Below are positions 1 to 64,000 of a stretch of DNA of 64,000 nucleotides, in pieces. The notes beneath the pieces are model-generated. The model had not been told where the DNA came from. It ran no database searches and was given only the letters and a program-made list of their open reading frames with translations. Position 1 is the first letter of the stretch, and every line of letters begins with the position of its first letter. The stretch covers positions 1-64,000 of the forward strand of contig CACYTF010000002.1 in NCBI GenBank assembly GCA_902777335.1, given 5' to 3'. Position numbers and translations under genes: made by a program. The stretch comes from an uncultured Eubacteriales bacterium. GTDB lineage: Bacteria; Bacillota; Clostridia; Christensenellales; Aristaeellaceae.

Positions 1-1
1 C

Positions 2-253
2 ATGCACTACGAATTGCTGGCTGTGAGGTCGCGTTACTTCAAGGAGGACCCAAAGGGGGTAAGTGAAATGTGCAAGGCGATGGAAGATATGCGCAACGAA
101 GCGTTGGAGAGGGGACGTACCGAAGGGCATCTGAATACTTTGATTGAATCTGTGCGCAGTCTGAAAGCCAAGCTGGGACTTTCAGATCAGCAGGTGAAGG
201 ATGCCCTCAACATTACCAATGAGGATTGGGAACAGATTGCCCTCAGGGTATAG
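2..253 (+). CDS. C-terminal part of an Rpn-family (PD-(D/E)XK recombination-promoting nuclease/putative transposase) protein, cut by window edge
   Basis: The frame is open from the first bases of the window, so the gene almost certainly begins upstream and only about 83 residues are visible. The segment SRYFKEDPKGVSEMCKAMED followed by NEALERGRTEG is typical of the C-terminal region of Firmicutes Rpn proteins, whose N-terminal PD-(D/E)XK nuclease core would lie outside the window. The tail (LGLSDQQVKDALNIT) resembles the short helical end of the family. No catalytic residue can be checked. Rpn proteins promote RecA-independent recombination and often occur in many diverged genomic copies. Family assignment is by pattern recognition; the true start is not visible. 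Confidence 0.65.
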   Translation: MHYELLAVRSRYFKEDPKGVSEMCKAMEDMRNEALERGRTEGHLNTLIESVRSLKAKLGLSDQQVKDALNITNEDWEQIALRV

Positions 254-297
254 TACTGAAGGCGAGAAACAGCCAGTAGTCAGTGGAATCAGGAAAA

Positions 298-332
298 GGG
301 ACACCGGGGACAGACACAGAAGAACCGTCCCC
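298..332. repeat. Short palindromic dispersed-repeat-like sequence
   Basis: A 6-bp inverted repeat (GGGGAC at 306-311, GTCCCC at 327-332) frames a segment reading GACAGACACAGAAGAACC. Similar GGGACAC/GGTTCTTCTGTGTC sequences recur as intergenic repeats in many clostridial genomes. It lies between the Rpn-like gene and a terminator and codes for nothing recognisable. Confidence 0.35.
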
Positions 333-358
333 AGTGGGCCAAGAATTGATCAACAAAA

Positions 359-387
359 GGCGAATCTGCCGCAGGGGCAGATTCGCC
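359..387. terminator. Bidirectional intrinsic terminator between converging genes
   Basis: Perfect 12-bp arms (GGCGAATCTGCC at 359-370, GGCAGATTCGCC at 376-387) enclose a 5-nt loop. T-rich sequence follows on both strands (CTTTCTTGATTTT on plus, TTTTGTTG on minus). It sits 11 bases past the hydrolase stop on the minus strand and about 100 bases past the Rpn-like gene on the plus strand. Confidence 0.85.
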
Positions 388-398
388 CTTTCTTGATT

Positions 399-1139
399 TT
401 ATTGCTTTGCCATCCAGCTTCTCACCGCCTCGACCGCCTGGTCCAGGTGGTGGGTGTAGCAGTGGTCGTCGCCGGGGATCAGCACCAGGTCGCAGTGCTT
501 GTAGGCCTTGGCGGCCTCGATGCCGTACTGCACCGGCACGGCGTCGTCGGCGTCGCCGTGGACGATCAGCACCGGGCCGTCGTAGCGGGCGATGGCCTCC
601 TCCACGTGGATGGTCTGGGCCACCCGGGCATAGTTGCCGTCCAGCTTGCGGCCGTCCCAGGCGTCCAGCGTGTCCGGGATGCGGTCCGGGTCAAACTGCA
701 GGCCCAGCAGCTCGCCCTTGCGGGCCAGCTCCGGGATCATGCAGGCCGGGGACAGCGGGATCAGGCCCTTGATCACGTCGTGCTTCAGGCCGCCGGCCAG
801 CATCACCGTCAGGCCGCCCTGGGAGTGGCCGCACAGGTACAGGTCGGTGACGAAGTCCAGGCTCCGGGCGTAGTCGATCACCGTCAGGGCGTTGGTCAGC
901 CACTTGTACAGCGTGTGCTTGCGGAACTCGCCGTCGCTGTGGCCGTGGCCGTACATGTCCACCCGCAGCGTGGCGTAGCCGATTTCGTTCAGCGCCCGGG
1001 ACACGGCCACGATGTGGTCCTCCTCCTTGTAGCCGGTGAAGCCGTGGATCACGATCACCAGCGGGCACTTCTCCCCCGCCATCGCGGCGGGCATGTCCAG
1101 CACCGCGTCCAGCTTCAGGCCGTCATCGATAATATACAT
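399..1139 (-). CDS. Alpha/beta-hydrolase, feruloyl/cinnamoyl-esterase-like
   Basis: A 246-residue cytoplasmic serine hydrolase of the alpha/beta-hydrolase fold. The nucleophile elbow GHSQGG, the oxyanion segment HGFTG, the acid segment HGDADDAVP and the C-terminal DDHCYTHH supply a complete Ser-Asp-His triad. The HGFTG plus GHSQGG combination and the size resemble Est1E/LJ0536-type feruloyl esterases, which release hydroxycinnamates from plant cell wall. The start at MYIIDD is chosen because GGGAG lies about 7 bases upstream; an in-frame ATG 36 bases earlier has no such site. No signal peptide is seen, so any substrate would be taken up first. The substrate is uncertain; the fold is not. Confidence 0.8.
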   Translation of the reverse strand: MYIIDDGLKLDAVLDMPAAMAGEKCPLVIVIHGFTGYKEEDHIVAVSRALNEIGYATLRVDMYGHGHSDGEFRKHTLYKWLTNALTVIDYARSLDFVTDLYLCGHSQGGLTVMLAGGLKHDVIKGLIPLSPACMIPELARKGELLGLQFDPDRIPDTLDAWDGRKLDGNYARVAQTIHVEEAIARYDGPVLIVHGDADDAVPVQYGIEAAKAYKHCDLVLIPGDDHCYTHHLDQAVEAVRSWMAKQ

Positions 1140-1175
1140 AGCATCTCTCCCATTCCTGTATGCGCATCGAGGCAA

Positions 1176-2756
1176 TCAGATGTCCAGCAGGTCGCTGTAA
1201 GCCTTCAGCGCGCCGTCGGTGTCGTGGGCGAGCACGCGCTTGGCGAGCACCTTGCCCAGCTGCACGCCCTCCTGGTCGAAGCTGTTCACGTTCCAGCAGA
1301 AGCCCTGGAACATGACCTTGTTCTCGAAGTGGCTGAGCAGCGCGCCCAGGCTCTCCGGGGTCAGCCGATCGCCGATGATGATGCTGGAGGGGCGGCCGCC
1401 GGCGAAGGCCTTGTTGGGGTTGGCGTCGTCCTTGCCGCAGGCGAAGGCCATGATCTGGGCGGCCACGTTGGCGCAGAGCTTCTGCTGGCTGGTGCTGCCC
1501 TGAATGTCCACGTCCATGCCCGCCTGGTTGCGACGGAAGCCCACGAACTGCAGCGGCACGATGTCGGTGCCCTGATGCAAGAGCTGGTAGAACGAGTGCT
1601 GGCCATTGGTGCCGGGCTCGCCGAAGATCACCGGGCCGGTGGGATAGCCCACGGGCTCGCCGAAGCGGTTCACGGACTTGCCGTTGGACTCCATGTCCAG
1701 CTGCTGCAGGTGCGCCGGGAAGCGGCTGAGCGCCTGGGAGTACGGCAGCACCGCCGTGGCCGGGAAGCCCAGCACATTGCGCTCGTACACGCCGATCAGC
1801 GCGTCCAGCATGGCGGGGTTCTTCAGCGGGTCGGTATTCTTCGCCAGCGCGTCCGCCTGGGCGGCGCCGTCCAGGAAGCGCTGGAACACCTCGGGCCCGA
1901 AGGCCAGCGACAGCACCGCGCCGCCCACGCAGGACGTGGAGGAGTAGCGCCCGCCGATGAAGTCGTCCATGAAGAAGGCGGCCAGGTAGTCGCTGCTCTT
2001 GGCCAGCGGCGAGGTCTCGCTGGTGACGGCCACCATGTGGCGGGAGGCGTCCAGCCCCGCGGCCTTCAGCGCGTCCTTCACGAAGGCCTCGTTGGTCAGC
2101 GTCTCCAGCGTGGTGCCGGACTTGGACACCAGCACGAACAGCGAGCGGGACACGTCGATGCTCTTCAGCACGCTGGCCGCGTCGTCCGGGTCCACGTTGC
2201 TGATGAAGCGGGCCTCCATTTTGAAGGCGCCGTTCTGCCTGGCCCACTGCTCCAGCGCCAGATACATGGCCCGGGGGCCCAGGTCGCTGCCGCCGATGCC
2301 GATCTGCACCACGGTGGTGAACCTCTCGCCCGCGGCGTTGGTGATCTCGCCGGCGTGCACCTTCCGGGCGAACTCCGCCGCCTTGCGCTGCTGCTCGGCG
2401 TAGAACGCGCGCTTGTCCACGCCGTCCACCGTCACCGCGCCGGCCTGCTGGCCGCGGGTCAGCTGATGCAGCACCCGGCGCTTTTCGCCGGTGTTGATGA
2501 TCTCGCCGCCCAGCAGGGCCTCGTACTTCTCCGCCAGCTGGGCCTCGCCCGCCAGTTCGGCCAGCGCGGCGAGTATGTCGTCGTCCACGGCCTTGGCCGC
2601 GTAGTTGTAGGTCAGGCCCGCCGCCATCGGCACGCTGTACTTGGCCACGCGCGCCGCGCCCGCCGCGCCGGCCATGGCCCGGGGCAGGTCCACGCGCCCG
2701 AGGGCACACAGCTTTTCAAAGCCCTTCAACGCATCCAGATTCTTCCAGGAGATCAT
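1176..2756 (-). CDS. pgi: Glucose-6-phosphate isomerase
   Basis: A 526-residue enzyme interconverting glucose-6-phosphate and fructose-6-phosphate in glycolysis and gluconeogenesis. Hallmarks are IGIGGSDLGPR in the sugar-phosphate site, VSKSGTTLET, and the signature GEPGTNGQHSFYQL. The length is close to the longer E. coli-type enzymes (about 550). The start MISWKN is preferred over an upstream in-frame ATG because AAAGGGTG lies about 8 bases before it. It has its own promoter just upstream and probably forms a single-gene unit; the esterase-like gene begins 36 bases downstream and may be read through. Confidence 0.96.
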   Translation of the reverse strand: MISWKNLDALKGFEKLCALGRVDLPRAMAGAAGAARVAKYSVPMAAGLTYNYAAKAVDDDILAALAELAGEAQLAEKYEALLGGEIINTGEKRRVLHQLTRGQQAGAVTVDGVDKRAFYAEQQRKAAEFARKVHAGEITNAAGERFTTVVQIGIGGSDLGPRAMYLALEQWARQNGAFKMEARFISNVDPDDAASVLKSIDVSRSLFVLVSKSGTTLETLTNEAFVKDALKAAGLDASRHMVAVTSETSPLAKSSDYLAAFFMDDFIGGRYSSTSCVGGAVLSLAFGPEVFQRFLDGAAQADALAKNTDPLKNPAMLDALIGVYERNVLGFPATAVLPYSQALSRFPAHLQQLDMESNGKSVNRFGEPVGYPTGPVIFGEPGTNGQHSFYQLLHQGTDIVPLQFVGFRRNQAGMDVDIQGSTSQQKLCANVAAQIMAFACGKDDANPNKAFAGGRPSSIIIGDRLTPESLGALLSHFENKVMFQGFCWNVNSFDQEGVQLGKVLAKRVLAHDTDGALKAYSDLLDI

Positions 2757-2795
2757 AAGCAAACACCCTTTCCTAAACGGTATTTCAACAGTGCT

Positions 2796-2825
2796 ATTAT
2801 AGCGCAAAACCCCCGCGCTTGTCCA
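2796..2825 (-). promoter_or_regulatory. Sigma-A promoter for pgi
   Basis: On the minus strand TGGACA (2820-2825) and TATAAT (2796-2801) are separated by 18 bases. The -35 box lies inside the loop of the terminator of the gene upstream, so terminator and promoter share DNA. Confidence 0.65.
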
Positions 2826-2843
2826 GTGATCGCGCGGGGGTTT
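2807..2843 (-). terminator. Intrinsic terminator of the SH3-domain gene
   Basis: A perfect 12-bp GC-rich stem (AAACCCCCGCGC at 2807-2818 with its complement at 2832-2843) ends in a short U run on the minus strand. It begins 13 bases after the SH3 gene stop. Confidence 0.75.
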
Positions 2844-2855
2844 GCCTGCGGTTTG

Positions 2856-3356
2856 CTATTTCACGCGCCTCAGGTATATGGCGTACACCCAGCCGGTATA
2901 GCCGTTGTACTTGATCTTCACCCAGCTGCCGCTCTGCTTTTCGATGGTGACCAGCTTGCCGGGCTTCAGCTTGCCGTAGCACCAGCTGTCGTTGCTGGGC
3001 TTGGTGTGCACCCAGAGGTTGTCCACCGAGGTGTACTTGCACTTGCTGGTGGAATAGTCCACCGACCACAGGTAGCGCCGGTCCACATAGCCGGAGCCGC
3101 CGCGGTACCTCACGTACCACCAGCCGTTCTTGTCGGAGCGGTAGACCACGATGTCGCCCCGCTTCAGGTAGTCCTTGACATATCCGCCCGCGCTGGCGCG
3201 CACGCGAAGCCGGTTGTACTTGTTGCTGGTGGCCACCACATAGGCCCCGTGGGGGTTCTTGGCGCTCGCGGCCAGCGCGGGCGCGGCGGTGAGCGTCAGC
3301 AAAACCGCTATCATCGCAACGCAGAGCGCGCGCTTGATCACACCGGAAAACTTCAT
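2856..3356 (-). CDS. Secreted protein with two bacterial SH3-like (SH3b) domains
   Basis: A 166-residue exported protein. Residues 1-29 are a classical signal peptide (basic start, hydrophobic core, ALA-A cleavage). Two SH3b-type repeats follow, each with an NRLRVRAS or DNLWVHTKP segment, then a GDIV or GKLVTIEK turn, then WWYVRYRGGSGYV or SWVKIKYNGYTGWV. Such domains bind cell-wall peptides and often accompany a hydrolase domain, but none is present here. It may act as a wall-binding adaptor (inference). AAGGAGG lies 9 bases before the ATG, and a strong promoter is present. Confidence 0.8.
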   Translation of the reverse strand: MKFSGVIKRALCVAMIAVLLTLTAAPALAASAKNPHGAYVVATSNKYNRLRVRASAGGYVKDYLKRGDIVVYRSDKNGWWYVRYRGGSGYVDRRYLWSVDYSTSKCKYTSVDNLWVHTKPSNDSWCYGKLKPGKLVTIEKQSGSWVKIKYNGYTGWVYAIYLRRVK

Positions 3357-3415
3357 CGAAACAACCTCCTTGGCGCCGGTTCAGCCCCGCCTACCGAGCC
3401 ATCTGTGTTGGTTGT

Positions 3416-3445
3416 ATTATAGCTTATTTCGACACACATTGTCAA
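3416..3445 (-). promoter_or_regulatory. Consensus sigma-A promoter for the SH3-domain gene
   Basis: TTGACA (3440-3445) and TATAAT (3416-3421) on the minus strand are both perfect consensus, with an 18-base spacer, about 60 bases before the start codon. Confidence 0.85.
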
Positions 3446-3488
3446 TATTCTTTGTATTTTTTGTCGCAATTTTAGTCGCTTTTGGAGA

Positions 3489-3563
3489 ATTCCCCTCTCA
3501 GGCGCTTCGCGTCAGCTCTCCCCGTCACCGGGGCGAGCCAAGGCTGCCGCGCGGGTGTACTAA
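3489..3563. repeat. Dispersed intergenic repeat, copy A
   Basis: About 75 bp nearly identical to 41962-42034. It holds an imperfect palindrome (CTCTCCCCGTC then CCGGGGCGAG) and a conserved tail CCAAGGCTGCCGCGCG. It is non-coding. It belongs to a 426-base gene-free stretch (3357-3782) that also holds a promoter, two further repeat pieces and the ftsZ terminator. Confidence 0.75.
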
Positions 3564-3582
3564 ACTCTAACTTCGCGCTATT

Positions 3583-3627
3583 CCGTCACTGGGGCACGTC
3601 AAGGCTGCCGCGCGGGTACGCTGACCT
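3583..3627. repeat. Partial second copy of the dispersed repeat
   Basis: CCGTCACTGGGGC and AAGGCTGCCGCGCGGGT repeat the second half of the copy just upstream, with substitutions. It looks like a degenerate tandem partner. Confidence 0.55.
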
Positions 3628-3650
3628 CGAATCCCGCACTTATCTCCTTG

Positions 3651-3701
3651 CCTCGCCCCCGTGAGGGGGAGAGGTGCCCGCAGGGCGGAGAGGGGGCTCC
3701 C
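3651..3701. repeat. GC-rich palindromic repeat element
   Basis: CCTC-CCCCC-GTGA-GGGGG-GAGG hairpin (3651-3674) followed by GTGCCCGCAGGGCGGAGAGG. Elements of this look are common interspersed repeats in GC-rich Clostridia. No coding sign. Confidence 0.5.
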
Positions 3702-3725
3702 CGCCTGCCGCCCAATATAAACCAG

Positions 3726-3761
3726 AAGGCCCCGACAGAGCCTTTGCTCCGTCGGGGCCTT
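3726..3761 (-). terminator. Terminator of the division cluster (after ftsZ)
   Basis: AAGGCCCCGAC (3726-3736) pairs perfectly with GTCGGGGCCTT (3751-3761) around a 14-nt loop that can fold further. It lies 21 bases past the ftsZ stop on the minus strand. The U tract is weak. Confidence 0.7.
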
Positions 3762-3782
3762 GTCGCATATTAGGTGAAACCC

Positions 3783-5072
3783 TTACTTCTTCTTCATGAA
3801 GCTGGGCACGTCGGGCGCGAAGCCGCGGCGCGCGGGGCGGCTCTCCTGGCCGTCCTCGGGGTTCATGCGGGGGCGGCGGGTCTGCTGGCGCTCGGCCCGG
3901 CGCTGCTCGCGCTGCTCATAGCCGGTGTCGGTGCCCTCCCGGCGGAGCGGGCGCTCGCCGCGGGAGCGGCGCTCGAAGATCGGGGAGACCTCCTCTTCCT
4001 CGTAGCGGGAGGCGCGGGGCGCCCGCGGGGGCTCCTCGGAAGCGCCGTCGCGGTCCTCGGTCAGCGGGGAGGACTTCAGGCTGTCGGTGAAGGCGGGCTT
4101 CTCGAAGCCGGTGGCGATCACGGTGATCTTGACCTCGTCCTGCATGGCCTCGTCGATGCCCGCGCCGAAGATGATGTTGGCCTCGGGATCGGCCGCGGCG
4201 GTGATCAGCTGGGCCGCCTCGTTGATGTCGATGATGGAGGTGTCCGGGCCGCCGGTGATGTTGATCAGCACCGCGCGCGCGCCGTCGATGCTGGTCTCCA
4301 GCATCGGGCTGGAGATGGCCTGCTTGGCGGCGTCCACCATGCGGCTCTCGCCCTTGCCGATGCCGATGCCCATGTGGGCCAGGCCGCGGCTCTGCATGAC
4401 CGTGCGCACGTCGGCGAAGTCCAGGTTGATCAGCGAAGGCACGGCGATCAGGTCGGAAATGCCCTGAATGCCCTGGCGCAGCGTGTCGTCGGCGATCTTG
4501 AAGGCGTCGGTCATCGTGGTGCCCTTGGTGACCACGGACAGCAGGCGGTCGTTGGGAACCACCACCAGGGTGTCCACGTTCGCCTTCAGCTTTTCGATGC
4601 CGGCCTCGGCGTTCTTCATGCGCTGGCGTCCCTCGAACAGGAAGGGCTTGGAGACCACGCCGATGGTCAGTATGCCCAGCTCGCGGGCGGTCTCGGCGAT
4701 GATCGGGGCCGCGCCGGTGCCGGTGCCGCCGCCCATGCCGCAGGTGACAAAGACCAGGTCGGAGCCCTTGATGGTGTTGGCGATCTCGTCGCGGCTCTCC
4801 TCGGCGGCCTTCTGGCCGATCTCCGGGTTCGCGCCCGCGCCCAGGCCCTTGGTCAGCTTCTCGCCGATCTGGATCTGGATGGGGGCCTTGGACAGCGCCA
4901 GGGCCTGCTTATCGGTGTTCACCGCGATGAAATCCACGCCGCGCAGGCCGGAATCCACCATGCGGTTGACGGCGTTCGTTCCCGCGCCGCCCACGCCGAT
5001 GACCTTTATCGCGGCGAAATTGGTCTCTTCTTCGTTATTGACGGTCTTGTCTTCCATTTCAAATTCCAACAC
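3783..5072 (-). CDS. ftsZ: Cell division GTPase FtsZ
   Basis: The 429-residue tubulin-like GTPase that polymerises into the Z-ring. The tubulin signature GGGTGTG lies at about 114-120, and the T7-loop and synergy residues ([11 protein letters not shown]) are present. The conserved core ends near 320 and is followed by a charged linker rich in R and E (about 90 residues). The last residues DVPSFMKKK form the C-terminal peptide that binds FtsA and other partners. The start is a GTG at 5070-5072 with GAGGGGG about 8 bases upstream; an ATG five codons later has a weaker site. It is last in the dcw cluster, 47 bases after ftsA. Confidence 0.97.
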
Positions 5073-5119
5073 AAGGCATCCCCCTCGTCAGTGTAATGTG
5101 GTCGGTAATGTATCTATGA

Positions 5120-6310
5120 TCAACCGCGCCCGCCGAAGAGATTCTTCAGGCGGCTGCTCAGACGTTCATCCTGGCCGTCCTGGCGCTCTATGGAGTCGAA
5201 CACCAGATCCGCCAAACCCAGCGACGCCGAGAACACAGGGCTGTTCAGCTTGGACGACTTGGCGGCGGAAACCTTGATGGGCCGGTCCAGCCGCGCCGCC
5301 AGGGCCTCCCGCGCGCCGCGCATCAGCGCGATGCCGCCGCCGGTGAGGAACACCTGCGAGCGCTTGCTCAAAAAGGGCTCCGCGTCGTTGCGCACGGTCA
5401 TGTCGATCATGTCCGCCAGCTCGCCGAAGCTCTCCTCCACGATCTTGCTGACCTGATCCCGCGGGAAGGTCATGCGCCGCCCGGCGTCGTCGAACACCTC
5501 GGAGAAGGAGTTCTGGTCGAACTCGTCCGGGTTGAAAACGTAGTTGCGCTTAATCTGCTCCGCGGCGCGCATCGGTATGCGCAGCTTGGTGGCCAGATCG
5601 GCGGTGATGTGTCCGCCGCCCCGGGGCAGCACCGCGTGATAGATGATGGCGTCGCCCTCCACCACGCTCAGCTCTGTGTTCAGATAGCCCACGTCGATCA
5701 GCACCGCGGCGCGGTCGCGGTCGTCCAGCGACAGCACCAGCAGGCTCTCGCCCAGCGTACAGGAGAGGAAGCCGAGTATCGTGATGTTCTGGCGGCCGAT
5801 CATCTCCGAGACGTCCTCGATGAACTGGGGATCGGCGACGATGAACGTGGTCATCGCCCGCAGCCTGGAGCCGCGGCCCCCCGGCGTCATGGTCTTCTTG
5901 CCGTCGTCCACGATGAACCACGAGGGCGTGCGGTGCATCACCAGGCCGCCTTCATCGACGATGCGCAGCTTGTCGGCGGCGGCGTCCTGCACGGCGTTGA
6001 TCGCCGCCTCGTCCACCATGCCGTCCGGCAGCTCCACCTCGGATTCGCAGGCGCGCACATGGATGTATTCCCCGGGCACGCCCACGTAGATCTCCTTGAT
6101 CTTGGAATTGGCCTCCAGCTCCGCCGCGGCGATGGAATCGCGCACGCGCTGGATCATCTGGCCCGGCGTATTCCAATCGCCGTCGGAATAGCCGTCATAG
6201 GGCACCGTGCCCGAGCCGATGATGTCCAGGCGGTCCATGCCGCCGCTCTGCGCGATCACCGTGACGATCTTGGAGGTTCCGAATTCTATGGCCGCGATTT
6301 GCGTCTTCAT
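5120..6310 (-). CDS. ftsA: Cell division protein FtsA
   Basis: A 396-residue actin-fold protein that tethers FtsZ to the membrane. The N-terminal AIEFGTSKIVT is the phosphate-1 motif, a SHS2/1C-like insert (EIYVGVPGEYI) follows, LIDVGYLNTEL is phosphate 2 and VFLTGGGIALM is the adenosine motif. The C-terminal RLKNLFGGRG after a short linker is the expected amphipathic membrane-targeting helix. It lies directly upstream of ftsZ in the usual order and has its own candidate promoter, so ftsA-ftsZ can be expressed apart from the wall genes. It is somewhat diverged from model FtsA proteins, but context and motifs agree. Confidence 0.9.
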   Translation of the reverse strand: MKTQIAAIEFGTSKIVTVIAQSGGMDRLDIIGSGTVPYDGYSDGDWNTPGQMIQRVRDSIAAAELEANSKIKEIYVGVPGEYIHVRACESEVELPDGMVDEAAINAVQDAAADKLRIVDEGGLVMHRTPSWFIVDDGKKTMTPGGRGSRLRAMTTFIVADPQFIEDVSEMIGRQNITILGFLSCTLGESLLVLSLDDRDRAAVLIDVGYLNTELSVVEGDAIIYHAVLPRGGGHITADLATKLRIPMRAAEQIKRNYVFNPDEFDQNSFSEVFDDAGRRMTFPRDQVSKIVEESFGELADMIDMTVRNDAEPFLSKRSQVFLTGGGIALMRGAREALAARLDRPIKVSAAKSSKLNSPVFSASLGLADLVFDSIERQDGQDERLSSRLKNLFGGRG

Positions 6311-6371
6311 AACCGTTGTTGACCCACCCTATTCCTGTGTTTCACTGCTATACATAGTCCAACATACCCGT

Positions 6372-6401
6372 ATTATACATGGATTTGTTTAGATATGCAA
6401 A
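6372..6401 (-). promoter_or_regulatory. Candidate sigma-A promoter for ftsA-ftsZ
   Basis: Minus-strand TATAAT at 6372-6377 with TTTGCA at 6396-6401, spacer 18. It lies in the 174-base gap between ftsQ/divIB and ftsA, the only sizeable gap in the cluster apart from murD-mraY. Confidence 0.55.
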
Positions 6402-6484
6402 CACGAAAGGCCCCATTTTCCCGATTTTCGGCAGTTTTCAAAATAGTTTCAAATTTGCGGCACGGGTTTGTCACGATACCGGAA

Positions 6485-7297
6485 TCAGCTCGCCGGGGCG
6501 GTTTCGGGGGCCGTTTCGGCGGCTTCCTCCCCCTCCTGGGCCGCCTCGGCGTCCTCCGGCTCGACCGCCGGCGGACGGTAGTCGGCCTTGGTGCCGCTGG
6601 AGACGTCCAGCAGCCCCGAGGTCTCGCCCCGGGTCTCCAGGTCGGAAAGCGCCCCCGCCATCCAGGCGATCTTGGCGTCCATGCTCTGGGCGTTGCCCAG
6701 CGTCACCGTCATGCCCGTGCGGGTGATGACGCGCATATCCTCGGTGTCGGCCACGCTGAGCTCGGCCACGTAGCGCGTCGCGCCCTGCTTTTTCAGCGCC
6801 TCCACCACCGCCTTCATGGCGGCGCAGCGCCCGTCCCCCGTGTCCAGCTGGCGGCCCAGCGTGTAGTAGGCGGCCTTGATGCCGGTCACGTAGATCACGT
6901 CCCCCTCCGGCAGCCGGTCCGTCACCCGCACCACGTAGGCGTCCGAATCCAGCACCAGTATCTTGCCCGCCTGCAAAATCAGCGCGTCCAGCGTGCGGGG
7001 CCGCACGGTGAGCACCAGCGTGTCGGGCAGCCGCTTCTCCAGGCTCACGAAGGCCAGCTGGCCGCTGCTCTCCACGTCCAGATGCACCCGCGCCTCGTCC
7101 ACGGCACTCATGCGCCCGCCCAGGCATATGCCGGACAGGTGGACCACCTCGGCGTCCGAAAGGTCCCCCGCGCCGACGACGCGCACGTTGCGCACCACGA
7201 ACACGACGTTCGCCAGCAATATCCACAGCGCCGCGATCAGCACCGCGATCGCCGCGATCCACGGGCCCATGGGCTGTCTCTTCCGTCTTTTGCGCAT
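6485..7297 (-). CDS. ftsQ: Divisome protein FtsQ/DivIB
   Basis: A 270-residue bitopic protein: a basic N-terminus (MRKRRKR), one membrane span at about 12-33, then an extracytoplasmic POTRA-like region beginning VRNVRVVGAGDLSDAEVVHLSGI and a beta domain (VSLEKRLPDTLVLTVRPR). The acidic Ala/Glu-rich tail is low complexity. The family forms the FtsQ/DivIB-FtsL-DivIC subcomplex that controls septal wall synthesis. GGAGGAAGCT lies just before the ATG; the same frame stays open far upstream across ftsW, but that extension is an artefact. The gap to ftsW is 32 bases. DivIC is not visible in the window. Confidence 0.87.
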   Translation of the reverse strand: MRKRRKRQPMGPWIAAIAVLIAALWILLANVVFVVRNVRVVGAGDLSDAEVVHLSGICLGGRMSAVDEARVHLDVESSGQLAFVSLEKRLPDTLVLTVRPRTLDALILQAGKILVLDSDAYVVRVTDRLPEGDVIYVTGIKAAYYTLGRQLDTGDGRCAAMKAVVEALKKQGATRYVAELSVADTEDMRVITRTGMTVTLGNAQSMDAKIAWMAGALSDLETRGETSGLLDVSSGTKADYRPPAVEPEDAEAAQEGEEAAETAPETAPAS

Positions 7298-7329
7298 AGC
7301 TTCCTCCGTCCCGGCCCGGGCCTTGCCCC

Positions 7330-8490
7330 TCACTTTTCCGCGGCCGATATGTTCATCAATACCGCCACGGCGGCCATCAGTATCGATATGGACGTGCCGC
7401 CCGCGCTGAAGAACGGCAGCGGCAGGCCCGTGGTGGGCATCATGCCGATGACCACGGCCACGTTCAGCACGCACTGCACGCCGATCATGCAGGTGATGCC
7501 CCCGGCCAGCAGGCTGCCGAACCGGTCCTCGCAGCGCATGGCCACCCGAAGGCCGAAGAACAGGAACGCCCCGAACAGCGCCAGCACCGCCATGCAGCCC
7601 ACCCAGCCCGTGTCCTCCCCCACCACGGCGAATATGAAGTCGGACTCCGGATAGGGCAGGAAGGCAAACTTCTGGCGGCCCATGCCCGGCCCCATGCCGA
7701 ACAGGCCGCCGGAACCGAAGGCCAGCAGCGATTGGGAGAGCTGGTAGCCCTCGTTGGTCATGAAGTCGAAGGGGTGGCGGAAGGACATCAGCCGCGCGCG
7801 GCGATAGTCCTCGGACAGCGCGTAGAAGACGCCAAGCGCCGTGCCCGCCGCGCCGATCAGGCCCAGGTGGCCCCAGCGCGCGCCGGCGAGCATCGCCATG
7901 ACGGCGGTGACGATCAGTATGCTGCCGGCGGTGGACAGGTTCGGCTGAAGCAGTATCAGCATGAACACCAGCCCCGGCAGTATGAACAGCGGCACAAGGC
8001 CCCGGAAGAGCCGGGTGACGTCCCGGTTCTTCTGGCTGAGCGCCCGCGCCAGGTAGAGTATGATGGCGTACTTCGCCAGCTCCGAGGGCTGAAAGCTGAC
8101 CGGCCCCAGCCGCAGCCAGCGCCGGGAGCCGTTCAGCATCTTGCCGATGCCGGGCACGGCCACCAGCGCCAGCATGGCGACGCTCACCGCCAGCAGGCCC
8201 CCGCACAGCGCGGGGCGGGCCAGCGTCCGGTAGTCGACGCGCAGCACGGCGGCCATCGCAACCGCCCCGACGCCGATGCCCAGCAGCTGGGCCGTGACCT
8301 CCGAGAGCGCGCCGCCGTTGTCCTGGGCGTTGTAGTAGCTGGCGGCGTACAGCGTCATCAGCCCCACCGCCATGAGCAGCGCGAAGGTCACGGCCAGCCC
8401 CCGGTCCACGTTTTTCAGCCTGATATGGTTTGTACTTCTCGGCGCCGCGCCGGGCAGCGCCTCATTGGCCCCGCGGACGGGCCGCAGCAT
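7330..8490 (-). CDS. ftsW: Septal peptidoglycan polymerase FtsW (SEDS family)
   Basis: A 386-residue polytopic membrane protein with about ten spans. SEDS hallmarks include GSRRWLRLGPVSFQPSELAKYA, a QPN segment (LLQPNLSTAGS) and the C-terminal MIGVQCVLNVAVVIGMMPTTGLPLPFFSAGGTS region. It polymerises lipid II together with the class B transpeptidase encoded upstream. The ATG overlaps the murD stop (TGATG), so translation is coupled. An in-frame TTG one codon earlier is less likely. Position after murD matches Firmicutes dcw order, except that murG does not follow. Confidence 0.95.
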   Translation of the reverse strand: MLRPVRGANEALPGAAPRSTNHIRLKNVDRGLAVTFALLMAVGLMTLYAASYYNAQDNGGALSEVTAQLLGIGVGAVAMAAVLRVDYRTLARPALCGGLLAVSVAMLALVAVPGIGKMLNGSRRWLRLGPVSFQPSELAKYAIILYLARALSQKNRDVTRLFRGLVPLFILPGLVFMLILLQPNLSTAGSILIVTAVMAMLAGARWGHLGLIGAAGTALGVFYALSEDYRRARLMSFRHPFDFMTNEGYQLSQSLLAFGSGGLFGMGPGMGRQKFAFLPYPESDFIFAVVGEDTGWVGCMAVLALFGAFLFFGLRVAMRCEDRFGSLLAGGITCMIGVQCVLNVAVVIGMMPTTGLPLPFFSAGGTSISILMAAVAVLMNISAAEK

Positions 8491-9863
8491 CAAGCCCGCG
8501 CACCCTCCATGCCGGCCACGATGTCCTTGAATATGCGGCCCCGCTCCTCGTAGTCCTTGAACATGTCGAAGGAGGCGCAGCTGGGCGAGAGCAGCACGTT
8601 GCCGCCCGGGTTGGCCTGTTCAAAGGCCATCGCCACCGCGCGCTTGAACTCGTAGCCCGCATGGGTCCAGGCGTGGTAGCCCACCTTCTCCAGCGTCTTT
8701 TCGATCTGGTTCGCCGTCTCGCCGATCAGTACGATCCGGGAGATCGGGCACTTCAGTATCTCCTCGCACAGGGGCGTAAAATCGGTGTGCTTGTCGTAGC
8801 CGCCCAGGATCAGCACCGTAGGCCGGTTCATGGCCCGCACGGCCTGGATCGTGGAATCCACGTTGGTGCCCTTGGAGTCGTTGATGAAGCGCACGCCGTC
8901 GATCTCCCGCACGAACTCGATGCGGTGCTCCACGCCCTTGAAGGTGCGCAGCGTGTGGCGGATCACCGGCGCGGGAATGCCCGCGGCCATGGCCATCGCC
9001 GTGGCGGCCAGCGCGTTTTTCAGGTTGTGCTCGCCGGGTATGTAAATCTCCTCCGGCGCGCACACCGGCTTGTTGTCCGCCGGGGTGCCGAAGACGATCA
9101 TGCCGTCCTGTACAAACGCCCCGAAGGGCACCGGGTTCCGGGAGGAAAACCAGGCCACGCGGCACTTGACCCTTTGGGCCATGTCCCGGGTGACGGGGTC
9201 GTCCCAGTTCAGCACCACGCAGTCGTCCCCGGCGCAGTTTTCAAAGACGCGCTCCTTCAGGGCCACGTACTTCTCCATGGTGCCATGGCGGTTCAGGTGA
9301 TCCTCGGAGATGTTCAGCACCGCGCAGATGGACGGGTGGAACTGGGACGAGGTCTCCATCATGAACGAGGAAATCTCGCACACGGTCACGTCCCCGGGCT
9401 TCATCTGGGGCACCGCGCCGGAATAGGGCGTGCCGATGTTGCCCACCACGAAGGTGCGCCGGCCCGCGTTTTTGAATATCTCGCCCAGCAGCGTGGTGGT
9501 GGTGGTCTTGCCGTTGGTGCCGGTGATGGCCAGCAGCAGGCCCGTGGCCTCCCGGTAGGCGTACTCCACCTCGCCCATGACCTCGACGCCCAGCGCCTTC
9601 GCCCGGACCACGGCGGGGTGCTCCACCGGTATGCCGGGGCTGATGACCATGGCGTCCATGCCCTCCAGCAGGCGCTCCGGGTGCTGCTCGCCCAGGCACA
9701 GCGTCGCGCCGGCGTCCTTCAGATCGTCCAGCGCGCCGTCGAAGTCGGCCTCGGCCTTGGCGTCGCAGACCCACACCTGCGCCCCGCGCAGCAGCAGCAG
9801 CTTCGCCGCCGCGATGCCGCTGCGCGCCATGCCGAACACGAGCACCTTCTTATCCTTCATCAT
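8490..9863 (-). CDS. murD: UDP-N-acetylmuramoyl-L-alanine--D-glutamate ligase
   Basis: A 457-residue cytoplasmic Mur ligase adding D-Glu to UDP-MurNAc-L-Ala. It shows the N-terminal Rossmann-like FGMARSGIAAAKLL, the ATP loop GTNGKTTTTTLLGE, the EISSFMME and NISEDHLNRHGTM segments of the central domain and NDSKGTN before the C-terminal domain (LILGGYDKHTDF). The start is the first of two adjacent ATGs, 7 bases after AAGGAGGT. It is coupled to ftsW by a one-base overlap. A 98-base gap with a long inverted repeat separates it from mraY. Confidence 0.96.
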   Translation of the reverse strand: MMKDKKVLVFGMARSGIAAAKLLLLRGAQVWVCDAKAEADFDGALDDLKDAGATLCLGEQHPERLLEGMDAMVISPGIPVEHPAVVRAKALGVEVMGEVEYAYREATGLLLAITGTNGKTTTTTLLGEIFKNAGRRTFVVGNIGTPYSGAVPQMKPGDVTVCEISSFMMETSSQFHPSICAVLNISEDHLNRHGTMEKYVALKERVFENCAGDDCVVLNWDDPVTRDMAQRVKCRVAWFSSRNPVPFGAFVQDGMIVFGTPADNKPVCAPEEIYIPGEHNLKNALAATAMAMAAGIPAPVIRHTLRTFKGVEHRIEFVREIDGVRFINDSKGTNVDSTIQAVRAMNRPTVLILGGYDKHTDFTPLCEEILKCPISRIVLIGETANQIEKTLEKVGYHAWTHAGYEFKRAVAMAFEQANPGGNVLLSPSCASFDMFKDYEERGRIFKDIVAGMEGARA

Positions 9864-9886
9864 AACGCAGACCTCCTTACGATCGA

Positions 9887-9954
9887 CGGGGAATGAGAAA
9901 TGGCATGGATACCCTCCGCAAAGCGGTTCCCGGTCTCCCATTTCTCATTCCCCG
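9887..9954. repeat. 17-bp perfect inverted repeat in the mraY-murD gap
   Basis: CGGGGAATGAGAAATGG (9887-9903) and its exact complement (9938-9954) flank 34 bases that contain a smaller CCGC/GCGG stem. It lies inside the minus-strand transcript, ending 23 bases before the murD start. No U tract follows, so it is not a plain terminator. It may be an attenuator, an mRNA-stability hairpin or a small repeat insertion. Confidence 0.8.
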
Positions 9955-9961
9955 CCCAATA

Positions 9962-10957
9962 TCATGCTACAAACCCCAGCAGCGCCAGCAGGCACAGTAT
10001 CGCGGTGGCGATATAGTACATGGTGACGATGCTGGTCTCGGGCATGCCGCTGAGCTCAAAGTGGTGGTGCAGCGGCGCCATCTTGAAGAACCGCTTGCCG
10101 TGGGTGGCCCGGAAATAGGCGAACTGGATCAGGTCGGACAGGCTGGACACCATCATGGCCAGCGCGATGACCGGCAACAGCAGCGACAGCCGGGTCACCA
10201 GCGCCATGCCCACCAGCGCGCCGCCGATGAAGAACGACCCCACGTCGCCCATGAACACCCGGGCCGGGTGGGCGTTGTAGCGCAGAAAGCCCAGCAGCGC
10301 GCCCACCATGGCGCCGGCGAATATGGCCACGTTCAGCAGGTTGTCCGCCTGGGCGGGGTCGGCCGCCGCCATGGCCAGGCAGATCAGCGTCATGGCCGCG
10401 AAGTCCAGCAGGCCGCAGCCGCCCAGCAGGCCGTCCAGGCCGTCCAGCAAATTGGCCGAGTTCACCGTGCCCACCAGCACGAACACCATCACCGGAATGT
10501 AGAGCCAGCCCAGGTACCATTCACCGCCGAAGAAGGGCACCGTCAGCGCCGGCCCGATTTTCGGGTTCAGGTAGCCCCACACGGCCAGGCCGACGGACAG
10601 CACGATCTGCGGCGCCAGCTTCTGCTTGGGCGTCAGGCCCTCGGAGCTGTGCCGCCTGATCTTCAGAAAGTCGTCGATGAAGCCGATCAGGCCGAAGCCC
10701 AACGCGCTGACCGCGACGATCAGCATGAAATCCCATCGGGCGTCCCCATAGGAAAACGCCAGCGCGGCGATCAGCGCCGGCACGGCGAATATCACGCCCC
10801 CCATCTGGGGCGTGCCCTGTTTCTTTTTATGGGTCTGGGGGCCGAGCGCGTAGATCTCCTTGCCGAACTTCATCTTCTTCAGCCAAGGTATGACGATCGG
10901 GCCCAGCACGATCGCCATCGCGAACGCGGCCACCACGGTCCAGATGATTCTCTGCAT
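9962..10957 (-). CDS. mraY: Phospho-N-acetylmuramoyl-pentapeptide transferase
   Basis: A 331-residue integral membrane enzyme with about ten spans that makes lipid I from UDP-MurNAc-pentapeptide and undecaprenyl phosphate. Diagnostic segments are THKKKQGTPQMGG near the N-terminus, the Asp pair in IGFIDDFLK, NSANLLDGLDGL, the FMGDVGSF loop and the APLHHHFE histidine motif. It lies between murE and murD in the cluster, 25 bases after murE. murF usually sits between murE and mraY but is absent, so the pentapeptide-forming ligase must be encoded elsewhere. Confidence 0.97.
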   Translation of the reverse strand: MQRIIWTVVAAFAMAIVLGPIVIPWLKKMKFGKEIYALGPQTHKKKQGTPQMGGVIFAVPALIAALAFSYGDARWDFMLIVAVSALGFGLIGFIDDFLKIRRHSSEGLTPKQKLAPQIVLSVGLAVWGYLNPKIGPALTVPFFGGEWYLGWLYIPVMVFVLVGTVNSANLLDGLDGLLGGCGLLDFAAMTLICLAMAAADPAQADNLLNVAIFAGAMVGALLGFLRYNAHPARVFMGDVGSFFIGGALVGMALVTRLSLLLPVIALAMMVSSLSDLIQFAYFRATHGKRFFKMAPLHHHFELSGMPETSIVTMYYIATAILCLLALLGFVA

Positions 10958-10982
10958 CTTCTGTTATCCCTCGATTCGCAAG

Positions 10983-12440
10983 CTATTCCGTCATTTCCTC
11001 CAGCAGCTCCCGCACGACCACCTTTTCGTCGAAGGGGTGCTTCACGCCCTTGATCTCCTGGTAGGTCTCGTGCCCCTTGCCGGCCAGCACCACCACGTCC
11101 CCCGCGCCGGCGAAGTTCAGCGCGTAGCGGATGGCCTCGCGGCGGTTCTCGATCACCGTGTAGGCGCAGCCGGTGGGCTTGATGCCCGCCTCGATGGCGT
11201 CCAGTATGGCCATCGGGTCTTCGTTGCGCGGGTTGTCGCTGGTGAGTATGCAGTAGTCCGCCAGCTCGCCGGCGATCTCGCCCATCACCGGGCGCTTGGC
11301 CTTGTCCCGGTCGCCGCCGCAGCCGAACAGCGCGATCATGCGGCCCTTGGCCGTCTCGCGCACCGCCTTCAGCACGTTCTCCAGGCTGTCCGGGGAATGG
11401 GCATAGTCCAGGATCACGCGGTAGGCCGTGCCGGTGTCCAGCAGCTCGATGCGGCCCGGCACCGCGTACACGCTCTCCAGGCCCTGGCGGATGCTCTCGG
11501 GCCCCGCCCCGGCGCAGATGCAGATGCCCGCCGCCATCAGGGCGTTGTAGACGTTGAATATGCCGGCCAGGTGCAGCGATATCGTCGTGCGGAAGCGCTT
11601 GTGCCAGGTCATCAGGAAGCTGCAGCCCCGCTCGCCGATCTCGATGTCGTTGGCGTACACGTCGCTGCTCTCCCGGATGCCGATGCGCATGGCCGTGCGG
11701 CCCAGGGCCCGTATGCCGGCGCTGACCCGCTCGTCGTCAACGTTGTAGACCAGGTTCTCGCAGATGCCCGGCGCCATCAGCCGCATCTTGGCCGCGAAAT
11801 AGGCGTCCATGTCGGCAAAGTAGTCCAGGTGGTCCTGGGAGAAGTTGGAGAAGGCGCCCACCTTGAACTTCATGCCCGCCAGGCGGTGCATGTCCAGCGC
11901 GTGGGCGGAGACCTCCATCACCACGCACTGCATGCCGGCGTCCACCATCCGGCGCAAGAGCGTCTGGGTCTCGATGGGGTCCGGCGTGGTCAGGCGGTTG
12001 GGCACCGTCTCCTCGCCAATCATCGAGCACACCGTGCCGATCAGGCCGGTTTTGACCCCGGAGGCCTCCATGATCGCCTTGACCAGGAAGCTGGTGGTGG
12101 TCTTGCCCTTGGTGCCGGTGATGCCCAGCATCATCAGTTTCTCCGCGGGGTTGCCGAAGTATTCGGCGGCGATGTAGGACAGCGCCACGCGCACGTCCTC
12201 CACCAGCACCTGGGGCACCTCAAGCGGCAGCCGGCGCTGCACCACCAGCGCCACCGCGCCCTTCTCCAGGGCCTGGGGCGCGAAGTCGTGGGCGTCCACC
12301 TGCAGGCCGGGCGTGCAAAAGAACAGCGCGCCGGGCATCGCCTTTCTGGAATCCACGCACAGCGACGCGATCTCCAGGTCCGTATCGCCGAAGGTTCGAA
12401 CCTCTCCGGGAATCTTCCCGAGCAAAGCATTCAGTTTCAT
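10983..12440 (-). CDS. murE: UDP-MurNAc-tripeptide synthetase, meso-DAP type
   Basis: A 485-residue Mur ligase that adds the third stem-peptide residue. The ATP loop is GITGTKGKTTT at about 106-116, the central domain has VMEVSAHALDMHR and the NFSQDHLDYF segment, and the C-terminal domain starts after LDYAHSPDSLENVL. The motif DNPR (in TSDNPRNEDP) is the known specificity signature for meso-diaminopimelate, so wall peptides are probably DAP-type. GGGAGG lies before the ATG, and the gap to the upstream transpeptidase gene is 41 bases. Confidence 0.96.
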   Translation of the reverse strand: MKLNALLGKIPGEVRTFGDTDLEIASLCVDSRKAMPGALFFCTPGLQVDAHDFAPQALEKGAVALVVQRRLPLEVPQVLVEDVRVALSYIAAEYFGNPAEKLMMLGITGTKGKTTTSFLVKAIMEASGVKTGLIGTVCSMIGEETVPNRLTTPDPIETQTLLRRMVDAGMQCVVMEVSAHALDMHRLAGMKFKVGAFSNFSQDHLDYFADMDAYFAAKMRLMAPGICENLVYNVDDERVSAGIRALGRTAMRIGIRESSDVYANDIEIGERGCSFLMTWHKRFRTTISLHLAGIFNVYNALMAAGICICAGAGPESIRQGLESVYAVPGRIELLDTGTAYRVILDYAHSPDSLENVLKAVRETAKGRMIALFGCGGDRDKAKRPVMGEIAGELADYCILTSDNPRNEDPMAILDAIEAGIKPTGCAYTVIENRREAIRYALNFAGAGDVVVLAGKGHETYQEIKGVKHPFDEKVVVRELLEEMTE

Positions 12441-12481
12441 CTGGCAGCCTCCCAGAACATCTTAGGATAAAACCGGCGGCG

Positions 12482-14608
12482 TCACGGCGGCTCAAAGCGC
12501 ACCCGGACCACCGATGTGGGGTTGACGTTTTCTCCGGCCTCGGGCGACTGGCTGACCGCCAGCCCGCTGCCCTCGACCTCCATCTCCAGCCCGTAGGCGC
12601 GCAGCAGCCGGTTCGCCTGGGTGACCGGCAGGCCGGTCACGTCCGGCACCGACACCGGCGCGTCGTTCGGGGCGACGCCCTCCTCGACGTACAGCATCAC
12701 CAGCGCGCCCTCGTTCATGCCGGCCCCCGGCGCGGGCAGTTGGCCCGTCACCAGGCCGCCCGTGCCGTCCAGCACGCTGTCAAGGCCCGCCTCCGAAAGC
12801 GCCCGCCGGGCGGCGTCCACGTCCAGGCCGGTCACGTCCGGCACCGTCACGGCCCTGGCCGGCGGCGCGTCGGTGTCCGGGGCGACGCCCATGTAGATCA
12901 GAGAGCGCTCTAAAATCTGCCGGGCGTAGGGCGCGGCGGTGACCGAGCCGAAATCCACCGGCACGTCCGCCTCGTCCACGATCAGTATGACCGCGATGCG
13001 CGGGTCGCCCGCCGGGGCGAAGCCCACGAAGGAGCCGATGTGCTTCTCCCTGGACACCACGCCGTCCACGTAGACCTGGGCCGTGCCCGTCTTGCCGCCC
13101 ACATGGTAGCCGGCGATGTAGGCGTTCTTGCCGCCGCCCTGGGTCACCACGTCCTCCAGCAGCGCGCGCATGGTGGCGGAGGTCTTCTCCGAGACCGGCC
13201 GGCCGACGACCTGCGCCTCGCCCAGCTGCAGGGCGTTGCCCTGGGCGTCGTCGATCCGCTTGACCACGTAGGGCCGAAGCAGCCTGCCGCCGTTGATGGC
13301 GGCGCACACCGCCGTCAAGAGCTGCAGCGGCGTCACCGCCACGGACTGGCCGAAGCCGATGCGGGCGATGTCCACCCGCTTCACCGCGCGCTTTGAGATC
13401 ACGATGCCGCCCGATTCGCCGGGGATGTCCACCCCGGTCTTGCGCCCGATGCCGAAGGCGTCCAGGTAGCGGTAGAAGCGCTCCGCGCCCAGGCGCAGGC
13501 CCATCTCCACGAACACGGGGTTGCAGGAGTTCTGCAGGGCCTGGGCGAAGGTCTCGGCGCCGTGGGGGCGGCCCCAGCAGCGTATCCTGCCGCCGTCCAC
13601 CACCACGGAGCCGGAGCAGTAGAAGCCTTCGTTCACCGACACCAGCCCCGCGTCCAGCGCGGAGGCGGCGGTGATGATCTTGAAGGTGGATCCAGGCTCG
13701 TAGGCGTCGGTGATCGCCCGGTTGCGCAGCCGCGCCGTCAGCTCGGACACGTCGCCGCGGGGCGGGTCGTTCAGGTCGAAATCCGGCTTGTTGACCATGG
13801 CCAGTATCTCGCCGGTCTGCGGGTCCATCGCCAGCACCCGCACGGCCTTGGCCCGGTTCACCTCCAGCGCCTCCCGGGCCGCCTGCTCTGCGAAGCTCTG
13901 TATGGAGGCGTCTATGGTCAGCGTCACCGAGCCGCCGTTCACCGCGGCGATGTATTCGCTCTGGCCGTAGCCCAGGGCCCGGCCCTTGCCGTCGATCTGG
14001 GACAGCACCCGCCCGGCCTTGCCGGACAGATAGCGGTCAAGCGCCTGCTCCAGGCCCGCCTGGCCCACGCCGTCTATGGTGGTCAGGCCGATCAGCTGGC
14101 TGGCGAAGGCGCCCATCGGATAATAGCGCTTGCTCTCCTCCTCCAGGTACAGGCCGTTCAGCGCGTCCGAGCCGGCCATGGCGTGCTCGGCCTTCATGCG
14201 CTTGAGCTGCTGCGCCGTCTCCCGGGACAGCTGCCGCTTCAGCGTTACGCCGCCCTTGGAGGTGTCTGAGGCCCTCTCGCGTATGACCCGCGCCTCCATG
14301 TCCAGCACCGGCGAGAGCAGCGCGGCGAACCTGTCCGGGTCCGACACCTGCCGGGGGCTGACGGAGGCGGTGTAGGCGGTGGCGCTCTGGGCCAGCACCG
14401 CGCCGTTGCGGTCGCGGATCATGCCCCGGGTGGGGCGTATGGCGCTCTCGCTGGTCCACTGGGCCTGGGCCCTGCGCTGCAGCGCCTCGCCGGAAACCAC
14501 CTGCAGGTAGAACAGACGGCCGCCCAGCGCGGAGAAGAGCAGAAAAAATACGGCCATGCAGAACGCAAGGCGGCGACGGATGACCGGCCCTGTCAGAACC
14601 AAGCACAT
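12482..14608 (-). CDS. ftsI: Class B penicillin-binding protein with two PASTA domains (FtsI/PBP2B/SpoVD type)
   Basis: A roughly 708-residue septal transpeptidase. One membrane span lies at about 10-32, a dimerisation domain follows, then the transpeptidase with SxxK (STFK, 307-310), SxN (SCN, 361-363) and KTG (506-508). Two PASTA repeats begin VPDVTGL near 589 and 656. It crosslinks peptidoglycan with FtsW; PASTA domains can sense wall fragments. A GGGGAGGG ribosome site abuts the first ATG almost without spacing, so the TTG two codons later (14600-14602) may be the real start. Position after ftsL is canonical; whether it is the vegetative or the sporulation enzyme cannot be told. Confidence 0.94.
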   Translation of the reverse strand: MCLVLTGPVIRRRLAFCMAVFFLLFSALGGRLFYLQVVSGEALQRRAQAQWTSESAIRPTRGMIRDRNGAVLAQSATAYTASVSPRQVSDPDRFAALLSPVLDMEARVIRERASDTSKGGVTLKRQLSRETAQQLKRMKAEHAMAGSDALNGLYLEEESKRYYPMGAFASQLIGLTTIDGVGQAGLEQALDRYLSGKAGRVLSQIDGKGRALGYGQSEYIAAVNGGSVTLTIDASIQSFAEQAAREALEVNRAKAVRVLAMDPQTGEILAMVNKPDFDLNDPPRGDVSELTARLRNRAITDAYEPGSTFKIITAASALDAGLVSVNEGFYCSGSVVVDGGRIRCWGRPHGAETFAQALQNSCNPVFVEMGLRLGAERFYRYLDAFGIGRKTGVDIPGESGGIVISKRAVKRVDIARIGFGQSVAVTPLQLLTAVCAAINGGRLLRPYVVKRIDDAQGNALQLGEAQVVGRPVSEKTSATMRALLEDVVTQGGGKNAYIAGYHVGGKTGTAQVYVDGVVSREKHIGSFVGFAPAGDPRIAVILIVDEADVPVDFGSVTAAPYARQILERSLIYMGVAPDTDAPPARAVTVPDVTGLDVDAARRALSEAGLDSVLDGTGGLVTGQLPAPGAGMNEGALVMLYVEEGVAPNDAPVSVPDVTGLPVTQANRLLRAYGLEMEVEGSGLAVSQSPEAGENVNPTSVVRVRFEPP

Positions 14609-14628
14609 CCCTCCCCGCCCAGGAAATT

Positions 14629-14997
14629 TTAGTCTCTGATTTCCTCAGCGCCGGACTTGTCGACGCTCTGCGTGGACGTACTGTCTATCAATGCGGGCAG
14701 ATTCACCACCCGAAGCTGTGTCTCGTCGGGCTGTTCCATGCCCAGCTGCCGCGCTCTGAGCGCGATCCTCTCCAGATTGTGGTACTGATTCAGGCTCAGG
14801 TTCAGGTTGTCGGCGCTGGCGCTGAGCGCGCGAATCTCCTTCCGGGTCTCCACCACCCGCTTGTTCTGCCCGGACAGCCGCGCCATCATGGCGATCTGCG
14901 AGCACACACCGAGGGCCAGCACCACCGCGAAGGCGATCATCAATGCCCTGCTCAGCTTTCTTTCGCGCATACGGCGCGAGGTCCGCATCCTGTTCAT
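14629..14997 (-). CDS. ftsL: FtsL-like small divisome protein
   Basis: A 122-residue bitopic protein: a strongly basic cytoplasmic N-terminus (MNRMRTSRRMRERK), one membrane span at about 20-38, then a leucine-zipper-like extracytoplasmic coiled coil and a conserved-looking segment LERIALRARQLGMEQPDETQLRVV. This architecture, size and position between mraZ and the transpeptidase identify FtsL, although sequence conservation in the family is low. GGAGG lies 8 bases before the ATG; the frame continues upstream inside mraZ but without a credible start. It lies 29 bases after mraZ, where rsmH would normally be. Confidence 0.82.
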   Translation of the reverse strand: MNRMRTSRRMRERKLSRALMIAFAVVLALGVCSQIAMMARLSGQNKRVVETRKEIRALSASADNLNLSLNQYHNLERIALRARQLGMEQPDETQLRVVNLPALIDSTSTQSVDKSGAEEIRD

Positions 14998-15026
14998 ATC
15001 TATTCCTCCGGCCAAGGGGGTAGAAC

Positions 15027-15488
15027 TCAGCTCTGGGGGCTGAAGTAGCGGTCGTTGACGTAGTCGAGCAGCGCGCCGATGTCGGTCTCGCTCTGCGCGC
15101 AGGCCGCGGCGAAGCGATCCTCGTCCCAGATCTCCATCCACCGGCCCATGCCGGCGAAGCGTATGGCCTTGTCCATGCCCGCCTTCTGGCGCAGCACCGC
15201 GGGCAGCAGCACGCGGCCCTGGCTGTCCAGGCTCTGGTTGGTGAACGAGAAGGCCTTGATCAGGCGGACGTAGGCCATGCCCCGGGCGTCGCTGTCCGGA
15301 ATGCGGTCCAGCCGCGCGCTCATGTCCTGCCACTTTTCGATCGGGTACAGCGCGATGGCGTTGAATTCGTTGTTCAGGCCGATGGTGAAGCCGTAGCCCA
15401 GCGCCTCGCGATACGCGGCGGGGATGGTCACCCTGCCCTTCGGATCAATATTATGCGTGTAGTTTCCGGAGAATTCAGCGCCCGGCAT
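15027..15488 (-). CDS. mraZ: Transcriptional regulator MraZ
   Basis: A 153-residue AbrB-fold DNA-binding protein, first gene of the division cluster. Two SpoVT/AbrB-like repeats are visible: YTHNIDPKGRVTIPAAYREALG and the LDSQGRVLLPAVLRQKAG segment. In other bacteria MraZ binds repeats upstream of its own gene and represses the dcw operon. The start MPGAEFSG follows GGGGAGGTG by about 8 bases; an in-frame ATG 39 bases earlier lacks a site. It has an extended -10 promoter and faces lexA across a 213-base divergent region. Confidence 0.94.
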   Translation of the reverse strand: MPGAEFSGNYTHNIDPKGRVTIPAAYREALGYGFTIGLNNEFNAIALYPIEKWQDMSARLDRIPDSDARGMAYVRLIKAFSFTNQSLDSQGRVLLPAVLRQKAGMDKAIRFAGMGRWMEIWDEDRFAAACAQSETDIGALLDYVNDRYFSPQS

Positions 15489-15525
15489 CGGTTTCACCTC
15501 CCCTCTATGCCACTCAGTATGACAC

Positions 15526-15534
15526 ATTATACCA
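15526..15534 (-). promoter_or_regulatory. Extended -10 promoter of the division cluster
   Basis: Minus-strand TGG-TATAAT (15526-15534) is a perfect -10 with the TGn extension, 38 bases before the mraZ start. No good -35 box is visible at 16-18 bases. GTGG motifs recur at about 20-base steps around it and could be MraZ sites (inference). Confidence 0.65.
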
Positions 15535-15630
15535 CATCAATACCCTTTCCGCCACTTTTTGACACTTATTTCATATATTTTTCGTTTTTTGTCACAATCC
15601 CCGCCACAGTCTGCCCGCTGAAGATTTAAT

Positions 15631-15644
15631 AGAACATATGTTTG
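15631..15644 (+). promoter_or_regulatory. LexA (DinR/Cheo-type) operator
   Basis: AGAACATATGTTTG fits the Firmicutes SOS box CGAACRNRYGTTYG at every position but the first. It overlaps the -35 region of the lexA promoter, as expected for autorepression. It lies about 100 bases from the mraZ -10. Confidence 0.85.
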
Positions 15645-15670
15645 CATTTTAGGCGCAGGTGTGCTATACT
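15641..15670 (+). promoter_or_regulatory. lexA promoter
   Basis: Extended -10 TGC-TATACT (TATACT at 15665-15670) with TTTGCA at 15641-15646 (spacer 18), overlapped by the LexA operator. Confidence 0.7.
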
Positions 15671-15701
15671 GTGTGCAGTACGAGGATTGGAGGTCGGTGC
15701 C

Positions 15702-16301
15702 ATGCGCGCTTCCCAGGAAAACCAACAAAAAATCCTCGATTTCATCAAGTCTGAAATCGAGGACAAGGGCTACCCGCCGTCGGTGCGCGAGATCTGCGCG
15801 GCGGTGGGCCTGCGCTCCACTTCCACGGTCCACGCCCACCTGAACCACCTGGAGGCCCAGGGGCTGATCCGGCGCGACCCCACCAAGCCCAGGGCACTGG
15901 AGGTGCTGGACGGCTCCCTCGCCCGGGGGCGCACCGTGCCGCTGGTGGGCCGGGTCACCGCGGGCCAGCCGATACTGGCCGTGGAGAACATCGAGGACTA
16001 CCTGACCCTGCCCCAGAGCATGCTGGGCCGGGACGAGCTGTTCTGCCTGCGGGTGCAGGGCGACAGCATGATCGACATCGGCATACTGGACGGCGACATC
16101 GTGGTGCTGCGCCAGCAGGACACCGCCGGAAACGGCGATATCGTGGTGGCCATGACCCCGGACGACGAGGCCACGCTGAAGCGCATCTTCTACGAGGACG
16201 GCCGCGTGCGCCTGCAGCCGGAGAACCGCACCATGTCCCCCATCTACGCCGACAGCGTCACCGTGCTGGGCAAGCTGACCGCGCTGATCCGGCAGTTCTG
16301 A
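15702..16301 (+). CDS. lexA: SOS repressor LexA
   Basis: A 199-residue repressor that self-cleaves when RecA filaments form. The N-terminal winged helix has [21 protein letters not shown]. The cleavage site is Ala87-Gly88 (GRVTAGQP), and the catalytic dyad is Ser122 (GDSM) and Lys160 (ATLKR), all intact. The start is the ATG after TTGGAGGTC; an in-frame ATG 60 bases upstream lies across the operator and promoter and is not used. Single gene, divergent from the division cluster and closed by a strong terminator. The LexA box in its promoter indicates autoregulation. Confidence 0.97.
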
Positions 16302-16304
16302 TAA

Positions 16305-16346
16305 TGGGGGCTGCCTCAAAATGCTCTCATTTTGAGGCAGCCCCCA
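16305..16346. terminator. Strong bidirectional intrinsic terminator (lexA / BspA-like gene)
   Basis: Perfect 19-bp arms (16305-16323 and 16328-16346, GGGGGCTGCC core) with a 4-nt loop. Because it is symmetric with A/T-rich flanks, it can end both lexA on the plus strand and the surface-protein gene on the minus strand. Confidence 0.88.
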
Positions 16347-16379
16347 ATTCATTTGAGACACCCCCCTGGTTCACATGCT

Positions 16380-19300
16380 TCACTTCTTCACCGTGATGGT
16401 GATGGTGGCCTTTTTGCCGTTCTTGGTCTTTACGGTGATTTTGGCCGTGCCGGCTTTCCTTGCGGTGACCACGCCGCTGCCGGAAACAGTGGCCACCTTT
16501 TTGTTGTCGCTGCTCCACTTCAGCGTCGTGGTGGCTTGCACCGGCTTGAGCACAGCGATGAGCTTCAGCTTCTTGCCCACCTTGACCGTGGCGGTCTTTC
16601 CCTGACTGATGGACACGCCCTTGACGGTCAGCGCTTTGACGTCGCTCGAAACGTACTTGAGCCGGTTCGCCTTTGCGTATCTCTCTGCGGCGGAGCCGGA
16701 GGGCGCGTAAACGATCACCTTGGTCAGCGGCTTCATGACGTCATCCGAGAACCAGTAGTGCAGCACCGAATTGCCGAAGCTAGTCACGGAGGCAGGGATG
16801 TTGATTCTCTTCAGGACCATACAACCAGCGAAAGCCGCGTATGCTATCTCCTTTACGCCGGGAAGGACCGTCACCTCCTCCAAGAACTCACACTTCGCGA
16901 AAGCCCGGTCGCCGATCCTGACGACGCTTCCCGGTATTATCACGCTCTTGAAGCCGGTATAGACAAACGCGTCCACCCCAATCTCAGTCAGGCCGCCGGG
17001 AAGCGTCACCTTCTTCAGCTTTATATTATCGAGAAATGCAGCTGGTCCGATGGTCTTCAGACCGCGGCTGAGTGAGAGCTCCTCTATTTCACCACAGCCA
17101 TAAAACGCTAATGTCCCGATGGTTTTAACGTCGTCCGACATCGAAACACGTTTCAGGGAAGAACACAAAGCGAACGCATCTTCGTCGATGCCCGCCACGC
17201 CCTCGCCGATGGTCACGCTCTGCAGTGTTCTGCAATTATAGAATTCCCTGTACGGTATTATGGATTTGCCGTCACCATAGATAGTCACTGTTTTTAGTTT
17301 GGCTATTTGTCCGATGCCTTCGAATCCATTGCGTTCGGAATTCTCTGTATTCATCAGACAGCATACGGGCACCTTCAGATTCGTAAGGGCCGGGGCTCCG
17401 TTCAAGACTTGTTTTCCACCTTTAGTGACGGTGGCGGGGATCGTCAGGGTCGTCAGAGAATTGCACCCTGAAATGAAATACTGTCCAACGGTGGTTACGC
17501 CTTCGGGCAGCACCAGTTTTTTCAGGGATGTGCAATCCTCAAAAGCGGATTCGCCAACGAAGGTCAGGCCTTTTCCCAGTGAAATACTCGAAAGATTCTT
17601 GCAACCGCTGAAGGCTGAAGCTCCCAGACGCGTAAGGCCGGCGGGCAGCGTGATGCTCTTCAATGCGCTGCATTCAGCAAACGCAAAATCGCCGATGGTT
17701 TTCACAGGGCCCTTGAAGTTCACCTCGGTCAGCTTCTTGCAGTAGGAAAAAGCGCTGTTGCCAATGGAGGATACATCCGTGAACGTTACGCTCGATAATG
17801 CGCTGCAATCAGAAAACGCAGAATCACCAACGGACTTCACTGCACTCTTGAAGGTCACCTTGGTCAGCTTCTTGCAGTTGGAAAAAGCGCTGTTGCCAAT
17901 GGAGGATACATCCGTGAACACTGCGCTCGTCAACGCCTTGCATCCATCAAAGGCATGATCCGAAATGATTGCCTGTTTGCAATTGATAGTCAGGCTCTTC
18001 AGGGTTTTTAAGCCATGGAACGCGCCGCCTATTTTTGCCCCATCAGGGCCGGTGATCGTCACCGTCTGCAGCGCCTTACAGTGCGTAAACTGGCCCTCTC
18101 CCGTCATGCACGCGGGAACGGACACCTGTTTTAGCGACGAACAAGCAAAGAACACGCCGCCGCCACACTTCGACAGGGATGAGGGGACCGTCGCCTCCGT
18201 CAGCGCCGTGCAGTATGAGAACGCGTATTTCACAATGCTGGTCACGGTATTCGGAATCGTCACGCGCTTCACAGACTTGCAGCCGGAGAACGCAGAAGCC
18301 CCGATGGTGGTCACGCCCTCCGGGAGCGTCACACTGGCCAGTGCTTTACAATCTTCAAATACACGGGCTTCGATCACCGTCAAGCCCTTGGATATCTCCA
18401 CGCTCTTCAACGCCTTGCACTGGCTAAAGGCTCTTTCCTCGATGCAGGACACACCGGTAAGCGTCACACGCTCCAGCGCATTGCAGTATAAAAACGCATT
18501 CTTCGCGATCGTCGCTTCCTGGGATATGATCGTCAGACTCTTCAGGGATTTGCAGCCCTGAAAGGCAGTGTCGATCCTGGAACCAGCCGGCCCGGTGATC
18601 GTCACGGTCTCCACTGCCGGGCATTCCTGAAACTGGCCCCATTCCGTCATGCACACCGGGATGGATACCTGCTTCAACGACGTACAGCCGAAGAACGTAC
18701 CATCCCCGATACCGGTTAAGCCATCCGGGATCACGACGCTCTTCAACGACGTACAGCCGGAGAACGTACCATCCCCGATACCGGTTAAGCCATCCGGGAT
18801 CACGACGCTCTTCAGCGCCGTGCAGCCGCGAAACACGTATTCTCCGATATGGGTCAAGGTGGCGGGCAGCGCGATTTCGGTCAGGCTTTTACATTCATAG
18901 AAGGCCCAATCGCCGATGCCGGTCACGCCCTCCGGGATCGTCACACGGGTCAGCGACGCGTGGTGCTGAAAGGCCTGGCTCCCGATCGCCGTCACCGGGA
19001 TGCCCCGGATCACAGCGGGGATGTCGAAAGCCGTCGCCGTTTCGTCCACACCAATCAGCGTGAAGGCGCCGCCCTCGTAGCGGTATTTGCTGACGCCATC
19101 CGGGCCGAACACGGTATCGCCCTCGTTCAGAGGCGCTTCCTCCTCCCCGGGAGACACCGCCACGGGCAGCGCCTCCTCCTCCCCGGGAGACACCGCCACG
19201 GGCAGCGCCTCCTCCTCCCCGACCGGCAGGTATTCCGCCCCGGTTTCAGCTCCGCCCAGGGCGAATTCCGCCTCGTCCACGGGCAGATCCACGGGCTCGG

Positions 19301-19388
19301 AGAACACGTCCTCCTCCGCCAGCGCCGCCGCGGCGGGCAGCAGTAGCGCGATCAGCAGGGCAGCCAGCAGATATGACAGCTTTTTCAT
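16380..19388 (-). CDS. Secreted BspA-like leucine-rich-repeat surface protein with Ig-like (BIG2) C-terminus
   Basis: A 1002-residue exported protein. A signal peptide covers about residues 1-23 (MKKLSYLL then ALA-EED). An acidic region with tandem 14-residue units (EEEALPVAVSPG) follows. Residues of about 110-900 form many LRR_5/BspA-type repeats of 22-23 residues (SLKSVVIPDGLTGIGDGTF pattern). The last 80 residues are a BIG2 Ig-like domain (VSISQGKTATVKVGKKLKL, then WSSDNKKVATVSGSGVVTA). BspA-like proteins bind host matrix or other cells. No LPXTG, SLH or choline-binding anchor is seen. GGAAGGAGAG precedes the chosen ATG; the reading frame upstream of it has no site. A small hairpin (19411-19433) lies in its leader. 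Confidence 0.88.
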   Translation of the reverse strand: MKKLSYLLAALLIALLLPAAAALAEEDVFSEPVDLPVDEAEFALGGAETGAEYLPVGEEEALPVAVSPGEEEALPVAVSPGEEEAPLNEGDTVFGPDGVSKYRYEGGAFTLIGVDETATAFDIPAVIRGIPVTAIGSQAFQHHASLTRVTIPEGVTGIGDWAFYECKSLTEIALPATLTHIGEYVFRGCTALKSVVIPDGLTGIGDGTFSGCTSLKSVVIPDGLTGIGDGTFFGCTSLKQVSIPVCMTEWGQFQECPAVETVTITGPAGSRIDTAFQGCKSLKSLTIISQEATIAKNAFLYCNALERVTLTGVSCIEERAFSQCKALKSVEISKGLTVIEARVFEDCKALASVTLPEGVTTIGASAFSGCKSVKRVTIPNTVTSIVKYAFSYCTALTEATVPSSLSKCGGGVFFACSSLKQVSVPACMTGEGQFTHCKALQTVTITGPDGAKIGGAFHGLKTLKSLTINCKQAIISDHAFDGCKALTSAVFTDVSSIGNSAFSNCKKLTKVTFKSAVKSVGDSAFSDCSALSSVTFTDVSSIGNSAFSYCKKLTEVNFKGPVKTIGDFAFAECSALKSITLPAGLTRLGASAFSGCKNLSSISLGKGLTFVGESAFEDCTSLKKLVLPEGVTTVGQYFISGCNSLTTLTIPATVTKGGKQVLNGAPALTNLKVPVCCLMNTENSERNGFEGIGQIAKLKTVTIYGDGKSIIPYREFYNCRTLQSVTIGEGVAGIDEDAFALCSSLKRVSMSDDVKTIGTLAFYGCGEIEELSLSRGLKTIGPAAFLDNIKLKKVTLPGGLTEIGVDAFVYTGFKSVIIPGSVVRIGDRAFAKCEFLEEVTVLPGVKEIAYAAFAGCMVLKRINIPASVTSFGNSVLHYWFSDDVMKPLTKVIVYAPSGSAAERYAKANRLKYVSSDVKALTVKGVSISQGKTATVKVGKKLKLIAVLKPVQATTTLKWSSDNKKVATVSGSGVVTARKAGTAKITVKTKNGKKATITITVKK

Positions 19389-19550
19389 ATAAGACTCTCC
19401 TTCCAAGAGGCCGACGGCCGGCAGAGCCGTCGGAGCCAGGCGATTCGACGCGGCATCCCCGTTCAGGGCAATGCCGTTGATCGTAGTATAAGAGCCGTCG
19501 CGCCGGCGTGGCGATGGGCGCGGCGCGGCGAAAGGGAAGGTCATCGGCCG

Positions 19551-20741
19551 CTATTCGACCACCATGATGACATCATCCAATACGTAGTGGAAGGTGGGCC
19601 AGGAGGTCTTTTCGTTCTCCTTGTAGCCCTGTTTGAGATCCACGGTGTCCGTTGGGTCCTCCGGGTCCACGCCGGTGTAGTCGCCCTTGAACACGTCGAT
19701 CTTGTGCTTCCTGAAGGCCTCGATGGTCTTGTTCAGCTCGGCCTCGGTGCCGTAGGCGGCGATCTGGCGGTTCAGGTCGGTGACCACCACCCAGCCATGG
19801 TCAAAGCCGGCGCACATGTCGTGACCGAACACGCTGCCCGGCACGTCCTTTTCGATCTCCCGGCCCTCCAGCACCGCCTCCACGGCGCCCAGGACGTAGG
19901 GCGACCAGTTGATGCGGGTGCTGATCAGCGAGGTGCTCGGCGCCACGTCCGCCATGCTCTGGTTGTAGCCCACGTGGACCACGGCCCTGGAGGCGCTGGC
20001 GTCCTCGCAGGCGACGGCGGTGCCGATGGTGTCCGTGTGGTGGGAGATCACCACGCAGCCGTCGTCGATCAGCCGGAGCGCGGCCATGCGCTCCTTGTTG
20101 TAGCTGTTCCAGGCGTTGGTATAGCAAACGCGCATCGTCGCCTGGGGCACGACGGAGCGCACGCCCATCAAGAACGCCGTGTAGCCCGATATGACGTCGG
20201 AGATCGGGTACGCGCCCACGTACCCCACCAGCGCCTGGTCGGCGGTGATCAGGTGGTTGCCGATCATCTCCTTGATCTTCAGGCCCGCGGCGACGCCGGT
20301 GACGTAGCGGCCCTCGTAGATGGCCCCGGCGAAGCTGTGGTAGTTGTCCGGATCGCCGGAGTGGTCGTCCACGCTGTAGGCGCCCTGGCAGAACTGCACG
20401 TCCGGATACTCGCGGGCCGCGTCGATCATCTGGGTGCTGTTGTTGTTGGTGAATATGATCTGGCAGCCCTCGCGCACCAGCTCGCGGATGGGCTCGATCG
20501 TATCATCCTCGGGCACGTTCTTGCGGCTGACCACCTGCACGCGCCCCGGCAGGGCCTTGGTCAGCGCGTCCTCCGCCAGCATGAAATTATAGGTGTAAGG
20601 CGTGCTCTCGTCGTTCTTGTAGATGAAGCCGACCTTCAGCACGGCCACGCCGATGGGCCTGTTCCACACGGTATGGATTGCGCCGAAAACCGCGAGCACC
20701 AGCAGGGCCGCCACGACCGTCGTGATGTTTATGCGCTTCAT
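19551..20741 (-). CDS. BMP-family (basic membrane protein) solute-binding protein, membrane-anchored
   Basis: A 396-residue periplasmic-binding-like protein. Residues 8-28 form an uncleaved-looking hydrophobic anchor without a lipobox cysteine. The rest follows the BMP/PnrA family, whose known members bind purine nucleosides: KVGFIYKNDESTPYTYNF at the start, GCQIIFTNNN, an AAGLKI segment, VGYVGAYPISDVISGYTAF and SHHTDTIGTA. The start MKRINITT has GGGGAGG 8 bases upstream. It lies 20 bases after the HD-GYP receptor gene in the same operon, which lacks any permease or ATPase. It therefore may present a ligand to the receptor rather than feed a transporter (inference). Confidence 0.82.
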   Translation of the reverse strand: MKRINITTVVAALLVLAVFGAIHTVWNRPIGVAVLKVGFIYKNDESTPYTYNFMLAEDALTKALPGRVQVVSRKNVPEDDTIEPIRELVREGCQIIFTNNNSTQMIDAAREYPDVQFCQGAYSVDDHSGDPDNYHSFAGAIYEGRYVTGVAAGLKIKEMIGNHLITADQALVGYVGAYPISDVISGYTAFLMGVRSVVPQATMRVCYTNAWNSYNKERMAALRLIDDGCVVISHHTDTIGTAVACEDASASRAVVHVGYNQSMADVAPSTSLISTRINWSPYVLGAVEAVLEGREIEKDVPGSVFGHDMCAGFDHGWVVVTDLNRQIAAYGTEAELNKTIEAFRKHKIDVFKGDYTGVDPEDPTDTVDLKQGYKENEKTSWPTFHYVLDDVIMVVE

Positions 20742-20761
20742 GCTCGTCCTCCCCTGTCCGT

Positions 20762-23700
20762 TCATTCCTCCGTCTTGGCCGGATACAGCGCCTTCAGATC
20801 GATCTTGCCCTCGTCGATCAGGCGCAGCATGATGTCCACGACCTGCGGGTCAAACTGCGTGCCGCGCCCCTTGCGCATCTCGTTCAGCACGTAGTCAAAA
20901 TCCATCTGCTTGCGGTACACGCGGTTGGCCGTCATGGCGTCGAAGGCGTCCGCCACGCCGATGATGCGCCCGTACTGCGGTATCTCCTCGCCCTTCAGGC
21001 CGTCGGGATAGCCGCGTCCGTCGTAGCGCTCGTGGTGGTACCGGGCGCCCTCCACCACGTTCTTGATCAGCGTGAAGTCCTTCAGTATCTCGGCGCCGCG
21101 GGTCACGTGGGACTTCATGACCGCGTACTCGTCGTCGGTCAGCCGCGCGGGCTTGTTCAGGATGCCGTCCGGGATGCCGATCTTGCCGATGTCGTGCATC
21201 AGAGCCGCGCGGCGCAGGTTTTCGCATTCCTCGTCGCTGAAGCCCAGCTCCTTCGCGATCATCACCGAATACTGGGACACGCGCTGGGAGTGCTGGCTGG
21301 TGCGCTCGTCCTTGGCGTCCACGGCCTTGGCGATGGCGATGATGGTCTCGTTGCCCATCTGAACCTGCTGCCTGGCCAGCTCCAGCTCGTGCTGCTGCTT
21401 TTCCATCATCCGCTGCATCCGGCGGGTCATCACGAACCAGGTCAGCCAGATGATGAACAGCACCGGCACCAGTATGATGTAGACGACGAACCACTGGTTG
21501 TCGTAGATCTCGCTGGCCTTGACCAGCGTGTAGTTGCGCTCGCTGAGGATGTTGCTCCGGTTGTTGTCGAACACAGCCAGGTGGAACGCGTAGCTGCCGG
21601 TGGGCAAATTGGTGTAGGTGATGGTGTTCAGCGCGCTCTGGGGCAGTATCGTCCAGCCGCCGTCAAAGCCCTCCAGCCAGTAGCCCACATACGGGTCCTG
21701 GATGGAGTAGTTGATGATCTCCGGGTACATCTCGATCTTGCTGACGCCGCGGCCGATCTCGATGGTGGCCAGGCGCCCCAGCGCCTGCACCGCGCCGTCC
21801 AGCCGCACGTTCTTGATCGACATGCGATAGGCGTTGATGCCCGAGGAGTAGCTTGCGGTGTCGATGACGAACACGCCCTTGTCGCAGGGCAGGAACAGAT
21901 TGCCCTCCGGGTCGCACCAGTTCCAGGAGTTGGCCGTCAGCGCGCTGTTCAGGCCGCGCTTGGCGTCCAGCAGATCGTAGTTGATGCTCTCGCTGCCGGA
22001 GAGCAGCTCGTCCCGGTCCACGATGTAGATGCCCGCGCTGCTCATCACGAACAGCGTGTTTTCGTCCTTGGCCCAGATGTCGTAGTTGTTGTAATAGGGA
22101 AAGCCGTCCAGCCGGCGGATCGCGCCGTCCGGCTCCATGTAGCACAGGCCGTTGCTGGTCACCAGGAACACGCCCTCGGACTTGGTGTCCTTCACGGTGC
22201 GCAGTATGACGCCGGAGCTCAGCCCGTCGTCGCGGGTGATCATGCGCTTGACCTCTCGGCCCTCCAGCACGGCGATGCCGTCGCCGTCGGTGCCGGCGAG
22301 GATCGTGCCGTCCGACAGCTCGGTCACCGTCAATATCATCGAATTGATCAGGCCGTCGGTGTAGCCGATCGTGCCGGTGATCTGATGGCCGCGGATGAAG
22401 CTGATGCCCGTGTCGCCGCCGGCCATGATCGTGCCGTCCGACAGCTGCTTGACCACGCGGGCGCGGTTGCCGAAGCTGCCGTTGGCGGCGTTGTACAGGT
22501 GCTCGGTGCCGTCCGGCTCCACCTCCAGCAGGCCCTTGCCGTAGGTGCATACCCACAGGTGATCGTCGCTGTCCACCAGCATGCAGCGTATGCGAACGCC
22601 GCTGAGCTTTTCGGTCAGCGCGTTGTTCACCCGGCGGCGGCAGCTCTCGTCCACCACGTCCAGGCCCTTGTCGGTGCCGAAGTAGTAATCGCCCTGCCAC
22701 TTCACCACCGTGTTGACCACGCGGTTGGGCATGCCCACGGTGCTGTACACGTCCTTGAACGCCGACGGCGCCATGCGCAGCAGGCCCAGGCGCGACGACG
22801 TGAACCACAGGTTGCCCTGGTAGTCCATCAGCATGTTGTCGATGGAATTGTTGAATTCGTTGGTGTTGACCGGCTCAAAGGCCTTGTCCCGGTTGATGTA
22901 GCCCACGCCGTTGTCGGCGGAGACGAACAGGTTGCCGTTCACGTAGTACAGGTCGTTCAGGTTGGACAGGCCCTCGCAGGTGCGCACGTCCTTCTGGTCG
23001 AACCAGCCCTCGCCGATCTCGTACACGTACAGGCGATTCGTGGAGGTGCCCGCCAGCAGCACGCCGTCCGGGTCGAAGCACACGCTGTTGAACAGCTCCT
23101 CGCCCCCGGGCAGGCGCAGCGAGCTGAGGATCTGGCCCTTCTGCATCAGAAACAGGCGGCCGTCGGAGGTGACCGCGGCCACGTGCCCGCTGGTGTCGGC
23201 GGCGATCTTGTCCGCGTAGTTGACCTCCTTCAGCGTGTTGATCCGCCGCAGGCCGTTCTTCAGCGTCAGGATCTGCATGCTGCCGGTGGTGCCGATGTAG
23301 TAGTAGCCATCGGAGCTCTGTATGATGGAGCGCACCGAGTTCGAGGGCAGGCCCCTGGACTGGTCCACCACGTTGGCGATTTTTTCATTGATGCAGATGG
23401 ACAGGCCGTTGTCGTTGGTGCCGATCCACAGGCGGCCTTCCTCGTCCACGTACAGGCAGTTCACGTTGCGGACGGACTCATAGCCGTCCATCCAGCGGAA
23501 TTCCCGGCCATTGTAGCGGTACAGGCCGGCGTAGGTGCCGATCCAGAGTATGCCGTCGTTGGTCTGGGCGATGTCGTTGGCCTCGCCGCAGGGCAGGCCG
23601 TTGTTACTGTTGTAGATGGTCTGCACGTAGTTGTTGTAATCGTTCTCCTCGACCGCTTCGGCCCGGGCGGGCAGGCTGGCCCCGGCGCAGCACAGCGCCA

Positions 23701-24304
23701 GCGCCAGCAGCGCCACCACGGCGGCCGCTTCGGGGCGCGGGCCGCCCTTGCGGGCGCGGCGGTCGCGGACCCAGTGCACCAGGCGCAGCAGGAAGTAGAT
23801 CGACAGGAGCGTCAGTATCTTGTCAAAGAAATCCACATAGAACTGGCCGAGTATCTGGCAGAACAGCTGCGGCACGCCGCGCTCGCGCCAGAAGCCCATC
23901 GCGCCGTCGCCCCACAGGTTGCCGGTGCCCCCGCCGTAGAATATGGCGTTCAGCGGCACCGAGATGATGATGGAGGTCAAGGTGGTCATGGCCGCCACCG
24001 TCATGGCGCCCAGTATCGTGGACATGCGGCTCTTCCGGGCCGCGAAGCCCACGATCAGGCCCAGGCCGACGCTGGTCAGGCCGTAGACGGCGTCCGCGCC
24101 GGGGTAGATGCCCTGCATCAGGTTGCCCGCCAGGCCCACCACCGCGCCGGCGAAGGGCCCGGCCACATAGGCGCACAGCACCGTGCCGAACGCGTCCAGC
24201 CACAGGGGCAGGCTGAAATGCAGCGCCAGCATGCGCCCGTAATAGTTCATCAGGATGCATACGATGACAAACAGACCGATCAGAGGTGTCTTCCATTGCT
24301 TCAC
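20762..24304 (-). CDS. Membrane receptor: ECF-S-like domain, beta-propeller, Y_Y_Y domain and HD-GYP c-di-GMP phosphodiesterase
   Basis: An 1180-residue fusion. About residues 1-190 hold 5-6 membrane spans resembling ECF-transporter S components (LPLWLDAFGTVLCAYVAGPF). Residues of about 225-800 form a two-component-regulator-type propeller (repeats such as DGILWIGTYAGLYRY and DHLWVCTYGKG). A Y_Y_Y domain lies at 825-935, a membrane span at 937-960, a short coiled coil, then HD-GYP at 1000-1165 with LMHDIGKIGIPDG and DGRGYPDGLKGEEIP. The HD metal residues and GYP motif are intact, so it should hydrolyse c-di-GMP. The start is GTG with GGAGGG 10 bases upstream. It is the middle gene between two solute-binding proteins. 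Confidence 0.85.
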   Translation of the reverse strand: MKQWKTPLIGLFVIVCILMNYYGRMLALHFSLPLWLDAFGTVLCAYVAGPFAGAVVGLAGNLMQGIYPGADAVYGLTSVGLGLIVGFAARKSRMSTILGAMTVAAMTTLTSIIISVPLNAIFYGGGTGNLWGDGAMGFWRERGVPQLFCQILGQFYVDFFDKILTLLSIYFLLRLVHWVRDRRARKGGPRPEAAAVVALLALALCCAGASLPARAEAVEENDYNNYVQTIYNSNNGLPCGEANDIAQTNDGILWIGTYAGLYRYNGREFRWMDGYESVRNVNCLYVDEEGRLWIGTNDNGLSICINEKIANVVDQSRGLPSNSVRSIIQSSDGYYYIGTTGSMQILTLKNGLRRINTLKEVNYADKIAADTSGHVAAVTSDGRLFLMQKGQILSSLRLPGGEELFNSVCFDPDGVLLAGTSTNRLYVYEIGEGWFDQKDVRTCEGLSNLNDLYYVNGNLFVSADNGVGYINRDKAFEPVNTNEFNNSIDNMLMDYQGNLWFTSSRLGLLRMAPSAFKDVYSTVGMPNRVVNTVVKWQGDYYFGTDKGLDVVDESCRRRVNNALTEKLSGVRIRCMLVDSDDHLWVCTYGKGLLEVEPDGTEHLYNAANGSFGNRARVVKQLSDGTIMAGGDTGISFIRGHQITGTIGYTDGLINSMILTVTELSDGTILAGTDGDGIAVLEGREVKRMITRDDGLSSGVILRTVKDTKSEGVFLVTSNGLCYMEPDGAIRRLDGFPYYNNYDIWAKDENTLFVMSSAGIYIVDRDELLSGSESINYDLLDAKRGLNSALTANSWNWCDPEGNLFLPCDKGVFVIDTASYSSGINAYRMSIKNVRLDGAVQALGRLATIEIGRGVSKIEMYPEIINYSIQDPYVGYWLEGFDGGWTILPQSALNTITYTNLPTGSYAFHLAVFDNNRSNILSERNYTLVKASEIYDNQWFVVYIILVPVLFIIWLTWFVMTRRMQRMMEKQQHELELARQQVQMGNETIIAIAKAVDAKDERTSQHSQRVSQYSVMIAKELGFSDEECENLRRAALMHDIGKIGIPDGILNKPARLTDDEYAVMKSHVTRGAEILKDFTLIKNVVEGARYHHERYDGRGYPDGLKGEEIPQYGRIIGVADAFDAMTANRVYRKQMDFDYVLNEMRKGRGTQFDPQVVDIMLRLIDEGKIDLKALYPAKTEE

Positions 24305-24344
24305 TTGTCTGATCCCTCCTGCCTTGGAACAAATACCGCCGGGT

Positions 24345-25295
24345 CTACATATCCAGCTCGTCCGCCAGGGCCGCGTACTGCTCCATCCAGGCGCGGTATT
24401 GGCCGGATTCCAGCAGCTCGTCGATCACGCCGTTGACGAAGGCGATCAGCTGGTTCTCGCCCTTCCTGGCCGCCACGCGGTCGCCGTCAAAGGCCTCCCC
24501 CTGCGTGAACCGGATGCCGGGAATCAGCGTCAGGCCGCACTCCGGATTGCCCTCGATGTAGGCGCTGCCGCTCTCGATGTCCACCATGGCCGCGTCCGCG
24601 GTGCCGCTCTTGAGGGTGTCGTACACATCCTGCATCACGGACACGCGCCGAAACTGGTGGTAGTTGTACACGTGCTCCGCCATCAGCGCCTCCTGCATCG
24701 AGCCGCTCTGGGCGATGATGTTCCGGTCCTCCAGGCTCCCGATGCCGGTGATGGCCTCGCTGTCGGCGGAGCGGATCATCAGCCCGCTGCCCGCGTTCTC
24801 GCCGCTGAAGTTGTAGCCCTTGGAGAGCGTCATGCGGGCCGCGCGCGCCGGCATGTACATGAGCCCGGAGATCGCCAGGTCGCAGCTGCCCTCGGCCACG
24901 GCGTCCAGCACCGCGCTGAACTCCATCGGCACGATCTCAAGCGCCACGCCCATGCGCTGCGCGATCAGGCGGGCCATCTCCATGTCCGCGCCCACGTAGC
25001 TGTCCTGGCCCTCAAGCCGCGGGTCGATGAACTCCTGGGGCGGGAAGTAGGGCTCGGTGGCCACCCGCAGCACGCCCGTCTCCCGGATGCGGCCGAGCAC
25101 GCCCTCCGCGTCCTCGGGGATGCCGGCGGAGACGTCCATGGAGACGTCCACGTAATTCCACTCGTTTTCCATGTATATCCCGGCGTCCTCGACGTTCTCC
25201 GCCAGGGCGGCGATCCCCGCCGACGCCAGCGCCGCCAGCGCCACGATCAGCGCCAGGGCCCTTCGGCCGCGCCGTTTGCTGCGTGTCACATCCAT
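24345..25295 (-). CDS. Family-3 (amino-acid type) extracellular solute-binding protein
   Basis: A 316-residue exported protein: basic start (TRSKRRGRR), hydrophobic signal to about residue 33 (ALA-E), then a SBP_bac_3 fold with GVLRVATEPYFPPQEF, YVGADMEMARLIAQRMG, CDLAISGL and GTADAAMVDIESGSAY. Such proteins bind polar amino acids. No lipobox is seen. The ATG at 25293-25295 directly abuts GAGGTG; the GTG two codons later (25287-25289) has better spacing and may be the real start. It is first in an operon with the HD-GYP receptor (40-base gap) and has a strong promoter. No cognate permease is nearby. Confidence 0.85.
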   Translation of the reverse strand: MDVTRSKRRGRRALALIVALAALASAGIAALAENVEDAGIYMENEWNYVDVSMDVSAGIPEDAEGVLGRIRETGVLRVATEPYFPPQEFIDPRLEGQDSYVGADMEMARLIAQRMGVALEIVPMEFSAVLDAVAEGSCDLAISGLMYMPARAARMTLSKGYNFSGENAGSGLMIRSADSEAITGIGSLEDRNIIAQSGSMQEALMAEHVYNYHQFRRVSVMQDVYDTLKSGTADAAMVDIESGSAYIEGNPECGLTLIPGIRFTQGEAFDGDRVAARKGENQLIAFVNGVIDELLESGQYRAWMEQYAALADELDM

Positions 25296-25348
25296 CACCT
25301 CATGTCCAAAAGGCCGCGCCTTCGTACAAGCCATAATTTTCTTACTGT

Positions 25349-25377
25349 ATTATAGCCGAACCTCCCGCGCGGGTCAA
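25349..25377 (-). promoter_or_regulatory. Sigma-A promoter of the solute-binding/HD-GYP operon
   Basis: Minus-strand TTGACC (25372-25377), 17-base spacer, TATAAT (25349-25354), about 55 bases before the first start codon. Confidence 0.85.
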
Positions 25378-25407
25378 TATCCCCGCGTTATTTTATTCAG
25401 GACATGC

Positions 25408-25437
25408 CGAAGGCCGCCCCCGACGGGGCGGCCTTCG
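25408..25437 (-). terminator. Terminator hairpin after pepF
   Basis: Perfect 13-bp stem CGAAGGCCGCCCC / GGGGCGGCCTTCG with a 4-nt loop, 14 bases past the pepF stop. The following minus-strand sequence is only weakly T-rich. Confidence 0.7.
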
Positions 25438-25450
25438 ACGCGCGGGCGTG

Positions 25451-27208
25451 CTAACAATCCGCCAGCGCTTCCAGCTCGTTCAGCTTGTCCTCGAACACCT
25501 TCAGGCCCGCGCGCCAGAAGCGCACGTCGGCCACGTCGATGCCCACGCCGGCGGCCACGTCCCGCACGTCGCCGCTGCCGGCCGAGCGCAGCAGCTGCTC
25601 GTACACCGGCAAGAAGGCCGCGCCCTGCTTCTCGTACAGCGCGTACACGCCCACCGCGAACAGCTGGCCGAAGGCATAGGGGAAGTTGTAGAAGTGCACG
25701 CCGGTGGAGTAGTAGTGGCTCTTGCAGGCCCACATGTAGGGGTGCATGTACTCCGGGTCCAGGCCGTCGCCGTAAGTCTTTTTCTGGGCGGAAAGCATGA
25801 TGTCGCACAGCTCCCGGGGGCTCAGCGTGGTGTCGGCGCGGCGCTCCACCACCTCCTTCTCGAACAGGAAGCGGCTGAGGATGTCCACGATCACCTGGGC
25901 CGCGTCGCAGAGCTGCTGCTCCAGTATGGCGATGCGGGTTTCCCGGTCCGCCTGCCGGAGTATGCTCTGGGCCAGATAGGTCTCGTTGAATATGGACGCC
26001 GTCTCGGCCAGCGGCATCGGGTAGTCGCTCATCAGCACCGGCACGTCCCGCATGCACTCGTTGTGGTAGGCGTGGCCCAGCTCGTGGGCCAGCGTGCCGA
26101 CGGAGCCGTAGCTGCCCTCGAAGTTGGTCAGCACGTAGCTGATGCCCAGCGGGTGCACGCCGCTGCAGAACGCGCCGCCGCTCTTGCCCTCCCGGGGGAA
26201 CATGTCGATCCAGCGCTCGTCAAAGGCGCGGCCTATCATGTTCGCCATGCGGGGGCTGAACGCGCCGAACTCCCGGATCAGTATCTCCCGGGCGTCCTCG
26301 GGGGTGTACTCGGCGTTCATCTTCCCCACCGGGGCGAACAGGTCGTAGAACTTCAGGCCGCCCGTGTAGCCCAGCATCCGCGCCTTCAGCTTAAAGTAGC
26401 GGCGGAACATGGGCAGGCTCTCCTCCATGGCCTGAAGCAGCGCGTTCAGCGTGGCCCGGTCCATGTTGGACACGTCCAGCGCCATGTCCAGCACGCTGTC
26501 AAAGTGCTTCAGCTCGCACAGCGTCAACGCCTCGCCCTTGATGCCGTTCAGGCAGGCCGCCATCGGGATCTCCAGCTTCGGATAGGCGGCCAGCTCCGCC
26601 TCGTAGGCGCTCTTGCGCACCTTCGCGTCCGGGCTGTTGGCCATGCCGCGCACCGCGGACAGCGGCAGCGCCTTCTTCTCGCCGTCGATCTCGATGTCCA
26701 CCGTGTGGTTCGCGTCCAGCTGGTCCCGCAGCCGCTCCCAGGCGGAGCCGCCGGTCATCTGCATCTTCAGCACCGTGGGCTCCAGCGCCGGGTCGATCAC
26801 GTGCTTCGCGCTTCGCCGCAGCTTCTTCAGCATGAAGGCGTGGGCCTTCAGCAGCGCGCTCTTTTCGATCAGCGCGTCCAGGTCCTCCGCCTGGCCCAGC
26901 TTGGCGCTCAGGGCGCTGTTGGCCTCCTCCAGCCGCGTCATGTACGGCAGAAGCCGCCCGTAGGCCGCCGTGGCCGCCTCGCAGTTGGCATCCGCCGCCA
27001 TCGTCAGATAGGTGAAGCTCATCACCTTGATGGTCAGCGTCATCAGCTTTTCGGAGGCGCGGATGACCGCCTCCAGCCCCGGCACGGAAACCTCCAGCGC
27101 GCGGGCCTGTTCCACCGCGGCGTCGGCGGAGCGCTTCAGCGCCTCCACATCGTTCAGAAACTCCGGCGCGTCAAAGCCGGCATACAGCTTGGAAAGATCC
27201 CAGGTCAT
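25451..27208 (-). CDS. pepF: Oligoendopeptidase F family metallopeptidase (M3)
   Basis: A 585-residue cytoplasmic zinc peptidase that degrades oligopeptides. The HExxH zinc motif is HELGH in VGTLAHELGHAYHNE, and the third ligand lies in the downstream ETASIFNE segment. The N-terminal helical half (TWDLSKLYAGFDAPEFLND) matches the PepF/M3B group, and the length is normal. GGAGGAAC lies 8 bases before the ATG. It is the last gene of a probable htrA-ilvB-ilvN-NYN-pepF run, 54 bases after the NYN gene. Confidence 0.94.
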   Translation of the reverse strand: MTWDLSKLYAGFDAPEFLNDVEALKRSADAAVEQARALEVSVPGLEAVIRASEKLMTLTIKVMSFTYLTMAADANCEAATAAYGRLLPYMTRLEEANSALSAKLGQAEDLDALIEKSALLKAHAFMLKKLRRSAKHVIDPALEPTVLKMQMTGGSAWERLRDQLDANHTVDIEIDGEKKALPLSAVRGMANSPDAKVRKSAYEAELAAYPKLEIPMAACLNGIKGEALTLCELKHFDSVLDMALDVSNMDRATLNALLQAMEESLPMFRRYFKLKARMLGYTGGLKFYDLFAPVGKMNAEYTPEDAREILIREFGAFSPRMANMIGRAFDERWIDMFPREGKSGGAFCSGVHPLGISYVLTNFEGSYGSVGTLAHELGHAYHNECMRDVPVLMSDYPMPLAETASIFNETYLAQSILRQADRETRIAILEQQLCDAAQVIVDILSRFLFEKEVVERRADTTLSPRELCDIMLSAQKKTYGDGLDPEYMHPYMWACKSHYYSTGVHFYNFPYAFGQLFAVGVYALYEKQGAAFLPVYEQLLRSAGSGDVRDVAAGVGIDVADVRFWRAGLKVFEDKLNELEALADC

Positions 27209-27262
27209 GCGTTCGTTCCTCCGTCTGTTTTCTCCTGCCCGCCCGGCAGGTGCGTGATGGTC

Positions 27263-28243
27263 TCAGCAGATCCGCAGCAGCATCGTGTGTGCGTCGTCCA
27301 TCTCGACGACCAGCAGGCCCCGCTTCTCCAGCGCCTTCATCACGTCGCTGAAGCGCTTGAAGCCGATCTGCTTCTCCTCGAAGCTGGGGTAGTCGGCCTG
27401 TATGGTGGCCTTTAGAATCGACGGGTTCACGCGGTCGAAGCCCTCGTCCTTGAAGTGCTCCAGGGCCTGCTCGAAGGCGGATACCCAGTTGTTCTTGTCC
27501 AGCTTGGGCTCCTGGTCCTCGTCCTCGGTGTCCAGGCCGATCATCAGGCTGGAGTTCTCCATCCAGCTGGTCAGCTTGTCGGAGCGCTTGGTGATGGCCG
27601 CCACCAGCTTTCCGAAGGTGGCGCAGCCGTAGCTCCTCTCCGAGAAGTCCGGGCGCAGGCGGTTCAGCGTGTCCTTCAGCTCGCTGGCGTACATCTGCTC
27701 CTCGGTCTGATCGCCCACGATGGTCTCCACCTGGCTGATCAGCTCGTTGATGTCGCCGTCCTCGCTGGCGCGCTCCTCCTTGGGCTTCTTCTTCGGCTGG
27801 CGCTTGGCCACCGACTCCAGAAACACGAACTCATTGCAGGCGTTCACGAATATGCTGCTGGCCGCCTCGGAGCGGGAGATGCCCAGCACGTGCTTGCCCA
27901 TGCTCTTCAGCCGGCCCACCAGCGGCGTGTAGTCGCTGTCGCCGGACACGATGCAGAAGCTGTCGATCAGCGGGTTGGTGTAGGCCACCTCCATGGCGTC
28001 GATCACCAGCTGGATGTCCAGGTTGTTCTTCTGGACCTTGCCCCAGCGCAGCGACGGCACCACCGCGAAGGTGTTGGACAGCAGCACCGGCTTCAGGTCG
28101 GTGTAGCGGTCGGTATAGCCGTAGACCTTGCCCAGCAGTATGTCCCCCCGAATCTTGACCTTTTCAATGATGGAGAGCAGCAGCGACTCCTTCGCGCCCA
28201 CGTTCTCCAGATCCACAAATACCGCAAAATTGGATGTACCCAT
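27263..28243 (-). CDS. NYN-domain (PIN-like) putative RNase with two OST-HTH/LOTUS domains
   Basis: A 326-residue protein. The N-terminal NYN/DUF88 domain (about 1-145) keeps the acidic residues expected of a PIN-like metal-dependent RNase: Asp in FAVFVDLENVG, Asp in NLDIQLVIDAM and two in SGDSDYTPLV. A lysine-rich linker follows, then an OST-HTH/LOTUS domain (about 165-235, LKDTLNRLRPDFSERSYG) and a second similar domain at the C-terminus (LKATIQADYPSFEEKQIGFKRF). LOTUS domains bind RNA. The second of two near ATGs is preferred because AGGAAGG is 7-8 bases before it. The gene starts 20 bases after ilvN. Its target is unknown. Confidence 0.85.
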   Translation of the reverse strand: MGTSNFAVFVDLENVGAKESLLLSIIEKVKIRGDILLGKVYGYTDRYTDLKPVLLSNTFAVVPSLRWGKVQKNNLDIQLVIDAMEVAYTNPLIDSFCIVSGDSDYTPLVGRLKSMGKHVLGISRSEAASSIFVNACNEFVFLESVAKRQPKKKPKEERASEDGDINELISQVETIVGDQTEEQMYASELKDTLNRLRPDFSERSYGCATFGKLVAAITKRSDKLTSWMENSSLMIGLDTEDEDQEPKLDKNNWVSAFEQALEHFKDEGFDRVNPSILKATIQADYPSFEEKQIGFKRFSDVMKALEKRGLLVVEMDDAHTMLLRIC

Positions 28244-28263
28244 AATCATTCCTTCCTGACAGT

Positions 28264-28815
28264 TTACAACACGTTCTTTCCGTAATCGAACTCGTCCTTC
28301 TCCTTGGTCTGCTCGTCGATGGTCAGCCGGCCGCGCTCCAGGGCCACGGTGCCGGTGCGCACCAGCTCCAGTATGCCGAACTCGGTCAGCAGGTTCTGGA
28401 TGGCCTGGGTCTTGCTGTCCTCGCCGATCAGGGCGACGGTCAGCGATTCGGTGGCCACGTCGATGATGGACGCGCGGAAGATGTTGGCGATCTGTATGAT
28501 CTCGTTCCGGGCCTCGTGGGTGGGCGCGGACACCTTGATCAGCACCAGCTCGCGCCGTATGGCCCGCTCGGCGGACAGGCGCTTGACCGAGTGCACGCAG
28601 ATCAGCTTGCGCAGCTGGCTGCAGATCAGGCGCGCCTGCTTTTCGTCGGTGAGCAGCTCGATGGTCATGCGGGACACGGCGGGGTCGTCGGTGGTGCCCA
28701 CGGCCAGCGAGTCGATGTTGTAGCCCTTGCCGGAGAACAGCCGCGCCACGCGGGAGAGCACGCCGGCCTCGTTGTCCACCAGCACGGCCAGGGTATGCCG
28801 CTTGATTTCGTTCAT
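28264..28815 (-). CDS. ilvN: Acetolactate synthase small (regulatory) subunit
   Basis: A 183-residue regulatory subunit that stimulates the catalytic subunit and confers valine feedback. The N-terminal ACT domain (HTLAVLVDNEAGVLSRVARLF, then GYNIDSLAVG) and the C-terminal ALS_ss_C domain (EARNEIIQIANIFRASIIDV, TGDSKTQ-like EDSKTQAIQ) are complete. The last 15 residues are charged and family-variable. It lies 13 bases after ilvB, so the two subunits are co-expressed for branched-chain amino acid synthesis. Confidence 0.96.
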   Translation of the reverse strand: MNEIKRHTLAVLVDNEAGVLSRVARLFSGKGYNIDSLAVGTTDDPAVSRMTIELLTDEKQARLICSQLRKLICVHSVKRLSAERAIRRELVLIKVSAPTHEARNEIIQIANIFRASIIDVATESLTVALIGEDSKTQAIQNLLTEFGILELVRTGTVALERGRLTIDEQTKEKDEFDYGKNVL

Positions 28816-28828
28816 CGCCGCGCCCTCC

Positions 28829-30538
28829 TCAGTCCACCGCGAAGTGGGTGATGTCGCTGCCGCCGGTCACCATGGGCCGCACCATCTCGTCGATGCCGAT
28901 GGCGCAGTCGATCACCATGGCCGCGCCGGTGGACAGCGCCGCCTTCAGCGCGTCCTCCAGCTCCGCCACATGGGTCACCCGGCGGCCCTCGATGCCGTAG
29001 GCCTGGGCCAGCTTCACGAAGTCCGGCCCCCGGTCCAGCGTGGTCTGGGAGTAGCGGCCGTCGCAGGACACCTTCTGCCACTGGCGCACCATGCCCAGCG
29101 CGCCGTTGTTGAAGACCACCGTGATGATGGGCAGGGCGTAGCGCTGCACCGTCGAAAGCTCGCACTGGTTCATCCGAAAGCTCCCGTCGCCGGTGATGTG
29201 CACCACCACCTTGTCCGGATTGCCCGTCTGGGCGCCGATGGCCGCGCCCAGGCCGAAGCCCATCGTGCCGAAGCCGCCGGAGGTGATCAGCTGGCCGGAG
29301 TACTCGAAGTGCAGGTGCTGTATCGCCCACATCTGGTGCTGGCCCACGTCGGTGGTGTACACGGTGTCCCGGGGCACGGCGCGGGCGATGGCGTCCAGCA
29401 CCTGCACCGGGGTGAGCCGGTCTTCCGCCTCGTCGTACTCGGTTTGGGTCTTGAAGGCGAACACGTATTCCTTCCACTCGGCGTGGTCCAGCTGCTCCAG
29501 CCGCTCGTTCAGAAGCTGCAGCACCCGCTTGGCGTCGCCGACGATGTGGTGGGCGGTCTCCACGTTCTTGTTGATCTCGCTGCGGTCGATGTCGATCTGC
29601 ACCACCTTGGCGTTGCGGGCAAAGCTGGAGGGCTTCAGCGCCACCCGGTCCGAGAACCGGCAGCCCACGGCGATCAGCAGGTCGCAGGCGTCCACGGCCA
29701 TGTTGCTGGCCTGGCTGCCGTGCATGCCCACCAGGCCCGTGGCCAGCTTGTTCAGCCCGCGGAAGCCGCCCGCGCCCATCACGGTGATGCCCACCGGGGC
29801 GTCGATGCGGTTGGCGAACTCCTCGAACTCCCAGTCCGCCCGGCTGCGCACCACGCCGCCGCCGCAAATGATCAGCGGGCGCTTTGACGCGCGGATCATG
29901 TCCGCCAGGGCGTCGATATCGCGGTAGTCGGGCTCCGGCGCGCGGAAGTTCTGGCTGGAGCGCTTCATCAGCTGGCCCAGCCGGCCGCTCATGCCGTGCT
30001 CGGCGCGGCGCAGCGGGTCGTAGTCGCCCAGCTCCTGCGTCACGTTGTGGGGAATGTCGATCAGCACCGGGCCGGGCCGGCCGCTGCGGGCGATGGCGAA
30101 GGCCTCGCGCACGGTGTCCGCCAGGTCCTCCACCCGGCGCACCAGGTAGTTGCACTTGGTGATGGGCATGGTGACGCCGGTGATGTCCACCTCCTGGAAC
30201 GAGTCCTTGCCCAGCAGCGGCAGGTCCACGTTGCAGGTGACGCACACCACGGGCGAGGAATCCATGTAGGCGGTGGCGATGCCGGTGACCAGGTTCGTGG
30301 CCCCGGGGCCCGAGGTGGCAAAGCACACGCCCACCCGCCCGGTGGCGCGGGCGTAGCCGTCCGCGGCGTGACAGGCCCCCTGCTCGTGGGAGGTCAGTAT
30401 GTGGCGGATGGACGGGTAGTTCAGCAGCTCGTCGTACACGTTCAGTATGGTGCCCCCCGGAAAGCCGAACACGGTGTCCACGCCCTGTTCCGCCAGGCAC
30501 TCCATCAGGATCTTCGCGCCGGTCATCAGCACAGGCAT
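28829..30538 (-). CDS. ilvB: Acetolactate synthase large (catalytic) subunit
   Basis: A 569-residue ThDP- and FAD-dependent enzyme forming acetolactate from pyruvate, the first shared step to valine, leucine and isoleucine. The N-terminal FGFPGGTILNVYDEL and SHEQGACHAADGYARATGR contain the catalytic Glu; FATSGPGATNLVTGI follows, and the ThDP motif GDGSF...N (ITGDGSFRMNQ) lies in the C-terminal domain. The GGGGGAGG site nearly touches the first ATG, so GTG (codon 3) or ATG (codon 5) may be the actual start. No T-box or leader peptide is visible in the 76 bases upstream, only a hairpin. Confidence 0.96.
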   Translation of the reverse strand: MPVLMTGAKILMECLAEQGVDTVFGFPGGTILNVYDELLNYPSIRHILTSHEQGACHAADGYARATGRVGVCFATSGPGATNLVTGIATAYMDSSPVVCVTCNVDLPLLGKDSFQEVDITGVTMPITKCNYLVRRVEDLADTVREAFAIARSGRPGPVLIDIPHNVTQELGDYDPLRRAEHGMSGRLGQLMKRSSQNFRAPEPDYRDIDALADMIRASKRPLIICGGGVVRSRADWEFEEFANRIDAPVGITVMGAGGFRGLNKLATGLVGMHGSQASNMAVDACDLLIAVGCRFSDRVALKPSSFARNAKVVQIDIDRSEINKNVETAHHIVGDAKRVLQLLNERLEQLDHAEWKEYVFAFKTQTEYDEAEDRLTPVQVLDAIARAVPRDTVYTTDVGQHQMWAIQHLHFEYSGQLITSGGFGTMGFGLGAAIGAQTGNPDKVVVHITGDGSFRMNQCELSTVQRYALPIITVVFNNGALGMVRQWQKVSCDGRYSQTTLDRGPDFVKLAQAYGIEGRRVTHVAELEDALKAALSTGAAMVIDCAIGIDEMVRPMVTGGSDITHFAVD

Positions 30539-30557
30539 TCCTCCCCCGCGCCGGGCA

Positions 30558-30601
30558 CGCGGGAAGCCGAGGCGGCTTTTTCGCCGCCCCGGCTTCCCGC
30601 G
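30558..30601 (-). terminator. Large hairpin between htrA and ilvB
   Basis: Arms 30558-30576 and 30583-30601 pair over 19 positions with one mismatch around a short loop. It starts 14 bases after the htrA stop. No U tract follows on the minus strand, so it may attenuate or stabilise rather than fully terminate. Confidence 0.55.
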
Positions 30602-30614
30602 ACAGCCCGCCGCG

Positions 30615-31790
30615 TCAGTCGATGATCTTCAGTTCCAGCATCATGTGCAGCTCCTCGTAGCCGCCGGTGACGTTGCCCTCCAGGTCGTAGCTGTAGCGGT
30701 AGACGGTCAGCTCCATCGGCTGGCCCTCGCCGCACTTGTCCACCGCGTTCACGATGTCCTGGGAGGACTTGATGCGCGCGCCGTTGGCCTCGAAGATCAC
30801 GTCCTTCTCCTGCAGGCCGGCCTTGTCCGCGGGCGTGCCCGGCTCCACCGAGTAGACCTGCGCGCCGCAGGGCGGGTAGCGCCGCATGGGCTCGTCCGGG
30901 CCGTCCAGGGTGACCACGGTGACGCCCATGCGCGGGCGCACCACGCTGCCGTTGTCGATGATCTGGTCGATGAAGCCCTTCACCACGCTGATGGGGATGC
31001 AGAAGGTCAGCCCCTCGTAGAAGGTCATGTACTTCAGCGTGGGGATGCCCACCATCTCGCCCTTCGCGTTCAGAAGCGCGCCGCCGGAGTTGCCGCCGTT
31101 GATCGGCGCGTCCGTCTGGATGGTGGTGATGCTGTGGCTGAAGTTGTCGGCGTTCACGCCCTCGCGCTCCAGCCCCGATATGATGCCGGCGGTCACGCTG
31201 CCGAAGAACACCTCGGTGTAGGTGCCGGGGTTGCCGATGATGATGGCCAGCTCGCCGATCTGCAGCTTGTCCGAGTCGCCCAGCGGTATGGGCTGCGCGC
31301 CGCCGGGGGCCGCGCCGGTGAACTTCAGTATGGCGATGTCGGAGCCGTCGTCGTAGCCCACCAGCTCCAGGTCCGTCTCGCTGCCGTCCAGCCACAGGGC
31401 CGTGTAGGCGTCGCCGTCCTTGACCACGTGGTAGTTGGTCAGCATGTAGCCGCCCTCGCCGTTGCCGATCTCGCGGATGTAGCAGGCGGAGCCGCCGCCG
31501 ATCTCCTTGACCTCGGCCACGCGGGTCACCGGGTCCCAGCTCTCGGCCTTGGTGTTCAGCTGCACGATGGCCGGGCGAACCCGCGCCGCGATGGCGGGGA
31601 TCGGGTTGCTGGAGGAATAGATGATGTCATAGCCCGGCTGTCCCTCCGACGTTTCGACCGGTGCCGACGTTTCGGCCGGTGCCGACGTTTCGGCCGGTGC
31701 CGCCGGTTCGGCCAGAGCCAGCATGCCGGAGAGCATCGCCGCCGCCAGCAGCAGCGTCAGGCAGCGCATGAGCGCCGTGGAATGCTTCAT
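30615..31790 (-). CDS. HtrA/DegP-like secreted serine protease with PDZ domain
   Basis: A 391-residue exported protease. A signal peptide covers about 1-28, then a spacer with tandem PAETSA units. The trypsin-like domain has His in TNYHVV, Asp in DDGSDIAILK and Ser in GGNSGGALL, so the triad is complete. A C-terminal PDZ domain (PCGAQVYSVEPGTPADKAGL) would bind unfolded C-termini. Family members handle misfolded exported proteins. It has a strong promoter and is the first gene of the run leading into ilvB. The DNA of the spacer is itself a short tandem repeat, so its length may vary between strains. Confidence 0.9.
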   Translation of the reverse strand: MKHSTALMRCLTLLLAAAMLSGMLALAEPAAPAETSAPAETSAPVETSEGQPGYDIIYSSSNPIPAIAARVRPAIVQLNTKAESWDPVTRVAEVKEIGGGSACYIREIGNGEGGYMLTNYHVVKDGDAYTALWLDGSETDLELVGYDDGSDIAILKFTGAAPGGAQPIPLGDSDKLQIGELAIIIGNPGTYTEVFFGSVTAGIISGLEREGVNADNFSHSITTIQTDAPINGGNSGGALLNAKGEMVGIPTLKYMTFYEGLTFCIPISVVKGFIDQIIDNGSVVRPRMGVTVVTLDGPDEPMRRYPPCGAQVYSVEPGTPADKAGLQEKDVIFEANGARIKSSQDIVNAVDKCGEGQPMELTVYRYSYDLEGNVTGGYEELHMMLELKIID

Positions 31791-31831
31791 AGTGTCACGC
31801 CTCGCTTTCTTGTCTCCCTCTCTGTTATACC

Positions 31832-31860
31832 ATTATACCCAATAAAGGTATTTATGCCAA
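31832..31860 (-). promoter_or_regulatory. Sigma-A promoter for the HtrA-like gene
   Basis: Minus-strand TTGGCA (31855-31860), 17-base spacer, TATAAT (31832-31837), about 40 bases before the start codon and in the gap after the histidine kinase gene. Confidence 0.85.
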
Positions 31861-31876
31861 CACGATAATGTTAACT

Positions 31877-33343
31877 TCATGCCTGTCTCTCCGCCGGCGG
31901 GTCGGCCGCGGGGAGTATAAATTCAAAGGCGGTCTCGCTGTCGTCGGAGCGCACGGTGATTTGAGAGCCGTGCTGCTGCATGATGCGCTGGCAGATGGAC
32001 AGCCCCAACCCCGTGCCCTGGCCGGAGGTGTGGGCCTTGTCGGCCTTGTAGAACCGCTCGAAGATGCAGGGCAGGTCCGCCTCGGCGATGCGGGGGCCGT
32101 TGTTCGCGATGGTAAAGCGCACGCCCTCGCCCTCCCGCGCCGTGCGCACCGTCAGGCGGCTGTTCTCGCCGGTCATGAACTTCACGGCGTTGTCGATGAT
32201 GTTGGACACCACCTGGTTGATCCGGTTCGCGTCCGCCATCACGTACAGCGGGCCGTCGGCCAGCGCCACGACCACCTCGATGTGCTTTTCATCGATGCGG
32301 GGCTCGAAGTTGACCAGGTTCCTGCGCACCAGCTCGTTGGCGTCAAAGGGGGCCGGCGTCAGCGGGAACTTGCCGGACTCCAGGCGCGAAAGGTCCAGCA
32401 GGTCCTTCACCAGGTCGGTCAGCCGGTCCGTCTCGTCCAGCACGATCTTCAGGTAGCGCGGCATGTCCTGAGGATCGATCACGCCGTCCAGCATGGCCTG
32501 CACATAGCCGCGCATGCAGGTCATCGGCGAGCGCAGCTCGTGAGACACGTTGGCCACGAAGCTGCGCCGGGAGTCCTCCAGGCGGCTCAGCTCCTCCGCC
32601 ATGCGGTTGATGGAGTCGCCCAGCTCCTGCAGCTCGCCCCCGCAGTGCACGTCCACCCGGCGGGTCAAATCGCCCTTGGAGAATTCGCGCACGGCGCTGG
32701 ACATCTCCTTCAGCGGGCGGATCTGGCTGCGGGCCAGGAAGAAGGCCAGTATCGTGCCCAGGGCCAGCGCCAGCACCGCCGGGGGCAATATCTGGCGCAC
32801 GATACCGCCGAAGCTGATGCGCAGCGACTGCATCGGTATGTGCAGCAGCACCGCGCCCACCACCGTGTCGCCATAGCGCCAGGGCACGCCGATGGTGACG
32901 ATCCGGTCGCCGTCCGCATCCAGCTCCGGGAACAGGTCCTCGGCGCGAATCTCGTTGCCCTCCTGGATCAGCGCCAGCTGCTCCTTCACCGCGTCGGTGG
33001 CCAGGCTGCGGGTGGTGTTCCAGGACTTGTCCAGGTACTGCACGTAGGCCATGCCGGAGTTGTAGCTGACGATCCAGATGTCGGCGTCGTAGCTGTCGTA
33101 GATCTCCGAGATCTTGTGCCGGACGATGTAGCGCATCGTGGCGTTGCTCTGGACGTAGCTGATCGCGCTGAGGTTGGACATGTAGTCCGCCACCTCCCGG
33201 GCCTGCAGGCGCACCTCGGCTTCGTAGCTCTCCTGGCGGGCCTGCCGCTGGGCCGCGGCCAGCACGCCGGTGAATATGGCGATGGCGGCCAGCAGCGCCG
33301 CCAGCAGCACGCTGTAGGTGCGCCAGAACAGGCTCCTCCTCAT
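31877..33343 (-). CDS. Membrane sensor histidine kinase (HAMP, HisKA, HATPase)
   Basis: A 488-residue kinase. Two membrane spans (about 8-30 and 190-212) frame an extracytoplasmic sensor region of about 160 residues. A HAMP linker follows (RSQIRPLKEMSSAV), then HisKA with phospho-acceptor His in VSHELRSPM, and HATPase_c with NIIDNAVKF and GTGLGLSI boxes. It lies 3 bases after the response regulator gene, so the two form one system of the PhoR/ResE/WalK type. The signal is unknown. Being downstream of mutS2 and zapA in one transcript suggests a housekeeping envelope role (inference). Confidence 0.94.
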   Translation of the reverse strand: MRRSLFWRTYSVLLAALLAAIAIFTGVLAAAQRQARQESYEAEVRLQAREVADYMSNLSAISYVQSNATMRYIVRHKISEIYDSYDADIWIVSYNSGMAYVQYLDKSWNTTRSLATDAVKEQLALIQEGNEIRAEDLFPELDADGDRIVTIGVPWRYGDTVVGAVLLHIPMQSLRISFGGIVRQILPPAVLALALGTILAFFLARSQIRPLKEMSSAVREFSKGDLTRRVDVHCGGELQELGDSINRMAEELSRLEDSRRSFVANVSHELRSPMTCMRGYVQAMLDGVIDPQDMPRYLKIVLDETDRLTDLVKDLLDLSRLESGKFPLTPAPFDANELVRRNLVNFEPRIDEKHIEVVVALADGPLYVMADANRINQVVSNIIDNAVKFMTGENSRLTVRTAREGEGVRFTIANNGPRIAEADLPCIFERFYKADKAHTSGQGTGLGLSICQRIMQQHGSQITVRSDDSETAFEFILPAADPPAERQA

Positions 33344-33346
33344 GGG

Positions 33347-34039
33347 CTACTTCACCTCGAATTTATAGCCGACGCCCCAGACCGTCTTGATCTGCCAGCC
33401 CATCTTCTCGCCCTCGGTGAGCTTTTCCCGCAGGCGCTTCACGTGCACGTCCACGGTGCGGGAATCGCCGAAGAAGTCGTAGCCCCACACCTGCTCCAAC
33501 AGCTGCTCCCGGGTGAACACCTGGTTGGGATGGCTGGCCAGGAAGTTCAGAAGCTCCAGCTCCTTCGGGGGCATCTCCAGCTCCTTGCCCATGTAGGTGA
33601 CCGAGTACTGGCTGATGTTCACCGTAAGCCCGGGGAACACCAGGTCCTTGCCCGCCTCGGCCGGCTCCGGGGCCTGGTAGCGCCGGATGACCGCCTTGAT
33701 GCGGGCCACCAGCTCCTTCATGTCGAAGGGCTTGGAGATGTAGTCGTCCGCGCCCAGCTCCAGCCCCAGCACCTTGTCAAACACCTCGTCCTTGGCGGTG
33801 AGCATGATGATGGGGATGTTGGAGGTCTTGCGCGCCTCCCGGAGCACCTGCCAGCCGTCCATGCCCGGAAGCATCACGTCCAGCAGCATCAGGTTCGGCG
33901 GCGACGCGCGGAACTGCTTCAGCGCCTCGTCGCCCTGGTCCGCCATGTCGACCTCAAAGCCCTCCTTCACCAGGTACAGATTCACCAGCTGCCGTATGTT
34001 CGGATCGTCGTCCACCAGCAGGATCTTGGTCTTAGTCAT
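33347..34039 (-). CDS. OmpR/PhoB-family response regulator
   Basis: A 230-residue regulator: receiver domain with acidic pocket LVDDDPN, phospho-acceptor Asp in LLDVMLPGMDG (about residue 54), Thr in IMLTAKD and Lys in YISKPFD; then a winged-helix Trans_reg_C domain (FTREQLLEQVWGYDFFGDSRTVDVHVKRLREKL). It pairs with the kinase 3 bases downstream and starts 9 bases after mutS2. Targets cannot be read from the sequence. Confidence 0.95.
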   Translation of the reverse strand: MTKTKILLVDDDPNIRQLVNLYLVKEGFEVDMADQGDEALKQFRASPPNLMLLDVMLPGMDGWQVLREARKTSNIPIIMLTAKDEVFDKVLGLELGADDYISKPFDMKELVARIKAVIRRYQAPEPAEAGKDLVFPGLTVNISQYSVTYMGKELEMPPKELELLNFLASHPNQVFTREQLLEQVWGYDFFGDSRTVDVHVKRLREKLTEGEKMGWQIKTVWGVGYKFEVK

Positions 34040-34048
34040 TGTTACACC

Positions 34049-36424
34049 TCACTTCAGCGTCGCCACGGTCACGCCGTCCTCGCCTTCGCCGTACTTGCCC
34101 AGGCGGAAGCTCTTCACCGCCGGGTGGCGCTTCAGGCGCTGCTGGATGCCGCTTCTGAGCGTGCCGGTGCCCTTGCCGTGGATGATGTACACCTGGCCCA
34201 GCTTGTTCAATATCGCGCCGTCCAGGAACATGTCCACGGTCATCAGCGCCTCCTCCAGACTCATGCCGCGCACGTCGCACTCGGTCTGCACCGCGCGGGG
34301 CGACACCGACACGTGGGCGCCGGAGCCGCCGCCCTTCGCGGGCTGGCGTCCCTTGGGCTTCGCGGGCACCTCCGGCAGCGCGGTGCGCATGTCGGCCATG
34401 TTGGCCTTCAGCTTCAGCGCCCCCGCCTGCACGGTGCACTCGCCCCTGGCGTCCGGCTCGGTCAGCACCACGGCCTTGGCGTTCAGGTTCACCAGCAGCA
34501 CGGTGTCCCCGACCTTCAGCTGCGTGGGCACGCTGCCGATGGGGTCGCCCTTGATCTTTTCGCCCGTGTCGTCGATGGCGTCCTGCAGCTGGGCGCGCAG
34601 ATTATGCAGCTCGTGCTCCTTCACGCCCGAGGAGCGCTGCTTTTTCAGATCGGCGATGATCTGCTCGCTCTCCCGCTGGGCCTTCTGCAGCACCTTTCTG
34701 GCCTCGTCCTTGGCCTTGCGCAGCTCCGTCTCCCGGCGCGACTCCAGCTCCTTCTGCAGCTTTTCCGCCTCGTCGCGCAGCTTCTGGGTCTCGATGTGGG
34801 CCTGCTCCGCCAGCGCCCGCTCCTTCTCGGCGATCTGCCGGTGGTACTCGGCGTTGGCGATCACGTCCTCAAAGCGCACGGCGTCGCGGCTCAGCCGGGT
34901 GCCCGCGTCCTCGATCAGAAACTCCGGCAGGCCCAGCTTCCGGGAGATCTCAAAGGCGTTGCTCTTGCCGGGCACGCCGATGGACAGCCGGTAGGTGGGC
35001 TGCAGCGTCTGCACGTCGAACTCCACCGAGGCGTTCTCCACCCCCGGCGTGCCCAGGGCGAAGGCCTTCAGCTCGCTGTAGTGGGTGGTGGCCATCGTGG
35101 TCACCTTCATCTTCAGCAGGTGGCTGAGTATGGACATGGCCAGCGCCGCGCCCTCGGTGGGGTCGGTGCCCGCGCCCAGCTCGTCAAACAGCGCCAGCGA
35201 CCTGGGCGTGACGCTCTGCAATATCTGCACGATGTTGGTCATGTGGGCGGAGAACGTGGACAGCGACTGCTCGATGCTCTGCTCGTCGCCGATGTCGGCG
35301 AACACCTCGTCGAATATCGCCAGCTCCGAGCCGTAGGCCGCCGGAATCTGCAGCCCCGCCTGGGCCATCAGCGACAACAGGCCCACCGTCTTCAGCGTCA
35401 CCGTCTTGCCGCCGGTGTTGGGTCCGGTGATCACCAGCGTGGTGAACTCCTCGCCCAGCCACAGCGTGGAGGGCACCACCTTCTTCGGGTCGATCAGCGG
35501 GTGCCGCGCCTGGATCAGCCGCACGTGGCCTTCTTCGTTCAGCTTCGGCGGCACCGCGTGCATCTGCCGGGCCAGCGAGGCCTTGGCGAATATCACGTCC
35601 AGCGTCGAGAGCAGGTCCAGGTTGTTGGCGATCAGGTCCGCGTCCGGGGCGATGCGGTCGGAGAACGCGCCCAGTATGCGCTCGATCTCGTTCTTCTCCT
35701 TGACGGTCCACTGCTTCAGCTCGTTGCCCGCCTCCACCACCGCCATCGGCTCGATGAACAGCGTGGAGCCGGTGCCGGACTGGTCGTGCACGATGCCGGG
35801 CACGCTGGCGCGGCACTCGGCCTTCACCGGCACCACGTAGCGCCCGTTGCGCATGGTGACGATGGCGTCCATCAGGTATTTCTGCATCGAGGCGGAGCGG
35901 ATGATGCCGTTCAGCCTGTCCCGCACCTTGTCGTTCAGCACCCGCATTTGGCGGCGGATGTCGTACAGGTCGGGGCTGGCGTGGTCGCTGATCTCGTCCT
36001 CGGAGATGATCGCGTCGAAGATCTCCTCCTCCAGCGCCCGGTTGGTGGCCAGCCGCGAGCCCATCTCAGTCAAAAGCGGCGTGTCCTCCCGGTCGGTGAC
36101 CAGCGCGCCGCGCACCGTGCGGGCGGCCTTCAGCGCGTCCGCCACCTGCAAAAGCGCCTTCGGGCTCAGCACGCCCCCGGCCTTCGCCAGCTTCAAGAAG
36201 GGCCGCACGTCGGTGAACCAGGCCATCGGGTTCGAGCCGTTGTAGGCGATGACGGTCCCGGCCTCCTCGGTCTGGGCCTGCCAGGCGCGCACGGTGTCCG
36301 CGTCGCCGCTGGGCCGCAGCTCAAGCGCCGCCTGATGCCCCGGCTCGGTGACGGTCCGCTCGGCCAGCATCTCCAGTATCTTCGGGAACTCCAGGACCCG
36401 TATGTTGCGTTCGTTCAATTTCAA
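34049..36424 (-). CDS. mutS2: MutS2 (endonuclease / collided-ribosome splitting ATPase)
   Basis: A 791-residue MutS-like protein without the mismatch-recognition domain. It has clamp and lever helices, Walker A GPNTGGKT, Walker B LALFDELGAGTDP, a long KOW/coiled-coil region rich in K and E (about 510-630) and a C-terminal Smr domain with DVRGMSLEEAL and HGKGTG. MutS2 suppresses recombination in some species and in Bacillus also splits collided ribosomes. The start is TTG at 36422-36424, overlapping the stop of the U32 gene by four bases (TTGA), a clear translational coupling. Confidence 0.95.
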   Translation of the reverse strand: MKLNERNIRVLEFPKILEMLAERTVTEPGHQAALELRPSGDADTVRAWQAQTEEAGTVIAYNGSNPMAWFTDVRPFLKLAKAGGVLSPKALLQVADALKAARTVRGALVTDREDTPLLTEMGSRLATNRALEEEIFDAIISEDEISDHASPDLYDIRRQMRVLNDKVRDRLNGIIRSASMQKYLMDAIVTMRNGRYVVPVKAECRASVPGIVHDQSGTGSTLFIEPMAVVEAGNELKQWTVKEKNEIERILGAFSDRIAPDADLIANNLDLLSTLDVIFAKASLARQMHAVPPKLNEEGHVRLIQARHPLIDPKKVVPSTLWLGEEFTTLVITGPNTGGKTVTLKTVGLLSLMAQAGLQIPAAYGSELAIFDEVFADIGDEQSIEQSLSTFSAHMTNIVQILQSVTPRSLALFDELGAGTDPTEGAALAMSILSHLLKMKVTTMATTHYSELKAFALGTPGVENASVEFDVQTLQPTYRLSIGVPGKSNAFEISRKLGLPEFLIEDAGTRLSRDAVRFEDVIANAEYHRQIAEKERALAEQAHIETQKLRDEAEKLQKELESRRETELRKAKDEARKVLQKAQRESEQIIADLKKQRSSGVKEHELHNLRAQLQDAIDDTGEKIKGDPIGSVPTQLKVGDTVLLVNLNAKAVVLTEPDARGECTVQAGALKLKANMADMRTALPEVPAKPKGRQPAKGGGSGAHVSVSPRAVQTECDVRGMSLEEALMTVDMFLDGAILNKLGQVYIIHGKGTGTLRSGIQQRLKRHPAVKSFRLGKYGEGEDGVTVATLK

Positions 36425-38766
36425 TCCACCCCTCGGAAATAGTGCCCGGCGGTCGTCTCCATGGTTTCAAGGGCGCTCCACTCCGGCAGCGCCTTGAAGT
36501 CCTCGCCGTCCAGCGCGGCGCGGTAGACCTTTACCACGGCCGGCGCGTCGTCGCCGTCGTCCAGCAGCAGCCGCCAGGCCGCGGCCCTTGGCAGGCGCTC
36601 CAAATGCCGAAGCGGCATCAGCGGCACGCTGTTCAGAAGCTGTATGACGCACCCGCCCGGCTGGGCGACGCGCCGCAGCGGGAACGCGGCCCCGCGCCGG
36701 TCCACGAGCGCCTTGCCGTCCAGCCGCGCCCGGGGCGCGCAGGCGTCGCAGTGCCGGCAGTCGGCGTGGCGGCCCGCCATGCCCTCCGCCGCGCGCAGCG
36801 GGCAGTGGCGCAGGTGCATCAGCGGGATCCGGCCCCACACAATCAGTTGAATATCGCCGCGCAGGGCTCCGGCCTGGCGCGCGGTCAGCTCCACCGACGG
36901 CGTGACGGATTGCAGCCCCCAGTCCCGCAGCTGGGCCACGGCGGCGTCGCTTGCCGCGTTCAGCAGATAGTCGCCGACGCGGGCGCCGGGCCAGTCCATG
37001 CCCATCTGGCCGATGTTGGAAATGACGGTGGCCTCAAAGCGGTCCCGGTGCCCGAGCGCCCAGGCGTTCAGCCCGTCCAGCGCCGCGCCGCCCAGCACCG
37101 CGGGCAGCGCCAGCATCAGCGGGCCCTCCCGCCGCAGCGCGTTCAGGTCGATGGCCGATAGCGCCTCGGGCCGCACGTCCCGCGGGAAAAGCACCGCCGC
37201 GTCCGCGCCGTTGCGCAGCGCCGCGACGAGCTGTTCCGGGTGGGCGCTCTGGGCCAGCAGCAACGGCTTCCCGGCACCTGATTCCGGGATCTCCGGCACA
37301 GTCCAGGTCCGCTCCCGCCGCGCGACGTTTACGCGCGCCGCCTCCAGCGCCGCAAGCGCGTCCCGCCGCAGCGCGTTCAGCATGGACGCCGGGCAGAAGG
37401 CATTGTCGTCCGCGTCCAGTTCGATTTTGGTCATAACGTAGGGCGTGCCGCCGGTCTTGGCCAGCTGCGCCCGGACGCGTTCCGCGTCCAAACCCCGGCC
37501 CGTGGCAGCCTGCACAGCATCGCTCTCGGCTTCAGCCTCGTGTACGCCGTCCGAGACCCACAGCCGCCCGGGCCGGCCCACCCGCAACACGGCCCGGGCC
37601 GTGACGGGAACCTGGCGGCGCTCGCCGGAAAAGCTCTCCCGGGCCTCGCGCAGCTGCGCCGCGCTGACCAGGCGGTACAGCGCGGCCCCCTTTCGGGCCT
37701 GGGCGCAGCGGACCGTCTCCCCCGCCCCGCCGGACAGCCGGACGGGGGCGTCCTCGCACCCGGCCCGGCGCAGCGCCAGCGCGTCCCCGGCCTCCACGCG
37801 CTCGGTCAAACGCACCCGGCCCGCCTCGCGGCACGCGCCCACCGCCACGCCCATGTGGTTCGGGCGCTCGGGATACATCAAATCGCTCTCGGCCACCCCC
37901 AGGCCGTAGCCCCGGGTGAAGCCGCCGCGGTTGAACATCTGGGCCAGCCCGGCGCGCTCGGCGTCGGCGTCGAGCCCCCGGCCCGCGTACAGCGCGTCGA
38001 TGGCCCGCCGGTAGGCCGCCGTCGTGACGGCCACGTACTCCGCCCGCTTCAGCCTGCCCTCGATCTTCAGGCTGCAAACGCCCGCGTCCCGCAGCCGCGC
38101 CAGGTCGTCGATGGCGCACAGGTCCCGCGTGGAAAGCAGGTATCCGGACTTCTCCGCCAGCTGCCAGGGCAGGCGGCAGGGCTGGGCGCACAGGCCCCGG
38201 TTGCCGCTGCGCCCGCCCACCAGGCTGGACATCAGGCACTGGCCGGAGCAGGCCACGCAAAGCGCGCCGTGGGCGAAGGTCTCGATCTCGATGCCCTCGG
38301 CGGCACACCCGGCGATCTCGTCAAAGGTCAGCTCCCGGGCCAGCACCGCGCGGTCAAAGCCCTGCTCCCGCAGAAAGCGCACGCCCTGCCGGTTGTGGAC
38401 GGCCATCTGGGTGCTGGCATGCAGCTGCAGATCCGGCGCGATCTGCCGCACGGCCCGGGCGACGCCGAAGTCCTGCACGATCACGGCGTCCGCGCCGGAG
38501 CGGTTGATGGCCCGCACGGCTTCCGTCAGCGCGTCGAACTCATCCTCGCGCACCAGCGTGTTCAGCGTCACGTGCACCTTCACGCCCCGGGCGTGGCAGT
38601 AGCGCACCGCGGCGTCCAGCGCCTCGCCGTCGAAGTTCCCGGCGTTGCGCCGGGCGTTGAACGCGCCCGCGCCCAGGTACACGGCGTCCGCGCCGTTCTG
38701 GACCGCCGCCCTCAGCGCCGCCTCGTCCCCCGCGGGGGCCAGCAGCTCCAGCCGCGCGTCATTCAT
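36421..38766 (-). CDS. Peptidase U32 family protein (long form with C-terminal collagenase-like extension)
   Basis: A 781-residue protein. The N-terminal U32 domain begins LELLAPAGDEAALRAAVQNGADAVYLG and contains the cysteine cluster CVACSGQC...GLCAQPC that could hold an Fe-S centre, as known for U32-type tRNA/ubiquinone hydroxylation proteins. A DUF3656-like middle region and a second TIM-like half (PLRAAEGMAG with CRHCDACAPR) follow. Despite the name, many U32 members (RlhA, TrhP) modify RNA rather than cleave protein. Its ATG overlaps zapA by 8 bases, and its stop overlaps mutS2. An RNA-modification role is favoured but unproven. Confidence 0.85.
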   Translation of the reverse strand: MNDARLELLAPAGDEAALRAAVQNGADAVYLGAGAFNARRNAGNFDGEALDAAVRYCHARGVKVHVTLNTLVREDEFDALTEAVRAINRSGADAVIVQDFGVARAVRQIAPDLQLHASTQMAVHNRQGVRFLREQGFDRAVLARELTFDEIAGCAAEGIEIETFAHGALCVACSGQCLMSSLVGGRSGNRGLCAQPCRLPWQLAEKSGYLLSTRDLCAIDDLARLRDAGVCSLKIEGRLKRAEYVAVTTAAYRRAIDALYAGRGLDADAERAGLAQMFNRGGFTRGYGLGVAESDLMYPERPNHMGVAVGACREAGRVRLTERVEAGDALALRRAGCEDAPVRLSGGAGETVRCAQARKGAALYRLVSAAQLREARESFSGERRQVPVTARAVLRVGRPGRLWVSDGVHEAEAESDAVQAATGRGLDAERVRAQLAKTGGTPYVMTKIELDADDNAFCPASMLNALRRDALAALEAARVNVARRERTWTVPEIPESGAGKPLLLAQSAHPEQLVAALRNGADAAVLFPRDVRPEALSAIDLNALRREGPLMLALPAVLGGAALDGLNAWALGHRDRFEATVISNIGQMGMDWPGARVGDYLLNAASDAAVAQLRDWGLQSVTPSVELTARQAGALRGDIQLIVWGRIPLMHLRHCPLRAAEGMAGRHADCRHCDACAPRARLDGKALVDRRGAAFPLRRVAQPGGCVIQLLNSVPLMPLRHLERLPRAAAWRLLLDDGDDAPAVVKVYRAALDGEDFKALPEWSALETMETTAGHYFRGVD

Positions 38767-39034
38767 TGCCGTCGCGCTTCTCCAGCCGGTCGCGCAAATC
38801 GTCGATCTCGGCCTGCAGGCGGCGGATCTCGTCCCGGGACTTCATCATGTCGTCGGTGGCGTTCACCGCCGTCAGCACGGCCAGCTGCCCCGCGGGCAGC
38901 TTCGTCGCCGCGGCCAGCTCGTTCATCTTCCGGTCCACCCAGGTGGCCACCCGGTTCACGTGCGCCTCGCTGTCGTAGCTGGCGATGGTGTATTCCCGGC
39001 CCGCGATGCGGACGGTGGTTCTGATCTTTTCCAT
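38759..39034 (-). CDS. zapA: Cell division protein ZapA-like
   Basis: A 91-residue protein with the ZapA layout: an N-terminal globular part (TVRIAGREYTIASYDSEAHVNRVATWVDRKMNELA) and a C-terminal coiled coil (SRDEIRRLQAEIDDLRDRLEK). ZapA bundles FtsZ filaments at midcell. GGAGG lies 6 bases before the chosen ATG; a TTG four codons earlier is in frame but unlikely. It overlaps the U32 gene, the common zapA-U32-mutS2 arrangement of Firmicutes. Confidence 0.88.
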   Translation of the reverse strand: MEKIRTTVRIAGREYTIASYDSEAHVNRVATWVDRKMNELAAATKLPAGQLAVLTAVNATDDMMKSRDEIRRLQAEIDDLRDRLEKRDGNE

Positions 39035-39068
39035 AGCATCCTCCAAGGTTGAATTCGCGCCGCACGGA

Positions 39069-39950
39069 TCACCACATGTCGTAATACGCCGCGTAGCGCT
39101 CCAGCGTCCAGTCGCTCCGATCGCCCAGGCCGCTGCCGCCCACGTCCACCACCGCGCAGCCGACGGGGTTGACGCCCTCGATGGGATAGGCCTTCATGGC
39201 CTGCGACGGCGTGTAATAGCAGGCGTCGTTGTCCCAGCTCTCGCCCATGCCGTACACGCTGAACCACACGCGGTACCGGCGGCCCTCCAGCTTCTCCGCC
39301 CGGTCCAGGCAGGCGAAGCCCATGCTCACGTGTCCGCCGGTCTCCTGCCAGTAGTAGTACCCCTTTTTGTAGTCGGTGTAGCGCAGCTCATGGCTGGGCT
39401 TGATCTTCAGCCCGAAGTATTTCTCGACCACGGGCGCGATCTGATCCTCCGACAGGCGCACGTTGTTGTCGTTGAAGTATTCGCCCCACTCCACCCGGTT
39501 CTGGCGGTTGAACCAGCAGTGCTCCAGGGCGAAATTGGTCAGCTGCGCCGGATCGACCGCGTCGTAGCTGTAGCCGCCCTCCCACCGGCAGAAGTCCGCC
39601 TCGGTGAAGTTGGAGAGGAACAGGTTCAGGTTGTAGCGCTGGGCCTTCGTCAGCTCGACAGCGGACCCGCTCTCATCGATCGACTTCAGGTATTTCTCCA
39701 GCGCCCAGCCCATCTGGCCCTTCCAGGCCACGCGCACAAAGCCGTTCTGCCGGTCGATCAGCGACACCGCCTCGCACCCCAGCGGGATCCGGTCCAGCGC
39801 CGCCGCCTTCGTGTTCGGTTCCTCCCGCAGGGTGATGTACGCGTCGCAGTTCACGACCCGCAGCTTCGTCCCGATGCGCACGTCGACCTCCGCCAGCGCG
39901 GAACATCCCAACAGCGCCAACACCAACAGACAAATCAACACTCTCTTCAC
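39069..39950 (-). CDS. Secreted SH3b-domain protein with uncharacterised C-terminal domain
   Basis: A 293-residue exported protein. The signal sequence ends LALLGCSALAE; the LLGC could be a weak lipobox, otherwise ALA-E is a signal peptidase I site. Residues of about 30-90 form an SH3b domain (YITLREEPNTKAAALDRIPLG, then GFVRVAWKGQMGWALEKYL). The remaining 200 residues start TKAQRYNLNLFLSNFTEADF and are rich in Tyr and Trp (GYYYWQETGGHVSMGF). I do not recognise this domain with certainty. It lies between the nucleotidyltransferase (50-base gap) and zapA (34-base gap). Confidence 0.75.
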   Translation of the reverse strand: MKRVLICLLVLALLGCSALAEVDVRIGTKLRVVNCDAYITLREEPNTKAAALDRIPLGCEAVSLIDRQNGFVRVAWKGQMGWALEKYLKSIDESGSAVELTKAQRYNLNLFLSNFTEADFCRWEGGYSYDAVDPAQLTNFALEHCWFNRQNRVEWGEYFNDNNVRLSEDQIAPVVEKYFGLKIKPSHELRYTDYKKGYYYWQETGGHVSMGFACLDRAEKLEGRRYRVWFSVYGMGESWDNDACYYTPSQAMKAYPIEGVNPVGCAVVDVGGSGLGDRSDWTLERYAAYYDMW

Positions 39951-40000
39951 GATTCATCCCTCCTTTTTCCGTCTGACGGGCCACCACAGGAAATGGTTCC

Positions 40001-40915
40001 CTAATCCCAAAGTCTTTCCGGATACAGCCCCTCGGCCTTCATCCGGGCGATGGCGTCGCGGACCATGGCGGCGTCCTCGCGGTAGGTCATGCCGTACCAG
40101 CGCTCGTCGGTGTTCAGAAGCCGCACGCGGCCCCTGCCGGAGGCGATCAGCGCCTTGGGGATATTGGGCAGGTAGAACTCGGCCTTCAGCGGGTTGGCGG
40201 GCACGTCGTTTTCGAGGAACGCCCGGAACATCTTCGGGAACATGTCCAGCACGCCCGCGCGGAAGGCCCACAGGTTCATCGACACCGGCGTGCCGGCGGG
40301 GATGAAGGTCCAGGTGGCGCCGTCGTCCTCGGTGTAGGCCGCGCCGCCCTCCCGGGGCTCGATGCGGGTGCGCTCGGTGATGTCGGTGAGGTACCCGTCC
40401 TGCCCGGCGCACACGCCCCGGGACACCGAGCCGTTCTCGGTCAGCGTGTTCTCGATGCTGTAGCCCACCATGGCGTGCTCGTTGGCGTCGCCCGCCTCGG
40501 CCAGGAACGCGCCCGCGGCCCGGAACGCGCCCGCGCCGTAGAAGTCGTCGGCGTTGATGGCGGCGAAGGGCCCGTCCACCTGCTCCAGCGCGCACAGCAC
40601 GGCGTGGCCCGTGCCCCAGGGCTTCTGCCGCCCCTCGGGGATCGAAAAGCCCGCCGGTATGTTGTCCAGGGTCTGGTAGGCGTAGCGCAGGTCCACGTGC
40701 CGGGCGATGTTGTCGCCGATGGCGCGGGCAAAGTCCGCCTCCATCTCCGGCTTGATCACGCACACGACCTTGCCGAAGCCGGCGCGTATGGCGTCGTAGA
40801 TCGAGAAATCGATGATGATGTGCCCGGCGTCGTCCACCGGCGCGATCTGCTTGTTGCCGCCGAACCGGCTGCCCATGCCCGCGGCCATGATGATGAGGGT
40901 AGGCGTAGATGACAT
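40001..40915 (-). CDS. Nucleotidyltransferase-fold protein (sugar-phosphate NTP transferase family)
   Basis: A 304-residue cytoplasmic GT-A-like enzyme. The N-terminal IIMAAGMGSRFGG is the nucleotide-binding signature and KQIAPVDDAGH follows; the Mg-binding Asp lies in AAINADDFYG, preceded by GTGHAVLCA. Family members activate sugar phosphates with NTP. The KP of the usual second Lys motif is not obvious, so the sugar is unknown. GGAGG lies 8 bases before the chosen ATG. It is first in the run leading to zapA-U32-mutS2 and has a strong promoter. Confidence 0.82.
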   Translation of the reverse strand: MSSTPTLIIMAAGMGSRFGGNKQIAPVDDAGHIIIDFSIYDAIRAGFGKVVCVIKPEMEADFARAIGDNIARHVDLRYAYQTLDNIPAGFSIPEGRQKPWGTGHAVLCALEQVDGPFAAINADDFYGAGAFRAAGAFLAEAGDANEHAMVGYSIENTLTENGSVSRGVCAGQDGYLTDITERTRIEPREGGAAYTEDDGATWTFIPAGTPVSMNLWAFRAGVLDMFPKMFRAFLENDVPANPLKAEFYLPNIPKALIASGRGRVRLLNTDERWYGMTYREDAAMVRDAIARMKAEGLYPERLWD

Positions 40916-40951
40916 AGCTGTTTCCTCCGGCATCTGATTGTATTTAACACC

Positions 40952-40979
40952 ATTTTACCCGAAATCGCATGAAAGTCAA
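40952..40979 (-). promoter_or_regulatory. Sigma-A promoter for the nucleotidyltransferase-zapA-mutS2 run
   Basis: Minus-strand TTGACT (40974-40979), 16-base spacer, TAAAAT (40952-40957), 37 bases before the start codon. Confidence 0.75.
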
Positions 40980-41069
40980 GGCGGAAAAAAGGCATGTTTG
41001 CAACAAACGGCGCATATGTAATCCATATTGCCGTCCACAAACGGCGATCGCGCAAACCTTTAAAAACTT

Positions 41070-41097
41070 TTGACAATCGGTGGGACCAGTATATTCC
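41070..41097 (+). promoter_or_regulatory. Possible promoter of the SANT-domain regulator
   Basis: A perfect TTGACA (41070-41075) is followed by TATATT at only 14 bases or TATTCC at 16. Neither -10 is ideal, so the promoter may need an activator or be elsewhere in the 232-base divergent gap. Confidence 0.4.
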
Positions 41098-41147
41098 CGG
41101 CACACGTCGCGCATACTCTGTATCATCAACGGTTTGGAGGCGAGCAA

Positions 41148-41930
41148 ATGGATCAGGCAATCATACACGATGGAAGCGGCCGCATGGAATTGACGCACAC
41201 GGGCAGGCGCTCGGGCTGGAGCGACACGGAGAATAAGCTGCTATGGGAAACCGCCGATGAAGCGCAGCAGCAGGGGCTGCCGCTGAAAGCCGTGTTTGAG
41301 CAGATCGCCCGCCAGACCGGGCGACGCCCCAACAGCATACGCAACTACTACTACGCCCAGGTGCGCCAGCACGACGGCGGCGAGGCCCGGCCGGCCCGGT
41401 TCGTGCCCTTTACACAGCAGGAGGTGGACTGGCTGATGGAGCAGGTGCTGGTGGCGCGCTCGGCGGGCCAGTCGGTGCGCTCCTGCCTGCAGAAGCTGGC
41501 CGGCGGCGACCACAGCCTGATGCTGCGCTATCAGAACAAGTACCGCGCCGTCATCAAGAGCCGCCCGGACTACGTGCGGAACATGGTGGACCGGCTGAAC
41601 GAGCAGGGCGTGGAGTGCGACGCACCCCAGGTGAACCACCGCGTGCGGGCCGATTTGCAGGCCTCCGGCGATGCGCTGGTGACGGAGGCCAAGCGCTCCG
41701 GCGACGCGGAGCTGGCCCGGGCCTGCGACGTGCTGACCCAGTACCTGCGCCAGCGCCGCGCCCCGGACGGCGATTCGGACGTGGCCGAGGCCGCCCGGGC
41801 GCTGATCGGCCCGGTCAAGGAGTTCGTGGCCCTCGCCCCCGGCGCGCGGATGGAGGCCGCCCAGGCCTTCTGCGACGACATCGCCGAGCGCATCGGCGAA
41901 CTGGAAGCCCGGCTGGAGGAAAACGAATAA
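41148..41930 (+). CDS. Myb/SANT-like DNA-binding regulator (RsfA/YlbO-like N-terminus)
   Basis: A 260-residue protein. Residues of about 22-78 (RSGWSDTENKLLWETADEA, QQGLPLKAVFEQIARQTGRRPNSIRNYYY) form a SANT-type helix-turn-helix like that of Bacillus RsfA/YlbO, a prespore regulator family. A second helical segment (FTQQEVDWLMEQVLVARSAG) repeats the theme. The C-terminal half is helical and charged without a recognisable effector domain. GGAGG lies 7 bases before the ATG. It is a single gene, divergent from the nucleotidyltransferase operon. Whether it controls sporulation here is unknown. Confidence 0.7.
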   Translation: MDQAIIHDGSGRMELTHTGRRSGWSDTENKLLWETADEAQQQGLPLKAVFEQIARQTGRRPNSIRNYYYAQVRQHDGGEARPARFVPFTQQEVDWLMEQVLVARSAGQSVRSCLQKLAGGDHSLMLRYQNKYRAVIKSRPDYVRNMVDRLNEQGVECDAPQVNHRVRADLQASGDALVTEAKRSGDAELARACDVLTQYLRQRRAPDGDSDVAEAARALIGPVKEFVALAPGARMEAAQAFCDDIAERIGELEARLEENE

Positions 41931-41961
41931 AAAAGACAGGTTCATCACGTTTTCTTGTGGG

Positions 41962-42034
41962 ATTCCCCTCTCAGGCGCTTCGCGCCAGCTCTCCCCGTTC
42001 CCGGGGCGAGCCAAGGCTGCCGCGCGTGTGCTAA
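41962..42034. repeat. Dispersed intergenic repeat, copy B
   Basis: Nearly identical to 3489-3563 (same ATTCCCCTCTCAGGCGCTTC start and CCAAGGCTGCCGCGCG end), 38 kb away. It begins 32 bases after the SANT gene stop and directly abuts a heptamer array. Confidence 0.75.
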
Positions 42035-42046
42035 CCTCAAAAGATA

Positions 42047-42153
42047 GGAGTGAGGAGTGAGGCGTTAGGAACATGAGTCAGCCAATCAGTGCTCCTCACT
42101 CCTAACTCCTCACTCCTAACTCTTCACTCTCCACTCTCCACTCTTCACTCTAC
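42047..42153. repeat. Heptamer tandem array with inverted partner
   Basis: Nine 7-base units of the type ACTCCTA/ACTCCTC/ACTCTCC occupy 42091-42153. An inverted partner (GGAGTGAGGAGTGAGG) lies at 42048-42063, so the RNA could fold on itself. The array runs into the last bases of the GH67 gene and supplies its TAG stop. Confidence 0.8.
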
Positions 42154-43982
42154 TCGTAGATCTTTCTCCCCCGCGCGTCGTCCGCGCCGCTGAGGCGGTG
42201 GAAGAACGTATTTACCACGTCCCGCCACTCGCGGGCGTTTTTGATTTGCCTTTCCATGCGCTCGGCGGCCTCGGATTTGTCGGGCTCGGGCAGGTCCAGC
42301 GTTTTCAGCGCTTCGCCCATGGCCTCGGCCCCGGCGCAGCCCTCGAAGTGGTCGTCGTACAGGCGCTGGATCAGCGTGCGGCCGTCGGCCATCACGTAGT
42401 CGTAGCGCAGCCGGTGGAAGAACAGCTTCAGGTTGTCCGGGCAGGCCTCGGGGGTGTCGTAGCGGGCGCGCATATCCTCCGGGTACTGCAGCACATAGCC
42501 GTTGCCGGACGCGGTGCGGTCGATGCCCACGGCATCGCGGCTGGCGCGGTGGTAGGTGCCCCACACGTCGAACTCATAGCCGCTGGGGCTGGGGCCGTAG
42601 TGGGTCTCGGGCCGCACCATCCAGCACAGGCCCAGCGACGCGGTGTACTTCTCGTAGACCGCGCGGCTGTTCATCAGCATGTCCGTCAGCGTGCTCTCCT
42701 GGGCGGCGGGCAAATGGTAGCTGAGCCGCGCCCAGCCGCGCAGCACGGCCTCGGGCGACGCGAACGGGTCCCAGGCGTAGCGGCCGAAGCCGTACAGGTT
42801 CGCCGCGGCGAAGGGGTGGCCGGTGAAGTTGTCGTCCCGGCCCAGGTTCGATACGGCGGCCACCGCGCACAGCGCCTCGGGCGGCAGGTCCTCCGTGAAC
42901 TCGCGCCACATCGGGTTCATCGCGAACAGGTCGATCTGCTGGCCGGTGTACTCCTGGGCCAGCTGCAGCTCCATGGCCAGCCGCGTGCGCTTCATCGCGT
43001 ACAGCGTGGGCGATATGGGCTCGCGCACCTGGAAGTCGTAGGGGCCGTACTTGACCTGCAGGATCACGTTGTCGTCGAACTGCCCGTCCAGCGGCGCGTA
43101 GGTGTCGAAGGCGGCCTTGGGCCGGTCGGTGGCGGCGTCCCGCCAGTCCTGCATGCAGTTGTAGACGAAGGCGCGCCACACCAGCACGCCGCCGTGGGGC
43201 GCGACGGCCCGGGCCAGCATGTTCGCCCCCTCGGCGTGGGTGCGCCCGTAGGTGAACGGGCCTGGCCGGTGCTCGCTGTCCGCCTTCACCAAAAAGCCCG
43301 CGAAGTCGGGGACGGCCCGCCAGATGGCGTCGGCGCGCTCCCGCCACCAGCGCTGCACGCCGGGGTCCAGCGGGTCGGCGGTGCCCACGCCGTGGGCCAG
43401 GGGCCTTGAAAAGTCGATGGAGGTCATCAGCCGCACGCCAAAGGGCCGGAACAGGTCCGCCAGCTTCGCCAGCTTCGGCAGGTAGTCCTCGATCAGAAGC
43501 TCCGCCTCGGCCTTTACGTTCACGTTGTTCACGCACAGCACGTTCAGCCCGACGGAGGCCAGCATCCGCCCCAGCTGGCGCAGGCGGCCCTCGTCGTAGC
43601 AAAAGTCGCCGCCCTCAAACCACAGGGAGCGCCCGGCGTAGCCCCGCTCGATGGAGCCGTCCGCGTTGTCCCAGCAGTTGATCATCCGAAGCGGCCAGTA
43701 GGGCTTTTGCAGGCTCTCGGGCGCGCGCTCCCCCGCCGCCGCGGCCATCAACCAGGCGTAAGCGCCGTAGAGCACGCCGGTATCGCCGCCGGTGATCGCG
43801 CCGCCTGAAATGGCATAGCCCTCGCCCAGCGCCGGGTCCAGCTTCAGCGCGGGCACGGGCAGCTTCAGCGCCGCGCAGCCCGCCTTCAGCTCAAAGGCCG
43901 CCACCTTTTCCGGCGTGTCGCAGTCCCGGGGCACGTCCACGTTCAAAAAGGGCAGCCAGGCACGCCGAATGGTTTTACTCAT
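42150..43982 (-). CDS. GH67 family alpha-glucuronidase
   Basis: A 610-residue enzyme that removes (4-O-methyl-)glucuronic acid from the ends of xylo-oligosaccharides. The GH67 core reads RMINCWDNADGSIERGYAGRSLWF; the expected carboxylates lie in ADSEHRPGPFTYGRTHAEGAN, DGQFDDNV and QVREP. It has no signal peptide, so it probably acts on imported glucurono-xylo-oligosaccharides. The second of two near ATGs is chosen (GGAAAGG about 9 bases upstream); it overlaps the nitroreductase stop by 8 bases. At about 610 residues it is a little shorter than typical GH67 (650-720). The stop codon lies inside a heptamer array. Confidence 0.9.
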   Translation of the reverse strand: MSKTIRRAWLPFLNVDVPRDCDTPEKVAAFELKAGCAALKLPVPALKLDPALGEGYAISGGAITGGDTGVLYGAYAWLMAAAAGERAPESLQKPYWPLRMINCWDNADGSIERGYAGRSLWFEGGDFCYDEGRLRQLGRMLASVGLNVLCVNNVNVKAEAELLIEDYLPKLAKLADLFRPFGVRLMTSIDFSRPLAHGVGTADPLDPGVQRWWRERADAIWRAVPDFAGFLVKADSEHRPGPFTYGRTHAEGANMLARAVAPHGGVLVWRAFVYNCMQDWRDAATDRPKAAFDTYAPLDGQFDDNVILQVKYGPYDFQVREPISPTLYAMKRTRLAMELQLAQEYTGQQIDLFAMNPMWREFTEDLPPEALCAVAAVSNLGRDDNFTGHPFAAANLYGFGRYAWDPFASPEAVLRGWARLSYHLPAAQESTLTDMLMNSRAVYEKYTASLGLCWMVRPETHYGPSPSGYEFDVWGTYHRASRDAVGIDRTASGNGYVLQYPEDMRARYDTPEACPDNLKLFFHRLRYDYVMADGRTLIQRLYDDHFEGCAGAEAMGEALKTLDLPEPDKSEAAERMERQIKNAREWRDVVNTFFHRLSGADDARGRKIYE

Positions 43983-44517
43983 GTCGATCATCCTTTCCGA
44001 ATCCGTTGTACCACGCCCGCGCCGCCACGGGCTGCTTCCTGGGCCGCTGCACAGACTCCGCCGCGACGCCCACCGGCAGCACGCACACCAGCTTGTATTC
44101 CTGCGGCACGCCCAGATGCCGGGCGAGCTTTCCGCCCAGGTCGTCCGCGTCGGTGACGTGGCCCTCGTACCAGCAGCTCTGATACCCCAGCGCCACGATC
44201 TCCAGCAGCATGTTCTCGATGGCCGCGCTGTAGTCCTGCACGTTGAACACCCGGTCGCGGTAGGCGATGATGGGCCGGGTCAGCACCAGTATCCACGCCG
44301 GGGCCGTCTCGCCGATGCGGGGCGTCACGATGGCCTTCAGTTCGTCCAGCAGCGCGGGGTCGTCCACCGCGATGAAGGACGTGGTCTGCTTGTTGCAGCC
44401 GGACGGCGCGGCGCACCCCGCGCGCAGTATGGCGTCCAGATGCGCCCGCGGCACCGGCACGTCTTTATATGTCCCCCGATAGCTCCCCCGCGATTCGATC
44501 AGATCCAGTATATCCAT
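43975..44517 (-). CDS. Nitroreductase-family flavoprotein
   Basis: A 180-residue FMN-dependent oxidoreductase-like protein. MDILDLIESRGSYRGTYKD and ILRAGCAAPSGCNKQTTSF form the N-terminal FMN-binding region; ENMLLEIVALGYQSCWYEG is the family helix near the dimer interface, and the C-terminus carries the expected basic RPRKQP segment. It lies between two glycoside hydrolase genes and overlaps GH67. The substrate is unknown; it may only share the transcript. Confidence 0.88.
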   Translation of the reverse strand: MDILDLIESRGSYRGTYKDVPVPRAHLDAILRAGCAAPSGCNKQTTSFIAVDDPALLDELKAIVTPRIGETAPAWILVLTRPIIAYRDRVFNVQDYSAAIENMLLEIVALGYQSCWYEGHVTDADDLGGKLARHLGVPQEYKLVCVLPVGVAAESVQRPRKQPVAARAWYNGFGKDDRHE

Positions 44518-44537
44518 GCATACCTCCTGTTCCCAGC

Positions 44538-44613
44538 GGGCGCCGCATCGGCGCCCCTACTCGCTATCGTGCAGGGGACCGGATTGCCACGTCGCTTCGC
44601 TCCTCGCAATGAC
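44538..44613. repeat. Composite of two palindromic interspersed repeats
   Basis: First a perfect 8-bp hairpin (GGGCGCCG 44538-44545 / CGGCGCCC 44549-44556), then an element reading GGATTGCCACGTCGCTTCGC...TCGCAATGAC (44581-44613) with ATTGC/GCAAT ends. The second is of a type seen as an intergenic repeat in many bacteria. Neither codes for protein. Confidence 0.6.
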
Positions 44614-44634
44614 ATACGCGGCGGTCCCAGGCTA

Positions 44635-44711
44635 TTCCTGTTCCCTGTTCCCTGTTCCCTGTCCCCTGTTCCCTACTCCCTACTCCCTACTTCCTACTCC
44701 CTACTCCCTCG
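44635..44711. repeat. Second heptamer tandem array (TCCCTGT / TCCCTAC)
   Basis: Eleven 7-base units: five of TTCCTGT/TCCCTGT/CCCCTGT type, then five of TCCCTAC/TTCCTAC type and one TCCCTCG. It overlaps the end of the GH2 gene and provides its TAG stop, as the first array does for GH67. Confidence 0.85.
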
Positions 44712-47703
44712 TAAACCCAAACCCCTTCATATGCACCGCGTCGCGCATCGCAAAGGCCACGGTCTGTTCGCCGACGAAGCGCTCCGGGAGCTTCCAGGTC
44801 TCGGCCTGGTAGGTGTTCCAAATGCTCTTCTTGTGGTAGTGCAGCCGGGCCACGCGGTGTCCGCCGTCGCGCGGGTCGCCCATCCACACGTCGACGTCCA
44901 CCGGGTCACCGCCCAGCTCGAAGATCGGTATCGTGATCTCGTCCGAGCCCACGGGGCCGAAGTCCACCCGACGAAAGCCCACCATGCTCTCCCCGTCCCG
45001 GGCGAAGGCGACGCCCTTTTCGTTGCCGGAGGATACGCCGCCGGCGCTGAAGTCGTACAGGCCGCCGGCGATGAAGCCGTAGGGGTCCAGCTTCGGCGCG
45101 CCGAAGCCGGTCAGCGTCAGCTCGATCTGGGAGATCACCCGGGCGTGGGGATAGCCGTTGTTCGCCACGGCCCGCAGCCACACCTTTCCGTCGCCCAGGC
45201 CCCGGACGGTCACGCCGTCCGTTTCTGGCAGGACCTGCGCCGCGGGGCTGGGGACGCCCAGGGCGTTGACCGCGCTGTAGGCGATGGGCTGCGGGGCGGC
45301 GCAGGCCGGCAGCAGCCGGGCGGCAAACCGCGCTTCGGGGGCCTGGGGCGTCAGCGTCGCGCCGCCCGAAACGCGCCACAGGTCGACGCGCCGCGCGCAG
45401 ACGGGCATAATCCGCGGCTGCGCCGGTTCCACGCCCTGGAGCGTGCTGTGGCCGGGCCGCCCCTCGGCGGGCCGCACGGTCAGCCTCAGTGCCGCGCCCT
45501 TCAGGCCCGGGGCCTCGGCGCGGACCACGGCCTCCCCCGCCGCGTCCGTCGCGCCCACCATCGCCAGCAGCCTGCCGTTAAACAGGCAGCGGGCGTCCGC
45601 CTTGTAGCCGTCCACGTCGGCGCTGTCGCCGTTGTCCAGGCCCAGCAGCCGGACGGGGCCCTCCACGCTCACCCGAACCCGGTCCGCGGCGTTTTGCACC
45701 GGGCGGCCCTGATCGTCCACGGCCCCGATGTCGATGAAGGCCACGTCCTCGCCGTCCGACAGCAGCCAGTCGCGCGCCTCCGCCGCCAGCGTCAGCGCGG
45801 CGCTGTCGCCGTGGCTGTACACCGCGTCCCGGGCGATCTCGCGGCCCTCCGCGTCCCAAACCACAGCCTCCAGCGCCCCCGGCGCGTAGGGCACGCGCCA
45901 CCAGGCCACGCTCTTTTCGGGCGCGCGCAGGTCGATCTCCCGCGCGCCCAGCGATTCGCCGTTCAGAAGCAGCTCCGCCCGCGCGCCGTTGGCGTAGACC
46001 GGCACATCGATGATCTGGCCCTCGTTCCAGTCCCAGCTGACGCCGATGTGGGCCATGGGCTCCGGATTCCACAGGGCCTTGACCTGGTAGTACACGTCCT
46101 TGGGGAAGCCCGCGGTGTCGGCCATGCCGAAGTAGCTGCTGCGGGTCGTGTAGGGGGTCGGCTCGCCGATGTAGTCGATGCCGCTCCACAGGAACTGGCC
46201 CATGCTGTAGGGGGTGTTCAGATCGCCGATGATGCAACGGGCCATGTCCGGCGCGCCCCAGGCGGTGGTGCTGTTGCCCAGGGACGAGCACTGCATGTCT
46301 TCCTCGCAGATGATGTTCGCCGATGCCGGGAAGTGGTACACGCCGCGGCTGAACAGTATCGAGGAGGTCTCGCTGCCGTAGATCACCCAGTCCGGGTGGG
46401 CGGCGTGGTGAGCGGCGTAGCACTTTTCGCCGTAGTTGTAGCCCGCCAGCTTCAACACGTCCGCGCAGCGCTGCGCGCCTTCCCAGGGCATGTAGTTGTT
46501 GCCGTGGGTGGCCCGGGCGTTGCCCTCCGGGTCCCACCTCTCCACCTCGGCCTTCAGCGCCGCGGTGAGGGCCGGAGCGTCCGGAGAGGCGTGGGTGTCG
46601 TAGATCTCGTTGCCGATGGACCACAGGATCACGCAGGGGTGGTTCCGGTCCCGCCGCACCCAGGCGCGCACGTCGCCCTGCCAGCACTCGTCAAAGAAGC
46701 GGGCGTAGTCGAGCTCGGTCTTGGGGATTCGCCACATGTCGAAGCCCTCGTCGATCACCAGCACGCCCATCCGGTCGCACAGCTCCAGCGCCCGGGCGGC
46801 GGGCGGGTTGTGGGTGGTGCGCAGCGCGTTGGCGCCCATGCGCTTCATCAACCGAAGCTGCCGGGCGAACGCCGCCGCGTTGAAGGCCGCCCCCAGCGCG
46901 CCCAGGTCGTGGTGCAGGCACACGCCCTTCAGCTTCACGTGCTCCCCGTTCAAAAAGAAGCCCCGGTCCGGGTCGAAGCGGGTCTGGCGCAGGCCCACCG
47001 CCACCGCCTCGCGCTGGCCGCCGTACTCCGCCGTCAATGTGTAGAGATACGGCGAATCCGGGCTCCAAAGACAGGGTTCCTGAACGGTCAGCTCGGCCCG
47101 CGCCGCGTCGCCCTGGGCCCGCGCCACGGCTTCATCCACGGTCCTGCCCCCGGCGTCCGTCAGCGCGAGGCGCACCTCGCCGCCCGCGCCGGGGCCCGCC
47201 AACTCCACATCCACGCGCACGGCCCACGCGCCGCCCGCTGTGGGCGCGGTGCGCACGTACAGCCCGTCCGGCGCCATGTGCCGCGGGGGCAGCCTGTACA
47301 GCGTCACGTCCCGGAACAGGCCCGCGCCGGAGTACCACCGGGAGTTGGGGCTGCGGTGGCGCACCAGCACCCGAAGCTCGTTGTCTCCGGGACGCATGAG
47401 GCCCGTCAGATCCGCGTCGAAGGCCGTGTAGCCGTAGCGGTGGGTGACGACCTTTTCGCCGTTCAGCAGCACGTCGCAGTCCATGTACACGCCGTCGAAG
47501 CGCACGCGCCAGGCGTATTTTTCGCAGTCCTCCGGCGCGCTCAGCGCGCGGCGGTACCAGCCGTCGGCGTCGGCGTACAGGTCGCCGGCGTCCCAAATCA
47601 GAAAGTCGTGGGGAACGGCCACCGGCCGCCACGCGGCCCCTGCCGCGTCGCCGCCCGGGGCGAGCCTTGCAAATTCCCAGCCGTCGTTGATCAGGCGTTT
47701 CAT
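44701..47703 (-). CDS. GH2 family glycoside hydrolase (beta-galactosidase-like)
   Basis: A 1000-residue enzyme without signal peptide. The order is the N-terminal jelly roll (WRPVAVPHDFLIWDAG, GWYRR), an Ig-like domain (LWSPDSPYLYTL), and the TIM barrel with acid/base Glu366 in WSIGNEI and nucleophile Glu445 in YGSETS. DUF4982-like and Ig-like domains follow, and a C-terminal CBM6-like module (VDFGPVGSDEITIPIFELGGDPVDV). The architecture fits Bacteroides/Clostridia GH2 beta-galactosidases, but other GH2 activities cannot be excluded. TAGGAG lies 8 bases before the ATG. It is upstream of the nitroreductase and GH67 genes in the same direction, which suggests hemicellulose side-chain use. Confidence 0.9.
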   Translation of the reverse strand: MKRLINDGWEFARLAPGGDAAGAAWRPVAVPHDFLIWDAGDLYADADGWYRRALSAPEDCEKYAWRVRFDGVYMDCDVLLNGEKVVTHRYGYTAFDADLTGLMRPGDNELRVLVRHRSPNSRWYSGAGLFRDVTLYRLPPRHMAPDGLYVRTAPTAGGAWAVRVDVELAGPGAGGEVRLALTDAGGRTVDEAVARAQGDAARAELTVQEPCLWSPDSPYLYTLTAEYGGQREAVAVGLRQTRFDPDRGFFLNGEHVKLKGVCLHHDLGALGAAFNAAAFARQLRLMKRMGANALRTTHNPPAARALELCDRMGVLVIDEGFDMWRIPKTELDYARFFDECWQGDVRAWVRRDRNHPCVILWSIGNEIYDTHASPDAPALTAALKAEVERWDPEGNARATHGNNYMPWEGAQRCADVLKLAGYNYGEKCYAAHHAAHPDWVIYGSETSSILFSRGVYHFPASANIICEEDMQCSSLGNSTTAWGAPDMARCIIGDLNTPYSMGQFLWSGIDYIGEPTPYTTRSSYFGMADTAGFPKDVYYQVKALWNPEPMAHIGVSWDWNEGQIIDVPVYANGARAELLLNGESLGAREIDLRAPEKSVAWWRVPYAPGALEAVVWDAEGREIARDAVYSHGDSAALTLAAEARDWLLSDGEDVAFIDIGAVDDQGRPVQNAADRVRVSVEGPVRLLGLDNGDSADVDGYKADARCLFNGRLLAMVGATDAAGEAVVRAEAPGLKGAALRLTVRPAEGRPGHSTLQGVEPAQPRIMPVCARRVDLWRVSGGATLTPQAPEARFAARLLPACAAPQPIAYSAVNALGVPSPAAQVLPETDGVTVRGLGDGKVWLRAVANNGYPHARVISQIELTLTGFGAPKLDPYGFIAGGLYDFSAGGVSSGNEKGVAFARDGESMVGFRRVDFGPVGSDEITIPIFELGGDPVDVDVWMGDPRDGGHRVARLHYHKKSIWNTYQAETWKLPERFVGEQTVAFAMRDAVHMKGFGFTRE

Positions 47704-47721
47704 AGGCGCACTCCTATAGCA

Positions 47722-47750
47722 CGAGCCCCCGCAGTGAATACAGGGGCTCG
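47722..47750 (-). terminator. Hairpin after the acyl-CoA ligase gene
   Basis: CGAGCCCC (47722-47729) pairs with GGGGCTCG (47743-47750), 14 bases past the ligase stop on the minus strand. There is no U tract, so termination may be partial and GH2 may be read through. Confidence 0.5.
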
Positions 47751-47763
47751 ATGAGGTCGATTG

Positions 47764-49488
47764 TCAAGCCGTGGCCAGCGCCGGGGCGGTTTTTTCCATC
47801 TCCTCCTCCAGCACGCGGTAGGCCACCTTGCCCACCAGGGTCTTGGGCAGATCGTCGCGGAACTCGATGTCGTAGGGCATGGCGTACTTCGCGATGTGCT
47901 TGCGACAGTAGTCCATCAGCATCTCGCGGGTGGTCTCGGACGGCTCGTAGCCCGGCTTGAGCACCACGAAGGCCTTGACCTTCTGCATCTTGTAGGGGTC
48001 GCGCACGCCGATCACGCAGCTCAGGTGCACGGCCTCGTGGGCGTCGAGTATGTTCTCGATCTGGGAGGGGTATACGTTGTAGCCGCTGGTGACGATCATG
48101 CGCTTGATGCGCTGGCGGAAGTAGATGAAGCCCTCGTCGTCCATGACGCCCAGGTCGCCGGTGTGGATCCAGGTCATGCCGTCGGCGTGCACGCGCCGGG
48201 TCTGGGCCGTCTCCTGGGGGTGCTTCACGTACTCCAGCATCACGGTGGGCCCGGCCAGGCAGATCTCGCCCTCCTCGCCGTAGGGGACCTCCTCCTCGGT
48301 GCCCACCTTCACGATCTTGTAGTAGGTGTCCGGGAAGGGGATGCCGATGGAGCCCTCCTTGGCCTTGGTCAGCGGGGTCAGGCACGAGGCGGTGACGCAC
48401 TCGGTGGTGCCGTAGCCCTCGCGGACCTCGATCTTCGCGCCGTGGTCCTTCAGGAATTTGTCGAAGCGCTTCTTGAGCTCGGGCGGCAGGCTGTCGCCGC
48501 CGGAGAACACGCCCTTCAGGCAGCTGAGGTCCAGGTCGTCCAGGTTCGGGATGCGCAGCAGCGCCTCGTACAGCGTGGGCACGCCCGCGATGAAGTTGGG
48601 CTTGTACTTGCGCAGCAGCTGGGCGTAGGTCTGGGGCGTGAACCGGGGCACCAGTATGCAGCAGCCGCCGTTGGCCAGCATCGAATGGATGGACACGCCC
48701 AGGCCGAAGCCGTGGAACATGGGCATGATGGCCAGCATCTTGTCGCCCTCGTTGTAGATCGGGTTCGTCGCCACGATCTGCGCCGCCAGGGCGTTGAAGT
48801 TCAGGTTGGACAGCAGTATGCCCTTGGTGATGCCGGTGGTGCCGCCGCTGTACAGGACCACCGCCGGGTCGTTCGCGCCGCGGGGCACGGTGGGGTCGCC
48901 GGAAAAGGCCTTGCCGCCGGCGATGAAGTCCTTCCACAGCACCACGTCTGCGCCCTTGGGCACCTTCGGGATCTTGCGGCCCGAGGTCAGCGCGTAGCCG
49001 ATCTTCATCAGCGGCTTCAGCGCGTCCTTCACGTTGGCGATGATCAGGTGCTTCAGGCACGGGGTGTTCTTGCGGATGCTGGCGAACTTGCCGTAGAACT
49101 GGTCCAGCGTCAGCGCCGCCACGGACTCGGAGTCGTTCAGGTAGAACTCAATCTCGCCCTCGGCGGACAGCGGATGCACCATGTTGGCGATGGCGCCGAC
49201 CATGTTCACCGCGTAGAACATCACCACGGTCTGGGGCGCGTTGGGCATGCAGATGGTCACCTTGTCGCCCTCGCGGATGCCCAGCGCCCGAAGCGCCCGG
49301 GCGCACGCCTTGATCATGGCCTGCAGCCTGGGGTAGCTGATGTGGCTGCCCATGAACTCACAGGCCTCGGCGTCCGGGTATTTTTCCGCTATGCGGGCGA
49401 CGGCCTGGGCCATCGTGCCCTGGAAGTAATCAAGGTGCATGGGCACGGTGCCCATCCAGGGCGCCCACGGCGTCTTTACAGCTTGCAT
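47764..49488 (-). CDS. AMP-dependent acyl-CoA synthetase/ligase
   Basis: A 574-residue adenylating enzyme. A3 is LYSGGTTGITKG, A5 is REGYGTTE, A8 is GDLGVMDDEGFIYFRQRIKRMI, and the catalytic Lys is in KTLVGKVAYR near the C-terminus. It resembles long-chain fatty acyl-CoA ligases, though the acid specificity is unknown. Its ATG overlaps the stop of the E2-like acyltransferase (TGATG), so the two are made together; one may activate an acid and the other transfer it (inference). Confidence 0.9.
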   Translation of the reverse strand: MQAVKTPWAPWMGTVPMHLDYFQGTMAQAVARIAEKYPDAEACEFMGSHISYPRLQAMIKACARALRALGIREGDKVTICMPNAPQTVVMFYAVNMVGAIANMVHPLSAEGEIEFYLNDSESVAALTLDQFYGKFASIRKNTPCLKHLIIANVKDALKPLMKIGYALTSGRKIPKVPKGADVVLWKDFIAGGKAFSGDPTVPRGANDPAVVLYSGGTTGITKGILLSNLNFNALAAQIVATNPIYNEGDKMLAIMPMFHGFGLGVSIHSMLANGGCCILVPRFTPQTYAQLLRKYKPNFIAGVPTLYEALLRIPNLDDLDLSCLKGVFSGGDSLPPELKKRFDKFLKDHGAKIEVREGYGTTECVTASCLTPLTKAKEGSIGIPFPDTYYKIVKVGTEEEVPYGEEGEICLAGPTVMLEYVKHPQETAQTRRVHADGMTWIHTGDLGVMDDEGFIYFRQRIKRMIVTSGYNVYPSQIENILDAHEAVHLSCVIGVRDPYKMQKVKAFVVLKPGYEPSETTREMLMDYCRKHIAKYAMPYDIEFRDDLPKTLVGKVAYRVLEEEMEKTAPALATA

Positions 49489-50366
49489 CAGAAGTCAACC
49501 TCCTCATTGGCCGGGCGATCCAGCAGCTCGGGATTCTCGATCAGCCGCTTCACCAGCCGGATGGTCTTGGCGTAGTAGTATCCGTCGGCGATGCGCTCGT
49601 CCAGCGTGATGCCGATGGGCAGGATCTCGCGCATCTCAAACGTGCCGTCCTCGTGGAACAGCGGCTTGCGGGTCATCTCGCCGATGATCACGAACACCGA
49701 CGTGGTGCCCCAGTTGCTCAGGTGATGGTACCCGGCGTTCAGCTTGATGCTGCCCAGATTCGTCAGGAACACCGACGCGTAGTTCGGGTCGGCCTTGATC
49801 AGGTCGAAGGGCACGTGGCCGTAGAAGTCCAGCCGGTGCAGGCCCCACATCACGATGCGCATCAGCCAGCGGGGCAGATGGGTGAACATCTCCATGCCCT
49901 TGGTGGAGTTGTCCATCACGTCGTCCCGGCGGCACTCGAAGATCTCCTTCATGATGCGCGCGTGCAGGCTGTCGATGGTGGTCTCCGGCGGGAATTTGAT
50001 GAAGGCCAGGCCCTCTTCGCCGTTGTCCTTGAACTGCTTCTTCACCACAAAGCCCAGGCTCAGCTCGTCGCGCTGGTACAGCCGGCAGCCCTTGATGAAG
50101 CGGTTCATCTTGGGCCGAAGGGTCAAGGCCTTGACCACCGCCGCACACACCGCGTGGAACACGGTATAGCGGTGGGCCTTGTCCAGGCCCTCGTTCTTCT
50201 TCTCCAAAAAGGCGTTCAGGTTGGTCAGGTCGAATTCCTCCTGAATAAACGCCTCGTTGTCCGCCCGGTTGGGATAGATATACGGTAAAAACCAATGCAG
50301 CGGGTCGATATCGCGAACCAGCGTCGCGTCGAATCGGTCTCCCCTGCGCTTTTTGATTTCTGTCAT
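49488..50366 (-). CDS. Stand-alone E2/CAT-fold acyltransferase-like protein with altered active-site His
   Basis: A 292-residue protein matching only the catalytic domain of 2-oxoacid dehydrogenase E2 (chloramphenicol-acetyltransferase fold). Segments such as TVFHAVCAAVVKALTLRPKMNRFI and FLTNLGSIKLNAGYHHLSNWGTTSVFVIIG are recognisable. There is no lipoyl or subunit-binding domain. The usual catalytic DHRxxDG near the C-terminus is DERIADG, with Glu in place of His. It is coupled to an acyl-CoA ligase rather than to E1 or E3 genes. AAGGGG lies 8 bases before the ATG. It may use CoA thioesters in a non-classical way or bind without catalysis. Confidence 0.8.
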   Translation of the reverse strand: MTEIKKRRGDRFDATLVRDIDPLHWFLPYIYPNRADNEAFIQEEFDLTNLNAFLEKKNEGLDKAHRYTVFHAVCAAVVKALTLRPKMNRFIKGCRLYQRDELSLGFVVKKQFKDNGEEGLAFIKFPPETTIDSLHARIMKEIFECRRDDVMDNSTKGMEMFTHLPRWLMRIVMWGLHRLDFYGHVPFDLIKADPNYASVFLTNLGSIKLNAGYHHLSNWGTTSVFVIIGEMTRKPLFHEDGTFEMREILPIGITLDERIADGYYYAKTIRLVKRLIENPELLDRPANEEVDF

Positions 50367-50496
50367 GCGATGCGCCCCTTTCAGCGTGCACATATATCGC
50401 CAATCGCTTCATACTATCACAGAAATGTTGAATAATCCAGCACGCATCCCTGAAAATGAACGGTTTTGCCCAAAAAAATCCATAAAATAACCGATA

Positions 50497-50526
50497 TTTA
50501 AAGTAGCCCGGCTGTGGTAATATAAT
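50497..50526 (+). promoter_or_regulatory. Promoter of the YfcE-like gene
   Basis: TATAAT at 50521-50526 with TTTAAA at 50497-50502, spacer 18, 32 bases before the start codon. The divergent acyltransferase promoter is not clear. Confidence 0.6.
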
Positions 50527-50558
50527 TATACAGGAAAAGGAAGGGAGCGATACCCGTC

Positions 50559-51110
50559 ATGAAGCTGATGATCGCGTCGGACATCCACGGCTCCGCGAAG
50601 TGGTGCGCGCGCCTGCTGGACGCCTGGCGCGCCGAGGGCCAGCCCCGGCTTGTGCTGCTGGGCGATCTGCTGTACCACGGCCCGCGCAACGACCTGCCCG
50701 AGGACTACGCGCCCAGGCGGGTGATCGAAATGCTGAACGCCATAGCCATGCACCTTCTGTGCGTGCGGGGCAACTGCGAGGCGGAGGTGGACCAGATGGT
50801 GCTTGATTTCCCGGTGATGGCCGACTACTGCGCGCTGCTCACAGACAACCATCTGATCTACGCCACCCACGGCCACGTGTACAATCCCGACAACCCGCCG
50901 CCGCTGCGCGAGAGCGACGCGCTGCTGTTCGGCCACACCCACGTGCCCCTCTTTCGCCGCGACCGGGGCCTCACCTTCATAAACCCCGGCTCCGTGTCCA
51001 TCCCCAAACAAAACAGCCCCCACAGCTATGTCACGCTGGAGGGCGGGGTGGCGACGTGGAAGGAACTCGAGGGCGGAGTGTTTGATGTGAAGGCGCTGTG
51101 GGAACAGTGA
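50559..51110 (+). CDS. YfcE-like metallophosphoesterase
   Basis: A 183-residue calcineurin-like phosphodiesterase. All metal-binding motifs are in order: ASDIHGS, LLGDLLYHG, VRGNCE, THGH and GHTHVP. YfcE/YsnB-type enzymes cleave simple phosphodiesters; the physiological substrate is unknown. The ribosome site GGGAG is 12 bases upstream, slightly far. Single gene, closed by a terminator about 80 bases downstream; it marks the end of the GC-rich core before the accessory region. Confidence 0.92.
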   Translation: MKLMIASDIHGSAKWCARLLDAWRAEGQPRLVLLGDLLYHGPRNDLPEDYAPRRVIEMLNAIAMHLLCVRGNCEAEVDQMVLDFPVMADYCALLTDNHLIYATHGHVYNPDNPPPLRESDALLFGHTHVPLFRRDRGLTFINPGSVSIPKQNSPHSYVTLEGGVATWKELEGGVFDVKALWEQ

Positions 51111-51190
51111 GCATGCGTTATCAAGCGCAATCAATGCTCTTAACAACCAGAACGTCTATCTCTCTCGCAGATTTGATACAATAAAACGAC

Positions 51191-51247
51191 GAACCCCTTT
51201 GAACCCTCCCCCAACGTGTGATTGTTAGGGAAGATTCAAAGAGGTTC
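51191..51247 (+). terminator. Intrinsic terminator of the YfcE-like gene
   Basis: GAACCCCTTTGAA (51191-51203) pairs with TTCAAAGAGGTTC (51235-51247) with one G-U, followed by TTGTTTGATT. Confidence 0.75.
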
Positions 51248-51279
51248 TTGTTTGATTCTGCCGGTGACTCAGTGAGAGG

Positions 51280-51445
51280 CGACATGTTCCTTCGTACTGA
51301 TTGGCACGAGGAAATGAAATAGATAGTCATTCTCCGCGCCTGTTCGCAAAATCGCAGGCAGGAACATATCCACGTTTTTGCCTGTTCGCACTTTTGGCTC
51401 CAGGAACATATCTACGGTTTTTAGGTTCGCAAGGAACATATCCAC
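51280..51445. repeat. Cluster of imperfect repeats resembling a multi-repeat transposon end
   Basis: AGGAACATATCYAC occurs at 51360-51373, 51402-51415 and 51432-51445, each preceded by a TTCGCA motif, and once inverted as CGACATGTTCCT near 51280-51291. Repeated transposase-binding sites of this kind are known at the ends of IS21-family elements. No istA or istB gene is present, so this would be a solo end. With the neighbouring terminator and 105-bp repeat it accounts for most of the 466-base gene-free stretch 51111-51576. Confidence 0.45.
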
Positions 51446-51457
51446 CGTCTTTTGCCC

Positions 51458-51562
51458 ATGGTGGAGCGTAGGGGGATCGAATTTGCAAGCTATCGCTGAA
51501 CACGTTGAAATGAAAGGAGGACAGCACGCCATCTTTTTCCATCCAACCACTCATCCAATCAC
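51458..51562 (-). repeat. 105-bp direct repeat, copy 1, with tRNA 3'-end-like terminus
   Basis: It differs at four positions from 54613-54717. Read on the minus strand it ends with a T-loop-like TTCGATC, a five-base T-stem half (CCCCT here), ACGCTCC and ACCA, the form of a tRNA 3' end with encoded CCA. The 5' part of a tRNA is missing. It begins 14 bases after the stop of the first DUF554 gene. Best read as an attachment-site-like or element-end sequence. Confidence 0.8.
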
Positions 51563-51576
51563 AATTTCACATAGGG

Positions 51577-52290
51577 TCAAATAATTGCTGCAATAACTGC
51601 GATAACAATAGCAGGCAGCATGTTGGATACTCTTATTTTTTTGTCCCACACCAGATTCAGGCCTATGCAGAAGATGAGTATTGATCCTACCAGAGAAAGA
51701 TAGTCCTGTACCTGGGCAGTTATGAACGGCCGTATCAAAGCCGCACAGGCTGTCATCGAGCCCTCGAAAACAAATACTGGTATCGCTGAAAACATGCATC
51801 CCTTTCCCAGCGAGCAGGTCATTACAAGGATTATTACAAAATCAAGCACTGATTTAGCCGCAAGGATCGACCAGTCTCCGCTGATACCATCCTGTATAGC
51901 GCCAACTATGGCCATTGCCCCTATCGAAACGGTCAGAGATGCAGTGACGAATCCATCGACAAAAAGCTTATCCTTTGCGTTGCCGGTTTTTCTTTTCAGC
52001 CATTCGCCAAACCTCTCAAATGCGGCCTCTATATTCAGCAGCTCTCCGATAAGTGAACCGAGAGCCATACTTATCACTATCATCAGAGACTGTGTGCCTA
52101 CCAGCCTGCCATCACTTATGCTGAGCATTTTTTCCATTGCTCCGCCTATTCCAAGAAACAGGATGCTGACCCCGCAAGCCATATTAAGCGTCTCCTGATA
52201 TCGTTCCTTTACTGCATTGCCGGCAAGCATTCCCGCAGCTCCACCGGCGGTTATCGCAGCTGCATTTATTATTGTTCCAAGACCGCTCAT
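51577..52290 (-). CDS. DUF554 (YdfK-like) membrane protein, paralogue a
   Basis: A 237-residue polytopic protein with about six to seven spans. Family landmarks are GTIINAAAITAGG at the start, FVTASLTVSIGAMAIVGAIQDGISGD in the middle, TCSLGKGCMFSAIPVFVFEG and IFCIGLNLVWDKKIRVSNMLPA at the end. The function is unknown; a transport role is often guessed. It lies 17 bases after an NSS transporter gene and probably shares its transcript. It is clearly AT-richer than the core genes. A diverged paralogue lies 2.5 kb upstream. Confidence 0.88.
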   Translation of the reverse strand: MSGLGTIINAAAITAGGAAGMLAGNAVKERYQETLNMACGVSILFLGIGGAMEKMLSISDGRLVGTQSLMIVISMALGSLIGELLNIEAAFERFGEWLKRKTGNAKDKLFVDGFVTASLTVSIGAMAIVGAIQDGISGDWSILAAKSVLDFVIILVMTCSLGKGCMFSAIPVFVFEGSMTACAALIRPFITAQVQDYLSLVGSILIFCIGLNLVWDKKIRVSNMLPAIVIAVIAAII

Positions 52291-52307
52291 AATGCTTTTC
52301 TCCTAAA

Positions 52308-53708
52308 TCAACTTAACGTCATGCCGGATGTAAAACTCATAATCAATATAGTCAGTATTGCGACCGGAGCTACATACTTGATCAGTATTTTATATATCCC
52401 GGCAAGTTTGAATGCAGCGCCGCAGGATTTGACTTCTTCTATCGCCTTTTCAGGTTTCCAGACCCACCCGACAAATATGCAGCAGCCAAGAGCACATACA
52501 GGTATCATTATCCTGTCTGTAAGATACTCCATAAAGTCGCAGAAGGCAGGATATGTCACACCATTAGTTCCGTCAAGCCATATTCCGTGAAGCGGGACCG
52601 CCGCCTGTGAGCACGTATAAAGACAGCCTATTGCAAATAGTATAAGGCACAGCCATACAGTAGCTGTTTTACGCTGAAGGCTGAATTTCTCTGTAAGAAA
52701 AGCCACTATGCTTTCTATCAGAGATATGCATGAAGTCAGAGCCGCAAACAGAAGGAGCAGGTAAAATAAAACTCCGAAGAACCTTCCTCCCGGCATGCTT
52801 TCGAACATTTTGGCAAGAGAAACGAATGCAAATCCTCCGCCCTTTCCGATTTCTTCCTCTCCCAGGGTAGCAAATACTCCCGGGACAATGATGAATCCCG
52901 CAAGCACAGCAACAAGAGTATCCATTATACATATCAGCGTGGTGTTTTTAGCTATATTCTCATTCTTCGGAAGATATGACCCATATGTTATCATTATTGC
53001 CATTCCTATCGACAGAGAATAGAACGCCTGTCCCAGGGCTGCAAGTATTGTGCTGAATGACACTTTGCTCCAGTCAAAAGACAGCATGTACTTCAGTCCC
53101 TGCATCGATCCCGGAAGAGTCACCGTTCTGGCCAGCAGTATAAGAAGCAGAATAAACAACGCGGGCATACCGATCTTATTGAACCTCTCTATGCCGCCGA
53201 CAACGCCTTTCAGTATGATCACTGCATTCAATGCTGTGAAAGCTGCAGCAAATCCGATCGCTGTCCATGGCACAGACGTGGTCCCATCAGCATGAGCACC
53301 CAGCATTTCATAGAAATATCCCAATGAGTCTTCATATATTGCCGGTGCTTCAAGTGCATATCCGAACACATAGCGGAGCACCCAGCCGCCAACATGGCAA
53401 TAATAACAAGTGATAACGAAAGCTCCGCACACTCCGATCCAGCCTACCCATGAGTACCCTTTATGCCCAAGTCTCTGAAATGTACTTACTATGTTGGACT
53501 GGCTTGCCCTTCCGACAGAAAGCTCTGTTATCATGAGCGGTGCACCGAGGAAGATAACTATCAGCAAATATATCAGAAGGAACGAACCGCCTCCTCCTTC
53601 ATATGCTCTTCCCGGAAACTTCCATATGTTTCCAAGGCCAACCGCAGATCCTGCTGCCGCAAGTATAAAGCCTACTCTGCTTCCCCACTGTGAACGCTTA
53701 TTATCCAT
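52308..53708 (-). CDS. Neurotransmitter:sodium symporter (NSS/SNF) family transporter
   Basis: A 466-residue sodium-coupled importer with about 11-12 spans, LeuT-type. The signature SQWGSRVGFILAAAGSAVGLGNIWKFP at the start and the GGGSF segment that follows are diagnostic; FYSLSIGMAIMITYGSY carries the second unwound-helix region. Bacterial members take up amino acids such as Leu, Trp or Tyr. AGGAGG lies 8 bases before the chosen ATG. Between a GntR regulator and a DUF554 gene it forms an amino-acid-related cassette, AT-rich relative to the chromosome. Confidence 0.93.
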   Translation of the reverse strand: MDNKRSQWGSRVGFILAAAGSAVGLGNIWKFPGRAYEGGGGSFLLIYLLIVIFLGAPLMITELSVGRASQSNIVSTFQRLGHKGYSWVGWIGVCGAFVITCYYCHVGGWVLRYVFGYALEAPAIYEDSLGYFYEMLGAHADGTTSVPWTAIGFAAAFTALNAVIILKGVVGGIERFNKIGMPALFILLLILLARTVTLPGSMQGLKYMLSFDWSKVSFSTILAALGQAFYSLSIGMAIMITYGSYLPKNENIAKNTTLICIMDTLVAVLAGFIIVPGVFATLGEEEIGKGGGFAFVSLAKMFESMPGGRFFGVLFYLLLLFAALTSCISLIESIVAFLTEKFSLQRKTATVWLCLILFAIGCLYTCSQAAVPLHGIWLDGTNGVTYPAFCDFMEYLTDRIMIPVCALGCCIFVGWVWKPEKAIEEVKSCGAAFKLAGIYKILIKYVAPVAILTILIMSFTSGMTLS

Positions 53709-53772
53709 TTGTAACCTCCTGATAGTTATTAATAAAATCATATCTGAAGGACCCGAAGAGTGTCAAAAAAAG

Positions 53773-53819
53773 AACGTTTTGACCCTAAGACTTTGTTTTT
53801 GTCTTCAAATCAAAACGTT
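53773..53819 (-). terminator. Terminator after the GntR gene
   Basis: AACGTTTTGA (53773-53782) pairs with TCAAAACGTT (53810-53819), with an inner AAGAC/GTCTT stem. On the minus strand the stem is followed by CTTTTTT. It separates gntR from the transporter gene, although the palindrome could also serve as an operator. Confidence 0.65.
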
Positions 53820-53848
53820 TTTGTCAATATGCAGATATTATTGCTTGC

Positions 53849-54547
53849 TTACCAGGAACCGATAATATCCGTCATTCCATAAATATCTCTTTCTATCTGC
53901 TTTTGTGCCGTATCGCTGAATCCGAGTCTGACCGCATTCTTTACCGACTGATGATGTCTGACCGAAAGTATCATTATCGGCTCAAGTGTATCGCGCCCGC
54001 TCTTCCGAAAGAGATAATAACGATAATGCAGGACCCTCGGCGATATCTGCCTGTATATATCCTTTAATATCGGGTTATCTGACGAGTCTACGATCAGCTG
54101 ATGAAAGCCGTGGTCGCTTTCTATGATTGAGTCAACATCCCAAACATCACAGGCTTTACTATACTCCTCGCTGAGCTCATCAAGCTTACGGAGTTGTTTG
54201 TCTGTGATGCGCTCAGCTGCTCTCATTGCTGCCTGACCCTCTATAGCAAGCCTTACTTCCATGAGATAGCGGCACTCATCTTCCTTAAGAGGCGCGATCC
54301 TGAATCCCTGACCTGAGCTTTTGATGATCAGGCCGTCATCCTGCAGGCGTATAAGCGCATTATGAACCGGAGTCCTGCTGATATTAAGCTCTTTAGCCAA
54401 AGCAGTGTCTGAAATGAGCTCATCATCAGGGATATCCATTCTTATTATGCTTTTATAAAGCAGCGAATAGACCGCATCACCAAGGTGGGTGAATGGGTTT
54501 TCACTCATTGCCTTATCAAATGTATCTTTAAGCCTTCCTTTACTCAT
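53849..54547 (-). CDS. GntR-family (FCD) transcriptional regulator
   Basis: A 232-residue regulator. The N-terminal winged helix reads AVYSLLYKSIIRMDIPDDELISDTALAKELNISRTPVHNALIRLQDDGLI; the C-terminal all-helical FCD ligand domain has the metal/ligand-type segments EVRLAIEGQAAMRAAERI, SDHGFHQLIVDSSDNP and VRHHQSVKNAV. FCD members respond to small organic acids or amino acids. The start MSKGRL has GGGAGG about 10 bases upstream. Adjacent to the NSS transporter, which it likely controls. An extended -10 (TGT-TAAAAT) is seen upstream. Confidence 0.9.
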   Translation of the reverse strand: MSKGRLKDTFDKAMSENPFTHLGDAVYSLLYKSIIRMDIPDDELISDTALAKELNISRTPVHNALIRLQDDGLIIKSSGQGFRIAPLKEDECRYLMEVRLAIEGQAAMRAAERITDKQLRKLDELSEEYSKACDVWDVDSIIESDHGFHQLIVDSSDNPILKDIYRQISPRVLHYRYYLFRKSGRDTLEPIMILSVRHHQSVKNAVRLGFSDTAQKQIERDIYGMTDIIGSW

Positions 54548-54584
54548 ATACAAGCGCCTCCCAAGGTGTATTTTAACACAAAAA

Positions 54585-54611
54585 GGACTCGTTGAACAAT
54601 CCAACGGGTCC
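54585..54611 (-). terminator. Intrinsic terminator after 105-bp repeat copy 2
   Basis: Stem GGACYCGTTG/CAACGRGTCC (54585-54594 and 54602-54611, one mismatch) followed by TTTTTGTG on the minus strand. It begins two bases after the CCA-like end of the repeat, the spacing expected behind a tRNA gene. Confidence 0.75.
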
Positions 54612-54612
54612 T

Positions 54613-54717
54613 ATGGTGGAGCGTAGTGGGATCGAATTTGCAAGCTATCGCTGGACACGTTGAAATGAAAGGAGGACAGCACGCCATCTTCTTTCATCCA
54701 ACCACTCATCCAATCAC
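54613..54717 (-). repeat. 105-bp direct repeat, copy 2, with tRNA 3'-end-like terminus
   Basis: 101 of 105 positions equal copy 1, without gaps. The minus-strand end is TTCGATC, CCACT, ACGCTCC, ACCA. Near its other end TCATCCAA occurs twice separated by CCAC (54694-54713), resembling paired protein-binding sites. It lies 28 bases past the stop of the second DUF554 gene and is followed by a terminator. Confidence 0.8.
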
Positions 54718-54745
54718 CCTCCAGTCATCGACAAACTGGAATTTT

Positions 54746-55471
54746 TCAGATTGACCACGGAAGATAAGCGAAAAGCACAGCGAATATGACTGCCGGAAGC
54801 ATATTTGCCACGCGTACTTTTTTCCCCCATACAAGATTCAGCCCAACGCAGAAAATTAAAACAGCGCCAATAAGTGAAAGATATGCAATGGCTGTCTCTG
54901 TCATGATCGGAGATATTATACGGGCAAGCACTGTAATGACTCCTTCAAAAAGGAAAACAGGAATTGCTGAGAATATGCATCCTTTACCAAGCGAAGATGT
55001 CATTACAGCGACGATGATAAAGTCCAGAACTGCTTTTACGGCAAGTGTGGAATAATCCCCTGAAATCCCATCCTGTATCGCGCCAACAATCGCCATTGCG
55101 CCAATGTATACTGTCAGAGAAGCTGTGACAAATGCATTCACAAACTGTTTGTCGCCACTATTACCGGATTTTACTTTCAGCCATTCTCCAAAATGTTCGA
55201 ATCCCCTCTCAATCCCAATGATTTCACCAATGATCGTGCCCAGCGCGAGACAAAGCACAACTAACATAGATTTTCCACTGAGGATTTTTCCATTGTCTAT
55301 GTGCAGCATTCCTTGCATCGCTCCGGCAATTGCAATGAACAGAACGCTGATTCCACATGCCTTGTTAACCGCATCTTGCTGATCCTGACGAAACAGTTTA
55401 CCGGTAAAATGTCCGATTAACCCTCCGGCCACAATTGCCGTGCTGTTGATTATTGTTCCAAGTCCTATCAT
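54746..55471 (-). CDS. DUF554 (YdfK-like) membrane protein, paralogue b
   Basis: A 241-residue membrane protein with the same landmarks as the first copy (GTIINSTAIVAGG, FVTASLTVYIGAMAIVGAIQDGISGD, SSLGKGCIFSAIPVFLFEG, IFCVGLNLVWGKKVRVANMLPA). By eye it shares a bit over half of its residues with paralogue a, so the split is old, whereas the 105-bp repeats behind both genes are almost identical. Function unknown. It stands alone between the XRE gene and repeat copy 2. Confidence 0.88.
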   Translation of the reverse strand: MIGLGTIINSTAIVAGGLIGHFTGKLFRQDQQDAVNKACGISVLFIAIAGAMQGMLHIDNGKILSGKSMLVVLCLALGTIIGEIIGIERGFEHFGEWLKVKSGNSGDKQFVNAFVTASLTVYIGAMAIVGAIQDGISGDYSTLAVKAVLDFIIVAVMTSSLGKGCIFSAIPVFLFEGVITVLARIISPIMTETAIAYLSLIGAVLIFCVGLNLVWGKKVRVANMLPAVIFAVLFAYLPWSI

Positions 55472-55508
55472 ATAGCATCACCCCATAGAATCCCGATTTG
55501 TCGCAGCC

Positions 55509-55724
55509 TCAGTCAGCTGCCTTTTTCTTATATGTCAGCTCCACATCATAGCCGAGCTCATCCATCATCTTTACAAAAGTCTTATTGACAATCTGCTCCC
55601 GGCCCTTGGTGATGCGGTTTACATAGGAAAGGGACACACCGAGCTTCTCCGCAACCTCCGTCTGGGTGGTGCCGCTCTCGATCAGGCGCATCTTTAAATT
55701 CATCTCCACGTTATTCTGAAGCAT
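55509..55724 (-). CDS. Small XRE-family helix-turn-helix protein
   Basis: A 71-residue DNA-binding protein: MRLIESGTTQTEVAEKLGVSLSYVNRITKGREQIVNKTFVKMMDELG is a complete Cro/CI-type helix-turn-helix, with a short basic tail. AGAGGAAG lies before the chosen ATG. An extended -10 (TGC-TATACT, 55763-55771 on the minus strand) precedes it. Such small XRE proteins are often phage or toxin-antitoxin regulators; no toxin partner is evident next to it. Confidence 0.82.
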   Translation of the reverse strand: MLQNNVEMNLKMRLIESGTTQTEVAEKLGVSLSYVNRITKGREQIVNKTFVKMMDELGYDVELTYKKKAAD

Positions 55725-55804
55725 CTGACTTCCTCTCTCAAAAATCAACCTATGACTGGATAAGTATAGCACGGCCTGCTGCGAATTTCTACCTTTTCTT
55801 TATC

Positions 55805-56128
55805 CTACTCCCGTATAAACCGCCTGTCGCCTTCGTTTTCCCCAATCCCCACAAACCGTTCCACGGTCATGTGCAGGTCGTACTTTTCGCGCAGGGCAGC
55901 GATGACGGCCATCATCGGCGAGGCGTGATGGGCGTCGATGGCCGCCTGGTCCCGCCAGCTGTCGATCAAAAGCACCGTCTCCGGGTCCTCGATGGACTGA
56001 TAATATTCGTACCGGATATTGCCCGGCTCGGCCCGGATCGCCGCCACCGTGCCGGTATCGGTCATCTCGCAAACAAACGCCCGGGCGCTGCCGTTTGCGC
56101 CCGTATACCTCAGATTGACCGTCAGCAT
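55805..56128 (-). CDS. Antibiotic biosynthesis monooxygenase (ABM/YgiN-like) domain protein
   Basis: A 107-residue ferredoxin-like dimeric-barrel protein. PGNIRYEYYQSIEDPETVLLIDSWRDQAAIDAHHASPMM is the ABM pattern (conserved E, W and H). Members are quinol monooxygenases or haem/aromatic-processing enzymes; the substrate is unknown. It is GC-rich, unlike the island genes just before it. Confidence 0.82.
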   Translation of the reverse strand: MLTVNLRYTGANGSARAFVCEMTDTGTVAAIRAEPGNIRYEYYQSIEDPETVLLIDSWRDQAAIDAHHASPMMAVIAALREKYDLHMTVERFVGIGENEGDRRFIRE

Positions 56129-56172
56129 AGGCCATACCCTCCCATTGTTACAGTGCGGTTTGGATGATTCAT

Positions 56173-57222
56173 CTATCTCTGTTTCAACTGTTCCTTCGCG
56201 TTCGCAATCGCGATTGCCAGTTTTTCCTCCAACAGCTTCTTCGGCGGCATCTTGGTCAGGTATTGCGCCACATGAATGCTCCCCTGGTCCAGTTCCATCA
56301 ATTCGACCGTCTCCCGGGATTTTTCAGCGCACAGAATCAGCGCGACGGGGTCCTCTTCTCCGTCCCGGGTTTCATTTTTCTTCAGCCACCGCAGGTATAG
56401 TTCGACCTGGCCCTTGTGCTCCGGTTCAAAGGCTCCGAGTTTCAGCTCTATGATAACGAGCCTGCGCAAGGACCTGTGGTAGAACAAAAGATCAATATAA
56501 TAGTCCTTCCCGTCGAGGACAAAGTGTTTTTGCCTTGCCATGAACGCGAAATCCGAGCCCATTTCAAGGATAAACCGCTCCAATTCGGCCAATATGGCAT
56601 TCTCCAGATCCTTTTCACTGTAGGTATCCCGAAGGCCAAGGAAATCCAACACATAGGGATCCCGATAGAACAGGTCCAGGGTCATTTTATCCTGTTCCAT
56701 CAACTGCATGGTCTCTTGTCTGATCAGTTCCTCCGGCTTTCTTGAAATTGCGGTGCGTTCATAGAGCATGGAGTTTTTCCGATTGCGTAAAGTACGAACC
56801 GTCCATCCTTCATTTCGACACATGGCCGCATAGAAATCTCTCTTTAGTTCATCCTCGATAGACAGCAATTCCACAAAATGTGACCAAGACAATTGTCGCG
56901 ACAGCGTCGCGACTTTTTCCCTGTCCGGGAATTCCTGATAGAACTGTATCATGCGAAATACCGAAGCCCGAATAAATCCCTTTCCATATTCCATCGAAAG
57001 CTTCTGTGAAACCTCATTGACGATTCTTTTCCCGTATTCTGCTTTTGTCTCATTCAGGAGATCGCGACAAATTGTCTCTCCGATCTCCCAATACAAGAAA
57101 AGCATGGCAGCGTTCACTGCCTGCGAGGCGATCCTCTTTCTTGTGGTGATCAGATGTACAATTTTGGAATATAGCTTATCTGTGTCTTCATGATTCATCA
57201 TGTCGTCAGACAATGCTGTCAT
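56173..57222 (-). CDS. DUF1016/YhcG-type PD-(D/E)XK nuclease family protein
   Basis: A 349-residue protein. The N-terminal DUF1016 part (AVNAAMLFLYWEIGETI, YGKRIVNEVSQKLSMEYGKGF, LSWSHFVELLSIED) is followed by a PD-(D/E)XK nuclease domain with YYIDLLFYHRSLRRLVIIELKLG, holding the Asp and the ExK motif. E. coli YhcG-like proteins are found near restriction systems and mobile DNA. No restriction or modification partner is seen here. The GGGG site abuts the first ATG; ATG codons 8 or 9 are alternatives. Confidence 0.85.
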   Translation of the reverse strand: MTALSDDMMNHEDTDKLYSKIVHLITTRKRIASQAVNAAMLFLYWEIGETICRDLLNETKAEYGKRIVNEVSQKLSMEYGKGFIRASVFRMIQFYQEFPDREKVATLSRQLSWSHFVELLSIEDELKRDFYAAMCRNEGWTVRTLRNRKNSMLYERTAISRKPEELIRQETMQLMEQDKMTLDLFYRDPYVLDFLGLRDTYSEKDLENAILAELERFILEMGSDFAFMARQKHFVLDGKDYYIDLLFYHRSLRRLVIIELKLGAFEPEHKGQVELYLRWLKKNETRDGEEDPVALILCAEKSRETVELMELDQGSIHVAQYLTKMPPKKLLEEKLAIAIANAKEQLKQR

Positions 57223-57232
57223 CCCCTTAGTC

Positions 57233-57664
57233 TTATTTCACGACAAATTCCGTCCAGTCGACGTGATTGTACTGCATCACGTCCCCGGCCCTTTCCATGC
57301 CCAGCTTTTCATAGAAGGGCACGGCGTTTTCGTTGGCGATGAGGTACACGGCGATGTCCTTTTCGCCGCCCGCGGCCTCCAGGGCCGCCTTCATGAGGGC
57401 CCTGCCGATGCCCTGGCGCTGGCAGGCCCGGTCCACGCCCAGGTCGGTGACGTACAGCCAATAGGCAAAGTCCGTCAGCCCCAGCAGCACGCCCACGAGC
57501 CGCCCCGCCTCATCCCTGGCAGCCAGGCTGATGGAGGCGTTTTTCAGCAGCCTTTCGATGCGCTGCTCAAAGCGCTCCCGGGGGTACTGCGACCCCAGGT
57601 CGGTGCGCTTCAGAAAGTCGATGTATTCCTCCGCCGTCAGGCGCTCGCTGCTTATACCGTACAT
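57233..57664 (-). CDS. GNAT-family N-acetyltransferase
   Basis: A 143-residue acetyltransferase fold. Motif A (VDRACQRQGIGRALMKAAL) binds acetyl-CoA, and the C-terminal ANENAVPFYEKLGM is motif B. The acceptor is unknown. GGGAGGG lies 6 bases before the chosen ATG; upstream in-frame codons have no site. It follows the TIM-barrel gene after an 81-base gap and may be the last gene of the Trp-transporter transcript. Confidence 0.82.
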   Translation of the reverse strand: MYGISSERLTAEEYIDFLKRTDLGSQYPRERFEQRIERLLKNASISLAARDEAGRLVGVLLGLTDFAYWLYVTDLGVDRACQRQGIGRALMKAALEAAGGEKDIAVYLIANENAVPFYEKLGMERAGDVMQYNHVDWTEFVVK

Positions 57665-57745
57665 ATAGCCCTCCCTGCCCGTTCGCCTCCGCCAGATACG
57701 AATTGCCGCCCTTGCCTCTGTCCGGCAGGCGCGACAGCACAACCT

Positions 57746-58582
57746 TCACTGCTCCGGAAGCCTCTCCCGCAGCCACATGACGGAGCGCTTCAGCGCCTCG
57801 ATGGTCTTGGTCTCCAGCACGCACCGCGCGCCCAGGTCGCGGGCCAGGTTCAGCCGGTCCATAAGTTCGATCCCGCCGTCCCCCAGCGCCAGATGGTTCC
57901 TGGGCGGCGTTTCGGACCCGTCGTGGATGTGAAAGTGGATGAGCCGGTCCTCGTGCGCCCGTATGAACGGAACGTCCCTCTCGCCGGTGGCCTTGGAGTG
58001 GCCGATGTCCCAGGTCAGGCCGAACACGGGGCTCTCCAGCAGATACTCGATGGCCCGCTTTTCGTAATCGCGGAAGCCGTCGGTGTTCTCGATGGCGATC
58101 CGCACGTCGCTGTCGCCGATCCACGCCTCGCACAGCGACCGGAACGCGGCGAACGATTCCATGTAGGTGTCGAAGTCGCGGTCATACATCTGCACCTTCC
58201 GGTCCGGCAGGGTGATGAAGATGCCATGGTGCATGTGCATGTTCAGCGTGAGCGGCCTGTCGCCGCCGCCGTACCGGTCCCGCAGGCAAATAAGCTGCTT
58301 TGCCACGGCGACACACCGGCGCACCGTCTCCAGATAGGCCTGACGCACCAGCTGGTTGAAATCCGCGATATTCAGGCTTTCATCCAGGTGGATGGTGTAA
58401 TAGACGCCGTATTCCCCGGCCACGCGCAAGAGGGCCTCCGTCTGCTCCAGGCGGTCCACCTGGTACTCCGGGAAGTTCATGTTCAGCTCGATGAACCCGA
58501 GCCCGAGCTGCCGGCACAGCGCCGCGTTGTCCGCCAGGGTCCGGTTCTCGATCAGCGTCGGCATTCCAAATTGCATCGCCAT
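57746..58582 (-). CDS. Sugar-phosphate isomerase/epimerase-like TIM-barrel protein (AP-endonuclease 2 family)
   Basis: A 278-residue xylose-isomerase-like TIM barrel. Probable metal ligands are Glu in IAIENTDG, Asp/His in LTWDIGHSK, His in HFHIHDG and Glu in VLETKT. Family members isomerise or epimerise sugars and inositols or cleave abasic DNA; this short form fits the former better. Two start ATGs lie six bases apart (58580-58582 and 58574-58576), the second better spaced from AGGGGG. It begins 6 bases after the ABC ATPase gene, so it is in the T-box-controlled operon, an unexpected partner. Confidence 0.82.
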   Translation of the reverse strand: MAMQFGMPTLIENRTLADNAALCRQLGLGFIELNMNFPEYQVDRLEQTEALLRVAGEYGVYYTIHLDESLNIADFNQLVRQAYLETVRRCVAVAKQLICLRDRYGGGDRPLTLNMHMHHGIFITLPDRKVQMYDRDFDTYMESFAAFRSLCEAWIGDSDVRIAIENTDGFRDYEKRAIEYLLESPVFGLTWDIGHSKATGERDVPFIRAHEDRLIHFHIHDGSETPPRNHLALGDGGIELMDRLNLARDLGARCVLETKTIEALKRSVMWLRERLPEQ

Positions 58583-58588
58583 TTCCCC

Positions 58589-59374
58589 CTACGCCAGCAG
58601 CATCCGGTCGTTGTCCAGCTTCCGGCCGCTGGCCTCGCGGAACTTCTCCAGCAGATCCTCCACGGTCAGCTTCGCGCGGGCCTCGCCCTCGGTGTCGAAC
58701 ACGATGCGCCCCCGGTCCATCATGATGGTGCGGTTGCCCAGGTCCAGCGCGGACTGCATGTTGTGGGTGATCATCAGGCAGGTCAGCTTGTTCTCCGCCA
58801 CGATGCGGGTGGTCAGCTCCAGCACCTTTTCGGCGGTGCCCGGGTCCAGGGCCGCGGTGTGCTCGTCCAGCAGCAGTATCTTCGGCATGCTCAGCGTGGC
58901 CATCATCAGCGTCAGCGCCTGGCGCTGGCCGCCGGAGAGCAGGCCCACCGGCTGCTTCATGCGGTCCTCCAGGCCCATGTCCAGAAGCGCCAGCCGCTCG
59001 CGGAGCGCCTGCTTTTCCCGCTTGCCCGCGGTGCTGAGCCAGCCGCCCTGCCCCGCCGCCAGCACCAGGTTTTCCTCGATGCTCATGGCCGGGGCGCTGC
59101 CGCGCATCGGGTCCTGAAACAGCCGTCCGATCACCTTCGCGCGCCTGTGCTCCGGCGCCATGGTCACGTCCTGGCCGTCCAGCAACACGCTGCCCTCGTC
59201 CACGAAGAAGCTGCCGCAGACGGCGTTGAACAGCGTGGACTTGCCCGCGCCGTTGGCCCCGATGATGGAGATGAAGTCGCCCTTGCGCACGTGCAGCGTC
59301 ACGTCGTCCAGGGCCACCCGGGCGTCGGAGGTGCCGGGGTGGAAGGTCTTCTTCACGTGGTTCAGCTTCAGCAT
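58589..59374 (-). CDS. ABC transporter ATP-binding protein (TrpZ-type)
   Basis: A 261-residue ATPase: Walker A GANGAGKST, Q-loop LFQDP, signature LSGGQRQAL, Walker B ILLLDEHTAALDP and switch His in MITHNM. It energises the importer formed with the permease and binding protein upstream. The start overlaps the permease gene by 7 bases; the same frame stays open far upstream through the permease, but that extension is not coding. Confidence 0.94.
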   Translation of the reverse strand: MLKLNHVKKTFHPGTSDARVALDDVTLHVRKGDFISIIGANGAGKSTLFNAVCGSFFVDEGSVLLDGQDVTMAPEHRRAKVIGRLFQDPMRGSAPAMSIEENLVLAAGQGGWLSTAGKREKQALRERLALLDMGLEDRMKQPVGLLSGGQRQALTLMMATLSMPKILLLDEHTAALDPGTAEKVLELTTRIVAENKLTCLMITHNMQSALDLGNRTIMMDRGRIVFDTEGEARAKLTVEDLLEKFREASGRKLDNDRMLLA

Positions 59375-60309
59375 CGCTTCATCCCCGCCTTTCCGAGCTT
59401 CGCGGCCAGCTTCCGCCGCATCAGCGGCGCCTGGCCCTTCAGGTAGGGTCCGGAGATGGCGATCACCACGATGATCGAGGAGATCAGCTTCAGCATGAAC
59501 GCCGGCAGGTTGAACCGCAGCGCCACGGTGTACACCATGCGGAACACGAAGGCGCCGATCACCGCGCCCACCGCCCGCAGCGGTATGCTCCGGCGGCCCA
59601 TGAACACGCCGCCGATCAACAGCGATGCCAGCGCCACGGTGACCATGCCCTGGCCGATGTTGATGTCCACCGACTTCTGGCTCTGGGCCAGCAGGCAGCC
59701 GCTGAGGGCCGTGAAGCTGTTGGAGATGCACAGGCCCACGGTGGTGGTGAACACCGGGTTGATGGACGAGGAGCGCACCATGTCCGGGTTGTCGCCGGTG
59801 GCGCGGATCGCCAGGCCCAGCCGCGTGCGCAGAAAGAGCGCCAGGAACACGATGACCGCCGTCACCGCGATCAGGCCGATGATCAGCGAATACTGCGCGC
59901 CCAGCGGCGAGCCCTTCAGCGCCCCCTTCAGCAGCGTGAACACGGTCTGGGTCTTGTTCATGTTCAACAGCGACGAGCCGCCCATGATCCATATGTTCAC
60001 CGAGTACAGGCCGGTGTTCACGATGATGCCGGCCAGCAGGCTGTTGACGCCCATGCGGGTCTGCAGCACGGCGGTGACCAGGCCGGACAGCATGCCCGCC
60101 CCCATCGCCGCCGGCAGCGACAACCAGGGATGGCCCGCGATGGCCGTCACCGCGCCGACCACCGCGCCCAGGGTGAAGCAGCCGTCGGTGGACAGGTCGC
60201 ACACGTTCAGCATCGAGTAGCTCAAAAACAGCGCAAGGACCGTCAGCGCGTTGAACAGCGCCAATTCCAGCGCCGTCTGGCCGAGGCCCAGTATTGTGGC
60301 AAAGGTCAT
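59368..60309 (-). CDS. ABC transporter permease (TrpY-type, branched-chain family fold)
   Basis: A 313-residue membrane protein with about eight to nine spans of the BPD_transp_2 fold. The central segment LGLAIRATGDNPDMVRSSSIN is the coupling helix region that contacts the ATPase. It pairs with an ABC_sub_bind-type binding protein, the composition of TrpXYZ tryptophan importers of Gram-positives. It is preceded by a perfect intercistronic hairpin, and a GGAGAGG site lies 10 bases upstream of the ATG. Confidence 0.92.
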   Translation of the reverse strand: MTFATILGLGQTALELALFNALTVLALFLSYSMLNVCDLSTDGCFTLGAVVGAVTAIAGHPWLSLPAAMGAGMLSGLVTAVLQTRMGVNSLLAGIIVNTGLYSVNIWIMGGSSLLNMNKTQTVFTLLKGALKGSPLGAQYSLIIGLIAVTAVIVFLALFLRTRLGLAIRATGDNPDMVRSSSINPVFTTTVGLCISNSFTALSGCLLAQSQKSVDINIGQGMVTVALASLLIGGVFMGRRSIPLRAVGAVIGAFVFRMVYTVALRFNLPAFMLKLISSIIVVIAISGPYLKGQAPLMRRKLAAKLGKAGMKRC

Positions 60310-60332
60310 GCTCGGATTCCTCTCCTATGGAT

Positions 60333-60375
60333 TCCTTCGGCAGATTTATGATAAAGTCATAAATCTGCCGAAGGA
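60333..60375. repeat. Perfect 19-bp intercistronic hairpin in the Trp importer operon
   Basis: TCCTTCGGCAGATTTATGA (60333-60351) and its exact complement (60357-60375) with a 5-nt loop, between the binding-protein stop and the permease start. No U tract follows on the minus strand. Such structures protect upstream mRNA and lower expression of downstream genes, giving excess binding protein. Confidence 0.85.
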
Positions 60376-60385
60376 GAGATATCAG

Positions 60386-61393
60386 TTATTCAAAGCTCTC
60401 CGCCGTGGTGATGCTCTGGATGCTGGTGCAGTAGGGCGCGAAGGCCTCGCAGACAGCGTCAAAGTCCAGCCCGATGGCTTCGCAGGTCTCGGTGTTGACG
60501 GTGGCGGTGCCGTTGTCGAAGGTCATGACCGGGGTCTCGGCCGGGGACGCGCCGTCCACCAGGATGTGGGCGATCATGTTGGCCGTCTCCACGCCCAGGT
60601 TCGCGTAGTCCACGCCGTAGCCCAGGAACGCGCCGTTCAGGGCGAAGGAATCCGCGCCGGTGTAGTGCGGGATGCCCGCCTCGGCCAGCGCCTCGTAGAT
60701 CGACAGCTCCGCGGTCATCACGGTGTTGTCCTGGGGCGTGAACAGCGCGTCCACCTGGTCGGCCACCGCGGCGTTCGCGGCCAGCTGCACCTCGGACACG
60801 TTGGTGCCGGTGTACTCCTTATAGGCGACGCCCTTCGCGTCCAGGTACGCCTTGGCCGCGGCGATCGGCGTGGCGGAGGCATCCTGGCCCACGTCGTACA
60901 GCAGGCCCACGGTCTGCGCGTCGGGATTGGCCGCGAAGATCAGGTTCATCACGGCGTCGGTATCCAGGTAGTCGGAGGTGCCGGTGATGTTACCGCCGGG
61001 GGCGTCCAGCGAAGCCACCAGCTCCGCGCCCACGGGGTCGGTGACCGCCGCGAACACCACGGGGATCTGGTTGTCCTCGGTCATGCCCTGCATGTTCATG
61101 GCCACCGGGGTGGCGATGCCCACCATCAGGTCCACGTTGTCGGCGATGAAGTTGGCGATGATCTGCTGCATCACGCTGTTGTCGGCGTTGCAGTTGTCGT
61201 AGTTGATCTCAAAGGTCACGCCCTTCTCGGCGCCGATGGCTTCCAGCTGCGCCTGGATGTTGTCCACGATCTGGTTCAGGGACGCGTCGTCCACGTAGTT
61301 GCAGATGCCCACCTTGAAGGCGGTGCCCTCGGCCATGGCGGCCATGCTCAGCAGCATGCAGAGCGCGACGATGGTGCAGATGATCTTCTTCAT
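60386..61393 (-). CDS. ABC transporter substrate-binding protein (TrpX-type), probable tryptophan binder
   Basis: A 335-residue exported protein with a signal peptide (MKKIICTIVALCMLLSMAAMA-EG) and an ABC_sub_bind fold (VGICNYVDDASLNQIVDNIQ, DLMVGIATPVAMNMQ, IPVVFAAVTDPVGA, GLLYDVGQDAS). There is no lipobox, as the cysteine lies early in the hydrophobic core. Substrate assignment rests on the Trp T-box leader just upstream and on the TrpXYZ-like gene set; tyrosine is an alternative known for related systems. AGGAGG lies 8 bases before the ATG. Confidence 0.9.
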   Translation of the reverse strand: MKKIICTIVALCMLLSMAAMAEGTAFKVGICNYVDDASLNQIVDNIQAQLEAIGAEKGVTFEINYDNCNADNSVMQQIIANFIADNVDLMVGIATPVAMNMQGMTEDNQIPVVFAAVTDPVGAELVASLDAPGGNITGTSDYLDTDAVMNLIFAANPDAQTVGLLYDVGQDASATPIAAAKAYLDAKGVAYKEYTGTNVSEVQLAANAAVADQVDALFTPQDNTVMTAELSIYEALAEAGIPHYTGADSFALNGAFLGYGVDYANLGVETANMIAHILVDGASPAETPVMTFDNGTATVNTETCEAIGLDFDAVCEAFAPYCTSIQSITTAESFE

Positions 61394-61439
61394 TGGGATT
61401 ACCTCCTGAATAATGTATTCCTTCACATTGCCGTGGGGA

Positions 61440-61717
61440 AAATGAAACGCCCCATATCCCTTGCAGGATATGAGGCGGAACAGACATTTCCGTGGTGCCA
61501 CTCACATTGATCTTTCGATCCACTCAGCCCGTACTGACATACGGCGCGGATTGATAACGGGCCCGCATTCCCGTTCCCCCATACTTGCTTTAGCGTTCCG
61601 GAGGACCCTGAAAAGTCCATTCAGCGAATCCGTCATGCCGCATTCCCACTGTCGGCGGCTCTCTGGGATGACCGCAAAGACGCTTACTACTCTTTTCTTC
61701 CCGGTTTCTGTGAAGTT
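61440..61717 (-). ncRNA. T-box leader riboswitch, tryptophan-specific
   Basis: Read on the minus strand. A K-turn/AGUA region (AAGAAAAGAGTAGTAA) begins stem I, CAGAGAGCCGCC and GTGGGAATGCGGC form its upper part, and the specifier lies in TGAA-TGG-AC (TGG at 61617-61619), i.e. tryptophan. The T-box bulge GAGTGGCACCACGG contains TGGC, which would pair with the GCCA end of a G73 tRNA such as tRNA-Trp. The terminator stem (61448-61459 / 61466-61477) is followed by TTTCATTTT. Uncharged tRNA-Trp should allow readthrough into the importer genes. Confidence 0.92.
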
Positions 61718-61723
61718 GGTGAC

Positions 61724-61752
61724 ATTATAATGCACGCTTCAGCGGTTGTCAA
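61724..61752 (-). promoter_or_regulatory. Perfect consensus sigma-A promoter of the T-box operon
   Basis: TTGACA (61747-61752), exactly 17 bases, TATAAT (61724-61729) on the minus strand. Confidence 0.93.
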
Positions 61753-61829
61753 GCCCTTTCCCGAAATAAATTTTGGGGAAGCGAGGAGAATGTTCGGGGT
61801 TTATTGACTATACAGCATTCCATCCGGTA

Positions 61830-61858
61830 TTGCGAACCCATTCCCTTTTTGATATAAT
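61830..61858 (+). promoter_or_regulatory. Promoter of the DUF6922/AbiEii pair
   Basis: TTGCGA (61830-61835), 17-base spacer, TATAAT (61853-61858) on the plus strand, 26 bases before the start codon. Confidence 0.75.
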
Positions 61859-61884
61859 GCCTATGGTAAAGGAGATGACCCAAC

Positions 61885-62184
61885 ATGGCAACGCGCGCGC
61901 AGGAAGGCGCCTTTGAGCGGATGCTGTCAGAGATGAAGCCGCTCTTTTGGGATACCCGCGTCGAGGCGCTGGACAAAGAGCGCAACGCGCCCTACATCAT
62001 CTCCCGCCTTCTGAACATGGGCGGCATGCGCGGCTACATTTGGGTAGTGGATTTGTTTTCGGAACAGCAGATCGTGGACACGATATGTCACCGCCGGGAC
62101 CTGCGGCCAATCGTTCGCAACTTCATGGCGCAGCGGTATCATGTGCCAAAGGAGCAACTGATCCAGCCTGAAAACTGGAGGTAA
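61885..62184 (+). CDS. DUF6922-type small protein, probable antitoxin partner of AbiEii
   Basis: A 99-residue protein. FWDTRVEALDKERNAPYIISRLLNMGGMRGYIWVVDLFSEQQIVDTI resembles DUF6922 proteins, which commonly precede nucleotidyltransferase toxins of the AbiEii type. No DNA-binding motif is obvious. AAAGGAG lies upstream of the ATG. The next gene starts two bases after its stop, so the two are one unit. The antitoxin role is inferred from pairing. Confidence 0.7.
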   Translation: MATRAQEGAFERMLSEMKPLFWDTRVEALDKERNAPYIISRLLNMGGMRGYIWVVDLFSEQQIVDTICHRRDLRPIVRNFMAQRYHVPKEQLIQPENWR

Positions 62185-62186
62185 GC

Positions 62187-62858
62187 ATGTTTGAAAACAT
62201 ACTGGATGTCAAGCGCCTGTCTCTTCTGAAAACCCTGACTGCACTGGATGAACTGGACGGCTTTTACCTCGCGGGCGGCACCGCGCTCTCGCTGCAGCTG
62301 GGCTTGCGCGTTTCGGTAGATTTCGATTTCTTTACACCCCATCATTTCAATGCCGATGTGCTCTACAATGCATTGAAAGCACATTTTAATGACGTTCGGG
62401 CAATCGACATCGTGCCGGATACCTGTAATCTGTTGATCGAGGACGTGCGGGTCAGCTTCTTTGGCTACCCCTATCCGATGGTTGAATCGCTCGTCCAAGG
62501 CTCCGACGCCCTGTCCAGGCTCCGCATGGCCAGCCCTTCAGACATTGCCGCAATGAAGCTGTCCGCCATAGGCAGCAGAGGTTCGCGCAAGGATTTCTAT
62601 GATCTGTATCAGATCTATCACCGTGTTCCCGGTTTTGACGGAAAGAAGCTGCTGTGCGCAGCCAGGGCCAAATTCGGACAGGAGAAGGATTTGACCTATA
62701 TGCTGATGGGGCTGAGCTATTTTGACGACGCGGAACAGGAAGAACTCACCCAAATCTTCGTCAAGGCGGATTGGAACGAGATTAAACAATTCTTCATCGA
62801 GGAGCAAGCCAGGCTGTTCGACAGTCAGGAAGCGCAGGCCAGAGAAGGCATGATATGA
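62187..62858 (+). CDS. AbiEii/AbiGii-type nucleotidyltransferase (putative toxin)
   Basis: A 223-residue minimal nucleotidyltransferase. FYLAGGTALSLQLGLRVSVDFDFF holds the GG and DxD catalytic pattern; SPSDIAAMKLSAIGSRGSRKDFYDLY is the conserved Lys/Asp segment of the family. AbiEii toxins modify tRNA acceptor ends and block growth, giving type IV toxin-antitoxin or abortive infection behaviour. The partner here is a DUF6922 protein rather than the classical AbiEi repressor. Confidence 0.85.
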   Translation: MFENILDVKRLSLLKTLTALDELDGFYLAGGTALSLQLGLRVSVDFDFFTPHHFNADVLYNALKAHFNDVRAIDIVPDTCNLLIEDVRVSFFGYPYPMVESLVQGSDALSRLRMASPSDIAAMKLSAIGSRGSRKDFYDLYQIYHRVPGFDGKKLLCAARAKFGQEKDLTYMLMGLSYFDDAEQEELTQIFVKADWNEIKQFFIEEQARLFDSQEAQAREGMI

Positions 62859-62936
62859 TGCGCTGAGGTGTTTCATATTTGCGGTGCATTCAACAACCAT
62901 ATACACTGTAATCTCGGTTTATCAAGCTCGGCATAG

Positions 62937-63128
62937 GACGATATTCCAGCAATATTCTATAAGCACTTTCCCGCATATCAGGCAGGGCATATGAACGTCA
63001 GTGAGTTTGCCAGCATATGCGATCTATCCCTCACAAATGTACATAAGGATCTGATACTACTGGAACAGCAGCTTCAATCTTTGCTTTTCATTGCTTCGAT
63101 CATGCTCTTCACATCTTCGATGCTGTAA
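62937..63128 (+). pseudogene. Remnant of a serine-recombinase C-terminal helix-turn-helix
   Basis: After an in-frame TAG the frame reads DDIPAIFYKHFPAYQAG, then MNVSEFASICDLSLTNVHK and DLILLEQQ. This resembles the C-terminal end of resolvase-type serine recombinases (FPxxYxxWKxGxITxxEFAxLxGVSRxTVYK). No catalytic domain exists upstream. The tail overlaps the end of the HNH gene on the other strand. It explains most of the otherwise gene-free 62859-63073. Confidence 0.5.
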
Positions 63129-63838
63129 ACGCCATTCTTCTTACTGTGGATGATTCTGTGGCAATTTGAACAAACGCAAACCAGATCTATTTCTGGATTA
63201 ATAGTTGTTTCTTCGCCTACATCTGAAAGAGGTCTGATGTGGTGAACGTCAATGATATTCTGTCCAGCTTTTCCATAGACTGCCTCAAAATCAAATCCAC
63301 ATGCCATACAGCGGGTTCCATGCAGCTTTATAGCATTCCTTCGATTTTCAGGATTCCGCTCATATTTTGAGATATAGTATTCTTTTTTCTTTCCTTCCTT
63401 TTGTGGAATGACCACAGTTTCAAATGGATCATATCTCGAAAGCATTGGATCATCTGGATGTGGAAACCCGATTGTCAATCCAAGATAATCTTCCAGCCGA
63501 TACCACTCTTGGCATTCACGAATTGCTTTGCGTTCAGCATAATACAATTCTTCTTCTGTTTTTCCTCCTGTCGGAATGCCCAGCGTCTCATAAAGCGCAT
63601 AATAGCCAACACCAGCAGTGGCAGTGGTTTTGTTTATAACTTTCGCAGACAAGAGGGGAAGATCTAATTCATGGCAGAGAATTGAAACCTGCCCTATGTT
63701 TTTTCCCACATTGCGGGGATTGATGGGCGGAGTTATTCTGGAAGCTAACTCACTATAAGTGACGAACATTTCCCTATTATAAACTGATAATAGCATCTGT
63801 TCAGCCAATTTCACCTGAAGCTCAGTCAACTCTGTCAT
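63074..63838 (-). CDS. HNH endonuclease
   Basis: A 254-residue protein with a C-terminal McrA-like HNH domain: RCMACGFDFEAVYG supplies a zinc-binding Cys pair, IIDVHHIRPLSD the catalytic His, and INPEIDLVCVCSNCHRIIH the second Cys pair and final His. The N-terminal 90 residues (VTYSELASRITPPINPRNVGKNIGQVSILC) look like a winged-helix DNA-recognition part. It may be a stand-alone modification-dependent restriction enzyme. It is AT-richer than the core genes. Confidence 0.85.
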   Translation of the reverse strand: MTELTELQVKLAEQMLLSVYNREMFVTYSELASRITPPINPRNVGKNIGQVSILCHELDLPLLSAKVINKTTATAGVGYYALYETLGIPTGGKTEEELYYAERKAIRECQEWYRLEDYLGLTIGFPHPDDPMLSRYDPFETVVIPQKEGKKKEYYISKYERNPENRRNAIKLHGTRCMACGFDFEAVYGKAGQNIIDVHHIRPLSDVGEETTINPEIDLVCVCSNCHRIIHSKKNGVYSIEDVKSMIEAMKSKD

Positions 63839-64000
63839 TCTATAGTCATCTCCATTATCCTTCTTCTATTCAAGCAGTTTGACAATAAGTTTTCAAAACA
63901 AAAGCGGTGTATTGTTCATAAGGTAATTACAACGAATAATCATCTAGTACATCTTTCTGAATGTTTTTCTCCCAAGTAATCAATCCGCACTTCTATAATT
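63839..64000. other. AT-rich window end without recognisable feature
   Basis: This holds the upstream region of the HNH gene (GGAG about 11 bases before its ATG) and otherwise nothing I can identify. Confidence 0.5.

Follow-up and report, generated by a model that had tools for sequence, protein, structure and literature searches.

Three adjacent genes in the window (the whole 64,000-nucleotide stretch of DNA analysed) encode a family-3 solute-binding protein (SBP3), a large membrane receptor ending in an HD-GYP domain and a BMP-family binding protein (BMP). The reading that we favour, with a probability of about 60%, is that they form a purine base or nucleoside receptor which sets the c-di-GMP level and which receives an amino-acid input through SBP3 in some lineages; the ligand, the docking and the direction of the response are parts of this reading that we infer.

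Organization of the operon

The three genes lie on the minus strand at 25295-19551 as one operon, in the order SBP3 (24345..25295), receptor (20762..24304, 1180 residues) and BMP (19551..20765), and the stop of the receptor gene and the start of the BMP gene overlap by 4 bases. SBP3 was recognized as an amino-acid type binding protein by Pfam PF00497 (SBP_bac_3, E 3.5e-23), and BMP as a member of its family by PF02608 (Bmp, E 6.4e-20). A consensus scan placed a sigma-70-type promoter at 25349..25377 of the same strand (TTGACC-17-TATAAT, 11/12 bases with a 17-base spacer). For SBP3 the start at 25295, at which the first-pass annotation had ended the operon, was preferred over the longest-ORF start at 25334, because the latter is only ~15 bases from the -10 box. 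No permease or ATPase gene was found in the operon, and the domain matches and the promoter scan agree with the earlier description of three genes in one operon with a consensus promoter and without transport genes.

Directly downstream in the window is a gene for a BspA-type leucine-rich repeat protein with a Big_2 domain (16380-19391, minus strand), which was rejected as part of the module as it is not conserved with the three genes. No conserved fourth gene was found beside the trio, any given neighbour being present in at most 3/15 loci. A riboswitch link was also rejected, as Rfam returned none across the 15 receptor loci. A GGDEF gene adjoins the trio at one locus only (L076), and with 57 GGDEF matches in the genome this was not given weight.

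Domain structure and output of the receptor

Pfam and NCBIfam matches, a structure model with fold comparison, alignment and hydropathy analysis divided the receptor into an ECF-S domain (residues 1-180; 23765..24304), a seventh transmembrane helix or former signal peptide (191-216), a propeller (223-870), a Y_Y_Y domain (871-925), an eighth transmembrane helix (TM8, 940-958), a linker and the HD-GYP domain (989-1165; 20810..21340), all on the minus strand. The Pfam scores were 1.4e-42 for HD_5, 2.3e-26 for Reg_prop and 4.7e-8 for Y_Y_Y, and hydropathy revealed the membrane helices of the ECF-S domain, a strong helix at 193-211 and another at 940-958. The helix at 193-211 closes with a conserved ARAE-type sequence and matches the N-terminal signal peptide of five propeller-HD-GYP homologues lacking the ECF-S domain (L084-L088). 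Because of this correspondence, the simplest history would be that an ECF-S gene was fused ahead of a receptor already bearing a signal peptide. Neither a BMP nor an SBP3 gene was found near the five homologues.

The HD-GYP motifs HDIGK, KSH, HHERYDGRGYP and GVADAFDAMT are intact in alignment with solved HD-GYP enzymes, with the metal-ligand positions present, and the HD, the distal His pair and the GYP are kept across the 15 receptor orthologues, which bears out the first-pass assignment of an intact domain. The top match was a 3'3'-cGAMP phosphodiesterase, followed by 4mcw. As the domain scores best against the cGAMP enzyme, c-di-GMP is only the presumed substrate and cGAMP a possible one. 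The genome of the window contains a large c-di-GMP network, with 57 GGDEF and 11 HD_5 matches. Elsewhere in this genome (G000:C59, L216:5467-9064) a GGDEF protein is encoded directly upstream of a second ECF-S/HD-GYP protein, making a cyclase/phosphodiesterase pair; in the second protein the region between the ECF-S and HD-GYP domains has no known domain.

Origin of the ECF-S domain

The first 180 residues had been called ECF-S-like, and the resemblance proved to be real. An NCBIfam model of the CD3073-family S component matched residues 13-174 over nearly its full length with an E value of 4e-17, below the model's own cut-off. In a structure model of this domain (pLDDT 88), which has the six-helix S-component fold, the 21 best structural matches were all ECF S-components (Z 9.5-15.3), with RibU, ThiT, FolT, BioY and PanT at the top and unrelated proteins from Z 8.8 down. 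Asn20, Pro33, Asp37, Gly40, Thr41 and Asp161 are common to fused and stand-alone S-components.

A profile of the domain detected relatives in 66/391 genomes of the class. The closest stand-alone S-components (L201 and L202, ~156 bits) are encoded between nucleoside phosphorylase and EcfT-EcfA genes, and three others (L203, L204 and L206) occur with EcfT/EcfA and a nucleoside hydrolase, to which L206 adds a uridine phosphorylase and L204 a PfkB-type kinase. For second-tier stand-alone relatives the operon comprises a nucleoside hydrolase and the S component and, in many cases, a third gene, in an order like that of QueK-QrtT-QueL; the third gene has no Pfam match and its identity as QueL comes from gene order. 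Altogether, a nucleoside hydrolase or phosphorylase was present within 4.5 kb of 20/48 stand-alone relatives versus 0/107 other loci, the latter being a convenience control of 1.67 Mb. The loci L201:6192-10305 and L202:7389-11953 appear to be dedicated nucleoside ECF transporter operons (phosphorylase, S component, EcfT and EcfA), of which we found no description in the literature.

The domain has been fused to signalling proteins elsewhere too: nine further fusions are to HD-GYP, one of them the protein in the genome of the window (G000:C59), and one is to a hybrid kinase. At L214:5235-8381 (minus strand) the ECF-S domain is joined to a hybrid histidine kinase with HisKA, HATPase, receiver and Hpt domains. 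When 81 ECF-S domains were placed in a tree, those of the receptors fell into one clade (100/99), next to L201/L202 with moderate support (96/72), and the other fusions formed a separate clade (100/99) within a different branch (98/96). Because the two sets of fusions occupy separate supported clades, the ECF-S domain would have been recruited to HD-GYP receptors on at least two occasions, barring a regain of stand-alone forms.

The two binding proteins

BMP is a PnrA-like protein with an N-terminal membrane helix and no lipobox, a lipobox being present in 7/85 receptor-linked copies. Its structure model (pLDDT 92.5) was closest to AtzT (Z 38.7) and 3s99 (Z 37.2), compared with Z ~30 for the nucleoside-binding PnrA, BmpD and Lbp and Z ~20 for sugar-binding proteins. 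AtzT, which has an affinity of 110 nM for guanine, holds the base between Tyr45 and Trp194 and also uses Glu165, Asn218 and Asn220 (PMC6834077). At the AtzT positions, the 85 receptor-linked BMPs have Tyr in 81, Trp in 80, Glu in 81 (plus Asp in two), His in 76 and Asp/Asn in 79, the His and Asp being the residues of 3s99; the Ser97-Phe98 loop is not alignable. On the predicted fold and the conserved stacking pocket, BMP is best read as a purine-type binding protein. Its likeness to AtzT and 3s99 extends from the fold to the purine-stacking pocket, and it differs from them in its N-terminal helix anchor and in its link to a receptor where they have an ABC transporter. In three proteins of 615-690 residues (L267:1489-3558, L268:1665-3620 and L269:1712-3559) a BMP domain forms part of the C-terminal half, and their N-terminal ~260-330 residues have no Pfam match.

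SBP3 has a signal peptide and no lipobox (3/45 receptor-linked copies have one), and its PDB relatives are amino-acid binding proteins. Its pocket contains Arg164 in 45/45 and Asp252 in 37/45 receptor-linked copies (numbered from the ORF start at 25334), which, by analogy with family-3 proteins in general, would be the carboxylate-binding residue and the amino-group site respectively. The earlier suggestion of two ligand classes therefore holds at the level of the pockets, which are conserved as nucleobase-type in BMP and amino-acid-type in SBP3. Between the signal peptide and the binding-protein fold, SBP3 also has a conserved segment, NEWNYVDxSMDVSxGIPED, of which NEWNYVDxSMDVS corresponds to residues 57-69 in the same numbering. 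This segment is specific to receptor-linked copies (nothing comparable was found elsewhere across 10 genomes) and is a candidate docking element.

Conservation of the module

Receptor orthologues with 59-74% identity were found in 15/120 genomes of the family, that of the window included. In all 15 the gene order that the first-pass annotation had proposed to check was kept, with SBP3 directly upstream and BMP directly downstream of the receptor; in one genome the end of the contig truncates BMP. Among the 120 family genomes, BMP and SBP3 of the type found in the trio were confined to these 15; the next SBP3 homologue was 41% identical and partial. BMP-family matches as such were present in 114/120 genomes, and tight co-occurrence with a cognate permease was rejected, as the BMP family is this widespread and the receptor-type BMP is restricted to the receptor-bearing genomes.

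Public genomes contain at least 579 relatives, and a capped set of 80 further loci (54-95% identity) was examined; they belong to Clostridia, Lachnospiraceae and Butyrivibrio, with two Chloroflexota-labelled records. Of these 80, the 75 with enough sequence downstream all have BMP after the receptor, and only 32 have SBP3 ahead of it. Two class-level receptors outside the family (L199 and L200) are both accompanied by BMP. Most of the genomes compared are metagenome-assembled. On the counts above, the core of the module is the receptor plus BMP, with BMP obligate and SBP3 not. In a partial, midpoint-rooted receptor tree of 54 rows, from which the sequence-trimming motif had excluded many Lachnospiraceae rows, the SBP3-less loci were nested inside SBP3-bearing ones with two changes, and this nesting is suggestive of a loss of SBP3 in Lachnospiraceae. 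The trio described at the outset therefore stands as a unit in the family, but an equal partnership of its two binding proteins does not, as the Lachnospiraceae branch lacks SBP3.

Proposed mechanism and alternative explanations

We propose that the membrane-anchored BMP serves as the fixed extracellular partner of the receptor and that it binds, outside the membrane, a purine-type compound (a nucleobase, a nucleoside or something closely related). The ECF-S domain, derived from a nucleoside-linked S-component, would probably provide another site for this ligand class within the membrane, or else act as the point of ligand reception. The propeller and Y_Y_Y domain may form the docking surface, from which the change would be relayed via TM8 and the helical linker to the HD-GYP phosphodiesterase, altering the c-di-GMP level. 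In lineages with SBP3, the amino-acid-binding protein would give the same receptor a second signal. Co-transcription and co-occurrence of the receptor and BMP are not proof of physical contact between them. The module had been described as not built on a transporter; this is true of the operon, which has no permease or ATPase gene, but not of the receptor, which itself holds an S-component of a nucleoside- or queuosine-linked kind, a feature that the first-pass annotation had not related to BMP.

That last affinity raises the question of whether the ligand is instead a queuosine precursor (preQ1, queuine or queuosine), with the module sensing 7-deazaguanines released in the gut. QrtT (PF12822) transports all three compounds (PMC11130926), the second-tier ECF-S relatives resemble the published QueK-QrtT-QueL salvage operon (PMC11477304), and a guanine-type BMP pocket could accommodate a deazaguanine. 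However, the nearest S-components, L201 and L202, adjoin a nucleoside phosphorylase and not queuosine genes, and the likeness of the second-tier operons depends on a third gene assigned as QueL by its position, so we consider a queuosine-type ligand unlikely.

The receptor ectodomain matches those of hybrid two-component sensors (4a2l, 3v9f and 3ott), and propeller/Y_Y_Y ectodomains of other proteins sense sugars directly, which counts against a purine receptor. The propeller might accordingly sense a saccharide-like ligand itself, with BMP and SBP3 merely co-regulated and feeding ABC permeases encoded elsewhere; the genome of the window does have a BPD_transp_2 permease pair next to a paralogous BMP gene (G000:C24), and the ATPase-permease order is seen in related genomes. 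The confinement of the receptor-type BMP and SBP3 to receptor-bearing genomes, against a BMP family found in nearly all, the rarity of the lipobox in both proteins and the lack of a conserved fourth gene argue otherwise, and we rate this explanation slightly below a queuosine ligand. Least probable to us is an importer-receptor, in which the ECF-S domain would still transport via a shared EcfAT and report the flux to HD-GYP. The genome has one EcfT gene, and the receptor retains the core residues Asn20, Asp37 and Asp161 in common with transporter S-components. That EcfT gene is away from the trio, however, and the receptor has no linked Ecf gene, its operon carrying neither EcfT nor EcfA. In addition, position 24 of the first transmembrane helix, a small residue in 79% of transporter S-components, is mostly Lys/Arg in the receptors, as would suit a lost EcfT docking; we rejected this position as proof of such a loss and regard it as suggestive only. 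A purine-type receptor remains our preferred reading.

Relation to known systems

In NspS-MbaA of Vibrio cholerae the receptor is made up of a membrane c-di-GMP enzyme and a binding protein dedicated to it (PMC8967002). Here too a binding-protein gene adjoins the gene of a membrane c-di-GMP-type enzyme with no permease in the operon, but the polyamine-binding protein is replaced by BMP and SBP3 (up to two binding proteins), and the GGDEF-EAL output by HD-GYP (HD_5) behind an ECF-S and propeller sensor. Extracellular purine sensing is coupled to c-di-GMP in the dCache_1PU sensors, as in the V. cholerae cyclase VC2224, which responds to inosine and guanosine (PMC11245519), although the purine there binds the receptor's own Cache domain and not, as proposed here, a separate BMP and an ECF-S domain. 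As its parts differ from both, the module is filed in neither class. Its first 180 residues share the fold and core residues of QrtT/CD3073-type S-components, from which they differ in being fused to a receptor in an operon without EcfT/EcfA; its Reg_prop/Y_Y_Y ectodomain is that of hybrid two-component sensors, whose HisKA, HATPase and receiver domains are absent and replaced by an HD-GYP output. We found no paper in the open-access literature on an S-component serving as a sensor with HD-GYP output, which is not proof of novelty.

A broader evolutionary proposal, which we put forward tentatively and at somewhat less than even odds, is that an importer's S-component of the nucleoside/queuosine group became the membrane sensor of second-messenger receptors at least twice and independently, in one line with a purine-binding BMP as the obligate ligand-presenting subunit, so that a receptor made from two different uptake systems would sense purine-type compounds without importing them. 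To our knowledge, the signals that act on c-di-GMP enzymes have been identified in few cases. The module occurs widely among Clostridia of the gut and rumen, as its at least 579 relatives attest. If the proposed function is correct, it would point to purine-type compounds as a signal that can be tested in numerous gut bacteria, would make the ligands of the unassigned ECF-S fusions, as an entire group, directly testable, and would show a route from uptake proteins to receptors.
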